From assembly GCF_003473485.1 (NCBI RefSeq), contig NC_053049.1, forward strand, positions 30,277,292 to 30,341,291: a stretch of 64,000 bases of DNA. The letters run 5' to 3'. Both the position numbers and the translations under genes were made by a program. Every line of letters begins with the position of its first letter. Position 1 is the first letter of the stretch. The notes below the pieces were generated by a model. That model saw only the letters and a program-made list of their open reading frames with translations, had not been told where the DNA came from and searched no databases. Positions 1 through 64,000 of this stretch are shown in pieces. This DNA comes from Medicago truncatula (lineage: Eukaryota; Streptophyta; Magnoliopsida; Fabales; Fabaceae).

Positions 1-240
1 TCAATTTGGTCCTTGGAAATTTTGTGTAAATCAATCAGTTTGGTCCCTGCTTGCGTGGCATCTTACGTGGTAAGCTTTGTCAGAGGTTAACGTTACACGT
101 CACCTCCGTTAACAGACCAACTTAACGGAGGGACTGATTTAATTGACATTTTGTAAATTCAGGGACTAATTTGATATTTTGCAAAATTCAGGGACGAAAT
201 TGGCCGATTTTTCAAAATTCAAGGACGAATTTGAGGTATT
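1..240. repeat. Right part of an inverted-repeat (MITE-like) element cut by the window edge
   Basis: The first 90 bases hold 'tttggtccct'-type motifs. Bases 125-240 hold their reverse complements (ggactgattta, cagggactaattt, cagggacgaaattgg), with the centre of symmetry near base 95-100. Such tggtccctg inverted repeats are common in legume intergenic DNA. The left end lies outside the window, so no target duplication can be checked. Confidence 0.5.
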
Positions 241-2384
241 AGTCGTAAATAAAGGTATAATGTAGTAATTCAATATTTTAGGATAACTAATTGAATACAG
301 TTTTCTAGCATGTGCAATTGTACATTGTAAATATAATTAAGATTTAAATATACAAATTGTCCCGTAAAAATTAAAAAAAAAATTGTTTTATTTTATTGAC
401 GCAACAAACTTAAGACATTTCATTAATAATAGTAATAGCAATACAGCTTGGCAAGGTCGGTCCAATGTATTTGTAGGCCGAAAGAAAATCTTGAATTGAG
501 GCGTTTTAAATAGGTTGACAAAGAAGTTTTTATAGTAAAAGGAGTTTTAGTTGCTTATACCAAAAAAAAAAAAAAAAGGAGTTTTAGTTGGAATGTTAAT
601 TTGGGTTATGTATTCAAATCTAACTTATTTTCTGCACTCAAAAATTAAGCTTGCAGCAATGTGAATGATATCTCCAATTTGTAAATGCGAAATATTAGAT
701 CTAGCGAAACAACTTTTATGACAACTTCACCATAAAAGCCTAAAGTGAGTATAGTGGATCTTTTGTTTTTGACTTCCATTACCCATGTTTTCCGCTCAGC
801 ATCAAATCTAAAAGTCACAAGTGACAAGTTCATGGGAATAGTTGTCGCTATAAATAGCATCTCTCTTTGAAAATTAATTGTGCCTAGCTAGTGTGTTTAT
901 TGGACTATAGTTTGGAAATATATTCATTAACAATTTTATTTTATTAATCTCAGCAGCAATAAAAATGAATTAGTGTTGGAATAGAAAAGGGAGGAATGAA
1001 CTTCCATGCCATTAATACAACTCCGTCATGACCACAGAGGTTCTATCTCATTGTTGTGGCCTTTAGCAGTTTCTGCTATGCTGAATTTCGGCAAATGTTT
1101 CCTAATCTGAAATTCTGAATCTAAACAGAAAATATTCAAAATGGTTTAAGTTGATTTTAGTTTGTTCTGTTCACCACTCTAGACACAAGAGGCGCCACTA
1201 ACGACTAAGTGGTGAAATATTTGGGCTACAAGCTCCCCACACGGTGGGGAAAGAGGTTCCTCATTACCTCTATGAATAGACCTATTACTTAAAGTTGAAA
1301 CCTAAGCCGCGGTACACTATTAGTGAGGTTTCTAATGTTCTTCACATGAACATTTGACGCTCACCGTGAGGCCTGATAAAACTAACTTGAGCATCATGGT
1401 ATCCCCATAATGGGGCGTACATTTATCATTACTCTACAAGAAATAAACAGGTACCAATAATTTTATCAAATTTATAAAGTTTGAACTTGAACTTCAACAT
1501 GATCACAATCACAAGAGCCAAAAATTGATGGCCTGGCTCCATCAGTAGTTTACAACCAGTCTCCAGAAAAATGACTCAACGAAGGGAAAGGCTTCGACCC
1601 TATTTCATCACACAACATTGCCTTGAACCAATCCATGTTTGGCCTTCTAATCTGCAGGAAACAACAAGTTAGCTGGCAACAAATATTTTTCGGTTCAAAG
1701 TCATTGGAGAAATATTTTTCTTCAACATTGATTTTGATATTAATACAGAGTTTCAGCGAAAAAGAAAAAACTGTATATATAAAGCAATGAGAATGAGGAA
1801 TGTTACAGAGAAAGGAAAAGGACACAATGTCCCGAGATATATAGATCTCAAGGTATTTGTTGTCTATCAACAATGTCTCAATGATATTAGCGGAAGTTGA
1901 ACTTTTTATCAATTGTGGAATATGAGTCAACTCTTTATCAATCTAATCAATCGATTAATGAAAATTGCAATTTAATCTCATATTTTAACATATTACTCGA
2001 TTCAATCATTTAATCAAAAAAAATTTTAAAAATATTGATTAAAGAGTTACAAAGTGTGTTAAGTTGCCTATTGTATACATCAAGAAAAATGAAACTCAAT
2101 TTGATCTCTAACAATTTTCTTTCGGTCTAATTTAGTCCCAATAAAAATAATATCAAACTAGTCCTTGACATTTTTAAACTATATAACCTAGTGATAAGAT
2201 TATTTGGATAGTCAGCTTATCTGGTTTATAGCACAAGCACTTAATACGAAAAAAGCTAATGAAAATTGTCATAAGATGTTTTCAAAAGTTCTTTTAAATA
2301 GTCACACAACACTTATATCAGTAGATAAGTTCAAATAAGGCAATATGAAAAGTTACAAGTCTAAATTATTGAATTATTACCTCT
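241..2384. other. Intergenic stretch without a recognised gene
   Basis: AT-rich non-coding DNA. Bases 541-553 and 578-590 are identical (GGAGTTTTAGTTG) and flank eight bases plus a run of 16 A, possibly a very short retroposed insertion. A more GC-rich block lies at about 1185-1390 and I do not recognise it. On the minus strand 1550-1652 looks exon-like: a tctgcag acceptor-type sequence precedes a short open stretch ending in a stop. It has no family I can name, and the rest of that 126-codon frame is low-complexity and unconvincing. Confidence 0.4.
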
Positions 2385-2404
2385 AATAGAGAGAGAGAGA
2401 GAGA
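2385..2404. repeat. GA microsatellite
   Basis: A run of about nine GA units lies ten bases beyond the stop codon of the calmodulin-like gene, in its likely 3' UTR. Confidence 0.8.
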
Positions 2405-2413
2405 ATAGATAGA

Positions 2414-2908
2414 TTAAACCCAAGAATTATCAAAAGCAGCAGAAGTAATAGCTTGAGCAAACTCCTGAAAACTGATCATCCCATCACCATCCATATCAGC
2501 TTCCTTGATCATTCCGGTCAACTCCTCCGCCGTTAAAGCATGTCCCAATTTCGCCATCGAATGAGCTAACTCCGCTGCCGTGATAAACCCGTTCCCATCC
2601 CGATCAAACATCCTAAACAGCTGCCGTAGCTGCTCCTCCGTATAGGGAGACTTTGCCGGCAACAACTCCGGCGCCACCAACGCAACAAACTCCGAGAATT
2701 CTATTAATCCGTTATTGTTTGTGTCTGCTCTTTGTATGAATCCTTCTAACTGCTCCGCGCTTGGCTTTAAACCAAGCGAACGGAGAAGGGAGTTTAGTTC
2801 TAACTGTGTTAGGGTTCCGTCGTTGTTTCGATCAAATGATCGGAAAATTTCACGTAATTCGGAGATTTGTTCGTCGTCTAATTTCACTTGGTGTTGCTTC
2901 TTGTTCAT
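2414..2908 (-). CDS. CML18: Calmodulin-like EF-hand calcium sensor (CML18 type)
   Basis: An uninterrupted 164-residue frame encodes a four-EF-hand calcium sensor. Canonical loops lie at residues 26-37 (starts DRNNDG), 62-73 (DTNNNG), 102-113 (DRDGNG) and 138-149 (DMDGDG). Each has Asp at loop position 1, Gly at 6 and Glu at 12, so all four should bind calcium. The long shared stretches around EF3-EF4 and the C-terminal AAFDNSW match my memory of Arabidopsis CML18 (CaM15). That protein is reported to bind the C terminus of the vacuolar Na+/H+ exchanger NHX1; the same role here is inference. The N terminus has no myristoylation Gly and there is no C-terminal prenylation Cys, so a soluble cytosolic or vacuolar-lumen protein is likely. 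The gene has a single exon. The first ATG is used because it starts right before the conserved LDDEQISELREIF helix. Confidence 0.93.
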   Translation of the reverse strand: MNKKQHQVKLDDEQISELREIFRSFDRNNDGTLTQLELNSLLRSLGLKPSAEQLEGFIQRADTNNNGLIEFSEFVALVAPELLPAKSPYTEEQLRQLFRMFDRDGNGFITAAELAHSMAKLGHALTAEELTGMIKEADMDGDGMISFQEFAQAITSAAFDNSWV

Positions 2909-4003
2909 TTCAAATGGTGTAGTTTTTTTTTCAAATGGTGTAGTTTTTGTATGAATGTTGTTAAGTTTTGTTTGAAAGGAAGAAAAGAAAAAGGTTTTTT
3001 TTTTTTTGTGTGAGTATGGAAATTGTTCCGAATTTGAAGTGGTTTACTCAAATGTAGGATCTGTTTTGAATTTTTCTAAAGAATGGTTCAGAGATTGAAT
3101 ATTTGTAGTAAAGGGTGTATTATACAAATGAATTATGAATTATAATAGAAGGAGAAGGTGAACATTTTTATTTTTTTTAATAAAGTAATTGAGGATTTTC
3201 TGAGTCAAACTTATTATGAAAAAAAAAGTATGTATGAATATGGTTTTATTAATTAATTTGAAAGGCCAAATGTGATAATGCAATGGGTTGGTGATGCATT
3301 CATGTCACCCACAAATTTGTCTACAGAATCTTCTCTCCTTTTTGACTTTGAATGTTTCCTCTTCTCAAATTTAGAGTGAATTTTAAAATATTTCTATGTC
3401 TCGTCCTGATACTGATATAGTGTATTTATACAATAAAATTATTTTAAAATGGGTATTCATTTTGATTTTAAATGGAATTTAATCAATTTCTTCTAATTAA
3501 ACTATTTAATTAATATGATTTACATACTTTTAGGGTTCATGGTTAGGATAGGGAGACAGGAACTTGCTTAAATCTCATGTTTGATGCACCAAATGGATAT
3601 GATAAAATAAACTATTTTCCTATCTTATCTTGATTCTTTGTAATTTATATCCTGTGTATAAGCTAGGTTAGAAATTATCTTGATGGGATTAGGAGATCAT
3701 TCCTTATTTATTATCTTGATATTCTGTCATTTTTAAAATATTGTTATTTTTAAAATAATGATAGCATGTATTTTCTATTATAATTAATAATATGCCATTT
3801 TTTATAATATTTAATTAATTATGAGAGCAATTTTTTCATTTAATTATAATGATATCCTGTTTGTTATCATGTGCACATTAAACACATGATAGGATTAATG
3901 TTTATCATGTCCTTATCATATCATATTTCTATCCAGCTTTATATCATATCCTACCTCTATTCTATCATGACCATCAAACAGACTTTTAAATTAGAACTCA
4001 TAT
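2909..4003. other. Upstream region of the CML gene, no gene seen
   Basis: AT-rich DNA that includes the minus-strand promoter and 5' UTR of the calmodulin-like gene. A 14-bp tandem (tttcaaatggtgtag) occurs twice at about 2907-2945 in the leader. Around 3545-3975 weak inverted similarity (tttgatgcac/ggatatgataaaa versus tatcatatcc/catcaaac) suggests another old MITE, not delimited. Confidence 0.4.
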
Positions 4004-4012
4004 TTAATTTTT

Positions 4013-4397
4013 GGTTTAAATGTGTCATTGGTCCCTGCACTTTCATCAGATTTTGGCATTGGTCCCTGCACTTTTTTTTGTTTGGCCTTGGTCCTTGCAC
4101 TTTGTAAAAATATTGGTATTGGTCCCTCTGTCAACTTTCTGTTAAAAAGAAAAAACACAAAACCAACGGAGTGCCACGTAGCCCAATCATTTCACGCCAT
4201 GTGGCACCAATATCAATATTTTTACAAAGTGCAGAGACCAATATCAATAGTTTTTTGTTTTTTTTTAACATAAAGTTAATAGATGGACCAATACCAATAT
4301 TTTTACAAAGTGCAGGGACCAATTCCAAACAAAAAAAAGTGTAGGGACCAATGCCAAAATCTGATGAAAATGCAAGGACTAAAGACATATTTAAACC
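4013..4397. mobile_element. Mutator-type MITE with perfect 9-bp target duplication
   Basis: This 385-bp element is almost entirely an inverted repeat. Its ends read GGTTTAAATGTGTC and the complement of GACATATTTAAACC, followed inward by repeated tggtccctgcact motifs. It is flanked by identical 9-mers TTAATTTTT (4004-4012 and 4398-4406). A 9-bp duplication is characteristic of the Mutator superfamily. There is no coding capacity. Confidence 0.8.
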
Positions 4398-4406
4398 TTA
4401 ATTTTT

Positions 4407-5294
4407 TATTGAACTTTTTTTTTTGGTATAGTATTTTTTATTGGACTTTACTAATCTTTTTACCAAAATCTAAATTAGTAGACCAACCATTCTATAAATC
4501 GGAGGGTTAATAAAAAAATCCAGCCAAATCGGTTACCCAAAAAAGGCTAACATAAGTGTACTCATTTACCCTAAAAAAAATTAAAAATTAAAGCATACTC
4601 ATTTCATAGTTAGTATTAGTCTTTATAATGATATTTATTTATTCGGATCATGCTAACTTGTATTTTAAGGATACAAGTTAAAAAAATTAAATACATAATT
4701 TACGATACATAACTTTGATATTTAGTTTTTTAACTTATGTCATCAAAGACGAATTTTTTAAGTTTGATTTCTTATAGAAACAATTAGTCAAACACTCAAA
4801 CTATAATGACCTCTCGCATAATTCAAAATTATCAAAACCTCTTTTTCTAACAACCATCAAAATGTGTGTTAAGTACTAGTACTTCCCTATTTGCTTTTAT
4901 TGTCTGTGTAAGAAGATTTGTACTACTCCATAAGGAAACTGCAGGCAAGTAAGCGGGAATTGCGTGACTAGTTCTCACGTTGTCCTTGCTGGGTCACCAC
5001 CACCGTTGCAATTTGTCAACCACTCTCTTTTTCAATAATAATGAATGGGGTTTCCCAAATTAAAGTTAAGCACCTCTCTCATGGTCATGGACATGGTGAC
5101 TCACTGAGTGTTGACCGGGTTATTTGAAAAAAAGTTAATTATTCAATTGGATATATGCAGAGAGAAATTGTAAATAATCATACTAGTTTATAAAATAAAT
5201 AATTGAATTTTATATACCTGATTGTATATAAAATTCAATTATTAGGTATCGAATGCAATATGCTTTTTCTTGGTTGCTCATTAATTTAACGGCG
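4407..5294. other. Intergenic, nothing recognised
   Basis: AT-rich sequence without a coding frame, RNA gene or clear repeat that I can identify. Confidence 0.4.
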
Positions 5295-5667
5295 CCCTAA
5301 AAGCAAACCCCTATATCAAGATCATCAAGTGAAGCGAAATACAAAGCTCTTTCAGTTGCAGCTTGTGAAATGCATTGGTTAATATGTTTGTTAAATGATT
5401 TCAAAATGATGCCTTCTAGGGACCTCGTATTTCATGAGAACAAAGCATTTCAAGATAGACCGTCACTTTGTCCGTGATAAAGTTCAAGATGGGACCATGA
5501 GATTGCTACTAGTTTCAAGCACTAAACAAGTAGAATATTTTTTCACTAAGCCACTTCATCTTAAGTCATTCCTTGCATTATCATCCAAGTTGGGCATGGC
5601 AGATATATACCAGGCACCAGCTTGTGGGGGACTGTTAAAATTGAAGGAAGAAGCAGCAGTTACTTGA
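5295..5667 (+). pseudogene. Ty1/copia polyprotein C-terminus (RNase H end), decayed
   Basis: Frames across this stretch read as the end of a copia RNase H. The first part has the SRSSSEAKYKALS block and CEMHWL. The second has TKHFKIDRHFVRDK, then FFTKPLHLKSF and a closing SKLGMADIYQAPACGG. The two parts are in different frames. The catalytic YCDNQ-type block normally found between them is missing, so the copy has both an internal deletion and a frameshift. The 5' part of the element (gag, integrase, RT) is absent. A purine-rich tract (tgtggggga) ends just before the LTR. The coding frame nominally continues a little into the LTR. Confidence 0.85.
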
Positions 5668-5941
5668 GGAACAAGCTGACAGAATAAATGCCAACTAACT
5701 TGCTACATCATCAATGGCACTTATGCCACATCATCTTTGACATCCATGATAGTTAGAGTAGTTATAGAACAGTTAGCTTAGGCTTAGACTATGTAAAGAT
5801 CAACATGATTAGATACATTAGTCATCGGCTTTTCTATATGTAGTGAGCATCGCTATTGTATCAATAAACCGAGAATCATATAATATAATTGATCATTTTC
5901 TCACTCTTGAGTTCTCAATCAGAAATGTTATACACACAACA
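5633..5941 (+). mobile_element. 3' LTR of a truncated Ty1/copia element
   Basis: The segment starts TGTTAAAATTG directly after the polypurine tract and ends ACACACAACA, giving the expected TG...CA borders and a length of 309 bp. It contains a caataaa polyadenylation-type signal near 5860. No partner 5' LTR is seen in the window, so the element is a 5'-deleted relic. Confidence 0.75.
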
Positions 5942-8036
5942 GAAGCACATGAAACAGATTCATGCACACCCAGAAATGCATGAAAACGCAAGAAACATGC
6001 ACAGACCGAAAATGCATAGATCTCTTTTTACAAGTACTCTATAATACACTCATTTTTTATATGATCCAACAACTTGGCCTTTGCTCGTTCCTTCTCTTCT
6101 TTAAGTGCTTTAAAGTCAACCTCTGCATTTGTTTAGTTGCTTCAGTTGCTTGGCTTTCTTTTTCTCTGCAATTGGAAACACATTTCCTCGGACCAATCAC
6201 ACCACTTCAAATTATTTTCCTTCCTTGATTCTCTACTGGTTAAGCACCATGAACTAGCAAACAAAAAAGTAGTACTAGTGAAAACCAGAATAACACATCT
6301 AAAAAGAAAAAAAAGGAACTATTTTTCGAAGTTGACTTTCATTATATGACACAAGATGAAAGAGAGAAATAGGCTACTACCAGAAGCAGTACGTTCAATG
6401 TAAAAATTACAGAGCCAACAGCAATAAAAACTGAGACTGAGACAATCATATTCAAATAAATGTAGAAAAGGAGAACAAGGTGATCAAAATGAGTAAAACA
6501 TATGGAAGACTTGGGAGCAAACTAATAATTTGATTCCCCAATTGTGAATTTTCTATAAATGATTAATACACTGGTAATATAGGAGAAAAATATAAAATAA
6601 ATTGTTAACAGTGTGCATACAGTCAATTTTAAAACAACATATTCTGAGCCAATAGTACATCAAATTGAGTATAAAATTAAGAGCTTGTATTCATTTTCTA
6701 AAGCATTATCAGAAAACTTCTTGAAGGTAGACAGACATCTCTGCCACTTTCTTGATCAATGAGACGTGATTATCGTAAATCAAAGCAATGAGTGAACAAC
6801 ACAGCAAACACAAACCTATAACTAAATCAAAGTGATGAGGAGTGCATTGAATTTCTCTTGCCTTGACTTTTTCACTTTGGGATTTTAATTAGCAAAATAT
6901 TAGTATTACTAATTTTTAAGTACAGAATTTGATAATTGAATATAGTTGTTTACACTGAGGTACAATTTCACATTTAATTTTGTTTATTTAAAGAATGTCC
7001 TCATTGTTCATGCTTCAAAAGGTCGATTCCAAACACCGGATAACTAGTAACCGGAGGTTAACACCTTCAAAACATTGATTTTGGTTTTGTGTTTTCCTTC
7101 GCTGGTTTATTTGTCTCACATGTCATGTGAAAATGACTAACTAACTCTACATGTCAATTCTCTCCATTCTTTGTATAATCAACATCCCCACTCTTCTTGA
7201 ATTGTTTCCTATTGTCAACATTCCACACCTGGAGCTTATTTCCCCTATTTGGCACCAACTGGCCCAATCCCTCCTCACATGATCAACTATAAAGAATACT
7301 ATGGGTTTGTTTGGATAAACTTTATAACAAACCCTTAGAAATAGAAAAGTTTTGAAATAATTACAATGACTTCAATCCTGCACTTCAACATTTTTTTTAT
7401 AATATCTCTTATTATTTTACTTACTCATAAATACCTATAAACCTGTAAGGCTTATTTTTTGCTCGTATTAGTGAAGCTCCTACGAGCTAAATGTCTAAAT
7501 GCTAATTCAAAGTGATCCAACATGTGATTCAAGATGCACAATAAAGTTTTTTTCACAAGTGAGGAACTAAAGTTTATCTCAAAGTTGAATATTCTATGAG
7601 CTAGAAGTTAATCCAGACTAGTAGTACATGTGATTCAAGATGCACACACGAGTATGTATACGTTGTACACAGACACACACATTTTCATGGACTATCTTCA
7701 TTCCTTTCTTCTTTAACATCTGTGAATTATTTCTTTCTACCTTTTCACTCAACTATAATCTTCCTTGACCTCAGAGTAAATATTTTTTTTTTCCCAAACC
7801 AACAGCCATTAACTTTCATTTAAAACTAGCAATCCAATCCTGATATAGAGCATCCGCATAAGTCTAAACTGGATACAATCATGCTAGTAAACATGTACAA
7901 TTTGTTTCTCTACGCAAGGAACTTGAACTTATCCATGATAATAAATTTAAACCAGAAAAACCAAAGTATAGTAGGTAAAAACCAATCTAAAGAATCTCTC
8001 TTAATAAGTAGAGTGCACATTTTTACCTTTTACAAT
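5942..8036. other. Intergenic, nothing recognised
   Basis: About 2 kb of AT-rich DNA. Short open frames at 5962-6349 and 7881-8063 have no protein-like composition. The phrase 'gggtttgtttggataaac' near 7300 is typical of legume MITE ends, but I could not find a matching partner. Confidence 0.4.
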
Positions 8037-9379
8037 CTAGGTAATGACATCAACTTTTGCTGAAGGCGAGTTTTGAAGCAAAAAGTCAACTATACCATCA
8101 GGTATAGATGAGTGTGTTTTAGATCTTTCTTTAAACGCTTCCTCTAACCTGGAAAGCAGTTGTGATATGTTGGCCTCTATCAACGTCCTGGATAAGCCAT
8201 CTGTAAATTGTCTCATTTTTACTTTCAGCGACTTCAAGTTACATAAGGAAGAAAACTCAACCTTCAATAAATCAGGAACTACGGAGAGAACCTAAGCAAT
8301 GAAGGATGATGGTGAATCATGATCAGTTTAATGCAAGTCATATAAATGAATAAAGCAAGCCAGTGTCTTAATGAAAGAGCGAAAATGAAGATTCAAAACA
8401 TGCCAAGTTAAGGTATAAAAGAATTTCATGGACGAAATATTTTTAACTTATATACTCTATTATGGTATACCTGAAGAGTAGTTGAAGAGACCGCCAATGA
8501 TTTGATAGAAGAAAACTCTATCAGCCAACTAAGCAAAACTGAAGGAAACTTTTCAGAAATCCAAGCTACATTTACATCAATGCTTACATGTTCAATAGAC
8601 GAAAGACGGCTCCCGTAGCGTATCTCAAGAGGATTACCAGTAAAAGAAAAGGTACAAAGACTTGGAGCAGACAACTCAATTCCGCAAAAGTCACTAAGTC
8701 CATCGTTCGATTGTATTGTTAAATTGGCAAGTGTGGTGCTTGATATGCACAAATTTGGTACACCAACAATTTGACAATTCTCAAGGATCAAAGTATTCAA
8801 CCTTTTAAATCTTGAAAAGGGCTCAACACGACCACTATTGTTACCGTGAAAGGCAAACCATTGTAAGGACAAGCTAGTTAATGCTGGTAATGTCATCAAA
8901 CTTGGAAAAGGTTTTTTCGCGGTATTAGGTATAGGCGAACTAGAGAGGTTAAGAGATGTTAAAGTGTTACATTTAAAGAAATACGGTGGAAAGTAGACAC
9001 CGTCACATCTCACAAAGATATCTAACCGTTGGACATTATGCGAAGCAGCGTATTCTACAAGCTTACTAAGTATAGGAGGCTCCACGCAACCTTTGCGTTG
9101 GAAATATAAAGTGTGTAACGCGGTTGAGTCATCGCGAAGAGACAAAACCCGAGACACGAATTTGGTAAAACTCTTGAGAGTTTTAAAGTGTGAGGAGTTT
9201 AATCTAAGGGTTGGAAGACGTTTCCAGAGATTGTTCCATCTTGTGGAAAGAATGGTAGTTTGAACGGCATGTTTGGTTTCTAAAGAGGAGAGTATGTGAA
9301 AGAGAATGCAATCGGGTAAATCACTGATTCTGTCTTTGTTTTCAGTGTGGTTATGGTTATTCTTTCTTCGTTTCTTCAT
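8037..9379 (-). CDS. F-box/LRR (FBD-family-like) protein, two exons
   Basis: Exon 1 is 9379-8471 (303 codons) and exon 2 is 8291-8037. The 179-bp intron has a CAG|GTATAC donor and a GCTTAG acceptor and is phase 0, giving about 387 residues. An F-box lies at residues 17-60 (DRISDLPDCILFHILSSL, then the STRWNNLWKRLP helix). It would dock on SKP1 in an SCF ubiquitin ligase. Degenerate leucine-rich repeats follow (CNTLTSLNLSSS, LNTLILENCQI, LANLTI). Exon 2 reads NLKSLKV and then IPDGIVDFLLQNSPSA, a tail typical of the large legume F-box/LRR family. The full FBD domain is not evident, so the protein may be short or there may be one more downstream exon. The substrate is unknown. Confidence 0.85.
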
Positions 9380-9631
9380 TTGAAATGAACGATTCTACAA
9401 GAAAAATTGAAAATAAATTGGAGAATTGAAAATAAATTGGAGAAGTGTAAGGTTGGGGAAATGAAATGAAATTGAGAAATGAGGATTACCTTACGCCGGC
9501 GGGAGAGACGACGGATTTACAGAATTTTGAAGCAGTTAAGGCACCCGATCGGTGAATATGAAGGATCGTGTCGAGTGAATATGCTGGATCGTGGAAAATA
9601 ACAAAAGGGTTTTGGCTTAAATATGTTTTAT

Positions 9632-10026
9632 AGGCTAAATACATCGTGTCACCGGGTCCTTTAGATTTCATGTTTGTTTCACATAGCTCTTTTAAGTTTT
9701 TAAGGTTTCAGATAGATCCTTTAAGTTTTGAGTTTGGTTCGGATAGGTACTTTATGTTTCTAAGGTTTCAGATAGGTCCTTTAAGTTTCGAGTTTGTTTA
9801 AGATATGTCATTTCTATCAAATCAACTTTGGCTTAACGGAGGTTGATAGAAAGGACATATCTGAAACAAACTCCAAACTTAAAAGACCTATCTGAAGCCT
9901 TAGAAATTTAAAGGACCGATCCGAAACAAACTCGAAACTTAAAGGACCTATCTGAAACCTTAGAAACTTAAAGGAGCTATCTGAAACAAACATGAAACTT
10001 AAAGGACTCGTGGAGGTATTTGACCT
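9632..10026. repeat. Palindromic MITE-like element
   Basis: The two halves are reverse complements about a centre near 9832. Each arm carries two or three copies of a sub-motif of the form tcctttaagtttcgagtttg...ggtttcagatag. Ends are AGGCTAAATAC and the complement of GTATTTGACCT. I could not find a convincing target duplication. It lies 250 bp upstream of the F-box gene start. Confidence 0.65.
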
Positions 10027-10909
10027 TTTTTTTTTGTTAAAACATGTTTACCCATTTTTATCCCTATAATACTCGATGTGTTTGGTAAAAATAAGTTATA
10101 AGCTAGCTGATTTGTGTTACCAAATACAGTGGTTTTTGGTTTACTTCTGTAAAATAAATTTGTTTAGATATTAACTCTGTGATTTTAAGATACTTTGATT
10201 TTCGATATTTTTGACACCAAATTTCAAAATTTAAGATACTTTCGTCGATTGTAATTTGAACAAATTTCAGTTTACCTCCGTGTCATATCATCGATTTTGT
10301 ACCGTCAAAATTTATGAAAGTCTAAACCAAACAATCTTCAAATTATAGAGTTTGAATCTAAATAATTTTTTTACAGGGATAAACCAGAAACCACTAATAT
10401 TACAGAGGGTAAACCAGAAAAACCACTAATATTACGGGGGTAAACATGTGTTAACCATTTTTTTGTTCCTATAAATATTTTAGGAATTCATTTTTACTTC
10501 TTAACATTTTTTGTTAGAATTTTTTTAGTCTTCGTAAAATTATCTAGTCAGCATTTTTATGAAAATGCTACAGAAAAATGATACAACGACTAAAAGATGC
10601 GATTTTATTTATTCAAAGAAAAATATGATTTTATTTTGCAAAGACTAAAAACAAAATTTTAAATATTTACATGGACTAATAATAATAATCATATTATATA
10701 TAAATAAAATACACGAGTTTAAGTTGTTTTTTCTCTTTCCAATTTTGCCCTTTATTTGAAGGGTTTTATTTACTATTTCATAAGTATTAGTAGCAAAGAC
10801 ATTATGAAGTTTGTGAAAGAGCCGAAGTACCAGGCTTTGGGAGGCCTCAGATACCTCTCCCTCTTCTATTATCGCTCGAACAAAAGACACGTTAAATAAA
10901 TATATTTGT
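10027..10909. other. Intergenic, short tandem motif only
   Basis: No gene is recognised. The phrase accactaatatta with its surroundings (ggtaaaccagaaa) is repeated two to three times around 10384-10445. A minus-strand open stretch at 10760-10890 has a plausible amino acid composition but no family I can name. Confidence 0.35.
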
Positions 10910-11266
10910 ATGCAATGCGTAAAGGCACAAGTTCATAACACAAATTACGAGCATACTTGGTTGAAACCATTGGTAGGCAAGATCAAGTGCATTGTAGATG
11001 TAGTTGCCTTTAACAATAATTCTATCATGAGGCACGATATGTGTGATCATGACTCTACGAGGTCATTTTTACTTGACAAATCATACTTCTCCCATTCGTC
11101 CGTCAGAGTCTTGGAAATCGAATTTGTAAGTTTGTTAGATGTTATTCAAGTGGCTATATCAAATGAAATGCACAATTTAGAGGTTGAATCTGATTCAAAA
11201 GTTTTGTCCGATGCTCTTGCCACAAACACTACTCCGTCAAACAAAATTGACAATCTAGTATCCTAA
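10910..11266 (+). pseudogene. LINE-type RNase H (RVT_3-like) remnant
   Basis: A 118-codon frame reads like the RNase H-like domain at the end of plant LINE polyproteins: WLKPLVGKIKCIVDVVAF near residues 17-34, RVLEIEFVSLLDVIQVAI, then LEVESDSKVLSDAL. Several expected acidic residues are changed (for example the usual NVDAA reads IVDVV). The frame stops soon after the ESDS block and no reverse transcriptase precedes it, so I take it as dead. Confidence 0.65.
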
Positions 11267-11310
11267 ATGTAGAAGTCTCTAAATAAATTCGATTTTGTAG
11301 TGTTGTATAT

Positions 11311-11986
11311 TGAGAATTGCTGTTCCCACATTACATAAGGCTGTGCCACACAAATAAATGACGTTTTTACCCCTGCGGCAGTTAACTACCGAAGTTTGGA
11401 ACCGGCTGCAATTAACTCCCGAAGTTCCTTCGGCAGTTAACTGCCGACGAAAAAAAAAAAAACCTCGGCACTTTACTGCCGAGGAACTCATCAATTTTTT
11501 TTTATGTTTGAGAAGAAGGAAAAGTGGGAAGCTGTATCTGCATAAAAAAGAAGGCTCCTAGCTGTGGTGTCATATTCATAGGGAAGACAAATATGCACGA
11601 ATTTGGCATGGGTACAACAGGAAATAATTCTAATTACGGGTAAGCTAATCTATATGTTATTTATTGATGCCATTATAAACATAAGAGGCTTTTGGCTTGT
11701 CACAAAGGAGATATCTGCATACTTTACCTGATATATATTTAGGACTTCATTGCTTCCCACTTTTCCTTCTTCCAAACATAAAAAAATAATTGATGAGTTC
11801 CTCGGCAGTAAAGTGCCGAGGTTTTTTTTTTTTTTTTTTTCTTTTTTTCGTCGGCAGTTAACTGCCGAAGGAACTTCGGTAGTTAACTGCAGCCGGTTTC
11901 AAACTTCGGTAGTTAACTGCTGCAGGGGTAAAAACGTCATTTATTCGTGTGGCACAGCCTTATGTAATGTGGGAACAGCAATTCTC
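11311..11986. mobile_element. Mutator-type MITE with ~225-bp inverted repeats, 130 bp upstream of the PPR start codon
   Basis: Left arm 11311-11533 and right arm 11752-11986 are close reverse complements, beginning GAGAATTGCTGTTCCCAC. Flanking 9-mers TTGTATATT (11302-11310 and 11987-11995) are identical, a Mutator-superfamily target duplication. Inside each arm are short self-complementary motifs: CGGCAGTTAACTGCCG, and a hairpin ctcggca-ctttac-tgccgag. The 218-bp core is non-coding. The element sits in the promoter/leader region of the CRR21-like gene. Confidence 0.85.
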
Positions 11987-12115
11987 TTGTATATTAAGGT
12001 GCAAGTAAATAGAGTAGTTTATAGTATCTCCCCCATATTTTTAACTATTTTGTTATTGGTTATCATCATTTGCTTCTTCAATATCCTATCTATCCACTAA
12101 GAAACAGCTACATCC

Positions 12116-14755
12116 ATGCAAATCCTCCCTCAATTCACTACCGACAACACCCTTCTTCCAGTTCACCTAGAAAACCATACCAAACACCATTCTCTCCCCA
12201 ATCCTCAATGCATGGCTTGTCTTCCCGTCACACCCAAGACACAACTACTTACTACCCATTCATATTCAAACCCCCCAATCCTCAACCACACCCCCAAACA
12301 CAACTTCTTCCCAACAACCAACACCACACTCCATCACCAAATCTCATTCCTCTGCAAAAACCTCAAACTCCAAGAAGCTATATCCACACTCTCCCAATTA
12401 CCACAACACACCCCCATAGGCCCCGACATTTACGGAGAACTTCTTCAAGGCTGCGTCTACGCTAGAGACCTCTCCTTAGGTCTTCAAATCCACGCTCACC
12501 TCATCAAAAAAGGTTCTTCCTATTCAACAAATGAATTTGTCGAATCGAAACTCGTCATTCTCTACGCTAAATGTAACCTCACCCGCGTCGCGGTTCATTT
12601 CTTTCGCAATGTGGTTAAAAACCAGAATCTTTTCTCTTATGCAGCCATTGTTGGTTTGCAAGCTCGGAATGGGCTTTATAAAGAAGCATTGTTGAGTTAT
12701 GTTGAAATGATGGAGAAAGGGTTTTGTCCGGATAATTTTGTTGTTCCGAATGGTTTAAAGGCGTGTGGGGGTTTGCGGTGGATTGGATTTGGGAGAGGAA
12801 TTCATGGGTTTGTTGTTAAGATGGGGAATGAGTTTGATGGTTGTGTTTATGTTGCGACGAGTTTGGTTGATATGTATGGGAAATGTGGGGTTTTGGAGGA
12901 TGCGGAGAAGGTGTTTGATGAAATGCCTAACAGAAAAAGGAATGATGTTGTTTGGAATTCGATGATTGTGGGTTATGTGCAGAATGGAATGAATGTGGAG
13001 GCTGTTGGGTTGTTTGAAAAGATGAGGTTTGAAGGTGGGGTTGAACCGAGCGAGGTTAGTTTGTCGGGGTTTTTTTCGGCTTGTGCTAATTTGGAGGCGG
13101 TTGAGGAAGGTAAACAAGGGCATGCTCTTGTTATTTTAATGGGATTTGAGTTAAATTATGTTTTAGGTAGCTCTATTATGAATTTTTATTCTAAGGTTGG
13201 TTTGATTGAGGAAGTTGAGTTGGTTTTTAGGAGTATGGCGGTTTTGAAAGATGAGGTGACTTGGAATTTGATGATATCTAGTTATGTGCAGTTTGGAATG
13301 TTTGAGAAGGCGCTTGAGATGTGTCATTGGATGAGGGAGGAGGAAAACTTGAGGTTTGATTGTGTGACGTTGTCTTCTTTATTGGCTCTTGCTGCCGATA
13401 CAAGAGATGTAAAACTAGGTAAGAAGTTGCATGGGTTTTGCATTAGAAATGAGTTTTACTCTGACATGGCTGTGTTGAGCGGCGTTTTAGATATGTATGC
13501 GAAATGCGGAATAATGGATTGTGCAAGAGGAGTTTTTCATTTTGCGGGGAAGAAGAAAGATATTGTGTTGTGGAATACGATGTTGGCAGCTTGTGCGGAG
13601 AAGGGTCTGAGTGGCGAGGCTTTGAAATTGTTCTTTCAAATGCAAATGGAGAGCGTTCCTCCGAACGTTGTTTCGTGGAACTCTTTGATTTTCGGTTTCT
13701 TTAGAAATGGTCAGGTTGTTGAGGCTCAAGACATGTTTTCTGAAATGCAATTGTCAGGTGTAACACCTAATTTGATCACATGGACTACTATGATATCTGG
13801 CTTGGCTCAAAATGGTCTTGGTTATGAAGCTAGTAGGGTTTTCCAGCAGATGCAAGGTGCAGGGATGCGTCCTAATAGCATAAGCATAACTTCCGCACTA
13901 TCAGCATGCACCAATATGGCATTATTGAATTATGGAAGGTCAATTCATGGGTATGTTATGAGGAATTTCATGTCTTTTTCTCTTCAAATTACAACCTCTA
14001 TTATTGACATGTATGCTAAATGTGGAAATTTGGATGATGCAAAGTTTGTTTTCATTATATGTTCGACAAAGGAATTGCCTGTGTACAATGCAATGATATC
14101 TGCTTATGCCTCACATGGTAAATCGGCAGAAGCCCTTGCACTTTTTCAAGAACTGGTGAAACAAGGTATAATGCCAGATCACATCACTTTTACTAGTGTC
14201 TTGTCAGCATGCAGCCATGGGAGATTGCTGAAGGAGGGCCTAGAGCTTTTCAAATATATGGTGTGTGAACTCCAAATGAAGCCAAGTGAGAAACACTATG
14301 GTTGCCTAGTGAAACTCCTTACTAATGATGGCCAATTAGATGAAGCTCTTAGGATTATCTTGACAATGCCAAGTCCTCCAGATGCACACATATTAGGATC
14401 TCTGCTTGCTGCTTGTGGACAGAACCATGAGACTGAACTTGCAAATTATATAGCAAAATGGTTATTGAAAGTAGAGCCAAATAATCCAGGGAACTATGTA
14501 GCTCTTTCAAATGTATACGCAGCTTTAGGAAAATGGGATGAAGTATCAAACATACGGGGCTTCATGAAAGAAAAGGGCCTAAAAAAGATTCCTGGATGTA
14601 GCTGGATTGAAGTTGGACAAGAACTTAATGTATTTATTGCTAGTGATAAATCACACCCTGAAAAGGAGGAGATTTATAAGATACTGGATTTGTTGGGATT
14701 TGAAATGTATTATGCAAAATCTAACCCGCACCCAATCATTTTGCAACCGAGTTAA
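12116..14755 (+). CDS. CRR21: PLS-class pentatricopeptide repeat protein, CRR21-like chloroplast RNA-editing factor
   Basis: A single-exon frame of 879 codons. After a Ser/Thr/Pro/His-rich N terminus of about 75 residues comes a block like GPDIYGELLQGCVYARDLS. Some 18-20 tandem PPR motifs follow, recognisable by VDMYGKCG, WNSMIVGYVQNG and LSACTNM blocks. The C terminus has E/E+ type motifs (NNPGNYVALSNVYAALGKW, GLKKIPGCSWIEVG) and no DYW deaminase. Order and wording match my memory of Arabidopsis CRR21. That protein is needed for editing the ndhD-2 site and so for the chloroplast NDH complex. The same target here is inference. The first ATG gives MQILPQF. A second in-frame ATG at 12212 gives MACLPVT, resembling the MASLPF start of CRR21, so it is a likely alternative start. 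Confidence 0.88.
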   Translation: MQILPQFTTDNTLLPVHLENHTKHHSLPNPQCMACLPVTPKTQLLTTHSYSNPPILNHTPKHNFFPTTNTTLHHQISFLCKNLKLQEAISTLSQLPQHTPIGPDIYGELLQGCVYARDLSLGLQIHAHLIKKGSSYSTNEFVESKLVILYAKCNLTRVAVHFFRNVVKNQNLFSYAAIVGLQARNGLYKEALLSYVEMMEKGFCPDNFVVPNGLKACGGLRWIGFGRGIHGFVVKMGNEFDGCVYVATSLVDMYGKCGVLEDAEKVFDEMPNRKRNDVVWNSMIVGYVQNGMNVEAVGLFEKMRFEGGVEPSEVSLSGFFSACANLEAVEEGKQGHALVILMGFELNYVLGSSIMNFYSKVGLIEEVELVFRSMAVLKDEVTWNLMISSYVQFGMFEKALEMCHWMREEENLRFDCVTLSSLLALAADTRDVKLGKKLHGFCIRNEFYSDMAVLSGVLDMYAKCGIMDCARGVFHFAGKKKDIVLWNTMLAACAEKGLSGEALKLFFQMQMESVPPNVVSWNSLIFGFFRNGQVVEAQDMFSEMQLSGVTPNLITWTTMISGLAQNGLGYEASRVFQQMQGAGMRPNSISITSALSACTNMALLNYGRSIHGYVMRNFMSFSLQITTSIIDMYAKCGNLDDAKFVFIICSTKELPVYNAMISAYASHGKSAEALALFQELVKQGIMPDHITFTSVLSACSHGRLLKEGLELFKYMVCELQMKPSEKHYGCLVKLLTNDGQLDEALRIILTMPSPPDAHILGSLLAACGQNHETELANYIAKWLLKVEPNNPGNYVALSNVYAALGKWDEVSNIRGFMKEKGLKKIPGCSWIEVGQELNVFIASDKSHPEKEEIYKILDLLGFEMYYAKSNPHPIILQPS

Positions 14756-15166
14756 CTTTGATTTCTTTATATTTTTTACCCAACCAGATCTGCTCGTTTG
14801 ACCAAAGTATCTATTGCTTTATACGGGTTTCAAGCAGGTCAGTCATCTCTTATCACCCTATAATCAATTGGCAGTTCCCATTTCACTCAAGATTAAAAGA
14901 AGCATTTGTGTTGTTCCAAGTAAGTAACCTCCAACAGTGGGTCAGTCGGAGGTTCCCTTTGAGGGTTTTGCAATCCCCTGTAGACATCGTGCTCAACCTG
15001 CCTCGCATTCTTCCAGATGTTGCTTGTTCATCATTTCCTCCATACATTGTAAGTGTCATATGTGGTTCTATTCGAAACCTTTTTATCTGCATTTACTTTG
15101 CATAAAACTGGTGTGTTCATCACTGCAGCAACGTCTGCCTGATTCTTAATCATGGATAGAATAGAA
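14756..15166. other. 3' flank of the PPR gene, no gene recognised
   Basis: Probably contains the 3' UTR. A 115-codon frame at 14758-15105 overlaps a minus-strand frame and shows no motif I recognise. Confidence 0.35.
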
Positions 15167-15682
15167 CATAGTTGTCAATCCCGGATAGCGGTGCGTAGTG
15201 GCCGACCCCAAATGTGGGATAGCGTATAGCGGTATGACAAATAGCGGTCACTGATATTTTGATTATTTTTTGGACAAATTACATGAATAATACTATAAAG
15301 TATAAACAAATTTCTCAACAAAAAAATTATGTTTAATATATAAAATTAAATTTAACACTCAAATCTCATGATACATTCATAAATCAAAACACCAAACAAC
15401 AAAAGACAGAGGGACAAATAAAAATATCATAAAACAAGAGAAACCATAAGATAGAAGATAGAATAGTGTGTTTCGCGGCACAAGTGACGAGAGAAAAAGT
15501 TGAAAAATATTAGGGTTTGCGAAATCCTCAAAATGCCCTAAAAAAGGTTTTAAAAATAGGGTCAATTTGGAAATTTCGGACTAAAATCAAACAGCGGCCG
15601 CTATTTGATTTCGCGCCGCTACGATGATTACCATAGCGGTTCGTCGCCGCTACGCTACGTGCGGCCGCTATTGACTACTATG
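15167..15682. repeat. AGCGG-rich inverted-repeat element (hAT-MITE-like)
   Basis: The ends are imperfect inverted repeats: CATAGTTGTCAAT with several gatagcggt motifs on the left, and ATTGACTACTATG with several agcggccgcta/ccgctacg motifs on the right. The GC-rich termini stand out against an AT-rich core. No target duplication is evident. Similar 'tgttgtcaaatagcg' phrases recur at 50436-50530. Confidence 0.55.
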
Positions 15683-16642
15683 GGATAGTAGGGTTCCATG
15701 ATTTGGTACATGGGTACGTACATCAGGTGCTGAACTAGTTTTACACTGATGTTGACGGGCAAGTGTTGTTTGAAATGGGGTTTTTGTTTTGAGGGGAGTG
15801 GAGGTTTGAGGAAGAGTTGGATTTGAAAGAGAGGATGGAGAAAGAGAGGTTGTTTATGGTGATGAAAGAGTGACGGGTTGAGCACATTAATTGGAAAGAA
15901 GGGTGGTCACAACCTGGTGAAGTGGGGAGTGAGAAAGGTGGGGTGGATGGGAATGTAGGTCAAGGGTGTGTTTTTGCTGTGTTTGGGTTGTTAGTGGAAG
16001 AGCATGTATGTGTGGATACGAAGGTGGGAGGAATGGTTAAGGGAAAGGGGTTGGGGTGTGGAGACATGACTATGGATGAAGAGTGAAAGGGTGGTCTGGT
16101 GAGTCATTAATGGGAAGTGATTATGGTTAGATTAAGAGTAATAAGTCCTTTTGTGATATGCCAAAATGGATCAAGGGGCTAGACTAGTGCAAATCTTACG
16201 ATGTTTGGTTAATTTTTGTAATTTTTTAATCAAGAGAAATATCATCAATTATCTTTTGACTGCCAAAACTAGTGCAGTTAGATCAGGCCTCTTTAGCGAA
16301 CAGTCATGAGTTCCATCACTGACTTATATGTATAGAAATTCACCATTTGGATTTCAAACATGCAACCCTTAAATGTGTTTTCGATCTTCAAAGAGATTAT
16401 TCTCTGTAGTTGCACTTGGAGGACACCATGAGAAACTTAAGAAGAAGGGTAGGGGTTCACCAAGGGGAAGACGAGAAAAGGATGCCAAGAGAACAAAGAG
16501 AGATTGAGAAGATTGAAGTCAAGGTATTATCTCATTATGAGTGATTATGGAATATTTTGGTCTAGCTATTACCTTTTGGTTGAATAACAGCAAACTCGGG
16601 ACCTATAAAAATTTACATAATTTAATTTTCAGTAAAAAAATA
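15683..16642. other. Intergenic, possibly old repeat
   Basis: The G-rich stretch at 15700-16100 (many ggtggg/ggaagag phrases) looks like decayed coding or repeat sequence but gives no readable domain. Nothing is recognised in 16100-16642. Confidence 0.35.
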
Positions 16643-17408
16643 GAGAAATGCTAGGGTCACACCCTCTAACACACTCCTCTAACACAACCCAATAATAAGT
16701 TGCCAAGTCACCCACTTTTTTATTAATGTTACTTGATAACCGGTTGAACCAGTTTTCTTTTCTTCATTTTTTTTCTTCATTTTTTTTTTTTTTGTAAAAC
16801 ACATACAATAACATTGTTGTATTCTGACAACGCTAATTTCGGTTTATCTCTCAAATCGCTGTTCACCATTGTCTTCTCCCAAGCTCTTCTGACCATTTTG
16901 GAGATATGAGTTCACAATTTTTTTATTTGAATTCAATTTCTAGTTTTTCCGATTTGGGTTCCATTCTTTAAAATGAGGTTTTTAATGTATATACTAAAGC
17001 ATAAATCAATTCGTGAAAGAAGCAGAGCATCAATTTGTGACATAAGTGTTCTCTTCTGTGTTGGTTAATCACTTTTTCTATCACAAACCCATTTCAATTT
17101 TGTGTTCTCAACATTTTTATATCAAAAGCAAACAAAAGTTGTCTGGAACATGTTTTTGATGGATTTGTGTTTTGGATTGTTGTAATATGTTTTACTGATT
17201 TGTGTTTTGGATTGTTGTAATCTTTTTACTGATTGGATTGTACAGAGGAAGAAGAAGATGAAAAGCTAAAATCTAAATATTAATACTAATAAAAAATAAA
17301 TTATTATAGTGTACAAAGTTGAACCGGTAACAAGTAACATTAATAAAAAAGTGGGTGACTTGGCAACATTATTGGAGTGTGTTAGAGGGTGTGACCCTAG
17401 CATTTCTC
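16643..17408. mobile_element. MITE with ~100-bp terminal inverted repeats
   Basis: The ends read GAGAAATGCTAGGGTCACACC and its complement. The inverted match continues through gttgccaagtcacccac and taatgttactt to about 16755 and back to 17310. The left arm has a short partial duplication (ctctaacacaaccc). The flanks aaaaaaata and aaacaaaac are only loosely similar, so a 9-bp duplication is possible but not shown. The core of about 550 bp is non-coding. Confidence 0.75.
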
Positions 17409-17417
17409 AAACAAAAC

Positions 17418-17446
17418 AAAAAAAATATATATATATATATATATAC
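17418..17446. repeat. AT microsatellite
   Basis: About ten TA units directly beyond the MITE end. Confidence 0.7.
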
Positions 17447-17624
17447 ATAACGTTTATCCTTTATGTTATAATTAGTTTTATGGATCTGATCACATAGATC
17501 TGTATATGATGACCACTTAGACTTATTTTGAACCCAATTTTTTCGATATTCCTCCTAATTTGATAGTGTTTGTTTGTTCAATAAAAGACGTGCCAATCTT
17601 ACTAATTTATTTATGCATTTACAG

Positions 17625-18382
17625 GTTGGGAATTTTATGCACTTTATAAGTCGATTTATAGTGGGCTTTATCATCGTTTTTTTCATGGTTTAGCATATCA
17701 GTGACACTAGCTATTGTTCTTTTGATTACTATTGCTGGAGGCCTTTATGCATATGTGAATTTTGGGCTTATTGCAAATGTTGGTAAATCATATCTGAGGG
17801 CGGGTGAAATCACTCAGCAGGTGAGATCATATTTTTGTTACACAACTTACATTTGAAAATTAAATTGATAAAGACTTGAGTATATTTTTGATTCAGTGTA
17901 GAAACCTATTTTTCCATTTTAAACTCTATACTTATATCTATTTTTTTGTTCATATTCTGTATATTTCCTTTGATTTGTTTCTATGATATTTGGAACATGG
18001 AAAAAAAACAAAAACAGAATGTAATCACAATGGCTAGTTTGTATTTTTGTTTATGGTTAAAGTTTGTTTATGCACGACCTATTACTAAATTTAACTAATA
18101 TTATACTCTTGTGGAGATATAAGGTGATAGGAAATGTGAGAGCTGTACAAACAATTGGAGGATAACAGTGAGCAGTGATATCATACAAAGTGGCTCTGAG
18201 GATCACATAAGAATGGTCGAAAAGCATGTTTAGCAAAGGGTCTAAGACTAGGATCTATGCACCGTGTCCTTTTTCTCTCATGGGATCTCCTTGTTTCGTT
18301 CACCGTCATTATTGTTCTCAAGAATGTCGCCAATGACGGAGTGGCTCTCACTACCATGCTCAATGTTAGCTATCTCCGGTCT
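17625..18382 (+). pseudogene. Two-exon fragment duplicated from the ABCB2-like transporter gene, broken
   Basis: Bases 17625-17820 and 18124-18382 match exons 4 and 5 of the intact ABCB gene (28831-29031 and 29195-29454). The intron between them is also similar (both contain tgcacgacctattactaaatt), so this is a DNA-level copy and not a retrocopy. It is dead. In exon 4' a codon that is TGG in the intact gene reads TAG, and a 5-bp deletion follows. In exon 5' GGAGGAGAA has become GGAGGATAA, a stop. The other ten exons are not found nearby. It lies in the same orientation about 8 kb upstream of the intact gene's first exon. Confidence 0.9.
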
Positions 18383-19406
18383 GTAAGCCTCTGTTTTCAT
18401 TGTTTTGAAATTGATACCAGACAGATAATACTGTTGATTGCATGACACAATCTTTTTTGAGTAATTTCTTGATATAATGATATGATTAAACGAAACTAGT
18501 TTAGAGAAACTTTTTCACAATCACTTGTAGAAGAAAAAGTTTGAATTATCTTTGAACGAATGCATGTTTTAAAATTTGTACCGGAGATCGAACAGGTGAG
18601 ACCTTAGGGTTTCAATCGATTCAGTTGGTTCAACTATGATTCAACTAGATAAAAAATATAAAAATTAAAATAAAAAACTAAAAAAAAATGCAACAAGAAC
18701 TGATTAAACCAACCACGGTTTATCTGGTTCAACAAACAAAGGTACATACATACAACTGAGATCAAACCAACTGGCGAATTTAACTAGCTGTTTCGGTTTG
18801 GTTTTTAAAACTTTTAATATAATATATCATATCAATATTGATCTATATCTCAAAAAGTAACTCTTATATTTAAACACCTCAGAATTTTAGACACTCATTT
18901 ACCATCTTATTTTCTCCATACCTCTCTTTTTCTATCACATTTATCACATCACTTTCTCTCAAGTTGTCTGACAACCATTTTTCCCTCAAAAAAAGAAAAT
19001 TCGTATCACAAATAATAACCAATGTTGAAGTTTTCTTAGTTGATTGACCAATTCATATTTTCAACCCCAAGCCTCTGAAAACCTTAACATGTTTCATTGA
19101 CATTGACATCTTAAGAAGAAAAGAGGATGTCGAGAGTGACAAACTTTCTACCTAGCTACTAGAACCCACAACAACATTAACAAATGCCCATGTCTCTATT
19201 TTTATCTCGTATAGGACGAGAGGCGTTTACTTACTGGTTTACAACCATGCATGTTATGACTTCATACATTATTTTAACTAATAATTAAACCAACTAACCT
19301 AGTCAATCAATTATAAACAATGTAGGAAGAACATGAGCCAGGTATGCTTATTTATTACCAATATCAGCAGGCAAATTTTTCATGCCAAAGAGGTGCAATT
19401 TCAAAA
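18383..19406. other. Intergenic and likely promoter of the ankyrin gene
   Basis: AT-rich non-coding sequence. Similarity to the ABCB intron 5 start fades out by about 18410. No gene or delimited repeat is seen. Confidence 0.4.
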
Positions 19407-22086
19407 ATGAACCCAACCAATCTTCATAAACTGAAAGTTGCAGCTGAAGACGGTAGGATAGACCTCCTCTATGAAGTAATTGAGGTTGACCCATCTATTT
19501 TAGAGAATATAGATTCAATACAGTTTGTCGAAACCCCTTTACACATCGCCGCATTTAAGGGCCATCTCCGGTTTGCCATTGAAATTATGAATTTGAAACC
19601 TTCGTTTGCTTTGAAGCTTAATCCGCAAGGATTCAGCCCAACTCACGTAGCTATTCAACAAAACCATAAGAGAATGGTGTTTTCTTTTGTAGGCATGAAC
19701 AATAACCTTGTCAGAGTTAAAGGAAGAGAAGGTTGGACTCCTCCTCATTTTGCAAGTCATAATGAAGAAGTTGACCTTTTAGCTAAGTTCCTTGTTGCTT
19801 GTCCTGATTCTATTGAAGACGTGACTGTGAGGGGTGAGACTGCTCTGCATATAGCTTTGAAAAATAACAAATTCAAGGCCCTTGATCTTCTTGTTTGTTT
19901 TCTTAAGAGAAATAGGAAGAGAGATGCAAGAAAGTTAGAATATAGAACACTAAATCAGAAGGATGAGGATGACAACACTATTCTGCACATTTCAGCGCTA
20001 TGTAACGAGCCAAAGGTAACCTTCAATTCAGTCAATTGTATAGATATATATTTGCTTTCCTCTCAATCTAAAAAAATATAGGGAAAATTACACTTTTAGT
20101 CCCTTAATTTTATTTTAGGTAACAGTTTAGTCCTTTATCTTTTTTTCATTTCAATTTTGTCCTTTTGATCCATTTACATATGAATTTTTAAGCTTAAAAT
20201 TCATGATTTTATTTTCTTATGGTCTTTCAGTCTTCAAATCTATGATCCTTGTCTATGTTTGCATAAGAATATTTAATTTGAAGCTTGAAAATGTATATGA
20301 AAATGGACAAAAAGGACCAAATTGAAATGAAAAAAAGATAAAGGACCAAACTGTTACCTGAAATTAAGTTAAGGGACTAAAAGTGTAATTTTGCCAAAAA
20401 TATATATACTGTGATCGTAAGTATCAACAATGATATTTGAACACATCAATTTTTCCTACACTCATTTAATATATTATTTTCTCTATATCTTTCTCTTTCT
20501 ATCTTAGCACGAAACCATTACATCTATCACATCACTCTTTTTTTCTTTGAGTCTTAGTTTAAAGGTGTGTACACACCCACATAGGGTGTACACAACATTT
20601 TCCTTTAAATATATCATGTTTCTTAATTGTAAATTACTTATAGTGGCTGCCATTCTTTCTTTTTTTTAGTAGAAAGTAGTTGTCATTTTTATTGAAACAA
20701 CACGAAAGAAAAGAGTAAATAGACAAAAGAGTAAAAATGAACATGTAATTTTCCATAGTCATTTTTACTCTTTTGTCTATTTACTCACAATAAAAACTAC
20801 AAAACAAAGACGAACAGAGACCTACAATTCAGAAACTACAAAACAAAGACGTCGTATATAGGCGGAACACGTAAGAGAAACACCATAAAAGAACGCCAAA
20901 ACACATCCCACGTAACCAAGACCTACCCTTCAACCCCCATAAGAAAAACAACCACTTAAACCATCTTCACCACCTAAATCAAATCACAAACAACCACTGA
21001 AAATGGAGTGTTCATTTTAAACGACACGTTTTCATGGATATAATTGTCAATTTGTAAGATTTATAGACTATATCAATTGATACCCACAATTTCGAGTACT
21101 ATGAATTTACCCTATAAAGGTAGGTGGTTTGAATAATCTAGTAAATTAACTACTCCTCGTGGGAGGGAAACATGCATGTCCGCTTGATTGGGATTTTCCC
21201 CTTGTGGGATTGGTGACCGATTCTTTTACGGCGGGAGCCCTCAAAGTAAAGTGGCCAAACATTAGTCAACATGCTTTTATACCATTTACGTTTGATATTT
21301 TTGGCTTCCTAGCATCATAAGTTGTTGACCTTCATTTGACAATAAGAATGGTCTCTAACAACTTTCTTGGTAACACAGGTGGTTCGAATGTTGACAAAGA
21401 TGACTAGGATAAATATGAATACAAAAAATTTGGAGAACAAAACAGCATTGGACATGGCGGTCAATGTAGAGATTAAGAATATATTGAGGAATGCTGGAGC
21501 AAAACCTAGCTCACAAGTCACGGATGCTCCCACACTTGAACAAAGACTATCAAGGACCCAGATTATACATAAAGTGTTAACTTATATAAATCGCATTAGA
21601 AATGATGTATTAGAGGAGCAACGCAACACTTGGATGATAGTTGCGACTCTTGTTGCAACAGCCATGTATCAATCAGCATTGACTCCCGTTGGTGGAGTTT
21701 ATCAGGTTAATGCTAGTGACAATAATGTCAACATTACTTCCTCTAATTCTACAATGTCTACCCCTAGAAATGCTGGGAAATCAATATTGTCTGGAGAATA
21801 TTTCCTTATATTTTTATTTTTGAACATGCTTCCCTTTTTTATGTCAACTATAGCAGTAGTTATTCTGATACCAACTGGGTTCATGTGTAGTCTACTGGCA
21901 ACTCCAGTGGTTTCATTTATCGGTTGTTACCTCTTTTCTATGTCGAGGATATCCCCTACACACACCAGTTCTATGATTTCCTACATAGTTATGAATTTAC
22001 TTGAGTTTGTTGCAGTTATTGGGTTCATTTTCATGGTGTGTTCCATCCTTCATGAACACATTGCTCGGAATTTGCGTAGACCATAG
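19407..22086 (+). CDS. Ankyrin-repeat membrane protein with PGG domain (ACD6/ITN1-like), two exons
   Basis: Exon 1 is 19407-20015 (203 codons) and exon 2 is 21379-22086. The donor is CAAAG|GTAACC, the acceptor ACACAG|GTGG, the intron phase 0, the protein 438 residues. Ankyrin repeats fill roughly residues 5-235, including ETPLHIAAFKGH, GETALHIALKNN, DNTILHISAL and ENKTALDMAV. A PGG domain at about 280-312 has NTWMIVATLVATAMYQ then TPVGGVYQ. Four hydrophobic helices follow to the C terminus, as in plant ACD6/ITN1 relatives, which act in membranes in defence or stress signalling. This protein's function is unknown. The start at 19407 (MNPTNLHKLKVAA) fits family N termini better than the in-frame ATG at 19344. 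The third repeat reads GWTPPHFAS, replacing the usual TPLH. The 1363-bp intron holds a Mutator MITE and a perfect hairpin. Confidence 0.88.
20081..20395. mobile_element. Mutator-type MITE inside the ankyrin gene intron
   Basis: A 315-bp element with inverted repeats of about 85 bp. The ends read GGGAAAATTACACTTTTAGTCCC and, on the other strand, GGCAAAATTACACTTTTAG. Both arms contain taacagtttagtcctttatc-type phrases. Identical 9-mers AAAAATATA flank it (20072-20080 and 20396-20404). These are low-complexity, so slightly weaker evidence than in the other elements. Confidence 0.75.
20713..20786. repeat. Perfect 28-bp inverted repeat with 18-base loop in the ankyrin gene intron
   Basis: Bases 20713-20740 (start GAGTAAATAGACAAAAGAG) and 20759-20786 are exact reverse complements around an 18-base spacer. 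In the pre-mRNA this would fold into a 28-bp stem. It may be a tiny foldback or a small-RNA-producing hairpin. The stem is shorter than a typical plant pre-miRNA. Confidence 0.85.
21167..21333. repeat. Left arm of an inverted repeat bracketing ankyrin gene exon 2
   Basis: This arm starts gaaacatgcatgtc and ends gttgttgaccttc. It matches the reverse complement of 22671-22846 over almost its full length. Shared phrases include ccttgtgggattgg, accaaacattagtcaac and ataccatttacgtttgat. It ends 45 bp before the exon 2 acceptor. Confidence 0.85.
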
Positions 22087-22434
22087 TTGAACCATTGCTT
22101 CAATAGGATAAACACCAACGAAGGTTGTGGGTATGAGATAAATGGTACGATCGCAAATCGGCGTTGGCCAAATTTACAGACAACAATATCTCGAGTTAAT
22201 TTGCAATTGCAATTGTCAATGTTATCATTGTTTTAGTTCAATGTTAGAAAATTGTAAGTCAATGTATTAAATATTTCAAGTATATATGTATTTCATTCAA
22301 TGTATGTGTATTAAATGTTGTTTGGAAGAAAATTGATTACTCAACATGTGTGATGATCCTTTGTGTAAGGATTAATTCTAACTCTGGTCCATTAAATAAG
22401 AAACAAATACCAACTAATTTCAATAGGATTGATC

Positions 22435-22472
<38 letters not shown>

Positions 22473-22670
22473 GTTAGGGTTGATTAACTTAATGATTAAT
22501 GAGAGTAGTTTTGTAAGAAAATAATAATAATAGTAATAATAATAAAAAATTTATATGCTTTAATAGAAGACAAGCGGACAACAAGCTGCACTATTAACTT
22601 TTTTTCTCATGACAAAAGCATGACCATAGAGACATAACATTGTGATGTATTGCCCTTTGAACTCTTTTTA
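22087..22670. other. 3' flank of the ankyrin gene with a 33-base poly-T
   Basis: Likely 3' UTR followed by AT-rich DNA. Bases 22438-22470 are an unbroken run of T. No gene is seen. Confidence 0.45.
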
Positions 22671-22846
22671 GAAGGTCAACAACTTATGATACTAGGAAGC
22701 TAAAAATATCAAACGTAAATGGTATAAAAGCATGTTGACTAATGTTTGGTCAATTTACTTTGAGAGCTGCAAGTCTCTTTGTAAAAGCCTCGGCCTCCAA
22801 TCCCACAAGGGGAAAAATCCCAATTAAGTCCACACGTGTATGTTTC
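22671..22846. repeat. Right arm of the inverted repeat bracketing ankyrin gene exon 2
   Basis: It reads as the reverse complement of 21167-21333, with a somewhat longer and less conserved middle (aaagcctcggcctcc versus the gattcttttacggcggg side). It lies about 585 bp beyond the stop codon. Confidence 0.85.
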
Positions 22847-25258
22847 ACTCTTAAGGTCACCCTTACACCATAACATTTGTTGGTCTGAGTGTCGATATTC
22901 TATTTTGTGGGTCAGACAAGAAGTTCAAAGGTTTTTCCTTCTTCACGCATACTCCCGTCAAAGCATATCAAAAAGGACATTATAACTAACAAAGTCGTGC
23001 ATGTATTTGAAGTCGAGAAGCTCCTTACAATGAATTGCATGCTCCCCAGATATATCGAGGCATGCCTTACGATAAACAAAACACACCTCAACAATAAAAA
23101 ATAATGAAATCATGATGCAATATATGAGGCTGATACAATACTTTACGGGTGAGGAAAAAGATAATCATGACGAACCCAAAGAAAATCCAAAAAACAAATG
23201 AGGCAATGTTGCAGATTTTAATGTGCAAAAGGGACTTCATGATCCCAACTTGGAGTCCATATCTAAAGTCATGAACCCAATGTCAATATTTATATTGTTT
23301 GACACTTTTAAGATTGATTGATCACTTTTTAAATTGATTCAACCTATTCAAAAGTATGTTGAATAGTAGTTAATTACCGTTCGAACTTTTGTTTGAGTGC
23401 CTAAATATCAATCATTTTATTTGAGTTAGAACGCTAAGGTTTGTAATCTCAAAAGCATTGTGCTATTGCATATATGTCATTGTTTTCTCTTTTTTTCTTT
23501 TTGTACAATCATTGTTTTCTGTTTTATTTTCATATTTGGTTATTTTGTTGTGTGATATAATAAGATAATGTATTTCAGCTTCTATTTTTCATGTTGGTGT
23601 AACAATCCTATTGAATGTGTGGTAACCCTTGTATTTTATATAAGGCTTAAAATATATATTCCGCCGTTATAGAATATCAAGTTTCATATTTCATCTCCAT
23701 AAATGAAAATCATAATTTTTAATCCCTACAAACTTATCATGCAATCTGTTTTACGTAAAAAAAAAAAAGAATATATCATGCTAAAATTGTGTGTGGTATC
23801 CCTTGTAGACATATCTCTAACAGATTGATTTACATTATTTTTACGTAAGAAAAAATTTCTCCTAATTTGTCTACTAGTTAATACAAATAGATTTTCTTAG
23901 AATGTAAGTAAAAATGCAGAGACAACCAAATATAAACCCCAAACGCAAGCTACCTCAATTGTCTAATTTCATTACTTCTTCGGTAAGGATATAATTTACA
24001 AACAATATGGTAGCTTTCTTTAAATTGAAGCCGAACCAATGTAGCTTTCTCCTTAATCTCTAGAATATGAAGCAATCAGCATCATTTTAGTGAAGGTTTT
24101 AGCTTAATTTCCACAACCAGCACCTCCCACAGGTTTCTTTTTCATCTCAAATCATTCTAATTAGGGGCTTAATTTGGCACAATATGTCACTCTGGATATT
24201 TTCATGGTTCAGATTTTTAGGCTAATTTTCGGATTAATTATTTTAAGGCTTAGACACATTATTTAAAGCTACTCAATTAATAATGTGTTTTATTGAGATT
24301 GAATACGTTACTCTGGATATTTTTCATCTTCAAATTCATGTTTTTTTCTTAACAAATATTCAAATTCATGTTGTTATTGTTTTTGAGAGGTGTTGTATTG
24401 TTGTTAATAGGGCGAAGTTTAAATAACATCTTTCTTTTTTTTGACAAAAAATAATGTCTTTCTAAAGTCTATAATAGTATTTTTAATAAAAATTATCTAA
24501 TTTTTGTTTAAATTTTATTTTTCAGAATCTTAGAATACTTAATTAAAGTTAATTGGTTTAATCTTTGCAGAAACAATATTAATTTTTTTATTTTATTTTA
24601 TTTGACAAACTATTTTTTTATAAATAGCTTAATTTGAGTCATTTTTATCAAACATTTATTTATTTTAGGCCCGAGGGAATTGCCTTGGTGACCTTAGTTG
24701 TCATTTGTCAACCGTGTCATATAAAATAATATTCCATAAAAACAAGGTATTTAAGTATACTAATTAAAATATGAATAATGTTAGGAATATACTCTCTCTA
24801 GTCTCAATATAATAAAAAAAAATTAAGTTTATTGAGTAACTTATATATTTAGTCATTATTATAAACTATATACGTTTATTATTCAATAAATTTGATAAAA
24901 GGATTTTGCTTATGTTTGAGATAAAAAATAGTATTATCTAACACATTGCAAGACATTCTCTTTTATTTGTTAAAATTCATGAGTCTCAATTTATATGATA
25001 CCGACATAATTTGGCGGGGCTTACGAATTTGAAACAATAAAAAAGAGTGTATTACAAGTGTGTTAGAAAATACGTTGACAAGATAATAATTAAGTCAAAA
25101 ATATATTTAGAATGACGGTATATGTTTATCAATGATCCCTACGATTCTTATTATATGAAACAATCCATTTTTTTAGATTCATTGACTAATGATATTTGCT
25201 TAATTCCAGTTGCAGAAGCTCATATTCATAGTGAAGCTTTTTCCCTCTTAATCCAATT
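22847..25258. other. Intergenic and promoter region of the ABCB gene
   Basis: About 2.4 kb of AT-rich DNA. Short frames at 22889-23104 overlap each other on opposite strands and show no domain. I see no RNA gene or delimited repeat. Confidence 0.4.
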
Positions 25259-28200
25259 ATGTCAAAACGTGCTTCAAGAGGAAAAAAGGTTCCATTGCTC
25301 AAGCTTTTCTCCTTTGCTGACTTCTATGATTATGTCTTGATGGCCGTTGGATCTGTTGGGGCATGCATTCATGGTGCATCTGTTCCTGTTTTCTTTATCT
25401 TCTTTGGGAAAATTATTAATGTCGTAGGTTTGGCTTACCTTTTTCCTAAAGAAGCTTCCCACCAAGTTGCCAAGGTTTGTACTTTTAAATAAGTTACAAA
25501 CTTTTATGTGTTGTCCTCTTCCCATGCATTTTCCACTAGGGAACCATGTTAATCTTTTTTACTCCCATGCAGTTAAATATTTACTACAAGATTAAGAGGG
25601 TGGATAATAGATTAAGTATGATATAACGTAAATAAAAGTATGATCGATAAATATGTAGCTATATTAGCCTCTAAAAAAATGTAGCTATATTATATATTTT
25701 TAAACAGTTGCGCATAGAGGATGTCGAGTTGACACCAAATTTAATGAGAGAGTTTTATCATACATTGCGGTCATGCTTGACTCGAGATATTAATCTATGC
25801 AGTTATATGTAGAGGAGATACCCAATTGATACAAAAATAAATTTTTAAGCATATAAATAATAAATTGTAAACTTTTATTCTATATTTCGTAAGAGGTGCC
25901 ACGAATATTAAAAAAGAATATATTAGAATAACATACATTAATTTGTTAGGATATCTTGCTAATGAGCGAAGATAAAAACTATCAACCTCCTTATCACTCA
26001 ACTTTTCTAGTAATATAATCAAATAAACCTTGTATATCCCTTTTTTTTTTTTTTTTTTTTCAGGAAGCCTTGTATATCCCTTTGAAAACATTATATATGA
26101 ACCTAAAAAATTAAAGATTTTTTGTTTATATATGATTAGGAATGATTTTTTTTTTCTACATGCTAATCATTACTTTTAATGTGAACGAATTGAATTTTTT
26201 TTGGTGGTCGGAGTTTGAACTCCGGACCTTGCATATATTATGCATTGTCCATATCAACTGAGCTAAGCTCACGAGGACCGTGAACTAATTGAATAATAAT
26301 GCAATAAAATATAAGTAATATAAAATACCTTAAAAAAAAGTAAGATAATATAAAAGATTATTGTTGTAATAATTTGTATAATTGCTCAATTTTGTATTTT
26401 TAAAATTGACATTAATTTATATTTGACAATTTTAGCATGAAATTTTTATTTTAATAATTTATAGTATTAAAAGATAAAATTAACTATGTAACAAAATTAC
26501 ATGTAATTTTAAAAGGATATTTTTATTAAGACTGGTGCTAGTCACACCCCAAAAAAACAAGTTACACCCAAATTTATTTAAAATTTTACAATAATACCAA
26601 AATTGCCCTCTTCATGTAAATTTCTAAAAACCCATCTTTTATGATCATTCTGAACCCTTACCCTCTTTCATCCACAAATCACCATAGATGTGCAACCAAG
26701 ATCTGAATCAACATCTTTTACTGTAAATTAAGTTTACGTGTATGTATATAAAAGGGGTTAGTGTAGTTTACGTATGTAGGTTAATGTAAATTCAAATTTA
26801 CGTATGTTCAATTTAGGTTAGTGTAAATTCAGTTTACTTACGTTCAATCTAGGTTAATGTAAATTAAGTTTACTTATGTTCAATTTAGGTTAATGTAAAT
26901 TCAGTTTACTTACGTTCAATCTAGGTTAATGTAAATTAAGTTTACTTATGTTCAATTTAGGTTAATGTAAATTCAGTTTACTTACGTTCAATCTAAGTTA
27001 ATGTAAATTAAATTTACTTATGTTCAATTTAGGTTAATGTAAATTTAGTTTACGTGTGTATATAGTATGTATATAAGAGGTTAGTGTAAATTCAGTTTAC
27101 TTACGTTTAATCTAGATTAATGTAAATTAAGTTTATTTACGTTCAATTTAGGTTATTTAGTTTACGTATGTATATAGTATGTATATAAGAGGTTACTGTA
27201 AATTCAGTTTACTTACGTTCAATCTAGGTTAATGTAAATTAAGTTTACTTATGTTCAATTTAGGTTAATGTAAATTTAGTTTACGTGTGTATATAGTATG
27301 TATATAAGAGGTTAGTGTAAATTCAGTTTACTTACGTTTAATCTAGGTTAATGTAAATTAAGTTTATTAACGTTCAATTTAGGTTATTTAGTTTAAGTAT
27401 GTATATAGTATGTATATAAGAGGTTAGTGTAAATTCAGTTTACTTACGTTCAATCTAGGTTAATGTAAATTAAGTTTACTTATGTTCAATTTAGGGGTAT
27501 ATTAATCATTCTGGGGTGTAACTTATTTTTTTTGGGGTGTGACTAGCACCAGTCTTTTATTAATATTGATTCTATCTCTCCCCTTCCATGTCTAAAGGTT
27601 TTTCACACTTTCACTTTTTTTTTACCGTTGTAACTAAATACAATAGATGTCCCAAAACGTCACATATCCTCCATTACTTCCAAAATATTTTCATGCAAAC
27701 TAACCCAATTTTTCAATCATAAGTATTCATTGAACTTTCTACTTCAGAAGAAAATGAACTTAAGTGATTTGATGGACTTGTAGGAGATACTTTTTGAGTT
27801 TTTACTGTATCGTTTTAATTTTAACGGATGTCCTTGAAGGAACACTTCCTTCTTATCTCGATTACAAATAACTTTACATTATACCCATTTACGGACATTC
27901 TTAATAAATATTTCATCTTTAACAATTATTTCCATCTTTTTGGCACATTAGAAGTCTTACGTATATCAACCATTACCACTTTATATAGGATTCATTTTCA
28001 AAATCATGACCTACATGAATTTCACTAAATAAAAGAGAATGCATTTGAAAAATTGTGTTAATAGTACTTTTCCTTCTTGTCTCTTCTTCACTATATGTAA
28101 ATTTAAACTAATTTTAATTGTATGCCTGATTGTGATTGTGCAGTATGCATTGGATTTTGTGTATCTAAGTATAATAATCTTGTTCTCCTCATGGGCAGGT

Positions 28201-31200
28201 ATGAATCTATATTATAAGACTTTAAATAGTTAGTATATTTGGTTACCAAAAAAGTTGAATTTGGATTTCCGACGTTAAGGATTCTACACATTTACACAAT
28301 TCTCACATCGGTGATCGTTGGATCAAGATCACATCGTTTATATTTAAAATTTGTTGTTTTATATTGAAAAAATTAAAATCTATATTAAAACCCAGACCGT
28401 TGATCTTGATCCAACAATAACTGATATAATGATTACGTGAATGTGTGATCCGTAAGGGAATTTAAACTCAAAAAAAAAAATATCAAAAAAAGTTAATTAC
28501 TACTATATATTTTCAGAGGTGGCTTGTTGGATGCATACTGGAGAACGTCAAGTAGCAAAGATGAGGATGGCATATTTAAGATCAATGTTGAATCAAGATA
28601 TAAGTCTTTTTGATACTGAGGGGTCCACTGGAGAGGTTATTTCTTCTATTACAAGTGACATCATTGTTGTTCAAGAAGCATTATCTGAGAAGGTATATGC
28701 ATGCATACATTTTAATTATGGCAAATTCAAATGCCAATGATCCACATTTTATTATAAGTGATGATTAAAACAAGCATTTGTGTTGTTGCAAGTAATCCAG
28801 TAAGTGAAACCAAATTTGATGCATTTACAGGTTGGGAACTTTATGCACTTTATAAGCCGATTTATAGCGGGCTTTATCATCGGTTTTTTAAGAGTTTGGC
28901 AGATCAGTTTAGTGACACTTGCTATTGTTCCTTTGATTGCTATTGCTGGAGGTCTTTATGCATATGTGACTTTTGGACTTATTGCAAAAGTTCGTAAATC
29001 GTATCTGCGGGCAGGTGAAATTGCTCAGGAGGTGAGATCATTTCATATTTTTATCACACAACTCACATTTGATAATTAATACAAGACTAAAATAATTATG
29101 GCTAGTTTGTATTTTTTAATTATGGCTAAAGTTTTGTTTTTGCACGACCTATTACTAAATTTTTATAAAATTTTACTCTTGGTGGATATATAAGGTGATA
29201 GGAAATGTTCGAACTGTACAAGCATTTGGAGGAGAACAAAGAGCAGTGATATCATACAAAGTGGCTCTAAGGAACACATATAAGAATGGTCGAAAAGCCG
29301 GTTTAGCAAAGGGTCTAGGACTAGGCTCTATGCATTGTGTTCTTTTTCTATCATGGGCTCTGCTTGTTTGGTTCACCAGTATTATTGTTCACAAGAACAT
29401 CGCCAATGGTGGAAAGGCTTTCGCAACCATGCTCAATGTGGTGATTTCTGGCCTGTAAGCCTTTGTTTTCACGGTTTTGAATGGATATTGTTTATACGGT
29501 GTAACATTTCAGTTGTTAACGTATCATTTTTCTAAAATTATGATGAATGATCTTGCTTCTCACTTATCAGGTCACTTGGGCAGGCAGCACCAGACGTTTC
29601 GGCCTTTATCAGAGCAAAGACAGCAGCTTATCCCATTTTTGAGATGATAGAAAGAGACATAGTTAGCAAAAATAGCTCAAAAAATGATCGAAAATTAAAA
29701 AAAATAGACGGTCACATACAATTTACTAATGTCTGTTTCAGTTACCCATCTCGCCCTGATGTTGTTATTTTCAACAATTTCTGTCTTGAGATTCCTTCAG
29801 GTAAAGTTGTGGCCATTGTTGGAGGGAGTGGTTCAGGAAAAAGCACGATTATATCGTTAATCGAGCGTTTCTATGAACCAATTTCTGGCCAAATTCTGTT
29901 AGACAGGAATGATATAAAGGAACTTGATCTGAAATGGCTTAGACATCAAATTGGACTAGTTAATCAAGAGCCTGCACTATTTGCTACAAGCATAAGGGAG
30001 AACATATTGTATGGTAAAAATGACGCCACTCCTGAAGAACTAAACCGTGCTTTGGAACTTTCTGATGCTCTTTCTTTCATCAACAATCTTCCTGATGGAT
30101 TAGATACTCAGGTAATAATGCATCAATAACATTTGAAAAATAGTGTGGTTATGATTGCGTAAGCGGCGTAACTGTCTTTGATATCTCACGACCATAACAT
30201 GATCATAACTATGACTATATCAGTCATATCCGACCATAGTTTTACACGATATTGGAGGTCTGAACATGACTGTTATTTTTATTTTTTTTAAGGAAACATG
30301 CCTGTTATTTAAAACCTTGATCATGTGTGAATTTCCACATTTCCATCATTTATTTTCTTGTTCCTTGTCTATAGAAAAATTTGCCCCGAAAACTAGAGGT
30401 AACCAAGGAAAATATTTTTAGACTAGAGTTAAATTATGTTATTCGTCCTTGTAAAATTCCTAAATTTTTCTTTTAGACCCTCACTTCTTTGGATTGAAAG
30501 TTTATAACATATGAATTATCTATGTATATTTTAAATAAATCTAAAATCATTTGATATGTCATTAAGGTGCGTCAATGTTATTGTATTAAGCTCTTATATT
30601 AAATAACATTAATCTTTATAGTTTATACATCTCAACGTCATACATATCAAACGATTTCATATATATCTAAAAATTTACAGAGAATTTATATGATACAATC
30701 TTTCGAAACAACTGAGTATATATCCTTTCAAGTGTTAGTTGCATCGGTAGAACTTATCAAAGACCTCAATGGATCTACTTCTTAGAAAGAGAAATTCTGA
30801 TTTTATCTAGCTCCCTAGTGACATCCTTGATACTCATTCTTTCTTTTGGAGACTCTTCTGTACAAGCAAGTCCAATATATGAGAGTTTTAGCAAGCACCG
30901 CTTCACGTCATTAGGATGCAAGTGACTTGATTCTCTTGGGAGTAGGGTTGAATCCACTCTCTCTAAAAGTTTATCTGGCAAGGAAACCTTGACAAACCAA
31001 TGGAGATTCATACCGTTTGTGAACATTTTATCTGTAGGTTTCCTTCCAGTTAGTATTTCCAGCACCAGGATTCCAAAGCTATACACATCACCTAGTGTTG
31101 ATACTTGACATCCCATTCCATATTCTGAAAATTATGTATTTAATACTTTTTTCTTTTATGGAATACATATAGAATTTACAAACATTTTAGAACCAAATTA

Positions 31201-34200
31201 TATAGATTCAAATGGTACCTGGAGGAGCATATCCAATAGTTCCCTTAATTCCAATTGTGCTAGTCTGTAGATCGGAGATGCCATTGACGGCACAGACAAG
31301 TTTTGCTAGTCCAAAATCACTAACACGAGCAACCATGTCATTGTCAAGAAGAATGTTATTTGGTTTTAAATCACAATGGATGATTGGCTGCTCAGATTCA
31401 CAGTGAATATAGTGTATTGCAGAAGCAACATCTATGATAATATTTAGTCTCTGGAGAAGGTTCAAACTTGGTTGATCATCAATTTCTGACTCGTGAGGAT
31501 ACAACCATTTCTCTAAGCTTCCGTTTTGCATGTACTCAAAAACCAATGCTTTGATTTCATTACCATTGAAATCCATGCTTGAGCAACATGTGAGAATCTT
31601 AACTAGGTTCCTGTGACGGATACATTTGAGCGCATTACACTCAGCAATGAAACTCGCATGAGCTCCCTTGATTTGAAGGTTCAAGACCTTTATAGCAACA
31701 ACTCTTCCTTCTGATTCAAGAATTCCTTTATATACAAATCCAAAACCACCAAATCCTATCAAGTTGTTTGAAGAGAATCCATTTGTTGCTTGGTGGAGCA
31801 TCTGGTACGAAACCTTCGGAAGATGATGCATTGTGGATGCCGAAGTGGAAGTTGTCAAGTTTGGTTTTTTCATCCAAAAGACTGAAAGTGAGAATGAAAA
31901 CACTAGAAAAAAGAAAACCGTAGTAATTGTTATTACTATTGTCTTCCAGGCCTGATCTGTTGTTTGTGTCTTATCTATGGCGGGGCACGGTGGTAGATGT
32001 AGCTCTGTGATACCCCCACAAAGGTCACTGTTGTTTTTCAATGATATTGCACTTACATTTCTAAAGACACCCTTTGTTGGCACTTTACCATCCAACCTAT
32101 TAAAAGAAATATTCAAGTATTGTAGAAAAGGGATACTCTCTAAATCTTGTGGAAATGATCCAGACAAGTTGTTTCGTGATAAATCTAAATACTGAAGGCC
32201 TTTCAATGATGCCAAAGAAGAAGGCATGGCTCCATGGAAGGAGTTACCTTGTAGGTTAAGGTATTCCAAGCTTATGCACTTCCCAATTTCTTCCGGAATT
32301 TCACCTGAAAGAACATTTTCAGAAGCATCCAACTTATCAATGCTTTTCAGCTTACCAATTTCAGAGGGAAGGCTTCCTTTAAATGAGTTGTGGGATAAGT
32401 TGAGTAACAACGACAAAGAGGGAAGACCAAAGAGTTCGAAAGGAATAGTTCCAATAAGATGGTTCTTTGAAAGGTCCAGGTACTGCAACATTTGGCAATT
32501 CCTAATACTAGGAGGAATGCTTCCTTCTAGCATGTTATTTGACAAATCAAGTTTAAACAACTTACTAAGGTTGCCAAGAGATGATGGAATTTCTGCTGAA
32601 AGTTTGTTTACATTCAGCGTCAGTGATTGTATCTTTTGAAGTTTTCCAAAAGAAGCTGGAATCGAGCCTGTCAAAAGGTTGAACTTCATGTTGATGCCAA
32701 TCAAGTTGATGATATTTCCTAGTCCTTCAGGAACAGTCCCTGTAATCTTATTGTGACTAATATCAAACTGGTTTAGTTGACTAGATAAGTTGGCTACAGA
32801 TTTAGGTAAAGAACCACCAAAGTTGTTCAGATTTAAATGCAACACTCGTAAGTTTGTGCAGTTTGTCAAAGATGTCAAGAAATCCAAGTCATGAGATGAA
32901 TTATTACCAAGATGATTGTTTCCCATAGCAACTGACCATACATCTTTGAGATATCCTATTCCGGTGGGAACTGGTCCGACAATGTTATTATACGGGATGT
33001 TAAATAACAACAAACGGGATGCATTGGATATGGACGATGGGATAGGACCCGAGATCTTATTCATACCAATGCCAAATACTTGGAGATTAGGGAGTGTGAG
33101 GAACATGTTTGAAGGTAGAGAGCCATTAAATTGGTTGATTCCAGCTGAGAATAAAGTGAGATATGACATGTTATAGAGTTTAGAAGGAAGCATACCAGAT
33201 AGTTTGTTGGTTGTAATAGAGATACGAGTCAAACTTTTAAGATTGCCTATCTCTTCAGGCACCTTTCCCTCTAAGTTGTTGAATCCCAAAATGAGAATAC
33301 TAAGTGATGAAAGATTTCCTATAAATGAAGGGATTTCTCCTGTCAAATTGTTCATACCAATAGATAGCACTTCTAGTTTAGTTAGAAAGCCAAGCTCTAA
33401 AGGTATTTTTCCAACAAGTTTGTTTCCTGTTAGGCTCAAGATCTTCAGTTCAGAACAATTAGACAAAACGGCGGGAATTTGACCTCTAAGTGTGTTATTG
33501 GTAAGATACAGGTCTTCTAGCCAGAACAACTGACCTAATTCTCGTGGGATTTCACCATAGAAGCTGTTGTTTTGAAGGTTGACATACCTCAGAAAGGTGA
33601 GGTTGCCAATCACAGGTGGTATAATCCCTTGTAAACCATACCCTTGTAGGTTCAAGGCAATCACCCTTTGATGCCTTGGGCTGCAGGTGACTCCATGCCA
33701 GTAGCAAAAATTAGTTGAACTATTCCAATAAGTCAAGATATGAAAAGGATCAACTACTGCATCTTTGAAACTTAGCAATGATAGTTGGTCTGTGTCATTT
33801 CCTAAGGCAATAACAGTATTCTTAGGTTGCAAAAATATGAGAAGGACAACATGTAGGCATGTGGAATGGATTTCACTGAAGAAATATGGAGAGAGAATCA
33901 TTTTGATAGTTTTGAAGAATCTAAATCAAATGAAAATTTGAGACATTCAAACTCTTCTATAGATATATGGTGTTATAATTTGGTTCATATATATATTCAT
34001 TCATCTTTTGTTGACTTTAAAAATTCAATTATTGCCTCTTAACCAAAAATATTTATTAGGAAATGGTGTTGAAAAAGAGTGTGGTGCTGATGTTTTGCGT
34101 GATAATTTTCTATGAAGCTGTTCCTGTCAAGAGCTTTCTGGAAGTGGACTTCTATATAAAATATCTCATTTTTTATAGTTAGAATTATTCTTCTATTATG

Positions 34201-37200
34201 AATGAAATCCCATACTGATTTGACACCAAATTCTATCTTTTATTTTTGCTCACTACTTTTCACTCAGCTTGAAAAGTGTTGCATATGTTAAAAACTTGTT
34301 AATCTTATGTTTTAGTTGAATCTCTCATGTGAACAAAGCCCTGAATACACTCTTTAAAATTTTACTGTTAGACCCTACAAAAAAAGAAATCTAACTTTCA
34401 TTCTCCACATATTTTCTGTTAGTAAGTTTAGTCTCTGTTGCCACCTCCCCTCAGACTAACCGTCCACATGTTATGTCCCGAGGCATTGTTGACTCATCAA
34501 AATACTAGAAGAAATTCTAAGTTCTAAGGGTCTGTATCTATGAAAACTTCAGTTTTAAAACTTAATTCCTGGGTGATAATGAACATTGAAACTATGCTAT
34601 ATTGTGACTAATAATAGGTGCATTACATAACATGTGATTGAAATAAGGTTTCAAAAATTTAAATTTTGCATTTGTTTCACATGTTGATACTAAATCTTTT
34701 GTAGGTTGGTGAGAGAGGAATACAATTATCTGGGGGACAAAAGCAGCGAATTGCAATATCTCGTGCTATAGTTAAAAATCCATCAATCCTTTTATTAGAT
34801 GAAGCAACTAGTGCTTTGGATGCCGAGTCTGAGAAAAGTGTACAAGAAGCTCTTGATCATGTCATGATTGGTAGAACAACTGTGATAGTTGCACACAGAC
34901 TTTCTACCATTAAGAATGCAGATATGATAGCTGTTGTTGAAGGAGGGAGCGTTGTGGAAACTGGAAATCACGAGGAGCTCATTTCCAATCCAAATAGTTT
35001 ATATTCATCTCTTGTTCAAGGTCAACCTTCTCCAGATCCTAGCTTGGGACAGTCATCAAGGTGCTTCATTCTCATCCATAATTATAATTAACATAATTGA
35101 CGTCAAAGTCCTAAGACAAAGGTGCGGTTGCATCAAGATTATGGTCGCGGAGATGTGACCTAAATGGTAGTTGCAAACATTTTTTTAAAGCCCCGACTAA
35201 AATTACTTCACCTTATCAAGATATTGCATTTGAAAAAGACTGATTGCATGACTCAAATTTGTATCTCTTAGTGCATGTTTGGATTGACTTATTTGAGTTG
35301 TGAAACTGTTTGAGAAAACTTAGGAATAGCCTATGACATGTCTTTGCATAAGCTTTTTTTAGCTTATTTCCATCATCCCTCTAGGATAGCTTATGAAAAC
35401 AACTAATACTTTATATGAAAATAGTTTGACTTTATTTTATCTTTTTTTATAGAAATAGCCTGTACATACGTAGTTATGTTATAAGTATTTATGCTATAAT
35501 TGCTTAATAATTAAGTTGTTTATCCATAGTCACAATTCAAAAAATTCCAAAACTCCATTTAAGACATAATTATTGAAAAATTTAATTTTTATTGGTTTAA
35601 AACCATTGCATATTCAGTAATTCAGGTGATTAACATAGATTATGATACAGTAAATTCATGCTTATGGCCATGGTTGAAATAGAGAGTTAAGGGAATTCAT
35701 TCACAATTCCTCCTATCAAACTTATGTATATACATGTTTTTAATTGTAGCTTAAAGAACTCAGCAGAAATATCCCATGCAGCAACTATTGGTGGTAGTTT
35801 TCATTCAGATAGAAGCTCTATTGGCCATGCACTTGCTGATGAACCAAGAAGTGTTGTAAAGCCAAGGCATGTTTCATTAATAAGATTATATTCAATGATT
35901 GGTCCTTATTGGTCTTATGGAGTTTTTGGAACCTTAGCTGCTTTTACTACTGGTGCTCTTATGCCACTTTTTGCTCTTGGAATATCGCATGCTCTTGTAT
36001 CGTATTATATGGATTGGGATAGCACATGCCATGAAGTGAAAAAAATTGCATTCCTCTTCTGTGGAGCAGCGATTGTAGCTATCACTGCTTATTCCATTGA
36101 ACATCTTTCTTTTGGAATCATGGGAGAACGACTTACCCTTCGTGTAAGAGGAATTATGCTTTCTGGTAAGTGTGATTACCTTGTTATCATACTTGTGTTT
36201 TTGGTATTTTAAGACATTTTCCTTTAAACCTTCTTTGTATTTTGGTCAGCGAAAACGTCTACTATGTTTTATATGCAAATTCGACCGCGGACCACTTTGA
36301 TAGGTGGTCCATTATAGGTTGATACTTGAAAATTGTTTGATATTCCAATGACGACAAACTTTACTTTTCGTTAGTAGAATCTTACTTCCTCCTTGCCTTC
36401 ATGACTATGGCGGCGTATGGTTCGACAAAATAGGGAAACACAAATATTTGTGTCTTAAAATTCACCTCATTTTTTTTTGTTTTTATTTTTTAACTGAGAC
36501 ACATCATATCATCGTTTCAGTCGTAAGAATGTGGAAGATCTCAGCTTCTATTTCAAAGTAGCGTCGACAATAAAGTTTCAGTGATTTTAGTATTAGTCCA
36601 TCGTGGACCACCTGACCACTATCAAAGTGGTCTACTTTAGAATTTGCCTCTTTTCACCAAATTATTTAACATTTTTAAGTATTGAAATAAGAGAAATGCT
36701 AATTGTTACCGAAAAGGAAGTGAAAGGTTGCATAGCTGAATATTGAATATATAGTACCTTAATATCATAGGATGAAGCTTGGTTATCTCTCTGTTACTTA
36801 ATTTCCTTTGTTCATCTATCTGCAGCTATTTTGAAGAATGAAATTGGTTGGTTTGATGATACAAGAAACACAAGTTCTATGCTTTCGTCGCGTTTAGAGA
36901 CTGATGCAACTTTGTTAAAAACTATAGTAGTCGACCGTTCTACAATTCTCTTGCAGAATGTTGGTCTGGTTGTTACTGCACTTGTCATTGCATTCATTTT
37001 GAACTGGAGGATAACACTTGTTGTCTTGGCCACATATCCTTTGATAATAAGTGGTCACATTGGTGAGGTAGCTTTCTCTTTCACACCATTTAAACATTAA
37101 GAAATTAGAAAATGGGTTAATTATATTATTAGTCTCTAATTATATTATTTATTTCAGAAACTTTTCATGCAAGGATTTGGTGGTAATCTAAGCAAAGCAT

Positions 37201-38881
37201 ATCTAAAAGCAAATATGTTAGCTGGGGAGGCTGTTAGTAATATAAGGACTGTGGCTGCATTCTGTGCTGAAGAAAAGGTTATTGATCTTTATGCTGATGA
37301 GCTTGTTGAGCCTTCCAAACGTTCATTCAAACGAGGCCAAATTGCTGGCATATTTTATGGCATTTCCCAGTTCTTTATTTTCTCATCTTACGGCTTAGCC
37401 TTGTGGTACAAGCTCTAGCTTCCTTAATTGTTCATTTACTATATTAATTTAAAGTATAAATGTCTGATCCCTCAGTTTTCCTTTCAATGTTGCACCGACA
37501 CTTTAAATTGAAGTGTCTGTTTGGTGCCCGACCCCTACTCAACACCGACACATGTGGCACTTGTTCACAAATAATCACCGGTGTTGACGTGTCAGTGTTA
37601 GTAATGAGACATATATATACGTTTTGCAGGTATGGATCTGTGTTGCTCGAAAAGGAGCTTGCTAGCTTTAAATCAATCATGAAGTCGTTTATGGTTTTAA
37701 TAGTAACAGCATTGGCTATGGGGGAGACTTTGGCACTTGCACCCGACCTTCTGAAAGGGAATCAAATGGTTTCGTCAATTTTTGACATGATAGATAGAAA
37801 GTCAGGAATAATACATGATGTTGGAGAAGAGTTGATGACAGTGGAAGGAATGATTGAGCTAAAAAGGATCAATTTTATCTATCCTTCAAGACCAAATGTC
37901 GTTATTTTTAAGGATTTCAATCTAATAGTGCCTTCAGGGAAGAGTCTTGCCTTGGTAGGGCACAGTGGTTCTGGTAAAAGCTCAATAATCTCCCTTATAC
38001 TCAGATTTTATGATCCAACGTCCGGGAAGGTGATGATTGATGGTAATTTGTTTCAACACTTTATGCTTATTAGCTTCTCTTATTCCATCATTAGTACATG
38101 ATAAATAGAACAGTGTAGGATTATCTTTCAATAAGTAAAATGCTCAAAGTTATACTCATGTGCATCCATTCTAGAAAAGTCGTATGCTACACGCGTGTGT
38201 AATTTCAATGAGCTATGTCGTTGCAAAGATCTCTAAAACCTTTATAATGCAGCTGCATAGTGCAATTTAGAACTATGGTGACCATAACTGTGAAACATTC
38301 TTTTAACAATGACTCATCAAATTTTAACAGGAAAAGATATCAAGAAAATGAATTTGAAATCCCTTAGGAAGCAAATTGGGCTAGTACAACAAGAACCAGC
38401 TCTATTTGCAACATCAATTTACAAAAACATTCTATATGGAAAAGAAGAAGCATCTGAATCAGAAGTGATTGAAGCAGCTAAACTAGCCGACGCTCATAAT
38501 TTCATTAGTGCACTTCCCGAAGGCTACTCAACCAAAGCCGGTGATAGAGGAGTTCTACTATCCGGTGGCCAAAAGCAAAGGGTGGCCATTGCAAGAGCTA
38601 TTTTAAGAAACCCTAAAATATTATTGCTTGATGAAGCAACAAGTGCACTAGATGTCGAATCGGAACGTGTTGTACAACAAGCTTTAGACAAGTTGATGCA
38701 AAACAGAACAACAATTATTGTGGCACATAGGCTGTCTACAATAAGAAATGCAGATCAAATAGCAGTTTTGCAGGATGGAAAGATCATTGAGCAAGGCAAT
38801 CATTCAAGTCTTTTTGAGAATACAGATGGAGCTTACTTCAAATTAGCCAGCCTACAACAAGAAACAGCTACATGTACATGA
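25259..38881 (+). CDS. ABCB2: ABCB-subfamily (P-glycoprotein type) full transporter, ABCB2-like, 12 exons
   Basis: Exons: 25259-25474, 28144-28198, 28517-28692, 28831-29031, 29195-29454, 29571-30111, 34705-35060, 35750-36165, 36826-37067, 37158-37405, 37630-38042, 38331-38881. All junctions are GT-AG and keep frame, giving 1224 residues in TMD1-NBD1-TMD2-NBD2 order. NBD1 has Walker [10 protein letters not shown] (about 387-395), signature LSGGQ (491-495) and Walker B ILLLDEAT (E516). NBD2 has [14 protein letters not shown] and ILLLDEAT, so both ATP sites look competent. Conserved blocks ([51 protein letters not shown]) match my memory of Arabidopsis ABCB2/ABCB10. It should be an ATP-driven plasma-membrane exporter; the substrate is not known. 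The linker between NBD1 and TMD2 is shorter and more diverged than usual. Intron 6 (4.6 kb) contains a complete receptor kinase gene on the other strand. Confidence 0.94.
26195..26279 (-). mobile_element. tRNA-type SINE (short family) with 14-bp target duplication
   Basis: Read on the minus strand it starts GGTCCTCGTGAGCTTAGCTCAG, with a tRNA A-box-like TAGCTCAGTTGA. It continues to a B-box-like GGAGTTCAAACTCC and ends in an A run (T run on plus, 26195-26202). Flanks GTGAACGAATTGAA and GTGAACTAATTGAA differ by one base, a retroposition target duplication. A related copy is at 58199-58286. It lies in ABCB intron 1. Confidence 0.85.
26530..27554. mobile_element. Mutator-type MITE filled by a minisatellite, in ABCB intron 1
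   Basis: The ends are inverted repeats GACTGGTGCTAGTCACACCCC and their complement, continuing to a shared aagttacaccc block (about 40 bp per arm). Identical 9-mers TTTTATTAA flank it (26521-26529 and 27555-27563), a Mutator-superfamily duplication. Most of the interior is the tandem array described separately. There is no coding capacity. Confidence 0.88.
26725..27500. repeat. 36/72-bp minisatellite array
   Basis: The unit is 36 bp (begins GTAAATTCAGTTTACTTACG) and alternates with a variant (GTAAATTAAGTTTACTTATG), giving a 72-bp dimer, exactly in register at 26823, 26895 and 26967. From about 27050 some units are interrupted by a gtatatagtatgtatataagagg insert that recurs four times, making a higher-order repeat. 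Each unit contains a near-palindrome GTAAA...TTTAC. Confidence 0.9.
28252..28470. repeat. Imperfect inverted repeat in ABCB intron 2
   Basis: The phrases gatcgttggatcaagatca (about 28314) and gatcttgatccaac (about 28403) are inverted around an AT core, with weaker outer similarity (tgaatttggatttccg versus gggaatttaaac). This is probably an old MITE. Confidence 0.4.
30775..33901 (-). CDS. LRR receptor-like kinase of subfamily XII (EFR/FLS2/Xa21 type), nested in an ABCB intron
   Basis: Exon 1 is 33901-31219 and exon 2 is 31124-30775. The 94-bp intron has a CCAG|GTACC donor and a TTTCAG acceptor, giving 1010 residues, a usual length for this group. Features in order: a hydrophobic N-terminal signal region (about 14-26); an LRRNT with CYWHGVTC (66-73); about 22 leucine-rich repeats with GxIP spacing (80-615); a CGG...PPC cap (628-639); a transmembrane helix (654-676); and a kinase domain with GFGGFG loop (716-721), Lys738, HCDLKPNN (842-849, catalytic Asp844) and SDFGLAK. 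Cys precedes the catalytic Asp, so this is a non-RD kinase, the class of plant immune receptors. The intron lies just before the YGMG block, as in EFR/Xa21 relatives. The ligand is unknown. Confidence 0.93.
33988..33996 (-). promoter_or_regulatory. Candidate TATA box of the nested receptor kinase gene
   Basis: On the minus strand a TATATATATG stretch lies about 90 bp upstream of the start codon, a suitable distance for a plant TATA box with a short leader. Confidence 0.45.
36275..36647. repeat. MITE-like inverted repeat in ABCB intron 8
   Basis: The ends carry gcaaattcgaccgcggaccactttgatagg and, inverted, ctatcaaagtggtctactttagaatttgc. The two arms match over about 35 bp. The core is non-coding and no clear target duplication is seen. 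Confidence 0.6.
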
Positions 38882-39784
38882 ATTACACTATTAATACTTG
38901 CTACCACGCTTAACTGAAAGGATTTTGTAACTATTGAAGAATATACATTGAGTGAGATTCATAAAAATCATTGTTCAAGTAATTTTTTTCTTGGTCCAAC
39001 TTATATAGATTAAATGTCAAGTTTCATGTTTCAGTCTTTCATTTGATGTCTAAAATTATGCTAACTATGATTTGAATATCAACAACCCTAAGTCTAAGAA
39101 GATTACTCACACATGTTTAATACAACCAAAACAATATAATTGAGACATTCAAAAGACTAAAATATGACAAGATATAGAGAGTAGAGACGAGAGAAATAGA
39201 AACTACATTTTATTTCAAGAGAAGAACATAAGAAACTAAGACCTTGTTTACTCATGAAAATATTTTCTATTTTCAATTTAACATGTGTTTGTTTTAACTT
39301 GCTAATAAAGAATATGTGAGATTTTTGAAATGAATCATTGTGATGGAGTGAAAGTGAAATTCTAGCTTGGAGTGATGCATTTTTGGAAATAAAGTTTTTG
39401 TCACCATCATTGTTTCAAAAAATGCATTATTTTATAGCCTACCAGAGTTGGGTCCATTATGGCAAGGTAACTATATAAATTCTTCAACTAGACTTCAAAG
39501 AGCGTTAAGAATTCTCCAGCCCTTATATAGAGTTCGTTTGATTATCAGCAGATTGTGTAAATTGGTTTTGAGCAAACACTTTTACTTCACCTAGGTAGCC
39601 AATATACATGATACGTCCACCGATATATTATATTTGTCTTGCATCATCCAAAGGTCAATCACACACCTTTTTTTTTTTTGGTTTTTTGTGTTGCATCAAA
39701 CATACATACAAACACTGTCAGTGTAAAACTGTCAGTGTAAATATTTTCTACATTGTCAAACAATTTTAAGTGAAACAATTCATT
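38882..39784. other. 3' flank of the ABCB gene, nothing recognised
   Basis: Likely 3' UTR followed by AT-rich DNA. cagtgtaaaactgtcagtgtaaat near 39717 is a short direct repeat of ctgtcagtgtaaa. Confidence 0.4.
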
Positions 39785-40200
39785 CAAATTTTAGATGAAT
39801 TGCCCTTTATATTGTGAACTATGTGGAGAGCAAAGCGAGTCCGATTGGCATTCTAGTCTTCCAGTGCAGTAACAGCTTACTTTGTTGGACCCCCACTGGA
39901 CTTTGGCATGTTTTACGCGACAGTTTGCAGCAGTTTTCGTCTACTGCAGCGGTGCCATCTGATATATTTTTTACTCGCAAAGCAGAACGTGAAGTGAGCA
40001 GAATTATGATGCTGTTAGCAGAAATTTGGCATAATCAAAATAGTCTTATTTGGAATCAACGACAATTACAGCCGCAGCATATTATCCAGGCAGCTCACAT
40101 GAATGGCAAGCAGTCCGTAGCAGAGGTACTAATGACAATTTTCGAAATTCCAGCAGAGAAAGTAAGTGGCACCCTCCTTCGACTGATGTGATGAAACAAG
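39785..40200 (+). pseudogene. LINE polyprotein C-terminal remnant
   Basis: The conceptual product resembles the zinc-binding and linker region after a LINE reverse transcriptase. It opens CPLYCELCGE, then ESDWHS, LLAEIWHNQNSLIWN, and ends in another frame with a WHPPSTDVMK block. Pieces lie in at least two frames, so it is broken. No upstream reverse transcriptase is present. Confidence 0.65.
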
Positions 40201-41068
40201 CAGTTTTTCTTAATCCATCTTTCTTCTTACAGTTTTTCTATTATCTTAATAACGGTCCTTAACAACATTTCTTATAGTATTTCTATTATCTTAATAACAT
40301 GCATGCTCCTCTTTCTAAAACTTACAGTTTTAACAAGCACAGATAGCTCCCTCAACAAACAAAAAAACACAGATAGCTTGACTACTGATAATGACATTAA
40401 TGCTATTTTTACAATCATCACTTTAATTACAATTGCCAATCATAAAATGACACAATCACACAACGCACGCTCTCTTTTACCGAAATAGCAAAATGATGCA
40501 TTAGTTACACTGATCCTAGCATAAGTTGTGCCAAGAACAGATAACAAAATTGCATAATCAGTGATGTATTTTTCAATACAAAACTCCCATGACAAAAAAA
40601 TTCTATGGGTGCACTACTCTTTAATCAGACACATAACAGAATCAGTTCAAAACATATCTCACATATATCACAATCACTCAACAGACACGTATATTTTATT
40701 GCTACTAGAAAGGGAAAGGCAAGATTGAAACACATATCTTCTGAAACATCTACCTGAAGCCAAGATAACCAACAAAACTGAGATCAATCAGCAAAACACA
40801 GACATTTGGTATTGAAACAAGTATAAAGACTATCTAACCAGTCACTAAACAAAAATAATTACCTATTGTACAAGCATCGCCTTAACCTCAATATATGCCC
40901 AAATGGCACTTAAATTTTCTTTTCTTCCATCCATGGAAAATGCAAAGGAACAGTTTTGATATTGACAAGTGTAACAGTAAGAAACATATGACCCGAATAT
41001 TATTCTGAAAAATTTTACGAATGGAAAACTTAAATAACTTCACTAAATATGACTGCATAGCCAAGTGA

Positions 41069-41280
41069 AATACTTGTCGGACACCCGAACACGCCTTCAA
41101 TCAGAAGTGAAATACTACATGGCTATGAAGCATGGACACACACGGACACGATACTGACAAGCCAACACCGATAAAATTTTGAGAAAATGATATAATTCAA
41201 TGTAATCACAAGTGTTGGTGTCATGTCGGACACCGACACAATACTTGTCGGACACCCGAACACGCCTTCAATCAGAAGTG
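41069..41280. repeat. 41-bp perfect direct repeat, 171 bp apart
   Basis: Bases 41069-41109 and 41240-41280 are identical (AATACTTGTCGGACACCCG through AATCAGAAGTG). The sequence between them contains further cggacaccgacac phrases. Confidence 0.85.
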
Positions 41281-42085
41281 TCCGCGTAACATAGCTACAG
41301 GGTCTACAACAGCCTAATGTGCCTATGTAAATATATTCCAACCAACTTCAAATCTCAAAAGTGAGGTCCAAATAAACATTAGAAGAAAAAAAACTCCCAA
41401 GTTAGTGGAAGTTCCATGATTAAAAATTAAATAGAGCAATCTGATGCAGTAAAGTTTCTGCCATGTCATGGCAGGGTTCAAGGAAGAGTGAAACCAATTA
41501 CAAAGCTACCATACATTGCCATACCATGCATTTTGCAACAGATTAGTTCCATGACTCAAACCCGCAACCTCCAAGTCACACGGTAACATCTCGGACTAGA
41601 CAGTTAAGGCTCCCCCTCAATGTTAACAAAAAGGGAAATGCTAATGCGGGGGTACTCTTTAAGGACTTTAAATAAGTTTTATGAAAATCCGTGTATTCAA
41701 TGCATTGGAATTTGTAATATTAGACTTTTTGAAGGAATAATTTCTAAATTTGGGATCCTTAAAGAGTGATCCGGGGGCACTCGTTAGCAAAACCCAAAAA
41801 AAAAAAAAAAAACATTAAGATCTGTGTTTTTACGATATTCTACAAAACATACAAGTAACTTCTATCTTAAAAATAGAATCACAGTGGAGTATTGTGAGAC
41901 AACAGTATTGTGCTTCACTTGTTTGGATTAGGATTAGACCCGTGTCACTTCAAGAACCGAAAACAAAAATATGCAATAAACAGGGCAAATTAGTATTGCA
42001 TGCAACAATGCTGATCGCCTATCAGTTAATGCAATTATGCAACAAGCCGTTAGTTTACACTATACTATAACGATCAGTCGATCAG

Positions 42086-42475
42086 CTCACAACAGCGTAT
42101 AGGATTTAAAATTAAGGCACACAATTATGTTTTGCCCAAAATATGTTGATAAAGAAAGAAGTTAGAACTACAAGTAAAACTTCTGCAGAAGCCTATATAT
42201 GTGCAACAGCTTGCAAGACTTCTGCAACAGCATGTAAAATAAATATGGTCAAAATGTGTTTGTATACCTTCTAATGCAGTGCATATGTTTGCTTTTTTTT
42301 TTTTTTTAGAGATATTTAACAAAAGAAGTTAAAATCTTTGGCAGCATGTACAATAATGACCACCTGACAACAGCATATAGGACTTAAAATTAAGGCACGC
42401 AATTATGTTTTGCCCAAAATATGTTGATAAAGAAAGAAGTTAGAACTGCAATTAAAACTTCTACAGAAGCCTCAT
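42086..42475. repeat. 112-bp direct duplication, offset 278 bp
   Basis: Copies at 42086-42197 and 42364-42475 share caattatgttttgcccaaaa and ttgataaagaaagaagttag with a few substitutions. A 12- to 14-base T run lies between them. Confidence 0.85.
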
Positions 42476-43505
42476 ATGATGATCGAGTCCCAGAAATATA
42501 CAGATATAAATATATAAGGGGCTACAAGGTCAATACATGAGAACATCAGTTAGCAAGTGCAAAATCAATACAATCTTTGGGCATGCCCATAAGGAGCATC
42601 TAGAATTCAGACCAAACTAATTGTTTAGTATGAGGTTTTTAAAGATAATATAACTGCTTTTATTAAGGTAATGTGTCAAAGGTACTCATAATCAAGTTAT
42701 ACATAGGTAGTAATCCATAATCCCATCGAATAATATGTGCATAAGGTTCCTTCAATACATAAACACTAAAAAAGAAAATAACTAGAATAATTAGGTGCTA
42801 AATCTTTAATCAGATGTGTATAGTATTTGGTATCTTGATAAAGTTAAACATGTGTTGGCAGAGATAGTTAATGGGTCTTTACAAGTTGCCATATTTTAAG
42901 CATATTTCTCCTTTACTCAGGAGTTCAATAGCTGGTGGCGAAAGTGATGGCAACAACAGGAAAAGACTATATCCTTTCTGCTTTATTCTGATCATATCTT
43001 TAAGGAATATTCATAAGCATAATACCATACAATGAACCTCGTGATTGAAAACAACAGGCGAGAAAAACAAACGAATATTATAACTGAAAAGGAAACTCTT
43101 AAACAGAATCAATGTAATCAAACCAATCAAAGCAATAAATCTAGAATGAGAATAGAATTTAACAAAATGGAGAATAAAGGCATTGAGTTAAAAAACAAAA
43201 GCACAAAGCAAAACAGTTTCAATCTAGCATACTGATCTTATCCTCAAAATACAACTTTCCTAAACCTTGAGGGTGTTTCGAAAAAAGGTACCTATCTCCA
43301 AAGCAATGGTGGATAGAATATACATGTTGTCAAAGAAGTTAAAAAAACTAACCCACAAAACAACCCTAAAACTTGTTTTTTCACCACTGTACCCACCCAT
43401 CTTCTACGCCTAATCAGAAATTCTTCAACTCTGAGTCCTTTCCTTATCCACCACCACCAATTCAGCTAAAGGGTCCATTCAATGGTTCATTCAACACAAT
43501 CATGA

Positions 43506-44663
43506 TCAAACCGTAACAGATTTATCTTTTTCCTCAGTCAAAACCTTAACAGATTTATCTTTTTCTTCGGTCAAAACCTTAACAGATATATCTTTTTCTT
43601 CAGTCAAAACCTTAACAGATATATCTTTTTCTTCAGTCAAAACCTTAACAGATTTACCCTCATCACCATGACCCTTTCCCACATTTTCACCCAGCTCCTT
43701 CTTGCACATTAAATCGACGAAAAAATCTGTCAAAACTTTCTCATAGCCCGGCATTTTAGCATACCCTGGAAAGTAATTAATATCAATAATAAGATACCGA
43801 TTACCATATCTAGAATCACGAATCACATCGAAATTAAACAAATTCAGCTTCATAGCACGCCTCAATCCACTAGCAATATCAACAATAAAAGCTTGCGGAG
43901 GCATCTCAGTAGTATCATCCAAACTCATCATCTTATAAAACTTTTCATCATCATCCACACTATCCCTATTTGCCAAATTCGACACCTGCGAAAACGACAA
44001 CAAATCCTCCGAAACACCCAACACCTTCTCCTCAGAAACATCCGGTAAAGACTTCCTCTTCACGCAACGAACATGATTACCAACAACATACACCTTAAAA
44101 ATCACCCCACCATGATTCACAAATTCCTGCAAAACAATTGGTGGTTTCAGCTTATTCAACGCCCCGTGGCTAAAAACCAACGCCATTTTATGCGATTTCG
44201 CGCTTCCATCGGCCACCAACGGCTTCGCTATCACCGGAAACTTTAAACTCTCCCAAGCCTGGCCATCAGAAAGAGTCTCTTTATCATAAATCACGATCTG
44301 TTTCGGGATCCCGAATGTTTCGCCGCCTTTTTCATCAACCCCAACCCTAACCCTAAGCTCAGAAACAACCTGAAGCATTGAAATTCGGTTATGAAGACGC
44401 TCAATCGCTTCCGGCGCGTCGAGAATAACAGCATTAGGGTTTCGAATTTGAAATTGTTGAAGCTGGCGTTTCCAATCGTCGCCGTAGAGTTTGTGGAGGA
44501 TGCAATCGAACGGTCCTTGATCGATTAAGGGTTTGGTTGAATCGATTTGGATGAGTTTAATTCCGCGTGATGAAGCTAGGGTTAAGAGTGAGTCGCGGAT
44601 GAAACTGTTTTGTTTCTTTGGTGCTAATGCGTAACCTATTACGCCGTGTTTCTTTTCAGCCAT
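43506..44663 (-). CDS. ITPK1: Inositol 1,3,4-trisphosphate 5/6-kinase (ITPK1-like) with a repeated C-terminal tail
   Basis: An intronless frame of 385 residues. The ATP-grasp fold is recognisable by [11 protein letters not shown] (8-18), [13 protein letters not shown] (85-97), [19 protein letters not shown] (142-160), [20 protein letters not shown] (176-195) and the Mg-binding [16 protein letters not shown] (293-308; Asp294, Asn296). The enzyme phosphorylates Ins(1,3,4)P3, and plant ITPK1 also acts on InsP6, in the cytosol and nucleus. I chose the ATG at 44663 ([14 protein letters not shown]) over the in-frame ATG 60 bases upstream because family N termini start close to VGYAL. Oddity: residues about 337-384 are four near-identical 11-residue copies of [11 protein letters not shown], coded by a 33-bp tandem, absent from the Arabidopsis enzyme as I recall it. 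Confidence 0.94.
43514..43654. repeat. 33-bp coding minisatellite at the 3' end of ITPK
   Basis: Four copies of a 33-bp unit (plus strand begins GTCAAAACCTTAACAGAT). The length is a multiple of three, so the frame is kept. Copies differ at single positions (ttatct/atatct, ctca/ttcg). Confidence 0.9.
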
Positions 44664-44846
44664 TGGATTGATTTGATCAAAATTCTTGTGATTGATTTCG
44701 TTTTTTTGTGAATGAATGAACAATCACATTAGAGTGGGGAAACCCTAATTTTGGATGTTTAGGGTTTCGATTTTGGGAATTGGGGAAAGAAGAAGAAGAA
44801 GAAGAAAGTAAAATTGGAGGGAGAGAGAGAAGGGTATGGGGGTGTG

Positions 44847-44856
44847 TATATATAGG
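44847..44856 (-). promoter_or_regulatory. Candidate TATA box of ITPK
   Basis: On the minus strand CTATATATAC lies about 190 bp upstream of the start codon. A CT-rich leader (ctctctctccctcc, then a cttctt run) lies between, typical of plant core promoters. Confidence 0.55.
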
Positions 44857-44863
44857 TGGTTAG

Positions 44864-46513
44864 AGAATTAGGGTTGGAGTTAGAGAGAAGGAAGGGGAAT
44901 GATAAGGTACACGTGGTGAATTGAGTAGAGGGTTTGCGCCGCTTTATGAAGGGCGTGTTGAAAGAAGGAGAGGGATAGGGCCGTAAGGAAGGGTATGAGG
45001 TGGAATGGGTGGATAAATGTTAAAGAGTGTCTTTGGAACATTAGTTAAGAGAACATAATTAGAAATAATATGTTAAAAAATAATTAAAAGTGTTGAATTT
45101 AACTTTCTAAAAGTCAAAAATTGTAATTTCTAATACAAAATTAGTTTTATTTTTCTTAATCATTGTCCTGAATATACTGGTTAACAAGACCCTAAAATTA
45201 TTTATTGGGTTTATAATTGGATTCGGCAGACTCAAAACTTGATAAGCTTTTGGAAGCAAATCATAATCAAAATTTAAAACTAAAGTTTAATTGATATGAT
45301 TAGTTTGGATATTATTAATTAATAAGCACCACGTTGTACGTTACAAAATTATAGGTTAATTTTTGAAGGACATAACCTTGTTGTTCACACTCTTGCAAAT
45401 GCATCAATATCTTTTATTAGAAATATATAGTCGATTATCTTTTTGAAATTGTAACTTTCATTGAAACGTCCTTTAAATTTTGCAAAATTTCGAAAAACCC
45501 CTTAAATTGTTAAACGTATGTCAAATATTCCTATATGTTTGTTTTCATCGTTTGACCATATGATGTGAAAGTTAATTGTACATATGGCACCTCTACGTGC
45601 ATTTAAGGTTATGCAAGTCATATATGGGTAATTGGCTAACTTTTTTTTGCTTTTTTTTTCTCTCTCTAAAATCGGTGTGATTATTAGAATAACTAAATAC
45701 CCCCCTTAAAATTTAACATTTATTTGCAAATACTCCCTCGAATTTAAAACTCATACAATTTGGTGTAGGCCGTTATAGATGTAATCTGATTTTTTTTATA
45801 GTAAGTGTTTTGAGATAGGTGGGGACGTCTATCTAATTAAAACGAGACTCTTTGTTAGTAGGAACAACCAAGTTATTGTAGTTTGTTGGCGTCTAAGGTG
45901 GTGAAGTACGTTGGCACTCCATTTGTTTCTTATGCGAGGTGGTTCATGAGCTGGCTCATGAGGCATTATCTTGTGTTGTACGTTGTTCCGAGACATGATG
46001 TCTTCCGAGGTTGTGCAGGAGGTAAGATCTTGTTATCCACCGTGTTGTAAGATGAGGTGGTCACCTCAGATAGACTTGGATGTCCCTCATTAGGCCTTTC
46101 CTGCCATGTGTCTTAATGGACTTTTTGATTGAATGACTGAGATGATGATTTGAGATCTAAAAGTTGTTCTTAGTGATGGTGGCAGTGTAGTGATAATGTG
46201 GTGGTTTTCTTTCTTCTAGTTCATGAAGATGAAAAAGAATGTAAGGGGCCATAAAATTAAGTGGTGGTGGTTCACTATCAAATTCAATAGTCACGTAAGG
46301 TCCAACAATTTTTTTAACTAAAAGATTAATTTGTTAAAATTTAAAAAATTAACAAGGTCTTTGGTTAACTTACCTACAATGTTGGGTGAAGGTGAGAAAA
46401 ATACAAGAAGGGGGTTGAATTGTGTTAGCTTTTTCTTCTTTTAAACTAAGTCCAGAGTCTGATAGAGTTCAAAGTCTGGAACAATGTTCAGAGTCTTATG
46501 AAACATATATAAA

Positions 46514-46514
<1 letters not shown>
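44864..46514. other. Intergenic and ITPK promoter, nothing recognised
   Basis: AT-rich sequence with no gene or repeat that I can delimit. The start of a possible repeat (aatacaagaagggggttgaattgtg) is near 46400. Confidence 0.4.
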
Positions 46515-46588
<74 letters not shown>

Positions 46589-46594
46589 GAGAGA
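46515..46594. repeat. Compound (TA)n(GA)n microsatellite
   Basis: About 15 TA units run directly into about 24 GA units, with one TA interruption near 46582. Confidence 0.9.
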
Positions 46595-47798
46595 AGCAAT
46601 TATCCTGGTTCCTTTCCACAATTCGGAAGTAGTTCAGTCCCCCCTTGCAGTTTCAAAGAGATTTTCACTATAATCACATAAGATTACAACTACTCAAAGA
46701 CACTAGCAAAAGACTTAAAATACTCAAGCACACAAGTAAGAGATTTCCTATGCTCAAGCAGAAAGCAAGAGACTTCTAAACAAACAAATTACAAAGAATA
46801 AGGTTAGTTGAACACTTGATATACAATCAGTGGTGATCACAATACAAAACAGTTCAGACTTTAAGTGTTAAGAATTTCTAAGCTATGAAAGTTGATGAAA
46901 AATTCTAAGTGTTTGATGCACAATAATTTCAGCAGAGTTTTGGCACAAGTTAAAATGTTGTAAAGTCACTCTAAACTTCAAGTTTTCATTCCTTTATATA
47001 GAGGTATGAAATAGACGTTGTAGAGGTGTCATCACATCAAAGAGTCGTTGTAGAAGTTTGATCAATCATCATTGATTTGTTGCTTGATATGGTTAATGTC
47101 TTAGGAGTGAGTAATTTGAAAACCATTCATTGATAGGGAATTAACCATTCCATTCTAATAGAGACACAACTATAGCTTGTATTATGTGTAGGAAATGTTG
47201 AAGTAGTGGAGATAGTGGTTGTAGTACTATTGTCATTTTTCTGTGGATAAGAATCCAAAGCCTTCTAATTCTTCAGAAATATCCGTTGATCCAATCTTTT
47301 ATTCCTTCTGCATATTTGTGTCTTCAAATATCCATAATAACTAACTTCAGGTTCTTCATTTCAGCTTCTGATGATCTTCAGATTCTAGGTGAACTTCAGA
47401 GTCTAACAGTCAGCTTTTGGATAGTCTTCAGACTCTGACTTGCAACTAAGTTTCTCTTGAAAATTCTTTTGCTCCCATTTATTATTTCATAAGCAATACT
47501 TTATTTGAAGACTTGTAAATTTTAGTTTATGGTTATGCACGCTTGAACAAATATTAACATATTCAATTGAACTTTTAATACTTTGTTATCCTCAAAACTT
47601 AAGATGCATTGTTAAACTCATTTTGTTTTAACATCGGGCTGTTGGTTTACCTTTAGATATTTTGGTTTAAAAATTAACATAATTATTCAACTTGATTAAG
47701 AGAAATGCATTTAAGGGACCTATACATAACCACAATTAACTATGAGATTAAAATGAAACATTTTTTTTTGTTAAGGAACCATGCCATGAGTTAAAGAA
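46595..47798. other. Intergenic, possibly an unclassified repeat
   Basis: The stretch from the gggggttgaattgtgtt phrase at about 46405 to about 47600 contains repeated cttcag(a)tctg and ctcaagca(ca) phrases. It has the look of an interspersed legume repeat, but I cannot define ends or class. Confidence 0.3.
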
Positions 47799-47800
47799 TA

Positions 47801-48121
47801 CTCCCTCCACCCCAAATTATAAATAAGAAAAAAATTCATATTTTTTTTGTTCTAAATTATAAGAAAAAAGATAAACTTTTATCATATTTAATTATGTTGT
47901 TTTAAAATATCATCTTTTCCAAGTCAAATTAAATGTAAATTTCATTCGATTTGCTCTTCTTTCTATTTTCTTCATGATCAATAGCCAATTAGAATTATTT
48001 TTACATCTTTCAGTGAAACTTATTCAAAAAACACAAAAAATTATATCTCAAATTACTATGTTTTAATTTTTTTAATAAGTATGAATTTACTTTTTTTACT
48101 CATAAATTAAGACGAAGGGAG
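47801..48121. mobile_element. Stowaway-type MITE (321 bp)
   Basis: The ends are CTCCCTCCACCCCAAATTATAA and the complement of TTAAGACGAAGGGAG, flanked on both sides by TA. Ends and TA duplication fit the Tc1/mariner Stowaway group. A sister copy of exactly the same length lies at 59784-60104. Confidence 0.85.
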
Positions 48122-48730
48122 TAAATTTTAAGCTAAAAATAATTTTTCGTAAAAAAAAAAAATGCTAAAAGTCATTTTCTGTAAAAATAAATGCTAAGAA
48201 TTACATTTTAACCAATTTTTTGTTATAAAAGGTTGAATTTTTTAGGAGGCAAGCAACCCATGAGTTAGCTAAGCAGACTATTTATATGGTTAACCTCAAG
48301 TGTATAATTTGATATCAAATTTTTATTTAAAAAGAAAATATTGATTCCAAATTATATTGCTAATTATTAAATTAATTAATTATATGAATTAAGTTTATTT
48401 ATGAAAAAAAAAATTACTTTTGCATCTGAAAAAAAAAAAAAAAGTGAACTGAAACATGGACAAGCAAGTAGTTTCACTTGAGTTCTTACACAAGACTGAA
48501 AATCTAGTACGAACCCACTTCCAGATCTGTTTCCTTTCTCAAACCAAACAAACTTTTTTACTTCAACCAACCTAAATTTCCTGTGTCTTAAACCACACGT
48601 TCTTCCTTCTCAATAAAACCGTTTCCATCGCGTACACAGTTTCAAATTTTCCCGAATTTCATTCCCAACAACAATAACCTCGTTTTCATTTCCATCTTCA
48701 AAATTCAACACGTGTGTTCCAACACTCTTA
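48122..48730. other. Promoter region of the CCCH gene
   Basis: AT-rich DNA with a 15-base A run at 48429. No other gene is seen. Confidence 0.4.
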
Positions 48731-48736
48731 TATACA
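48729..48736 (+). promoter_or_regulatory. Candidate TATA box of the CCCH zinc-finger gene
   Basis: TTATATAC lies about 70 bp before the start codon, leaving room for a leader of about 40 bases. Confidence 0.5.
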
Positions 48737-48803
48737 TACACTTTCACTTCTTTCTTCTAATTCCAACAACTCTAACGCCGTTAGGGTTTTGTTGTAAGAA
48801 ACA

Positions 48804-51186
48804 ATGGATTACAACAGAGACGGCAACGTCGTTCAAATCATCACCACCGGCGGTGGAGGCGCCGCCGATAGCTGGTCAACCGACCAAGCTGACTGGGCGA
48901 CGGAAGATGAGTATCGTTACTGGAACGGAAACGATGCTGGTGGAGAAACAACTCCGTCTTCAAATTCACGTGCAGGAAGTGAGCCGCCGAGTAAGAAATC
49001 GAGAAGCAATTCGCAAGATGGTGGTGGTGGTGGTAGTGGAGGAGGATCGAATCGCGCGAAAGCGATTGGGAAAATGTTTTTTAAGACGAAACTATGCTGT
49101 AAGTTTCGTGTGGGGACATGTCCTTATATAACAAACTGTAATTTTGCTCATAGTGTGGAGGAGCTTCGTCGGCCGCCGGAGAATTGGCAGGAGATTGTGG
49201 CTGCTCATGAGGAAGAGAGGAGTGTGATTGAGCAGCCGAGGGAGGAGTTTCAGATACCGACGGTTGGGTCGAGTACTTTTGTAGGGGAGAGTATGAATAA
49301 TAGGTCTTATAAGGGGAGACATTGTAAGAAATTTTATACTGAGGAAGGTTGTCCTTATGGGGATAGTTGTACTTTTCTTCATGATGAGCAATCGAAGAAT
49401 CGTGAAAGTGTGGCGATTAGTTTAGGTCCTGGTGGTTATGGTGGTGGTGGTGGTGGTGGAGGAGGAGGAGGTGGGAGTGTTGGTAGTGGTGTTGGTAGTG
49501 GTAGTGGTGTTGTTGTTGTTGCGGCTGGTGCGGCCGCGGTTGGGAATGGACCTAATTTGAAGCCTTCAAATTGGAAAACTAGGATTTGTAATAAGTGGGA
49601 GATGACTGGGTATTGTCCTTTTGGTAACAAATGCCATTTTGCTCATGGTGCTACAGGTATGATAGATATGATCCATTTTGATGATTTTGTATGTGAATTG
49701 GATTAAAGATTTTAATTTTATGGTATTGGTAATTGAGGTGATTATGTTGTGTTAATATGATTATAGAAAGTGCTATTAGAATTGGAAAGTTATAAATAGT
49801 TTGTGTTGTGGAGTTGTGCTAGTGTTTTCTTACCATTTGGATACATTTTTGGGTATTGATGTTAGATTCTTTTTATCTTTACAAGATTGATTTTTTCTTC
49901 ATTTAATATGGTCTGTTACAGCTTTGATTTCTACTGTTTTGTGTTAATGAGTATTCTGCATTGCCACTACTTTCAATTTTGTTTTTGTTGATGCTAAGGC
50001 AGAACATAACATTTTGATATGTATGTGAATGTGGTGTTTCATTGAGCATAACATTTTGTTTGCAAGTTGCCGACTTGAGTAATCTATGCAATTTTTTTGT
50101 AAAAAAGTAATTGCATTCTAGAGAAGATACACACAATAGTAGAAACACATCGTTCCTTATGTTTTGCGCAATGAAAAACATAAACAACTAAGTTTACGAC
50201 AAAGAAGAACTCTGAAGACGAAACTGTGGAAATTTCAATGTGTTTTTCAATTTACAGTGCTTCCTTTTTTGTGATTACTTTTCATGTGCCTTGTATGCTT
50301 CAAATTCAAATGTCTAAGCCTTCACTTTCTGATTAAAAAAAGCGCTGTCTTGAAGAGACAAGAAAATAATAGTTTCATGAGTGGTGGGTTCAGAATGAAT
50401 TGATGGCAGCTTAGATCTAATATGTGTTGTCAAATAACGGTGCTATAGCGCTATCGTGTGTCAGAATTTTAACAAATTGCTATTGTTCCGCGAATATGCG
50501 ATTTAAGTACAAAGTGTTGTCAAATAGCGTCTATATGATAGCACAGTACGTAGTGGAATTCGAACAAATCACTCTCTTTTTGTGATCCGCAATTAACAAC
50601 ATACTTTCATTGCTTTGATGTTTGGCCTTGTTCATTACGTGCATGTTTGGATTGGCGATGAGTTTAGCTAAATTGCGGTGGCACTGATATTTTGCTGGAA
50701 CTTCAAAGTATTTTGTCTAAATCGCATTGAGTTACCATGATTATGCCAATCTCACCGTCGATCCAAACATGCACATATACATTACATTCGAAAACATTTT
50801 TTCAGATTGATACACGAGTGTTTTATTGGCTTAAATTGATTAACTGTCGGAATAACCTGTAACCTATTTTATAAATTTGTCTTTGATATCGTGAGTCTGT
50901 AACTGCAGAATTACACAGATATGGAGGTGGACTTATGGAAGGTGAAAGCAGAGACGGTGTTTCTGTTGTTGCGTCTGACACAAAGCAGGGAGTACCTTCC
51001 AAAACTCATGCTGATAATGTGGTTGCATCAAATCCTCCTATTGGTTCAGATGTTTATCATCTTGGAGTCCCTTCACAAAGACCTTCCATTGTGAGTCAGA
51101 GGCCAGGACAGAGAGCTCATCAGAAGTGGAAAGGTCCCGATAAAATCAGTAGGATATATGGCGATTGGATCGATGACTTCGAATAG
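48804..51186 (+). CDS. CCCH zinc-finger RNA-binding-type protein with three fingers, two exons
   Basis: Exon 1 is 48804-49656 and exon 2 is 50909-51186. The donor ACAG|GTATG and acceptor CTGCAG|AATT join in phase 1, giving 376 residues. Three fingers: C98-x7-C106-x5-C112-x3-H116, C174-x8-C183-x5-C189-x3-H193 and C262-x8-C271-x5-C277-x3-H281. Poly-Gly runs lie at 73-81 and 210-225 and a Ser/Lys-rich stretch at 60-70. The end reads KWKGPDKISRIYGDWID, a block I associate with plant C3H12-like proteins. The fingers suggest binding of AU-rich or other single-stranded RNA in nucleus or cytoplasm; the target is unknown. The 1.25-kb intron carries a 132-bp palindromic element. Confidence 0.92.
50436..50600. 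repeat. AGCG-type repeat remnant in the CCCH gene intron
   Basis: tgttgtcaaataacgg and tgttgtcaaatagcg occur 80 bp apart with gctatagcgctat-type phrases. They resemble the ends of the 15167-15682 element. Confidence 0.4.
50641..50772. repeat. 132-bp MITE-like palindrome in the CCCH gene intron
   Basis: The ends are GCATGTTTGGATTGGCG and the complement of CGTCGATCCAAACATGC. The interior continues the inverted match loosely (gatgag versus ctcacc). The outermost flanking bases are t and a. Confidence 0.65.
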
Positions 51187-52285
51187 AGCTATAATAACTT
51201 ATATTCCCAATCTTGGAAACATGGAAAATGGCCGATGATGAGGGCTTATGTATCACCATGCAGCTGAAAACGCCATGATTTCCGGTTCCCATCTTGTTAT
51301 ATTATCTAATAATGTCTTATGATCCGTAGTTTCCAGCATTGTAGCACTTTGTTCAATTCACAGATAATTGTTCTGTGGATTTAAGTGCGGTGAATGATTC
51401 ATCTTTCTTTTCAAGTTTTTGTTTCTGAGATTTGAATGTAACAGCGGCTTCCTTGTATGTGCATCAGATTGTGTCAGACATAATTGTTCTTTTGTTTCCC
51501 CATGTTGGATCTAATTTAAGATTCCGGTTTCTATTTTTATTGTCGGCATTTTTTTTCGTCGAATAATGCTATTAATCGCGAGGTAACATTTCAGGAGAAC
51601 ATCGCAAACATGAATAAAATCGACAATTAAACCTTAATTTGCATCCACTTTTTTTTTTTTTTTTTTTTTTTTTCTTTCTGCAATTCTTAGTAGAGTTTTA
51701 TTCCATTTTATTCGGCAATTCAATTCTGTATCATTGCATTTACTCAAATGAAAAAGAAGCAAAAACAAAAATGGGGTGTGCATCAAAAACTAGACATGAT
51801 AAGGAACAATGGAGTCATTTCAAGGTTCATATACAATGGAGTTAAAAAAATGTAGTTATAATTTAATATAATCCTATTGGCTTATTTATGCATTAGATGC
51901 ACCTTGAATAATGTTTGGACATAAATCATTGTCTTTCTCATAAGGACTCGCTCAAACCAACCTTTTTCACCAAGGGCTAAAAATCAACCTCAACATCACT
52001 GTTTTATATTAACCCATCATCTAGTACTCAAATAACACCATGCATAACATGTTTCCTCAATTATCTCTCTCTCTCCACATTTTGTCCCTTAAAATCCTCT
52101 AAAAAAATAGTAAAGTGAAGGGAGAAAAGTAACACCACTTTACTAACCTTCATTCACCCACTACTTTGTTCATAAACTTCTCTCAACCATGCAAAGAAGA
52201 GAGAGTGGAAGGTCAAGAATAAATCATCCTCTACTCATCTTGAAAACCAATAACAGTCCATTGTTGATAGTTTCTCAATTCGACA
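51187..52285. other. 3' flank of the CCCH gene and promoter of the RING gene
   Basis: Likely 3' UTR to about 51500, a 25-base T run near 51650, then AT-rich DNA with ctctctctc near 52065. No gene is seen. Confidence 0.4.
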
Positions 52286-53203
52286 ATGTCTTTATCAGAA
52301 TCTAAGTACGACCCCCCACCGGCTCCAGCACATAAGACCCCACCGGCACTAGTAGCCTTCACCCTCACCGTCCTCATCCTATGCTTTGTGGCTTTCAGCA
52401 TTGTGTATCTTTGCAAGTATTGCTTTGCAGGCATTTTCCATATGTGGGCCTTGCATCGCACGGCCTCAGGATCCCTCGTTCGTCTCTCACCTGATAGGTC
52501 ACCCCCTAGAGGACTCAACAATACCCTTATAAATGGATTCCCCACTTTCCTCTACTCTGATGTGAAAGACCACCGCAAGGAAAAAAGTTACAGCTTAGAA
52601 TGTGCTATTTGCTTGCTAGAGTTCGAGGACGATAGCATGCTTCGTCTTCTAACTATTTGTTTCCATGTTTTCCACCAAGAATGTATCGACCTATGGTTTG
52701 AAAATCACAAGACATGTCCTGTTTGTCGAACCGATCTTGATGTACCTCCCAACCAAACGTCAAAACACGGGGAATGTTGCAACAACAACACCAACAACAA
52801 CGTTAATGCACAAGAGGGTATGACCTCATTACCGTGCAATGATACACGCATTGATGTTAGAGGAGAGGAAAGTGTCAATACTAGTGAGATCACTAGAGCT
52901 CAAATACATGAAGGTGATCAACATGATGATCATGTGAGAAAGATCATGCAACAAGAAGAACATATATTTTCAAGATCACATTCAACAGGACATTCTATAG
53001 TAATGATTAGAGGTGAAGAAAAAGATGATGAAAAATATACATTGAGATTGCCTGAACATGTTATAAGGGGAGGACACAATATCACAAAGAGTTGTACAAA
53101 TTACAGTGAGATGACATTGACAATGCCTACACCTTGTAGTAATTGTGGTTTTGTTAAACCGGTATCTGGTTCCTCTTCACTTGCTCAAGCTCAAGAGGCT
53201 TGA
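52286..53203 (+). CDS. RING-H2 finger E3 ubiquitin ligase, ATL type
   Basis: A single-exon frame of 305 residues. A hydrophobic helix lies at about 22-43. A GLD-like block follows (GLNNTLINGFPTFLYSD, 76-92), then a RING-H2 finger: C106-x2-C109-x15-C125-x1-H127-x2-H130-x2-C133-x10-C144-x2-C147, with the conserved W137 that contacts the E2. This order (TM, GLD, RING-H2) defines the plant ATL family of membrane-anchored E3 ligases. The usual Pro two residues before the third Cys is Thr here. The C-terminal 150 residues are Asn/His/Glu-rich and show no domain. Substrate and trigger are unknown. Confidence 0.92.
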   Translation: MSLSESKYDPPPAPAHKTPPALVAFTLTVLILCFVAFSIVYLCKYCFAGIFHMWALHRTASGSLVRLSPDRSPPRGLNNTLINGFPTFLYSDVKDHRKEKSYSLECAICLLEFEDDSMLRLLTICFHVFHQECIDLWFENHKTCPVCRTDLDVPPNQTSKHGECCNNNTNNNVNAQEGMTSLPCNDTRIDVRGEESVNTSEITRAQIHEGDQHDDHVRKIMQQEEHIFSRSHSTGHSIVMIRGEEKDDEKYTLRLPEHVIRGGHNITKSCTNYSEMTLTMPTPCSNCGFVKPVSGSSSLAQAQEA

Positions 53204-53635
53204 AACATGTTTTTTTTTATCATTCAAGATCATTTTTTTCTTCTTCTTTACCTAAATCCTTTATTGTTTACATTTCAAGTATATAGGTTGAGGCTTTAGA
53301 TATAGACTAATAGAAGATTGAGATATTCAGACTTTTTATATGTGTAAGGAATTAGATATATCATGCATCTTTAGCGGTGCTAATGAAGTTTTACCATTCA
53401 AGAGTTTGTAAATGCGGATCAGGATTATTTTTTGGCGTGTCAAAAAAATTTGTCCAATAAAATTGAAGATTATGGATTATTTCATCTAAAATAGCAGTAT
53501 CAATATTCTCGTTTTATGATATTTTTGCGATAGAAAGAAGAGTGTTTTGATAGACTTGATTTTGGTTCAAAATAAGTTGGACTTGAACTGATTTATGTTT
53601 GGATATATTAAGATAACATCGATTCTTACCAATTT
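53204..53635. other. 3' flank of the RING gene
   Basis: AT-rich, likely 3' UTR and intergenic DNA. It ends in the target duplication of the SINE that follows. Confidence 0.4.
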
Positions 53636-53849
53636 TTTTTTTTTTTTTGAAAAATCGATATTCGATCCAAGAATCGACTAATCCGAGGGGACTAATTCCA
53701 TCGCCCCACTTGTGGGGCCCCTTTTAAAGCCAGAGCAAGCTCTGTATGGACTTAGCCCACCGAAATTGGCACCAAAGGGAATCGAACCTGAGACCTTTGG
53801 AGGAGCAAACTCCAAGATCCCAAACCAACCACTAGGCCAACCCCAAATG
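53636..53849 (-). mobile_element. tRNA-type SINE (long family) with perfect 15-bp target duplication
   Basis: Read on the minus strand it starts TTTGGGGTTGGCCTAGTGG (A-box-like) and contains GGTTCGATTCCC (B-box). It continues for about 120 bases of body and ends in an A run (T run on plus). The flanks GATTCTTACCAATTT (53621-53635 and 53850-53864) are identical. A shorter relative lies at 58047-58170. Confidence 0.9.
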
Positions 53850-53864
53850 GATTCTTACCAATTT

Positions 53865-54862
53865 ATATTGTTTTGTAGGTTGGTATAAAAATTGATTTTG
53901 AATATATAATTACATTAATGGAGGATCAAATTGATTCTTGTTGCAGATTTTAAATGTTTATATTTTCAGAAACAAAATTCTGTATGCATATATGACAAAG
54001 TTGATATGATAAAAAAATTTGAAACTTGTGACTATTTTCAAAATATCAACATTAATGTATCGTGTCTTTTAAATAAATGTTTATGTTATATTTAAAATAC
54101 GTTAAATATTTAAGCCGCACTCGTTTAAGATTTTATATGCTTATATATGCAAAAGAAATATTTTATGTACCGATGATAGTCGATATGATAAAAAAAAATT
54201 GTTGACAAAAACAAAACGATATTCATTCATTCAAATCAATGAATTACATCATTCAATACCGCTAAAAACGTAAATGATGAATCTGCAAATAAATTTACAA
54301 CATCCAAGTTAATAGCATATAACGACATAATGCCTACAAAAATATATGATAAATAAAAGTGACCGGAATACCCATGCATCCGGATCTACAACGTTGATGC
54401 CCAAATCTTTGATTGAATAATTGATCTTTCAATATGAATCAAATGAACACCGCAACAAAACAGGAAATCAAACACTGTCGCACAAGATGACGAACAACAC
54501 ACCACCACACCCAGATGGTGAAATCACGAAGAAAAAACTTATATTTATGTGAAAATTACTTATTTAAATTGAAATGGAGATAAAAAGATGAAGAATGGTG
54601 ATTTCAAGTCAAAAATTGACCCAAAACTACCCCTTAATGAAGAAGTTGGAAGAGAAAACCTAGAGAGAAAAAAATAGGTCCAACTTGCCGAAGAAGGAGA
54701 GATAAAGGATAAATGCTTAAAATATTATAAAATTTTGAAAACTCGTGACTATTTTTAAAATAAGCAATGCTATTTGGTGCGAAATGGGAAGAAATGAAAT
54801 TCGATGAAACATGACATGTTTGCTTTGTATTGGAAAAGTCAAGGGTAAAGTCCGCATTTAGG
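53865..54862. other. Intergenic, nothing recognised
   Basis: AT-rich non-coding sequence. Confidence 0.4.
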
Positions 54863-56333
54863 TACCGTTTGGCCTGACTGATTTTTTTCAGCTTCTCTAC
54901 GTTATTAAGGAGAAGTTAGGTCAAACACTATATCAATTAAGTTACTTATTAAAAAAGTACTTTTTTTAGAATGCATAAAATTGAATGGAATGAGCTTTAA
55001 CCAAAAGTTATTGAATGCTACTTCAAAAAACTACTTCTCGACAATTTATTTCACAAGAACCTCTCTTCAACTCACACTGGGAACCTTTTTTTTTTTTTTT
55101 TGAACTGGTCCATTATTTTTTTGAAGGAGGATCCATTTAATTTTTTTTTTTTTAAGAAATTATATTATCTTTTTATCACTTATATATTTAATTTCAATAT
55201 CGTTTAATTATCACAATTTCGCTAATATTTTTATTCACGCCGTCATTGAATGACACCAAATATTTTTATTCCATTTCTTCAACCTCGCAAATATATACAC
55301 ACACATTAGAGTTTAGAATAATATTTTATGTTCGTTTGTCTATTTTTTAGTTACGCTAATGCGTATATTTTTTTTTTAGTGCTGCATAATATGTTCGTCT
55401 GCCTTAGTGAAAGAATTGTGGAGCTGAAGAATATATTTGTAATATGTATATGGTGTGTGTATATATAAAGAGAATAGTTTTTTTTTCTTTTCTTTCCAAT
55501 TATACTCTATAACAAATTTTGTTATAAGAATACCATATTTTTGGTGTAATTCAAAAATATAAGAATTCATATTATATGATATTATATTTGTTACATTGTT
55601 GGTGTCATTGAAAAATATATGTTTAGTTTTTTTTTTAATAAGAAAAAGACATACAGAGTTTGTTACAATATAAATGTACAAAATATATATAAGTATAATT
55701 TTTTTAGGCATCTATACTTGTACTTTTAATTAAAATCAAAATTGTATAAAAATAATTATATGTATTACACAACACTAAAAAAAATTATATGCATTAGCGT
55801 AACAAAAAAAAATACAGGCAGATGGACATAAAGTATTACTCTAATCGCTAATATGTGTATATATATTTTCGAGGTTGAAGAAAGAGAATAAAAATTGATG
55901 GTATCTTCAATGACAACGTGAATAAAAATATTTGCTAGGTTGTGATAATTAAACGATATTGAAATTAAATATATAAGTGATAAAAAGATAATAAATTTCA
56001 TGAAAAATAGATAATAAAATTAAATGGACCCTCCTTCAAAAAAAATTAAATGGACCGGTTCAAAAAACTAAATGGAAGAAAAAAATATATTGAAATATAA
56101 ATATTAAAAAAAAAGGTTCACAGCATGATTTGAAGAGAGGTGCTTGTGAAATAAATTGTCGAGAAGTAAGTTTTGCATAATATTTTGCCAAACAACTTTT
56201 AACTTAAAAATAACTTTAAAACTAAAAAAAAAATAACGAAACCAAACAGTTTTAACTTCTTTCTTAAAAGACTTTATTTTAACTTTATTTTAAAGGAGCT
56301 TTTAGACAGTAAAAAAAAACTGGCCAAACGGTA
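54863..56333. mobile_element. Large foldback element (~1.5 kb, arms ~530 bp)
   Basis: Both ends read TACCGTTTGGCC on their inner strand. The arms (about 54863-55395 and 55780-56333) stay reverse-complementary for most of their length. Paired phrases include ttcacaagaacctctcttcaa/gaagagaggtgcttgtgaa, aatttcaatatcgtttaattatcac and its inverse, and ttacgctaatgc/gcattagcgtaa. Flanks gcattta and gcattca are similar, so an approximately 8-bp hAT-like duplication is possible but unproven. The loop is AT-rich and non-coding. Confidence 0.75.
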
Positions 56334-58046
56334 GTGGCATTCATGGGGTGGGTGACATCATCATATGATATATTGAAATTATTTTTCCTTTTGAAATATC
56401 AACATTAATACAGTGTTTCTATTAATTAATTTTTTATTTTATATGTAAAATTACATCATTTAATGTTTCCATTGTTTCCGTTGCATATTTTAAATATAAA
56501 TTTTATTTACGTATATGAGAAATTAGATATGATAAAATATTTAAACCTCATGATTATTTTCAATATATAGTATTTCTATTAAATAAATTTTTATTTTATA
56601 ATGCAAAACACGTTAGTAGATATGACCATTATCCATAATTGTTTTTTTAAATCAGATAAATTAGTTTCATAGTTATCCGTGAAAATTGATTACACTCATG
56701 ATACGACCATTATTTGGAATTATTTTCTTGAAAAATAAATAAATTAAATTTTGAAAATACGATTATGCATGTAAAACTAAGAAGATCATGAGTTTTAATA
56801 AGGGTGATACTGAAATTTTGCTGTTTTTTTATATATAGAGAAAATTTGTTACACTTGTGACGATCATTTCTAACTAATTTTTTGAAAAACAAATAAATTA
56901 GTTTCATAGTTATTCGTGGAAGTTGGTTACATTTGTGATGAACATTATCCGTAATTAATTTTTTTAAAAATAAATAAATAAAATCGCAAAAAACAGGGAA
57001 TCTCATCTATTCTCACCAAAAAACACCAAAAAAACTTACTGCAACCCAAACAAAACAAAACAAAATCAATTAAAACCTATTTAAAATTTAAAATCGATTA
57101 TCACCACAAAACTCATCATCAACAGGGAATCTCTCAACATCACAGATTCTCAAAACCCATTTGACAAGGGAACCTTCTGGTTAATGAAAGGAAAGAGAAT
57201 ATAGTTCATAAGGAAACTATGGATTTAGTGGTTGTTATTACTTGAGAACCAAAAAGAGAGACAAAATCAAAGTAATAATTAAATTTTATATGATTTGCGA
57301 TTTTGGCATTTGAGTGGCTTTGATTGCTAATGGATTTAATTCAAAATAAAAGTCATAACTGTTGTGTTTCTAAAGGTAGTCAATTGAATTTCTGGATTTA
57401 ATTTTTGGGAATATGAGATAGAGGAAGGAGATTGAATTTCTTGGTTTAATTTCTGAAATTTTTGAGTTTAATTTCTGTTATGAAATGTAGGAACTAATAC
57501 CATCTTCAACAACATGAAGCTCACAAACTAATTTTTTTCTTTGGAATTGAAGACGAGAGTGATGTGTTTTGGATTTAAAAAAAATGAAAATAATGTATTT
57601 ATGGTTTAAAAGAGAAATCTATAATTTTCTGGTGTTACTCTTTTGAGAGAGAAAATGAAGATGAAGAGGGAAGAAGATGACCAATAGGTTTAGGGATTTG
57701 ATTATATGGTTTTTGATGAAGTTGAAATGATCAATTTTTTAAAGGAAAAAAATTGGATTTAAAAAAATAAATTGATTTTTTTTTATGAACGTTGATAAAG
57801 GTTATATGAAGATGAGGAGGGAAGTTATCATATGTTGTGAGTCCACGGTATGTCATGTGTGCTTTTTAAATCCAACCGTTGATCACCAATCTTAACTGAC
57901 ACGTGAAAATGAATTAACAGATTTTGCAAAATACTAACGGAGAAGACCAAAATAGTAAACAATATAAGATTTATGGGACCAAATTGAGATACTTTATAAT
58001 TAACGGATCAAATTGAAAACCAAAAATAAGTTAAAGGATCAAATAA
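56334..58046. other. Intergenic, nothing recognised
   Basis: AT-rich DNA with several gatacgaccatta/gtgacgatcatt phrases repeated loosely between 56600 and 56960 (tttttgaaaaacaaataaattagtttcatagttat-type units), suggesting an old diverged tandem. No gene is seen. Confidence 0.4.
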
Positions 58047-58170
58047 CCCATTTGGGTTGCCCTCGTGGTATAGGCTTGGGACTTGGGAGTGTGCTCCTCC
58101 TCAAGGTCTCAGGTTCGATTCCCTCTAGTGTCAATTTGGATGGACTAATTTAGCTTCTTAAAAAAAAAAA
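58047..58170 (+). mobile_element. tRNA-type SINE, short copy of the long family
   Basis: It begins cccatttgggttgccctcgtgg, has a B-box ggttcgattccc and the downstream ggatggactaattt shared with the 53636-53849 copy, and ends in 11 A. Flanks gttaaaggatcaaat and gttaagggaccaaat differ at two bases and are a likely target duplication. Confidence 0.8.
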
Positions 58171-58198
58171 GTTAAGGGACCAAATGATGTTTTGAGTC

Positions 58199-58286
58199 TT
58201 TTTTTTTGTAGTGTTCGAGGTTCGAACCCCGGACCTTGCATATATTATGCACTGTCCTTACCAACTGAGCTAAGCTCACGAGGACA
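58199..58286 (-). mobile_element. tRNA-type SINE, second copy of the short family
   Basis: It matches 26195-26279 closely (gtcctcgtgagcttagctcag, then aaggtccggggttcgaac on the minus strand) with a T run at the plus-strand left end. The B box is better preserved here (GGTTCGAACCCC). I do not see a clear target duplication. Confidence 0.8.
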
Positions 58287-58494
58287 ATAAGAATTTATTT
58301 TAAAAAAAAGTCAAATGTTTCGATTCCTAGTGTATTGATTACACACTTTTTCATAATTATTTACTACTTTTCTTTAAAAGTGTCCTGGAGCATTCGTTAA
58401 CATTTCAATTTTTAGTACCCTTTTATAATTTTGTCACCAATATGAGTGTAAGGAGTTCAAGTAAACTCGATGAAATTGAAAGATAAAAAAATAA

Positions 58495-59000
58495 AGGGTT
58501 AACTATGTTTTTAGTCTCTATAAATATATCAACTTTTCTTTTTAGCGCCTTTAAAATTTTCCTTTAACATTAGTCCTTATAAAATTTTCAATCTTTACTT
58601 TTGGTCCCTCGTTTAAAGTAAACTCATACGTAGAATTCATATTTTTTAATAAAATTTTCAGGAAAAATGTATAATATTATAAGGACCTTTCCAAAAAAAT
58701 TTAGAAATTTTTACCAAAACATGAATTAAATATGAATTTTTTATATTTTTGACGGTAAATAATTCATATTTAATTCATGTTTTGTTAAAAAATTCTAATT
58801 TTTTTTTGGAGTGATTTTTACAATATTCCATAAATTTTTGCACAATTTAATTAAAAAAATACAAAAATTTACTTAAAAATAAGGACAAAAAACAGTGATT
58901 GAAAATTTTATAGAGATTAAAAGCTGAAGGAAAATTTTAGAAGGATTAAAACGAAAAGTTAATATATTTTATAAGGATAAAAAACATATTTAAATTACCT
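58495..59000. repeat. MITE-like inverted repeat
   Basis: The arms share tatgtttttagtctctataaatatatcaacttttc on the left with the inverse on the right (gaaaagttaatatattttataagg). The inner part is also inverted (aattcatattt near 58630 and 58760). No target duplication is seen. A 15-bp atatttaaattacct repeat abuts the right end. Confidence 0.55.
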
Positions 59001-59182
59001 CCCTTAAAAAAAATAATATTTAAATTACCTTATTTTTTCTGGTTTGACCAAAAATCAAATCAAGGAGATTGAACTCGAGTGACCAACGAACTAAAAGGAT
59101 TTACTAAACTAACCAAACCCACCATAAAAAGGGTTGGTTGATTTGAACACACTGTTCTCTGCTTGGGTGGCAGTGCTCAACC

Positions 59183-62100
59183 ATGGATACACCTCTCCCC
59201 AAACCCTCCTTCAACCCCAACAAGCATCTCAAAGAACAGTTACTTACTTACTTACCACTCTCTCTATCTTCATCTTTAATCATAATTATAATCGTAACAA
59301 TTACCAATGTTTCAATTTTTCATCGTTAATTAATTCTGTTAATTTTGCAGATTCGTTAGCAATTTGACCGGATCCTCTTTGTTCGAAATCGTGGCTCTTA
59401 CAGTAACTATCCCTGTAAGTGAATTCTCAATTATAATCTCAGCTTAATTATAACGTGAATTATGATCAATGCTTATTTTCTGTTCCTCTTAATAGATTTT
59501 GGTGCTTATTCGGCACTCTTTCACCTCAGTTCCTATAAATGGTTAGTCCCTTATAAAGCACTTTTTTAATTTTTTAATGAACAATTATTTTGGTTAGTTC
59601 ATGACACCCAAATCCAACATTTTTCATTTTGTTTTATGCTTAATTGTAACATTTAATTTTGAATTCTGCTTGGGGATTTTTGTGGGGGATAATAGCTTAT
59701 AGCTTACATGAAATAGGTTGACTTATTTTATCTTTTGTAACTTGTTTGTTTGGATAAACAACTTATTTGCAGCTTATAACATACTCCTTCCGTCCTAAAA
59801 TATAAGCAAAAAAATATCATTTTCTTTGTCTCAAAATATAAACAAAAAAGACCAACTTTTATGCTATTTTTATGTTTTTTCAAACAAATCATCTTTTCCA
59901 ATGTAAAATTAAATGCAAGTTGCATTTAATTTGTTCTCCTTTTTATTTTCTCCATAATTTTTAACCAATGAGAATTATTTTTACATCTTTCCATGAAACT
60001 TATTCCAAGGAGAACACAAAAAATTATACCTCAAATCACTAAGTGTTAGTTTTCTTAATAAGTGTGAATTAGTGTTTTTTGCTTATAAATCAGGACGGAG
60101 GGAGTAAGTGCTTATCATGATAAGAGCTTATGCAAGATTAATTGGGTGAAGTGGAGTGTGGTTTGTACACCAAAGGAGGAGGGTGGTTTGGGGGTGAGAG
60201 ATGTTAGGGTGGTTAATTGGAGTTTACTTGCGAAGTGGAAATGGAGACTAATTCAAGATGGGCATGCGCTTTGGAAAGATGTGTTGGTTGAGAAATATGG
60301 AAATTCTTGTGTTGGTTTGGTGGTGAGTGATGAGTATATGTGGCCGGCAAACGTCTCGAGGTGGTGGGGGGATTTAGTGAGGTTGGATGTGTCAAATTGG
60401 TTTAATTCCGAACTTACTAGAGAGGTTAGGAATGGTGTGAACACGAGTTTTTGGGATGTAGCTTGGAGGGGAGAGATTTCGTTCTGGGAGAAATACCCTA
60501 GACTCTTCTCGCTTTCTACCCAAAAAGAGGCGATGGTTGGAGACGTGGGGGCGATCAACTCAATGGATACCAATTGGACCTTTCTTTGGAGGCGCCCCCT
60601 TTTTGTTTGGGAGAATGAGTTACTGTCGGAATTATTAGAAGATTTGGAGAGTTTCAGAGGCTCTATAGAAGATGGTATTTGGTGGTGGAGATTGGAGGGT
60701 AACGGGGTGTTCTCAGTGAAATCTATGTATAAGAAGTTGGAGTTGTTGCTAGCGGAAACCACGGTCTCGGTTGAGCATAGGAGGGTGTTTACTCACATTT
60801 GGAAAAGCCCAGCTCCGTCAAAACTGGTTGTCTTTTCTTGGAAGTTGTTTCATGACAGGATTCCGACGAAAGTTAACCTTCGGCATAGGCAAGTCCTACC
60901 TCTGGACGATTCGGTGAATTGTGTTCTGTGTGAGGGGAATCCGGAGTCGGCAAGTCACTTTTCATTCAATGCTCCTTTGCTAAGGAGGGGTGGAATGGGG
61001 TGCTGAGGTGTTAGAGATGACCTTGGAGCTTCCGATCAATTTGTTTCTGCTGTGGGAGGATTGGAATGTGGCAGCAGGGAGTAATAAGATCCGTAAGGGA
61101 TTCCGGTTGATTTGGCACGCCGTAGTGTGGAATTTATGGAGGGTGAGAAATGACCGAATTTTCAAAAATGCGGTTTATCGGGTGGAGGATACGGTGGAGG
61201 CTGTGAAGGTTATGTCGTGGAGATGGTTTCTTAGCCGTTTGAAGGTGCCGGCGTGTTTGTTCTACGAGTGAAGTTGGAATCCAAAAGCGTGCCTCTTACG
61301 GTAATGAGGAGGTGTTCAGCGGTTTTAGCAGTAACAAGTTTGAGGCTGGGGTATGCTGTTTATATTGCGGTGACCCGTGCTGGTTTTGTGCAGTTTTGCA
61401 TATGGCAGCCTCATTATTTTGTTCCAGTGCTGATCTGTTTTTTGTTTTCCTGCTATTTGCGCTTTAGTTCCTGTTGTTTTCCACCTCTGTGTTGTGTTTA
61501 GTGTGTTTTTGGTGGTTTTGTGGTGGTTTGGGGATTTCTGTTATTATCTGAGCCCTTTGTAATTCTGTTTGTTTTCTAGCCGCGAGTTTTTTGTGTGCTT
61601 CTTGCACACACTTGTCGTGAATAAAATTTGCCGTTTCTAAAAAAATGATAAGAGCTTATGTATAAACTATTTCTATTGCAAAATATAAAATAAAGTTTCA
61701 ATTATTTTCATGTTAACTATAAGTGGTTTTCATAAGCTATTTTGGAGAGCTTATGAAAATAAGCTGAACGCAACTTATAATCATGTCATAAACTGTTTTC
61801 ATAAGTTCTCCCAAATAGTCTCACAAAACTTATGATAATAAATAAGCTACTCCAAACAGGCCCACACTGTATACATAAGCACTTAAATGATAAGCGTTTA
61901 TACTATAAACACTTAATTAAGTTGCTTACCCAAACAGAGCCTAAAGTCCTATTCTTCGCTCTTTTTACTTATAGGTGACTCCCTGAAGAAGAAAAACGAT
62001 GATCCACCATCTGAGCATAGGAGTTTCAAAGCTCACCTAGCTACATTGACTTTGGATTTTCTTGTCATCGTTGTTCCTATGCTCTTATTTTTCACTGTAA

Positions 62101-63987
62101 GTGCTCTCGGTAGCATCAAATATTTTGCTAACACTTGAAAGTTGATTTTCTCTTTTGTTGTTGTTGGGTGGGAGGAGTACATGACAAGCTATGTTGCTAA
62201 TTGGTTCAATGAACTTGGTGATAGGTACTTGCTGACTGGAGCTATATCTTCGCAAGTTTGTTCACAATCGTAACATTGCTTTATATTGCAGTGAAGAGGT
62301 AATTGTTCAACTTTGTTTAACATACTTTGTAAAAGGATATAAACTTTTATGGAAAAAAATAAGTTAGGCATTAAGTTTCACACGAGCCAAATTTTGAAGC
62401 GGGTAATGGCTGACTTCCATACACTTAACTGCAGGCCTGGAGGTTCATCACCTGATTTAGGAGAGCCCAATTCTGTTAGGGCATATATTACTTCCTACAG
62501 GGTTATTGTGGTATGAAGTGTGACTATAGAGTTCTTTATTCGACTATTTTGATCTTGTTATGCTATTATGTTGATACAAGTTATTTTTGCAGATGATTAT
62601 AACAGTCTTGTGCATCTTGGCTGTTGATTTCAGAATATTTCCTAGAAGATATGCGAAGACCGAAACATATGGAGCTAGTTTGGTAGGATTCTTTGACAAT
62701 TCTTAATTCAAAAGAAAATGGAAAATTGGAAAGACACGTCTTACTTGAGAATGTTTGAAAAATTTCATATTAAATATTTTATTTGCTATACTAATCCAAC
62801 AACAGGGTGATTGATTACCTTGCGAAGTAGTTTTGATGGTCAAATTCCTTCTTTCATGAAGGTATTTTAAGTTTGAAATATTAAATGATATCAGGCAATT
62901 TTTCATGGCATATATTTCTGTTTATCAATGAAAAAAATAGTTTTAAATTTTGTTAAAAGTATTTTTAGAAGTCAAGGGGAGGGGATGTAGGTTCCCAATT
63001 TTCTTGGTTCGAACTTATATTATAATGCCAGAGTCTATACAAACATTTCCCTCTCTCTCCCCTGCTTCTTCAAAAAAAAATAAAAAATTCCCTCCTCCTC
63101 ATTAAAGCAGGTTATTTGGGGGAGCATTGTCTCTATGGACTCCAGTTCACTCTTTAGCAAGGTTAATTTATCTGAAGGGATTCGAGGCCTCTTTTAACCT
63201 ATGCATTCAATTTCTGTGTATTTGGTTTTGACATAGGGGTTTCTCGTCGTCCACTATAGTGCACTTCAGTATACTATATTACTTATCACTTGTAAATTTT
63301 TATTTTGAACGGCTGTAAATTACTTCTATTTGTTGATTATATGAAGTTACAATTTTGATCTCTGTTTCTCTCCAACTGTTTTATGGACTCTAGTCTGTAC
63401 ATACTATTTGATGCATTAATTTATGTTGCTAACAAGATGTATAGTCAATACTTTGATTGTTCTGTTGAGATTAGAAATTACTTCTGCCTTGCAGATGGAT
63501 CTTGGAGTTGGAGCATTTGTTTTAGCAAATTCACTAGTTTCTCGGCAAGCACGGAATGTTGCTTCTGTGTAAGTATGTCTACACAATGAACTCTTAGAAA
63601 TTAGTTGTGTTAGTATGTTTACTGAAATAGAATAATCACATTTACTTAGATGTAGAAACACCTTGTTTGTTGAGTTTGATAGTTTTCTAATGGTAATACT
63701 TTGGGGAATTTTCAACTAGCTCATACAATAGGCAAAGAAGCATTATTAACATGAACATGCTGTTAGGCTTTTGAAAATTAACTTGCTTTTTTCCTAATTC
63801 TATTTACCTGATCTGTAATGACATTGACGTCTTTTTGAATGAACTTGCAAATATTGTATTCTAGTTTCCTCTTATAACATCATTTCTTGCTTGCTTCAGA
63901 AATTGGAAGACTGCAATAGTTTCATCTAGTCCACTTATCTTCTTAGGATTTTTTCGACTTGTTACAACAACTGGTGTGGATTATCAG
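59183..63987 (+). CDS. PIGW: GPI inositol acyltransferase PIG-W/GWT1 type, first nine exons (3' end outside window)
   Basis: Exons: 59183-59238, 59351-59414, 59496-59541, 61975-62096, 62225-62298, 62435-62510, 62593-62682, 63495-63568, 63900-63987. All are GT-AG and in frame, giving 230 residues, about half a typical PIG-W. The sequence is a chain of hydrophobic helices. The strongest signature is [17 protein letters not shown], then [11 protein letters not shown], which I associate with PIG-W/GWT1. That ER membrane enzyme acylates the inositol of GlcN-PI in GPI-anchor synthesis. Other consistent blocks are [16 protein letters not shown] and [14 protein letters not shown]. The last visible exon ends with a donor (CAG|GTAGG), so the gene continues. 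Intron 3 (2.4 kb) was enlarged by a Stowaway MITE and a LINE copy. Confidence 0.88.
59784..60104. mobile_element. Stowaway-type MITE (321 bp), second copy
   Basis: The ends are CTCCTTCCGTCCTAAAATATAAG and the complement of AAATCAGGACGGAGGGAG, flanked by TA on both sides. Interior phrases such as cattttc-type, gagaattatttttacatctttc and cacaaaaaattata are shared with the copy at 47801-48121. It lies in PIG-W intron 3. Confidence 0.88.
60133..61644 (+). mobile_element. 5'-truncated LINE insertion with perfect 16-bp target duplication
   Basis: Identical 16-mers ATGATAAGAGCTTATG (60117-60132 and 61645-61660) flank a 1512-bp segment. It starts inside the LINE coding region and ends with a polyadenylation-type aataaaat and a short A run. 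The coding part (60146 to about 61270) shows the zinc-binding domain region: [22 protein letters not shown], a GVFSVKSMY block, [18 protein letters not shown] and a [13 protein letters not shown] finger. One frameshift near 60970 separates it from a second block ([20 protein letters not shown]). The low decay and perfect duplication suggest a fairly recent insertion. The reverse transcriptase domain is missing. Confidence 0.92.
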
Positions 63988-64000
63988 GTAGGATTATACT

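Follow-up and report, generated by a model that had tools for sequence, protein, structure and literature searches.

Intron 6 of a full-size ABCB transporter gene in Medicago truncatula holds a second complete protein-coding gene on the opposite strand, which encodes an LRR receptor kinase. We put the probability at roughly 0.7 that the two form a nested pair of intact genes, separately transcribed and both under constraint, the kinase segment having been captured where a DNA break was mended; this assessment is drawn from the DNA of the window, the whole 64,000-nucleotide stretch that was analysed, and of related loci. Nested genes are a known arrangement, of which this locus is one well-resolved case.

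Two intact genes at one locus

The host gene was modelled from splicing, reading frame and its match to Arabidopsis ABCB19 (AtABCB19) and ABCB1 (AtABCB1):

25259..38881, + strand, full-size ABCB gene of the P-glycoprotein type, 12 exons, 1224 aa
25259-25474, + strand, ABCB exon 1
28144-28198, + strand, ABCB exon 2
28517-28692, + strand, ABCB exon 3
28831-29031, + strand, ABCB exon 4
29195-29454, + strand, ABCB exon 5
29571-30111, + strand, ABCB exon 6, carrying Walker A of NBD1
34705-35060, + strand, ABCB exon 7, carrying the signature LSGGQ and Walker B
35750-36165, + strand, ABCB exon 8
36826-37067, + strand, ABCB exon 9
37158-37405, + strand, ABCB exon 10
37630-38042, + strand, ABCB exon 11
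38331-38881, + strand, ABCB exon 12
30112..34704, + strand, ABCB intron 6, 4593 bp, GT..AG, phase 0, between ...LDTQ and VGERG...

All 11 introns have GT..AG ends, and the spliced frame runs for 1224 aa with no internal stop. The product aligns with the Arabidopsis ABCB19 and ABCB1 chains across almost its entire length, collinearly over residues 7-1218 in the case of AtABCB19, and its TMD-NBD-TMD-NBD order within a single chain is that of a full-size transporter. Exon 6 contributes GGSGSGKST, and exon 7 LSGGQ and ILLLDE, which we take to be Walker A, the signature and Walker B, respectively. A preliminary description of this DNA had placed intron 6 at 30112..34704 and held that it parts Walker A from the other two motifs; the splice-site model reproduces that interval to the base, and the motifs are divided as claimed.

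The position of this intron is ordinary, not special. The same break point is found at the ABCB loci on C5, C4 and C1, where the C5 paralog has an intron of 189 bp and the gap between matches is ~169 bp (C4) or ~87 bp (C1); host intron 6 is thus ~24 times longer than its C5 counterpart. According to the available text of PMC5716013, published ABCB1 genes carry an intron in a nucleotide-binding domain, and intron 7 is the longest ABCB1 intron of angiosperms. Primers given there for intron 7 fall in the same interval as host intron 6, suggesting that the two may be the same intron. Neither of the two conserved intron 7 motifs quoted in that text has an exact match in host intron 6 or in the C5 intron, and the second occurs once, on the reverse strand, in a decayed ABCB copy described below. 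After the linker intron the host gene has four introns, which fits the extra introns reported for ABCB2/10 in the same paper.

Inside intron 6, on the other strand, we find the following:

31219..33901, - strand, nested LRR receptor kinase exon 1 (gene model, Pfam)
31125..31218, - strand, kinase intron, 94 bp, GT..AG, phase 1
30775..31124, - strand, nested LRR receptor kinase exon 2, including the stop codon (gene model, Pfam)
33973..34175, - strand, region upstream of the kinase (promoter), conserved in its nearest paralog (local alignment)

The two exons form a complete gene with a product of exactly 1010 aa, and the coding part (30775-33901) lies entirely inside the intron. It contains a run of 905 stop-free codons, for which the chance probability at the base composition of the window is ~4e-31. 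Pfam matches comprise LRRNT_2, LRRs and a protein kinase, and HCD replaces HRD, which makes the kinase non-RD. The preliminary description of an antisense, 1010-residue non-RD LRR receptor kinase with an intron of its own, both reading frames at the locus being intact, is therefore accurate. Its TATA-like promoter is a guess from the sequence, but ~200 bp upstream (33973-34175) are conserved with upstream DNA of the nearest paralog. A transmembrane-like stretch is also visible by eye.

Together, HCD, LRRNT, the LRR array and the single kinase intron make up the set of features that we take to define LRR receptor kinase subfamily XII, presumably the FLS2/EFR/XA21 type. Kinases of that type likewise have an LRRNT, many LRRs, a non-RD kinase and one intron in the kinase part; the nested gene is grouped with them by features, not by a tree, and would encode a putative receptor. 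When the kinase part alone was used as a query, BRI1 chains came top in the search and FLS2 next. All 10 NCBIfam families matched by the exon 1 protein were under the cut-off, and a scan of prokaryote genomes gave 19 pattern matches, 0 of them confirmed. No second kinase copy was detected in the window at E 1e-3, and a local origin was rejected on that basis.

Neither the nested kinase nor the host shows a clear excess of amino-acid change. Relative to its nearest paralog (NG86), the kinase gives dN 0.146, dS 0.549 and dN/dS 0.265 (0.225 in the LRR part, 0.247 in the kinase part), values that average over the time since the paralogs split, perhaps predating the insertion, and so leave function at the present site unproven. 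With 7 of 18 other kinase loci (L003-L020) as outgroups, one of the seven (L013) having one stop, the ratio of amino-acid to silent changes is about equal on the two branches, 97:81 on the nested one and 77:70 on that of the paralog, 243 differences being unplaceable. For the host, dN/dS against the C5 paralog is 0.140 (1198 codons). Lineage-specific amino-acid changes number 14 in the host and 15 in the C5 paralog with C4 as outgroup (439 comparable codons), and 6 and 13 with C1 (351 of the 1198 codons comparable). Split by part over the 439 codons, the counts are 11 vs 11 through exon 6 and 3 vs 4 from exon 7. Both genes are thus probably kept under purifying selection, and the low dN/dS and balanced lineage changes lend indirect support to the earlier suggestion that both may be active.

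The inserted block and its origin

The kinase gene belongs to a larger block, whose parts and surroundings are:

30482..34376, no strand, inserted block of 3895 bp, one repeat copy counted in; missing from the ABCB copy at C8:29.08 Mb
30462..30481, + strand, 20-nt direct repeat, left copy, 18/20 identical to the right copy
34357..34376, + strand, 20-nt direct repeat, right copy; its single counterpart is at C8:29080281-29080300, in the empty site
30489..30713, no strand, MITE-like repeat, palindromic and dispersed, at the left block edge (genome matches)
30368..30481, + strand, left flank within the intron, of old ABCB intron sequence common to the empty site
34377..34704, + strand, right flank within the intron, of old ABCB intron sequence common to the empty site

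A decayed ABCB copy at C8:29.08 Mb, 1.2 Mb from the host, keeps both intron flanks and is without the ~3.9-kb block. Window positions 30368-30476 and 34403-35114 align to it 26 bp apart, the spacing in the window being 3926 bp; the scores of 87 and 151 compare with maxima of 31 and 32 in 500 shuffles. The copy gives an empty site for the insert. Over the intron flanks, chosen for alignability, host and empty copy differ by 0.228 and 0.253; dS for the decayed copy is left out, as it includes a spurious exon-12 match. The score of the 20-nt repeat was reached by 8 of 970 random noncoding window pairs and 2 of 1000 shuffles, making the repeat moderate evidence taken alone. Filler-DNA capture is expected to leave a short duplication at the junction and to have an empty counterpart in a relative, and both are present. 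The copy with the empty site has itself undergone decay, and exact loss of the block there by deletion between direct repeats would give an identical picture.

With 40 of 66 candidates scored, the MITE-like stretch (query 375-606) accounts for 57 of 59 match rows elsewhere in the genome, some of the loci matching on both strands. No target duplication could be defined for the MITE-like copy.

The nearest kinase relative, among 40 of 128 candidates scored, lies ~753 kb away at C8:31063976-31067330, with 82% DNA identity. It is intact (1020 aa) and has its intron at the same site and in the same phase as the nested gene. The 20 kb around it (C8:31054000-31073999) contain no ABCB match, by which a shared nest there is rejected. 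Upstream of the two kinase genes the alignment scores 47 (maximum 36 in 100 dinucleotide shuffles); downstream there is no homology (score 26; maximum 34 in 100 shuffles). The common intron site and ~200 bp of common upstream DNA point to DNA-based movement, and retroposition is rejected accordingly. No donor locus was found among the candidates scored. That the paralog's locus was copied directly is doubtful, given a kinase dS (0.549) above the host/empty-copy flank distances; since these two measures differ in kind, the comparison offers only a hint that the donor may have been lost or have moved.

We propose that a ~3.9-kb DNA segment with the complete kinase gene (upstream region, two exons and intron) moved as DNA into the ABCB intron in antisense, probably serving as filler that was copied or captured during repair of a staggered double-strand break. 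The break was perhaps tied to the MITE-like repeat at the block edge, and the 20-nt direct repeat would be the duplicated target. Because both genes seem to be under purifying selection, splicing of the ABCB transcript presumably spans the kinase gene, which would be transcribed from a promoter of its own.

Other readings of the locus

Several features might instead indicate that retroposition or a transposon (Helitron, Pack-MULE or LINE) brought the kinase gene into the intron. The block has direct repeats, a MITE-like repeat at one edge and, near its edges, a 16-nt inverted pair (15/16; 30498-30513 and 34282-34297). However, this pair sits 16 and 79 bp in from the block edges rather than at the termini and is one of 28 in the intron (25 listed); the kinase has retained its intron, and its upstream DNA is shared with the paralog; no poly-A/T tract is seen by eye at the left junction; and the right flank matches only itself and the empty copy in the genome. 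Moreover, 20 nt is long for the target duplication of a DNA transposon and, to our knowledge, matches none of their target sizes. We consider this origin improbable. Slightly less probable is that the nesting is old and that the block disappeared from the paralogous copies, at C8:29.08 Mb through a deletion that ran from one direct repeat to the other. A single repeat copy is what this deletion would leave behind, as is seen, yet the copies in the window differ from each other at 2/20 positions and from the single copy at 6/20 and 5/20, although the sites are few (20). None of the four other ABCB loci examined (C5, C4, C1 and C8:29.08 Mb) has a kinase match, so that old nesting would also need several losses.

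The least probable reading, to our mind, is that the kinase is flanked by two half-transporter genes, or by the parts of a transporter that is broken, no RNA joining exon 6 to exon 7. The great length of intron 6 and the fact that exons 1-6 stop inside NBD1 could be taken to favor it. The same truncation also speaks against it, as the product of exons 1-6 would end within a nucleotide-binding domain, and so do the single continuous frame with consensus ends at every intron, the collinear ABCB19 match, the dN/dS of 0.14 and the lack of a rate excess on either side of the intron. Capture of the kinase segment at a mended break remains our preferred account.

Regulation, precedents and significance

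The preliminary description also raised interference or antisense control between the two genes as a possibility. Since the kinase frame is entirely intronic, the pairing partners of its mRNA would be ABCB pre-mRNA and the excised intron alone, to the exclusion of mature ABCB mRNA. This limit holds unless the 3′ end of the kinase transcript extends beyond 30111. The anatomy of the locus would therefore confine any coupling to polymerase collision or the pre-mRNA. The antisense nesting might be viewed as a switch kept by selection, in which kinase induction shuts the transporter via collision of convergent polymerases, retained introns or small RNAs; interference is reported for intronic and nested genes in PMC3192792, and for Drosophila nested genes as recounted in the excerpts of PMC8467205. 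Against this, the sequence gives no evidence of coupling and the mature coding sequences do not overlap, and we think such a switch quite unlikely. More speculative still is the intron as a conditional brake, kept by selection since insertion, whereby kinase induction in immunity or symbiosis would lower the amount of full-length ABCB mRNA by way of convergent transcription or of small RNAs derived from the intron. A special regulatory circuit is unnecessary to explain the locus.

In the excerpts of PMC8467205, nesting on opposite strands accounts for 220 of 296 simple pairs in human and 193 of 248 in mouse, and internal nested genes are said often to originate by duplication and insertion into introns. 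Those pairs resemble ours in having a whole gene in one intron on the opposite strand, but they are animal whereas ours is from a plant. For plants, the available portion of PMC3445842 describes gene-bearing fragments as filler in TE insertions as a route for moved genes, citing Wicker, Buchmann & Keller (2010) on non-collinear gene insertion by double-strand-break repair. Our locus is alike in its DNA-based gene movement, TE-like repeat at one edge and duplicated target; it differs in that a complete, constrained gene sits inside another gene's intron and in that the donor locus was not found. The available text of PMC5716013 makes no mention of a nested gene in ABCB1 intron 7, and the titles and abstract openings of the literature matches listed include neither a plant nested-gene survey nor an ABCB-kinase pair, though the pair may have been published.

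The value of the locus lies in an insertion that is legible almost to the base, with a complete and apparently constrained kinase gene that has kept its upstream region and intron, a decayed relative that preserves the empty site, and a duplication at the junction. Whether a long antisense intronic gene disturbs its host could be put to a natural test here, with controls built in: on C5 an ABCB paralog whose intron is short, and on C8 a kinase paralog that lies in no ABCB gene.

The nested gene pair and its surroundings

The window holds a genuine nested gene pair, resolved in detail; its best explanation is that a complete receptor-kinase gene was inserted into an old intron of the ABCB gene (bare coordinates are window positions; C1, C4, C5, C6 and C8 are contigs of the same Medicago truncatula assembly, the window being C8:30277292-30341291). 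The preliminary description had placed a whole kinase gene antisense within ABCB intron 6, both frames intact, and this layout is borne out to the base, with GT..AG borders at 11/11 host introns:

25259-38881, plus strand: ABCB transporter gene (host), 12 exons, spliced frame of 1224 aa, no internal stop
33901-31219 and 31124-30775, minus strand: nested LRR receptor kinase gene, two exons, 1010 aa, within host intron 6 (30112-34704)

The nested kinase has LRRNT, LRR and kinase domains, with the HCD motif of a non-RD kinase, and the length of its frame (chance probability about 4e-31) is not due to chance. The host protein is matched by Arabidopsis ABCB19 over residues 7-1218 and by ABCB1 over 11-1222. 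Against its paralog on C5, dN/dS is 0.140 (1198 codons). Lineage-specific amino-acid changes number 14 in the host and 15 in the C5 paralog with a C4 outgroup (439 codons), and 6 and 13 with a C1 outgroup (351 codons). Judged from these comparisons, the host ABCB appears to show no sign of decay.

Intron 1 of the host carries an element (26528-27556) with terminal inverted repeats of ~43 bp, 95% alike, and a minisatellite within; by eye, a 9-bp flank, TTTTATTAA, stands at both ends, which we take to be a Mutator-size target duplication. A repeat in intron 7 (35298-35468) recurs at 61657-61826 and is found near ABCB sequences on C5 and at C4:54.69 Mb. About 10 kb upstream of the host lies a broken duplicate of ABCB exons 4-5 (17610-18409; about 85% alike); its frame is interrupted, and nothing in it matches exon 6. 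Similar ABCB pieces occur at C4:54.69 Mb and C8:29.08 Mb. Elsewhere in the window are an inositol 1,3,4-trisphosphate 5/6-kinase gene (43506-44723; Pfam), ending C-terminally in four tandem copies of a 10-residue unit, and a frame with a reverse-transcriptase zinc-binding domain (zf-RVT; 60089-61006), probably a retroelement remnant.

Intron 6 with and without the insert

In the C5 paralog (12562537-12571160), all 12 exons are matched without stops, and the intron matching host intron 6 spans 189 bp (12567423-12567611). The same residue is where the ABCB loci at C4:39.39 Mb and C1:55.82 Mb break, leaving about 169 bp and about 87 bp between the matches. None of these loci, nor a decayed ABCB copy on C8, contains a kinase match at E 1e-3. 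Published ABCB1 genes also have an intron inside a nucleotide-binding domain (PMC5716013); primer positions in that paper put it in the same interval as host intron 6, and we infer that it is the same intron. The position of host intron 6 is ordinary; the insert in it is not.

A search with the right flank of the inserted block matched only itself and C8:29080039-29080259 (2/2 candidates scored). The latter lies in the decayed ABCB copy, a minus-strand sequence with three stops in its exon-6 match and two in its exon-7 match. Its intron 6, of 839 bp, aligns to the left flank (30368-30476) and to the right flank from 34403 onward, with scores of 87 and 151 versus shuffle maxima of 31 and 32 (500 shuffles). 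The aligned flanks are 26 bp apart in this empty copy versus 3926 bp in the window. At the two block edges, a repeat finder identified a 20-nt direct repeat (30462-30481 and 34357-34376) that occurs only once in the empty copy; the window copies differ from each other at 2/20 sites, and from the single copy at 6/20 and 5/20. The repeat score was reached by 8/970 random noncoding pairs and 2/1000 shuffles. Alone, the repeat is only moderately unlikely; its position at the edges is the telling part. Just within the left edge, by a few bases, is a MITE-like repeat (30489-30713), for which at least 57 match rows fall elsewhere in the genome.

Origin of and constraint on the nested kinase

In a genome search (61 rows; 40 of 128 candidates scored), the nearest kinase among the matches listed lies about 753 kb away, at C8:31063976-31067330, with 82% identity over the main piece and 75% over the last. 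The other long matches show 64-71% identity and fall mainly on C5, C6 and C1; those listed with higher similarity (up to 88%) are short pieces. No donor locus was found among the candidates scored. The nearest relative, on C8, is intact (1020 aa) and shares the intron site and phase of the nested kinase. No ABCB match occurs in the 20 kb surrounding it; by eye, its neighbours resemble a receptor-like cytoplasmic kinase and a nucleobase transporter.

The two kinases have about 200 bp of upstream DNA in common (score 47 versus a shuffle maximum of 36; 100 shuffles), which argues for movement as DNA with its upstream region, not as mRNA. In one described route, a break is repaired in the course of transposon insertion and a gene-bearing fragment is taken up as the filler (PMC3445842). 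The common stretch lies 71 bp from the ATG of the nested kinase and 829 bp from that of the relative; this extra ~760 bp (region C8:31054000-31063999, upstream of 31063976) suggests a putative insertion upstream of the relative's ATG.

Between nested kinase and relative, dN is 0.146 and dS 0.549, a ratio of 0.265. These values average over the whole period since the two kinases diverged, and that period may exceed the time spent in the intron. By part, the ratio is 0.225 for the LRR, 0.247 for the kinase, 0.483 for signal/LRRNT and 0.547 for juxtamembrane/transmembrane. With seven outgroup kinases, 81 silent and 97 amino-acid changes fall on the nested branch and 70 and 77 on that of the relative (243 unplaced); given these similar counts, the nested kinase does not appear clearly relaxed.

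Transcription of the pair

Most likely, each gene would have a promoter of its own driving its transcription, and splicing would simply remove the 4.6-kb intron. Since the two mRNAs share no overlap in their coding parts, any antisense action would have to go through polymerase collision, pairing with pre-mRNA or the excised intron. An opposite-strand arrangement is seen in about three quarters of simple nested pairs in human and mouse; expression divergence within nested pairs there is slightly above that between other genes, a difference that is not significant, and in Drosophila it is higher (PMC8467205). Nested gene pairs are already known as a kind, and the ABCB/kinase pair adds a new case.
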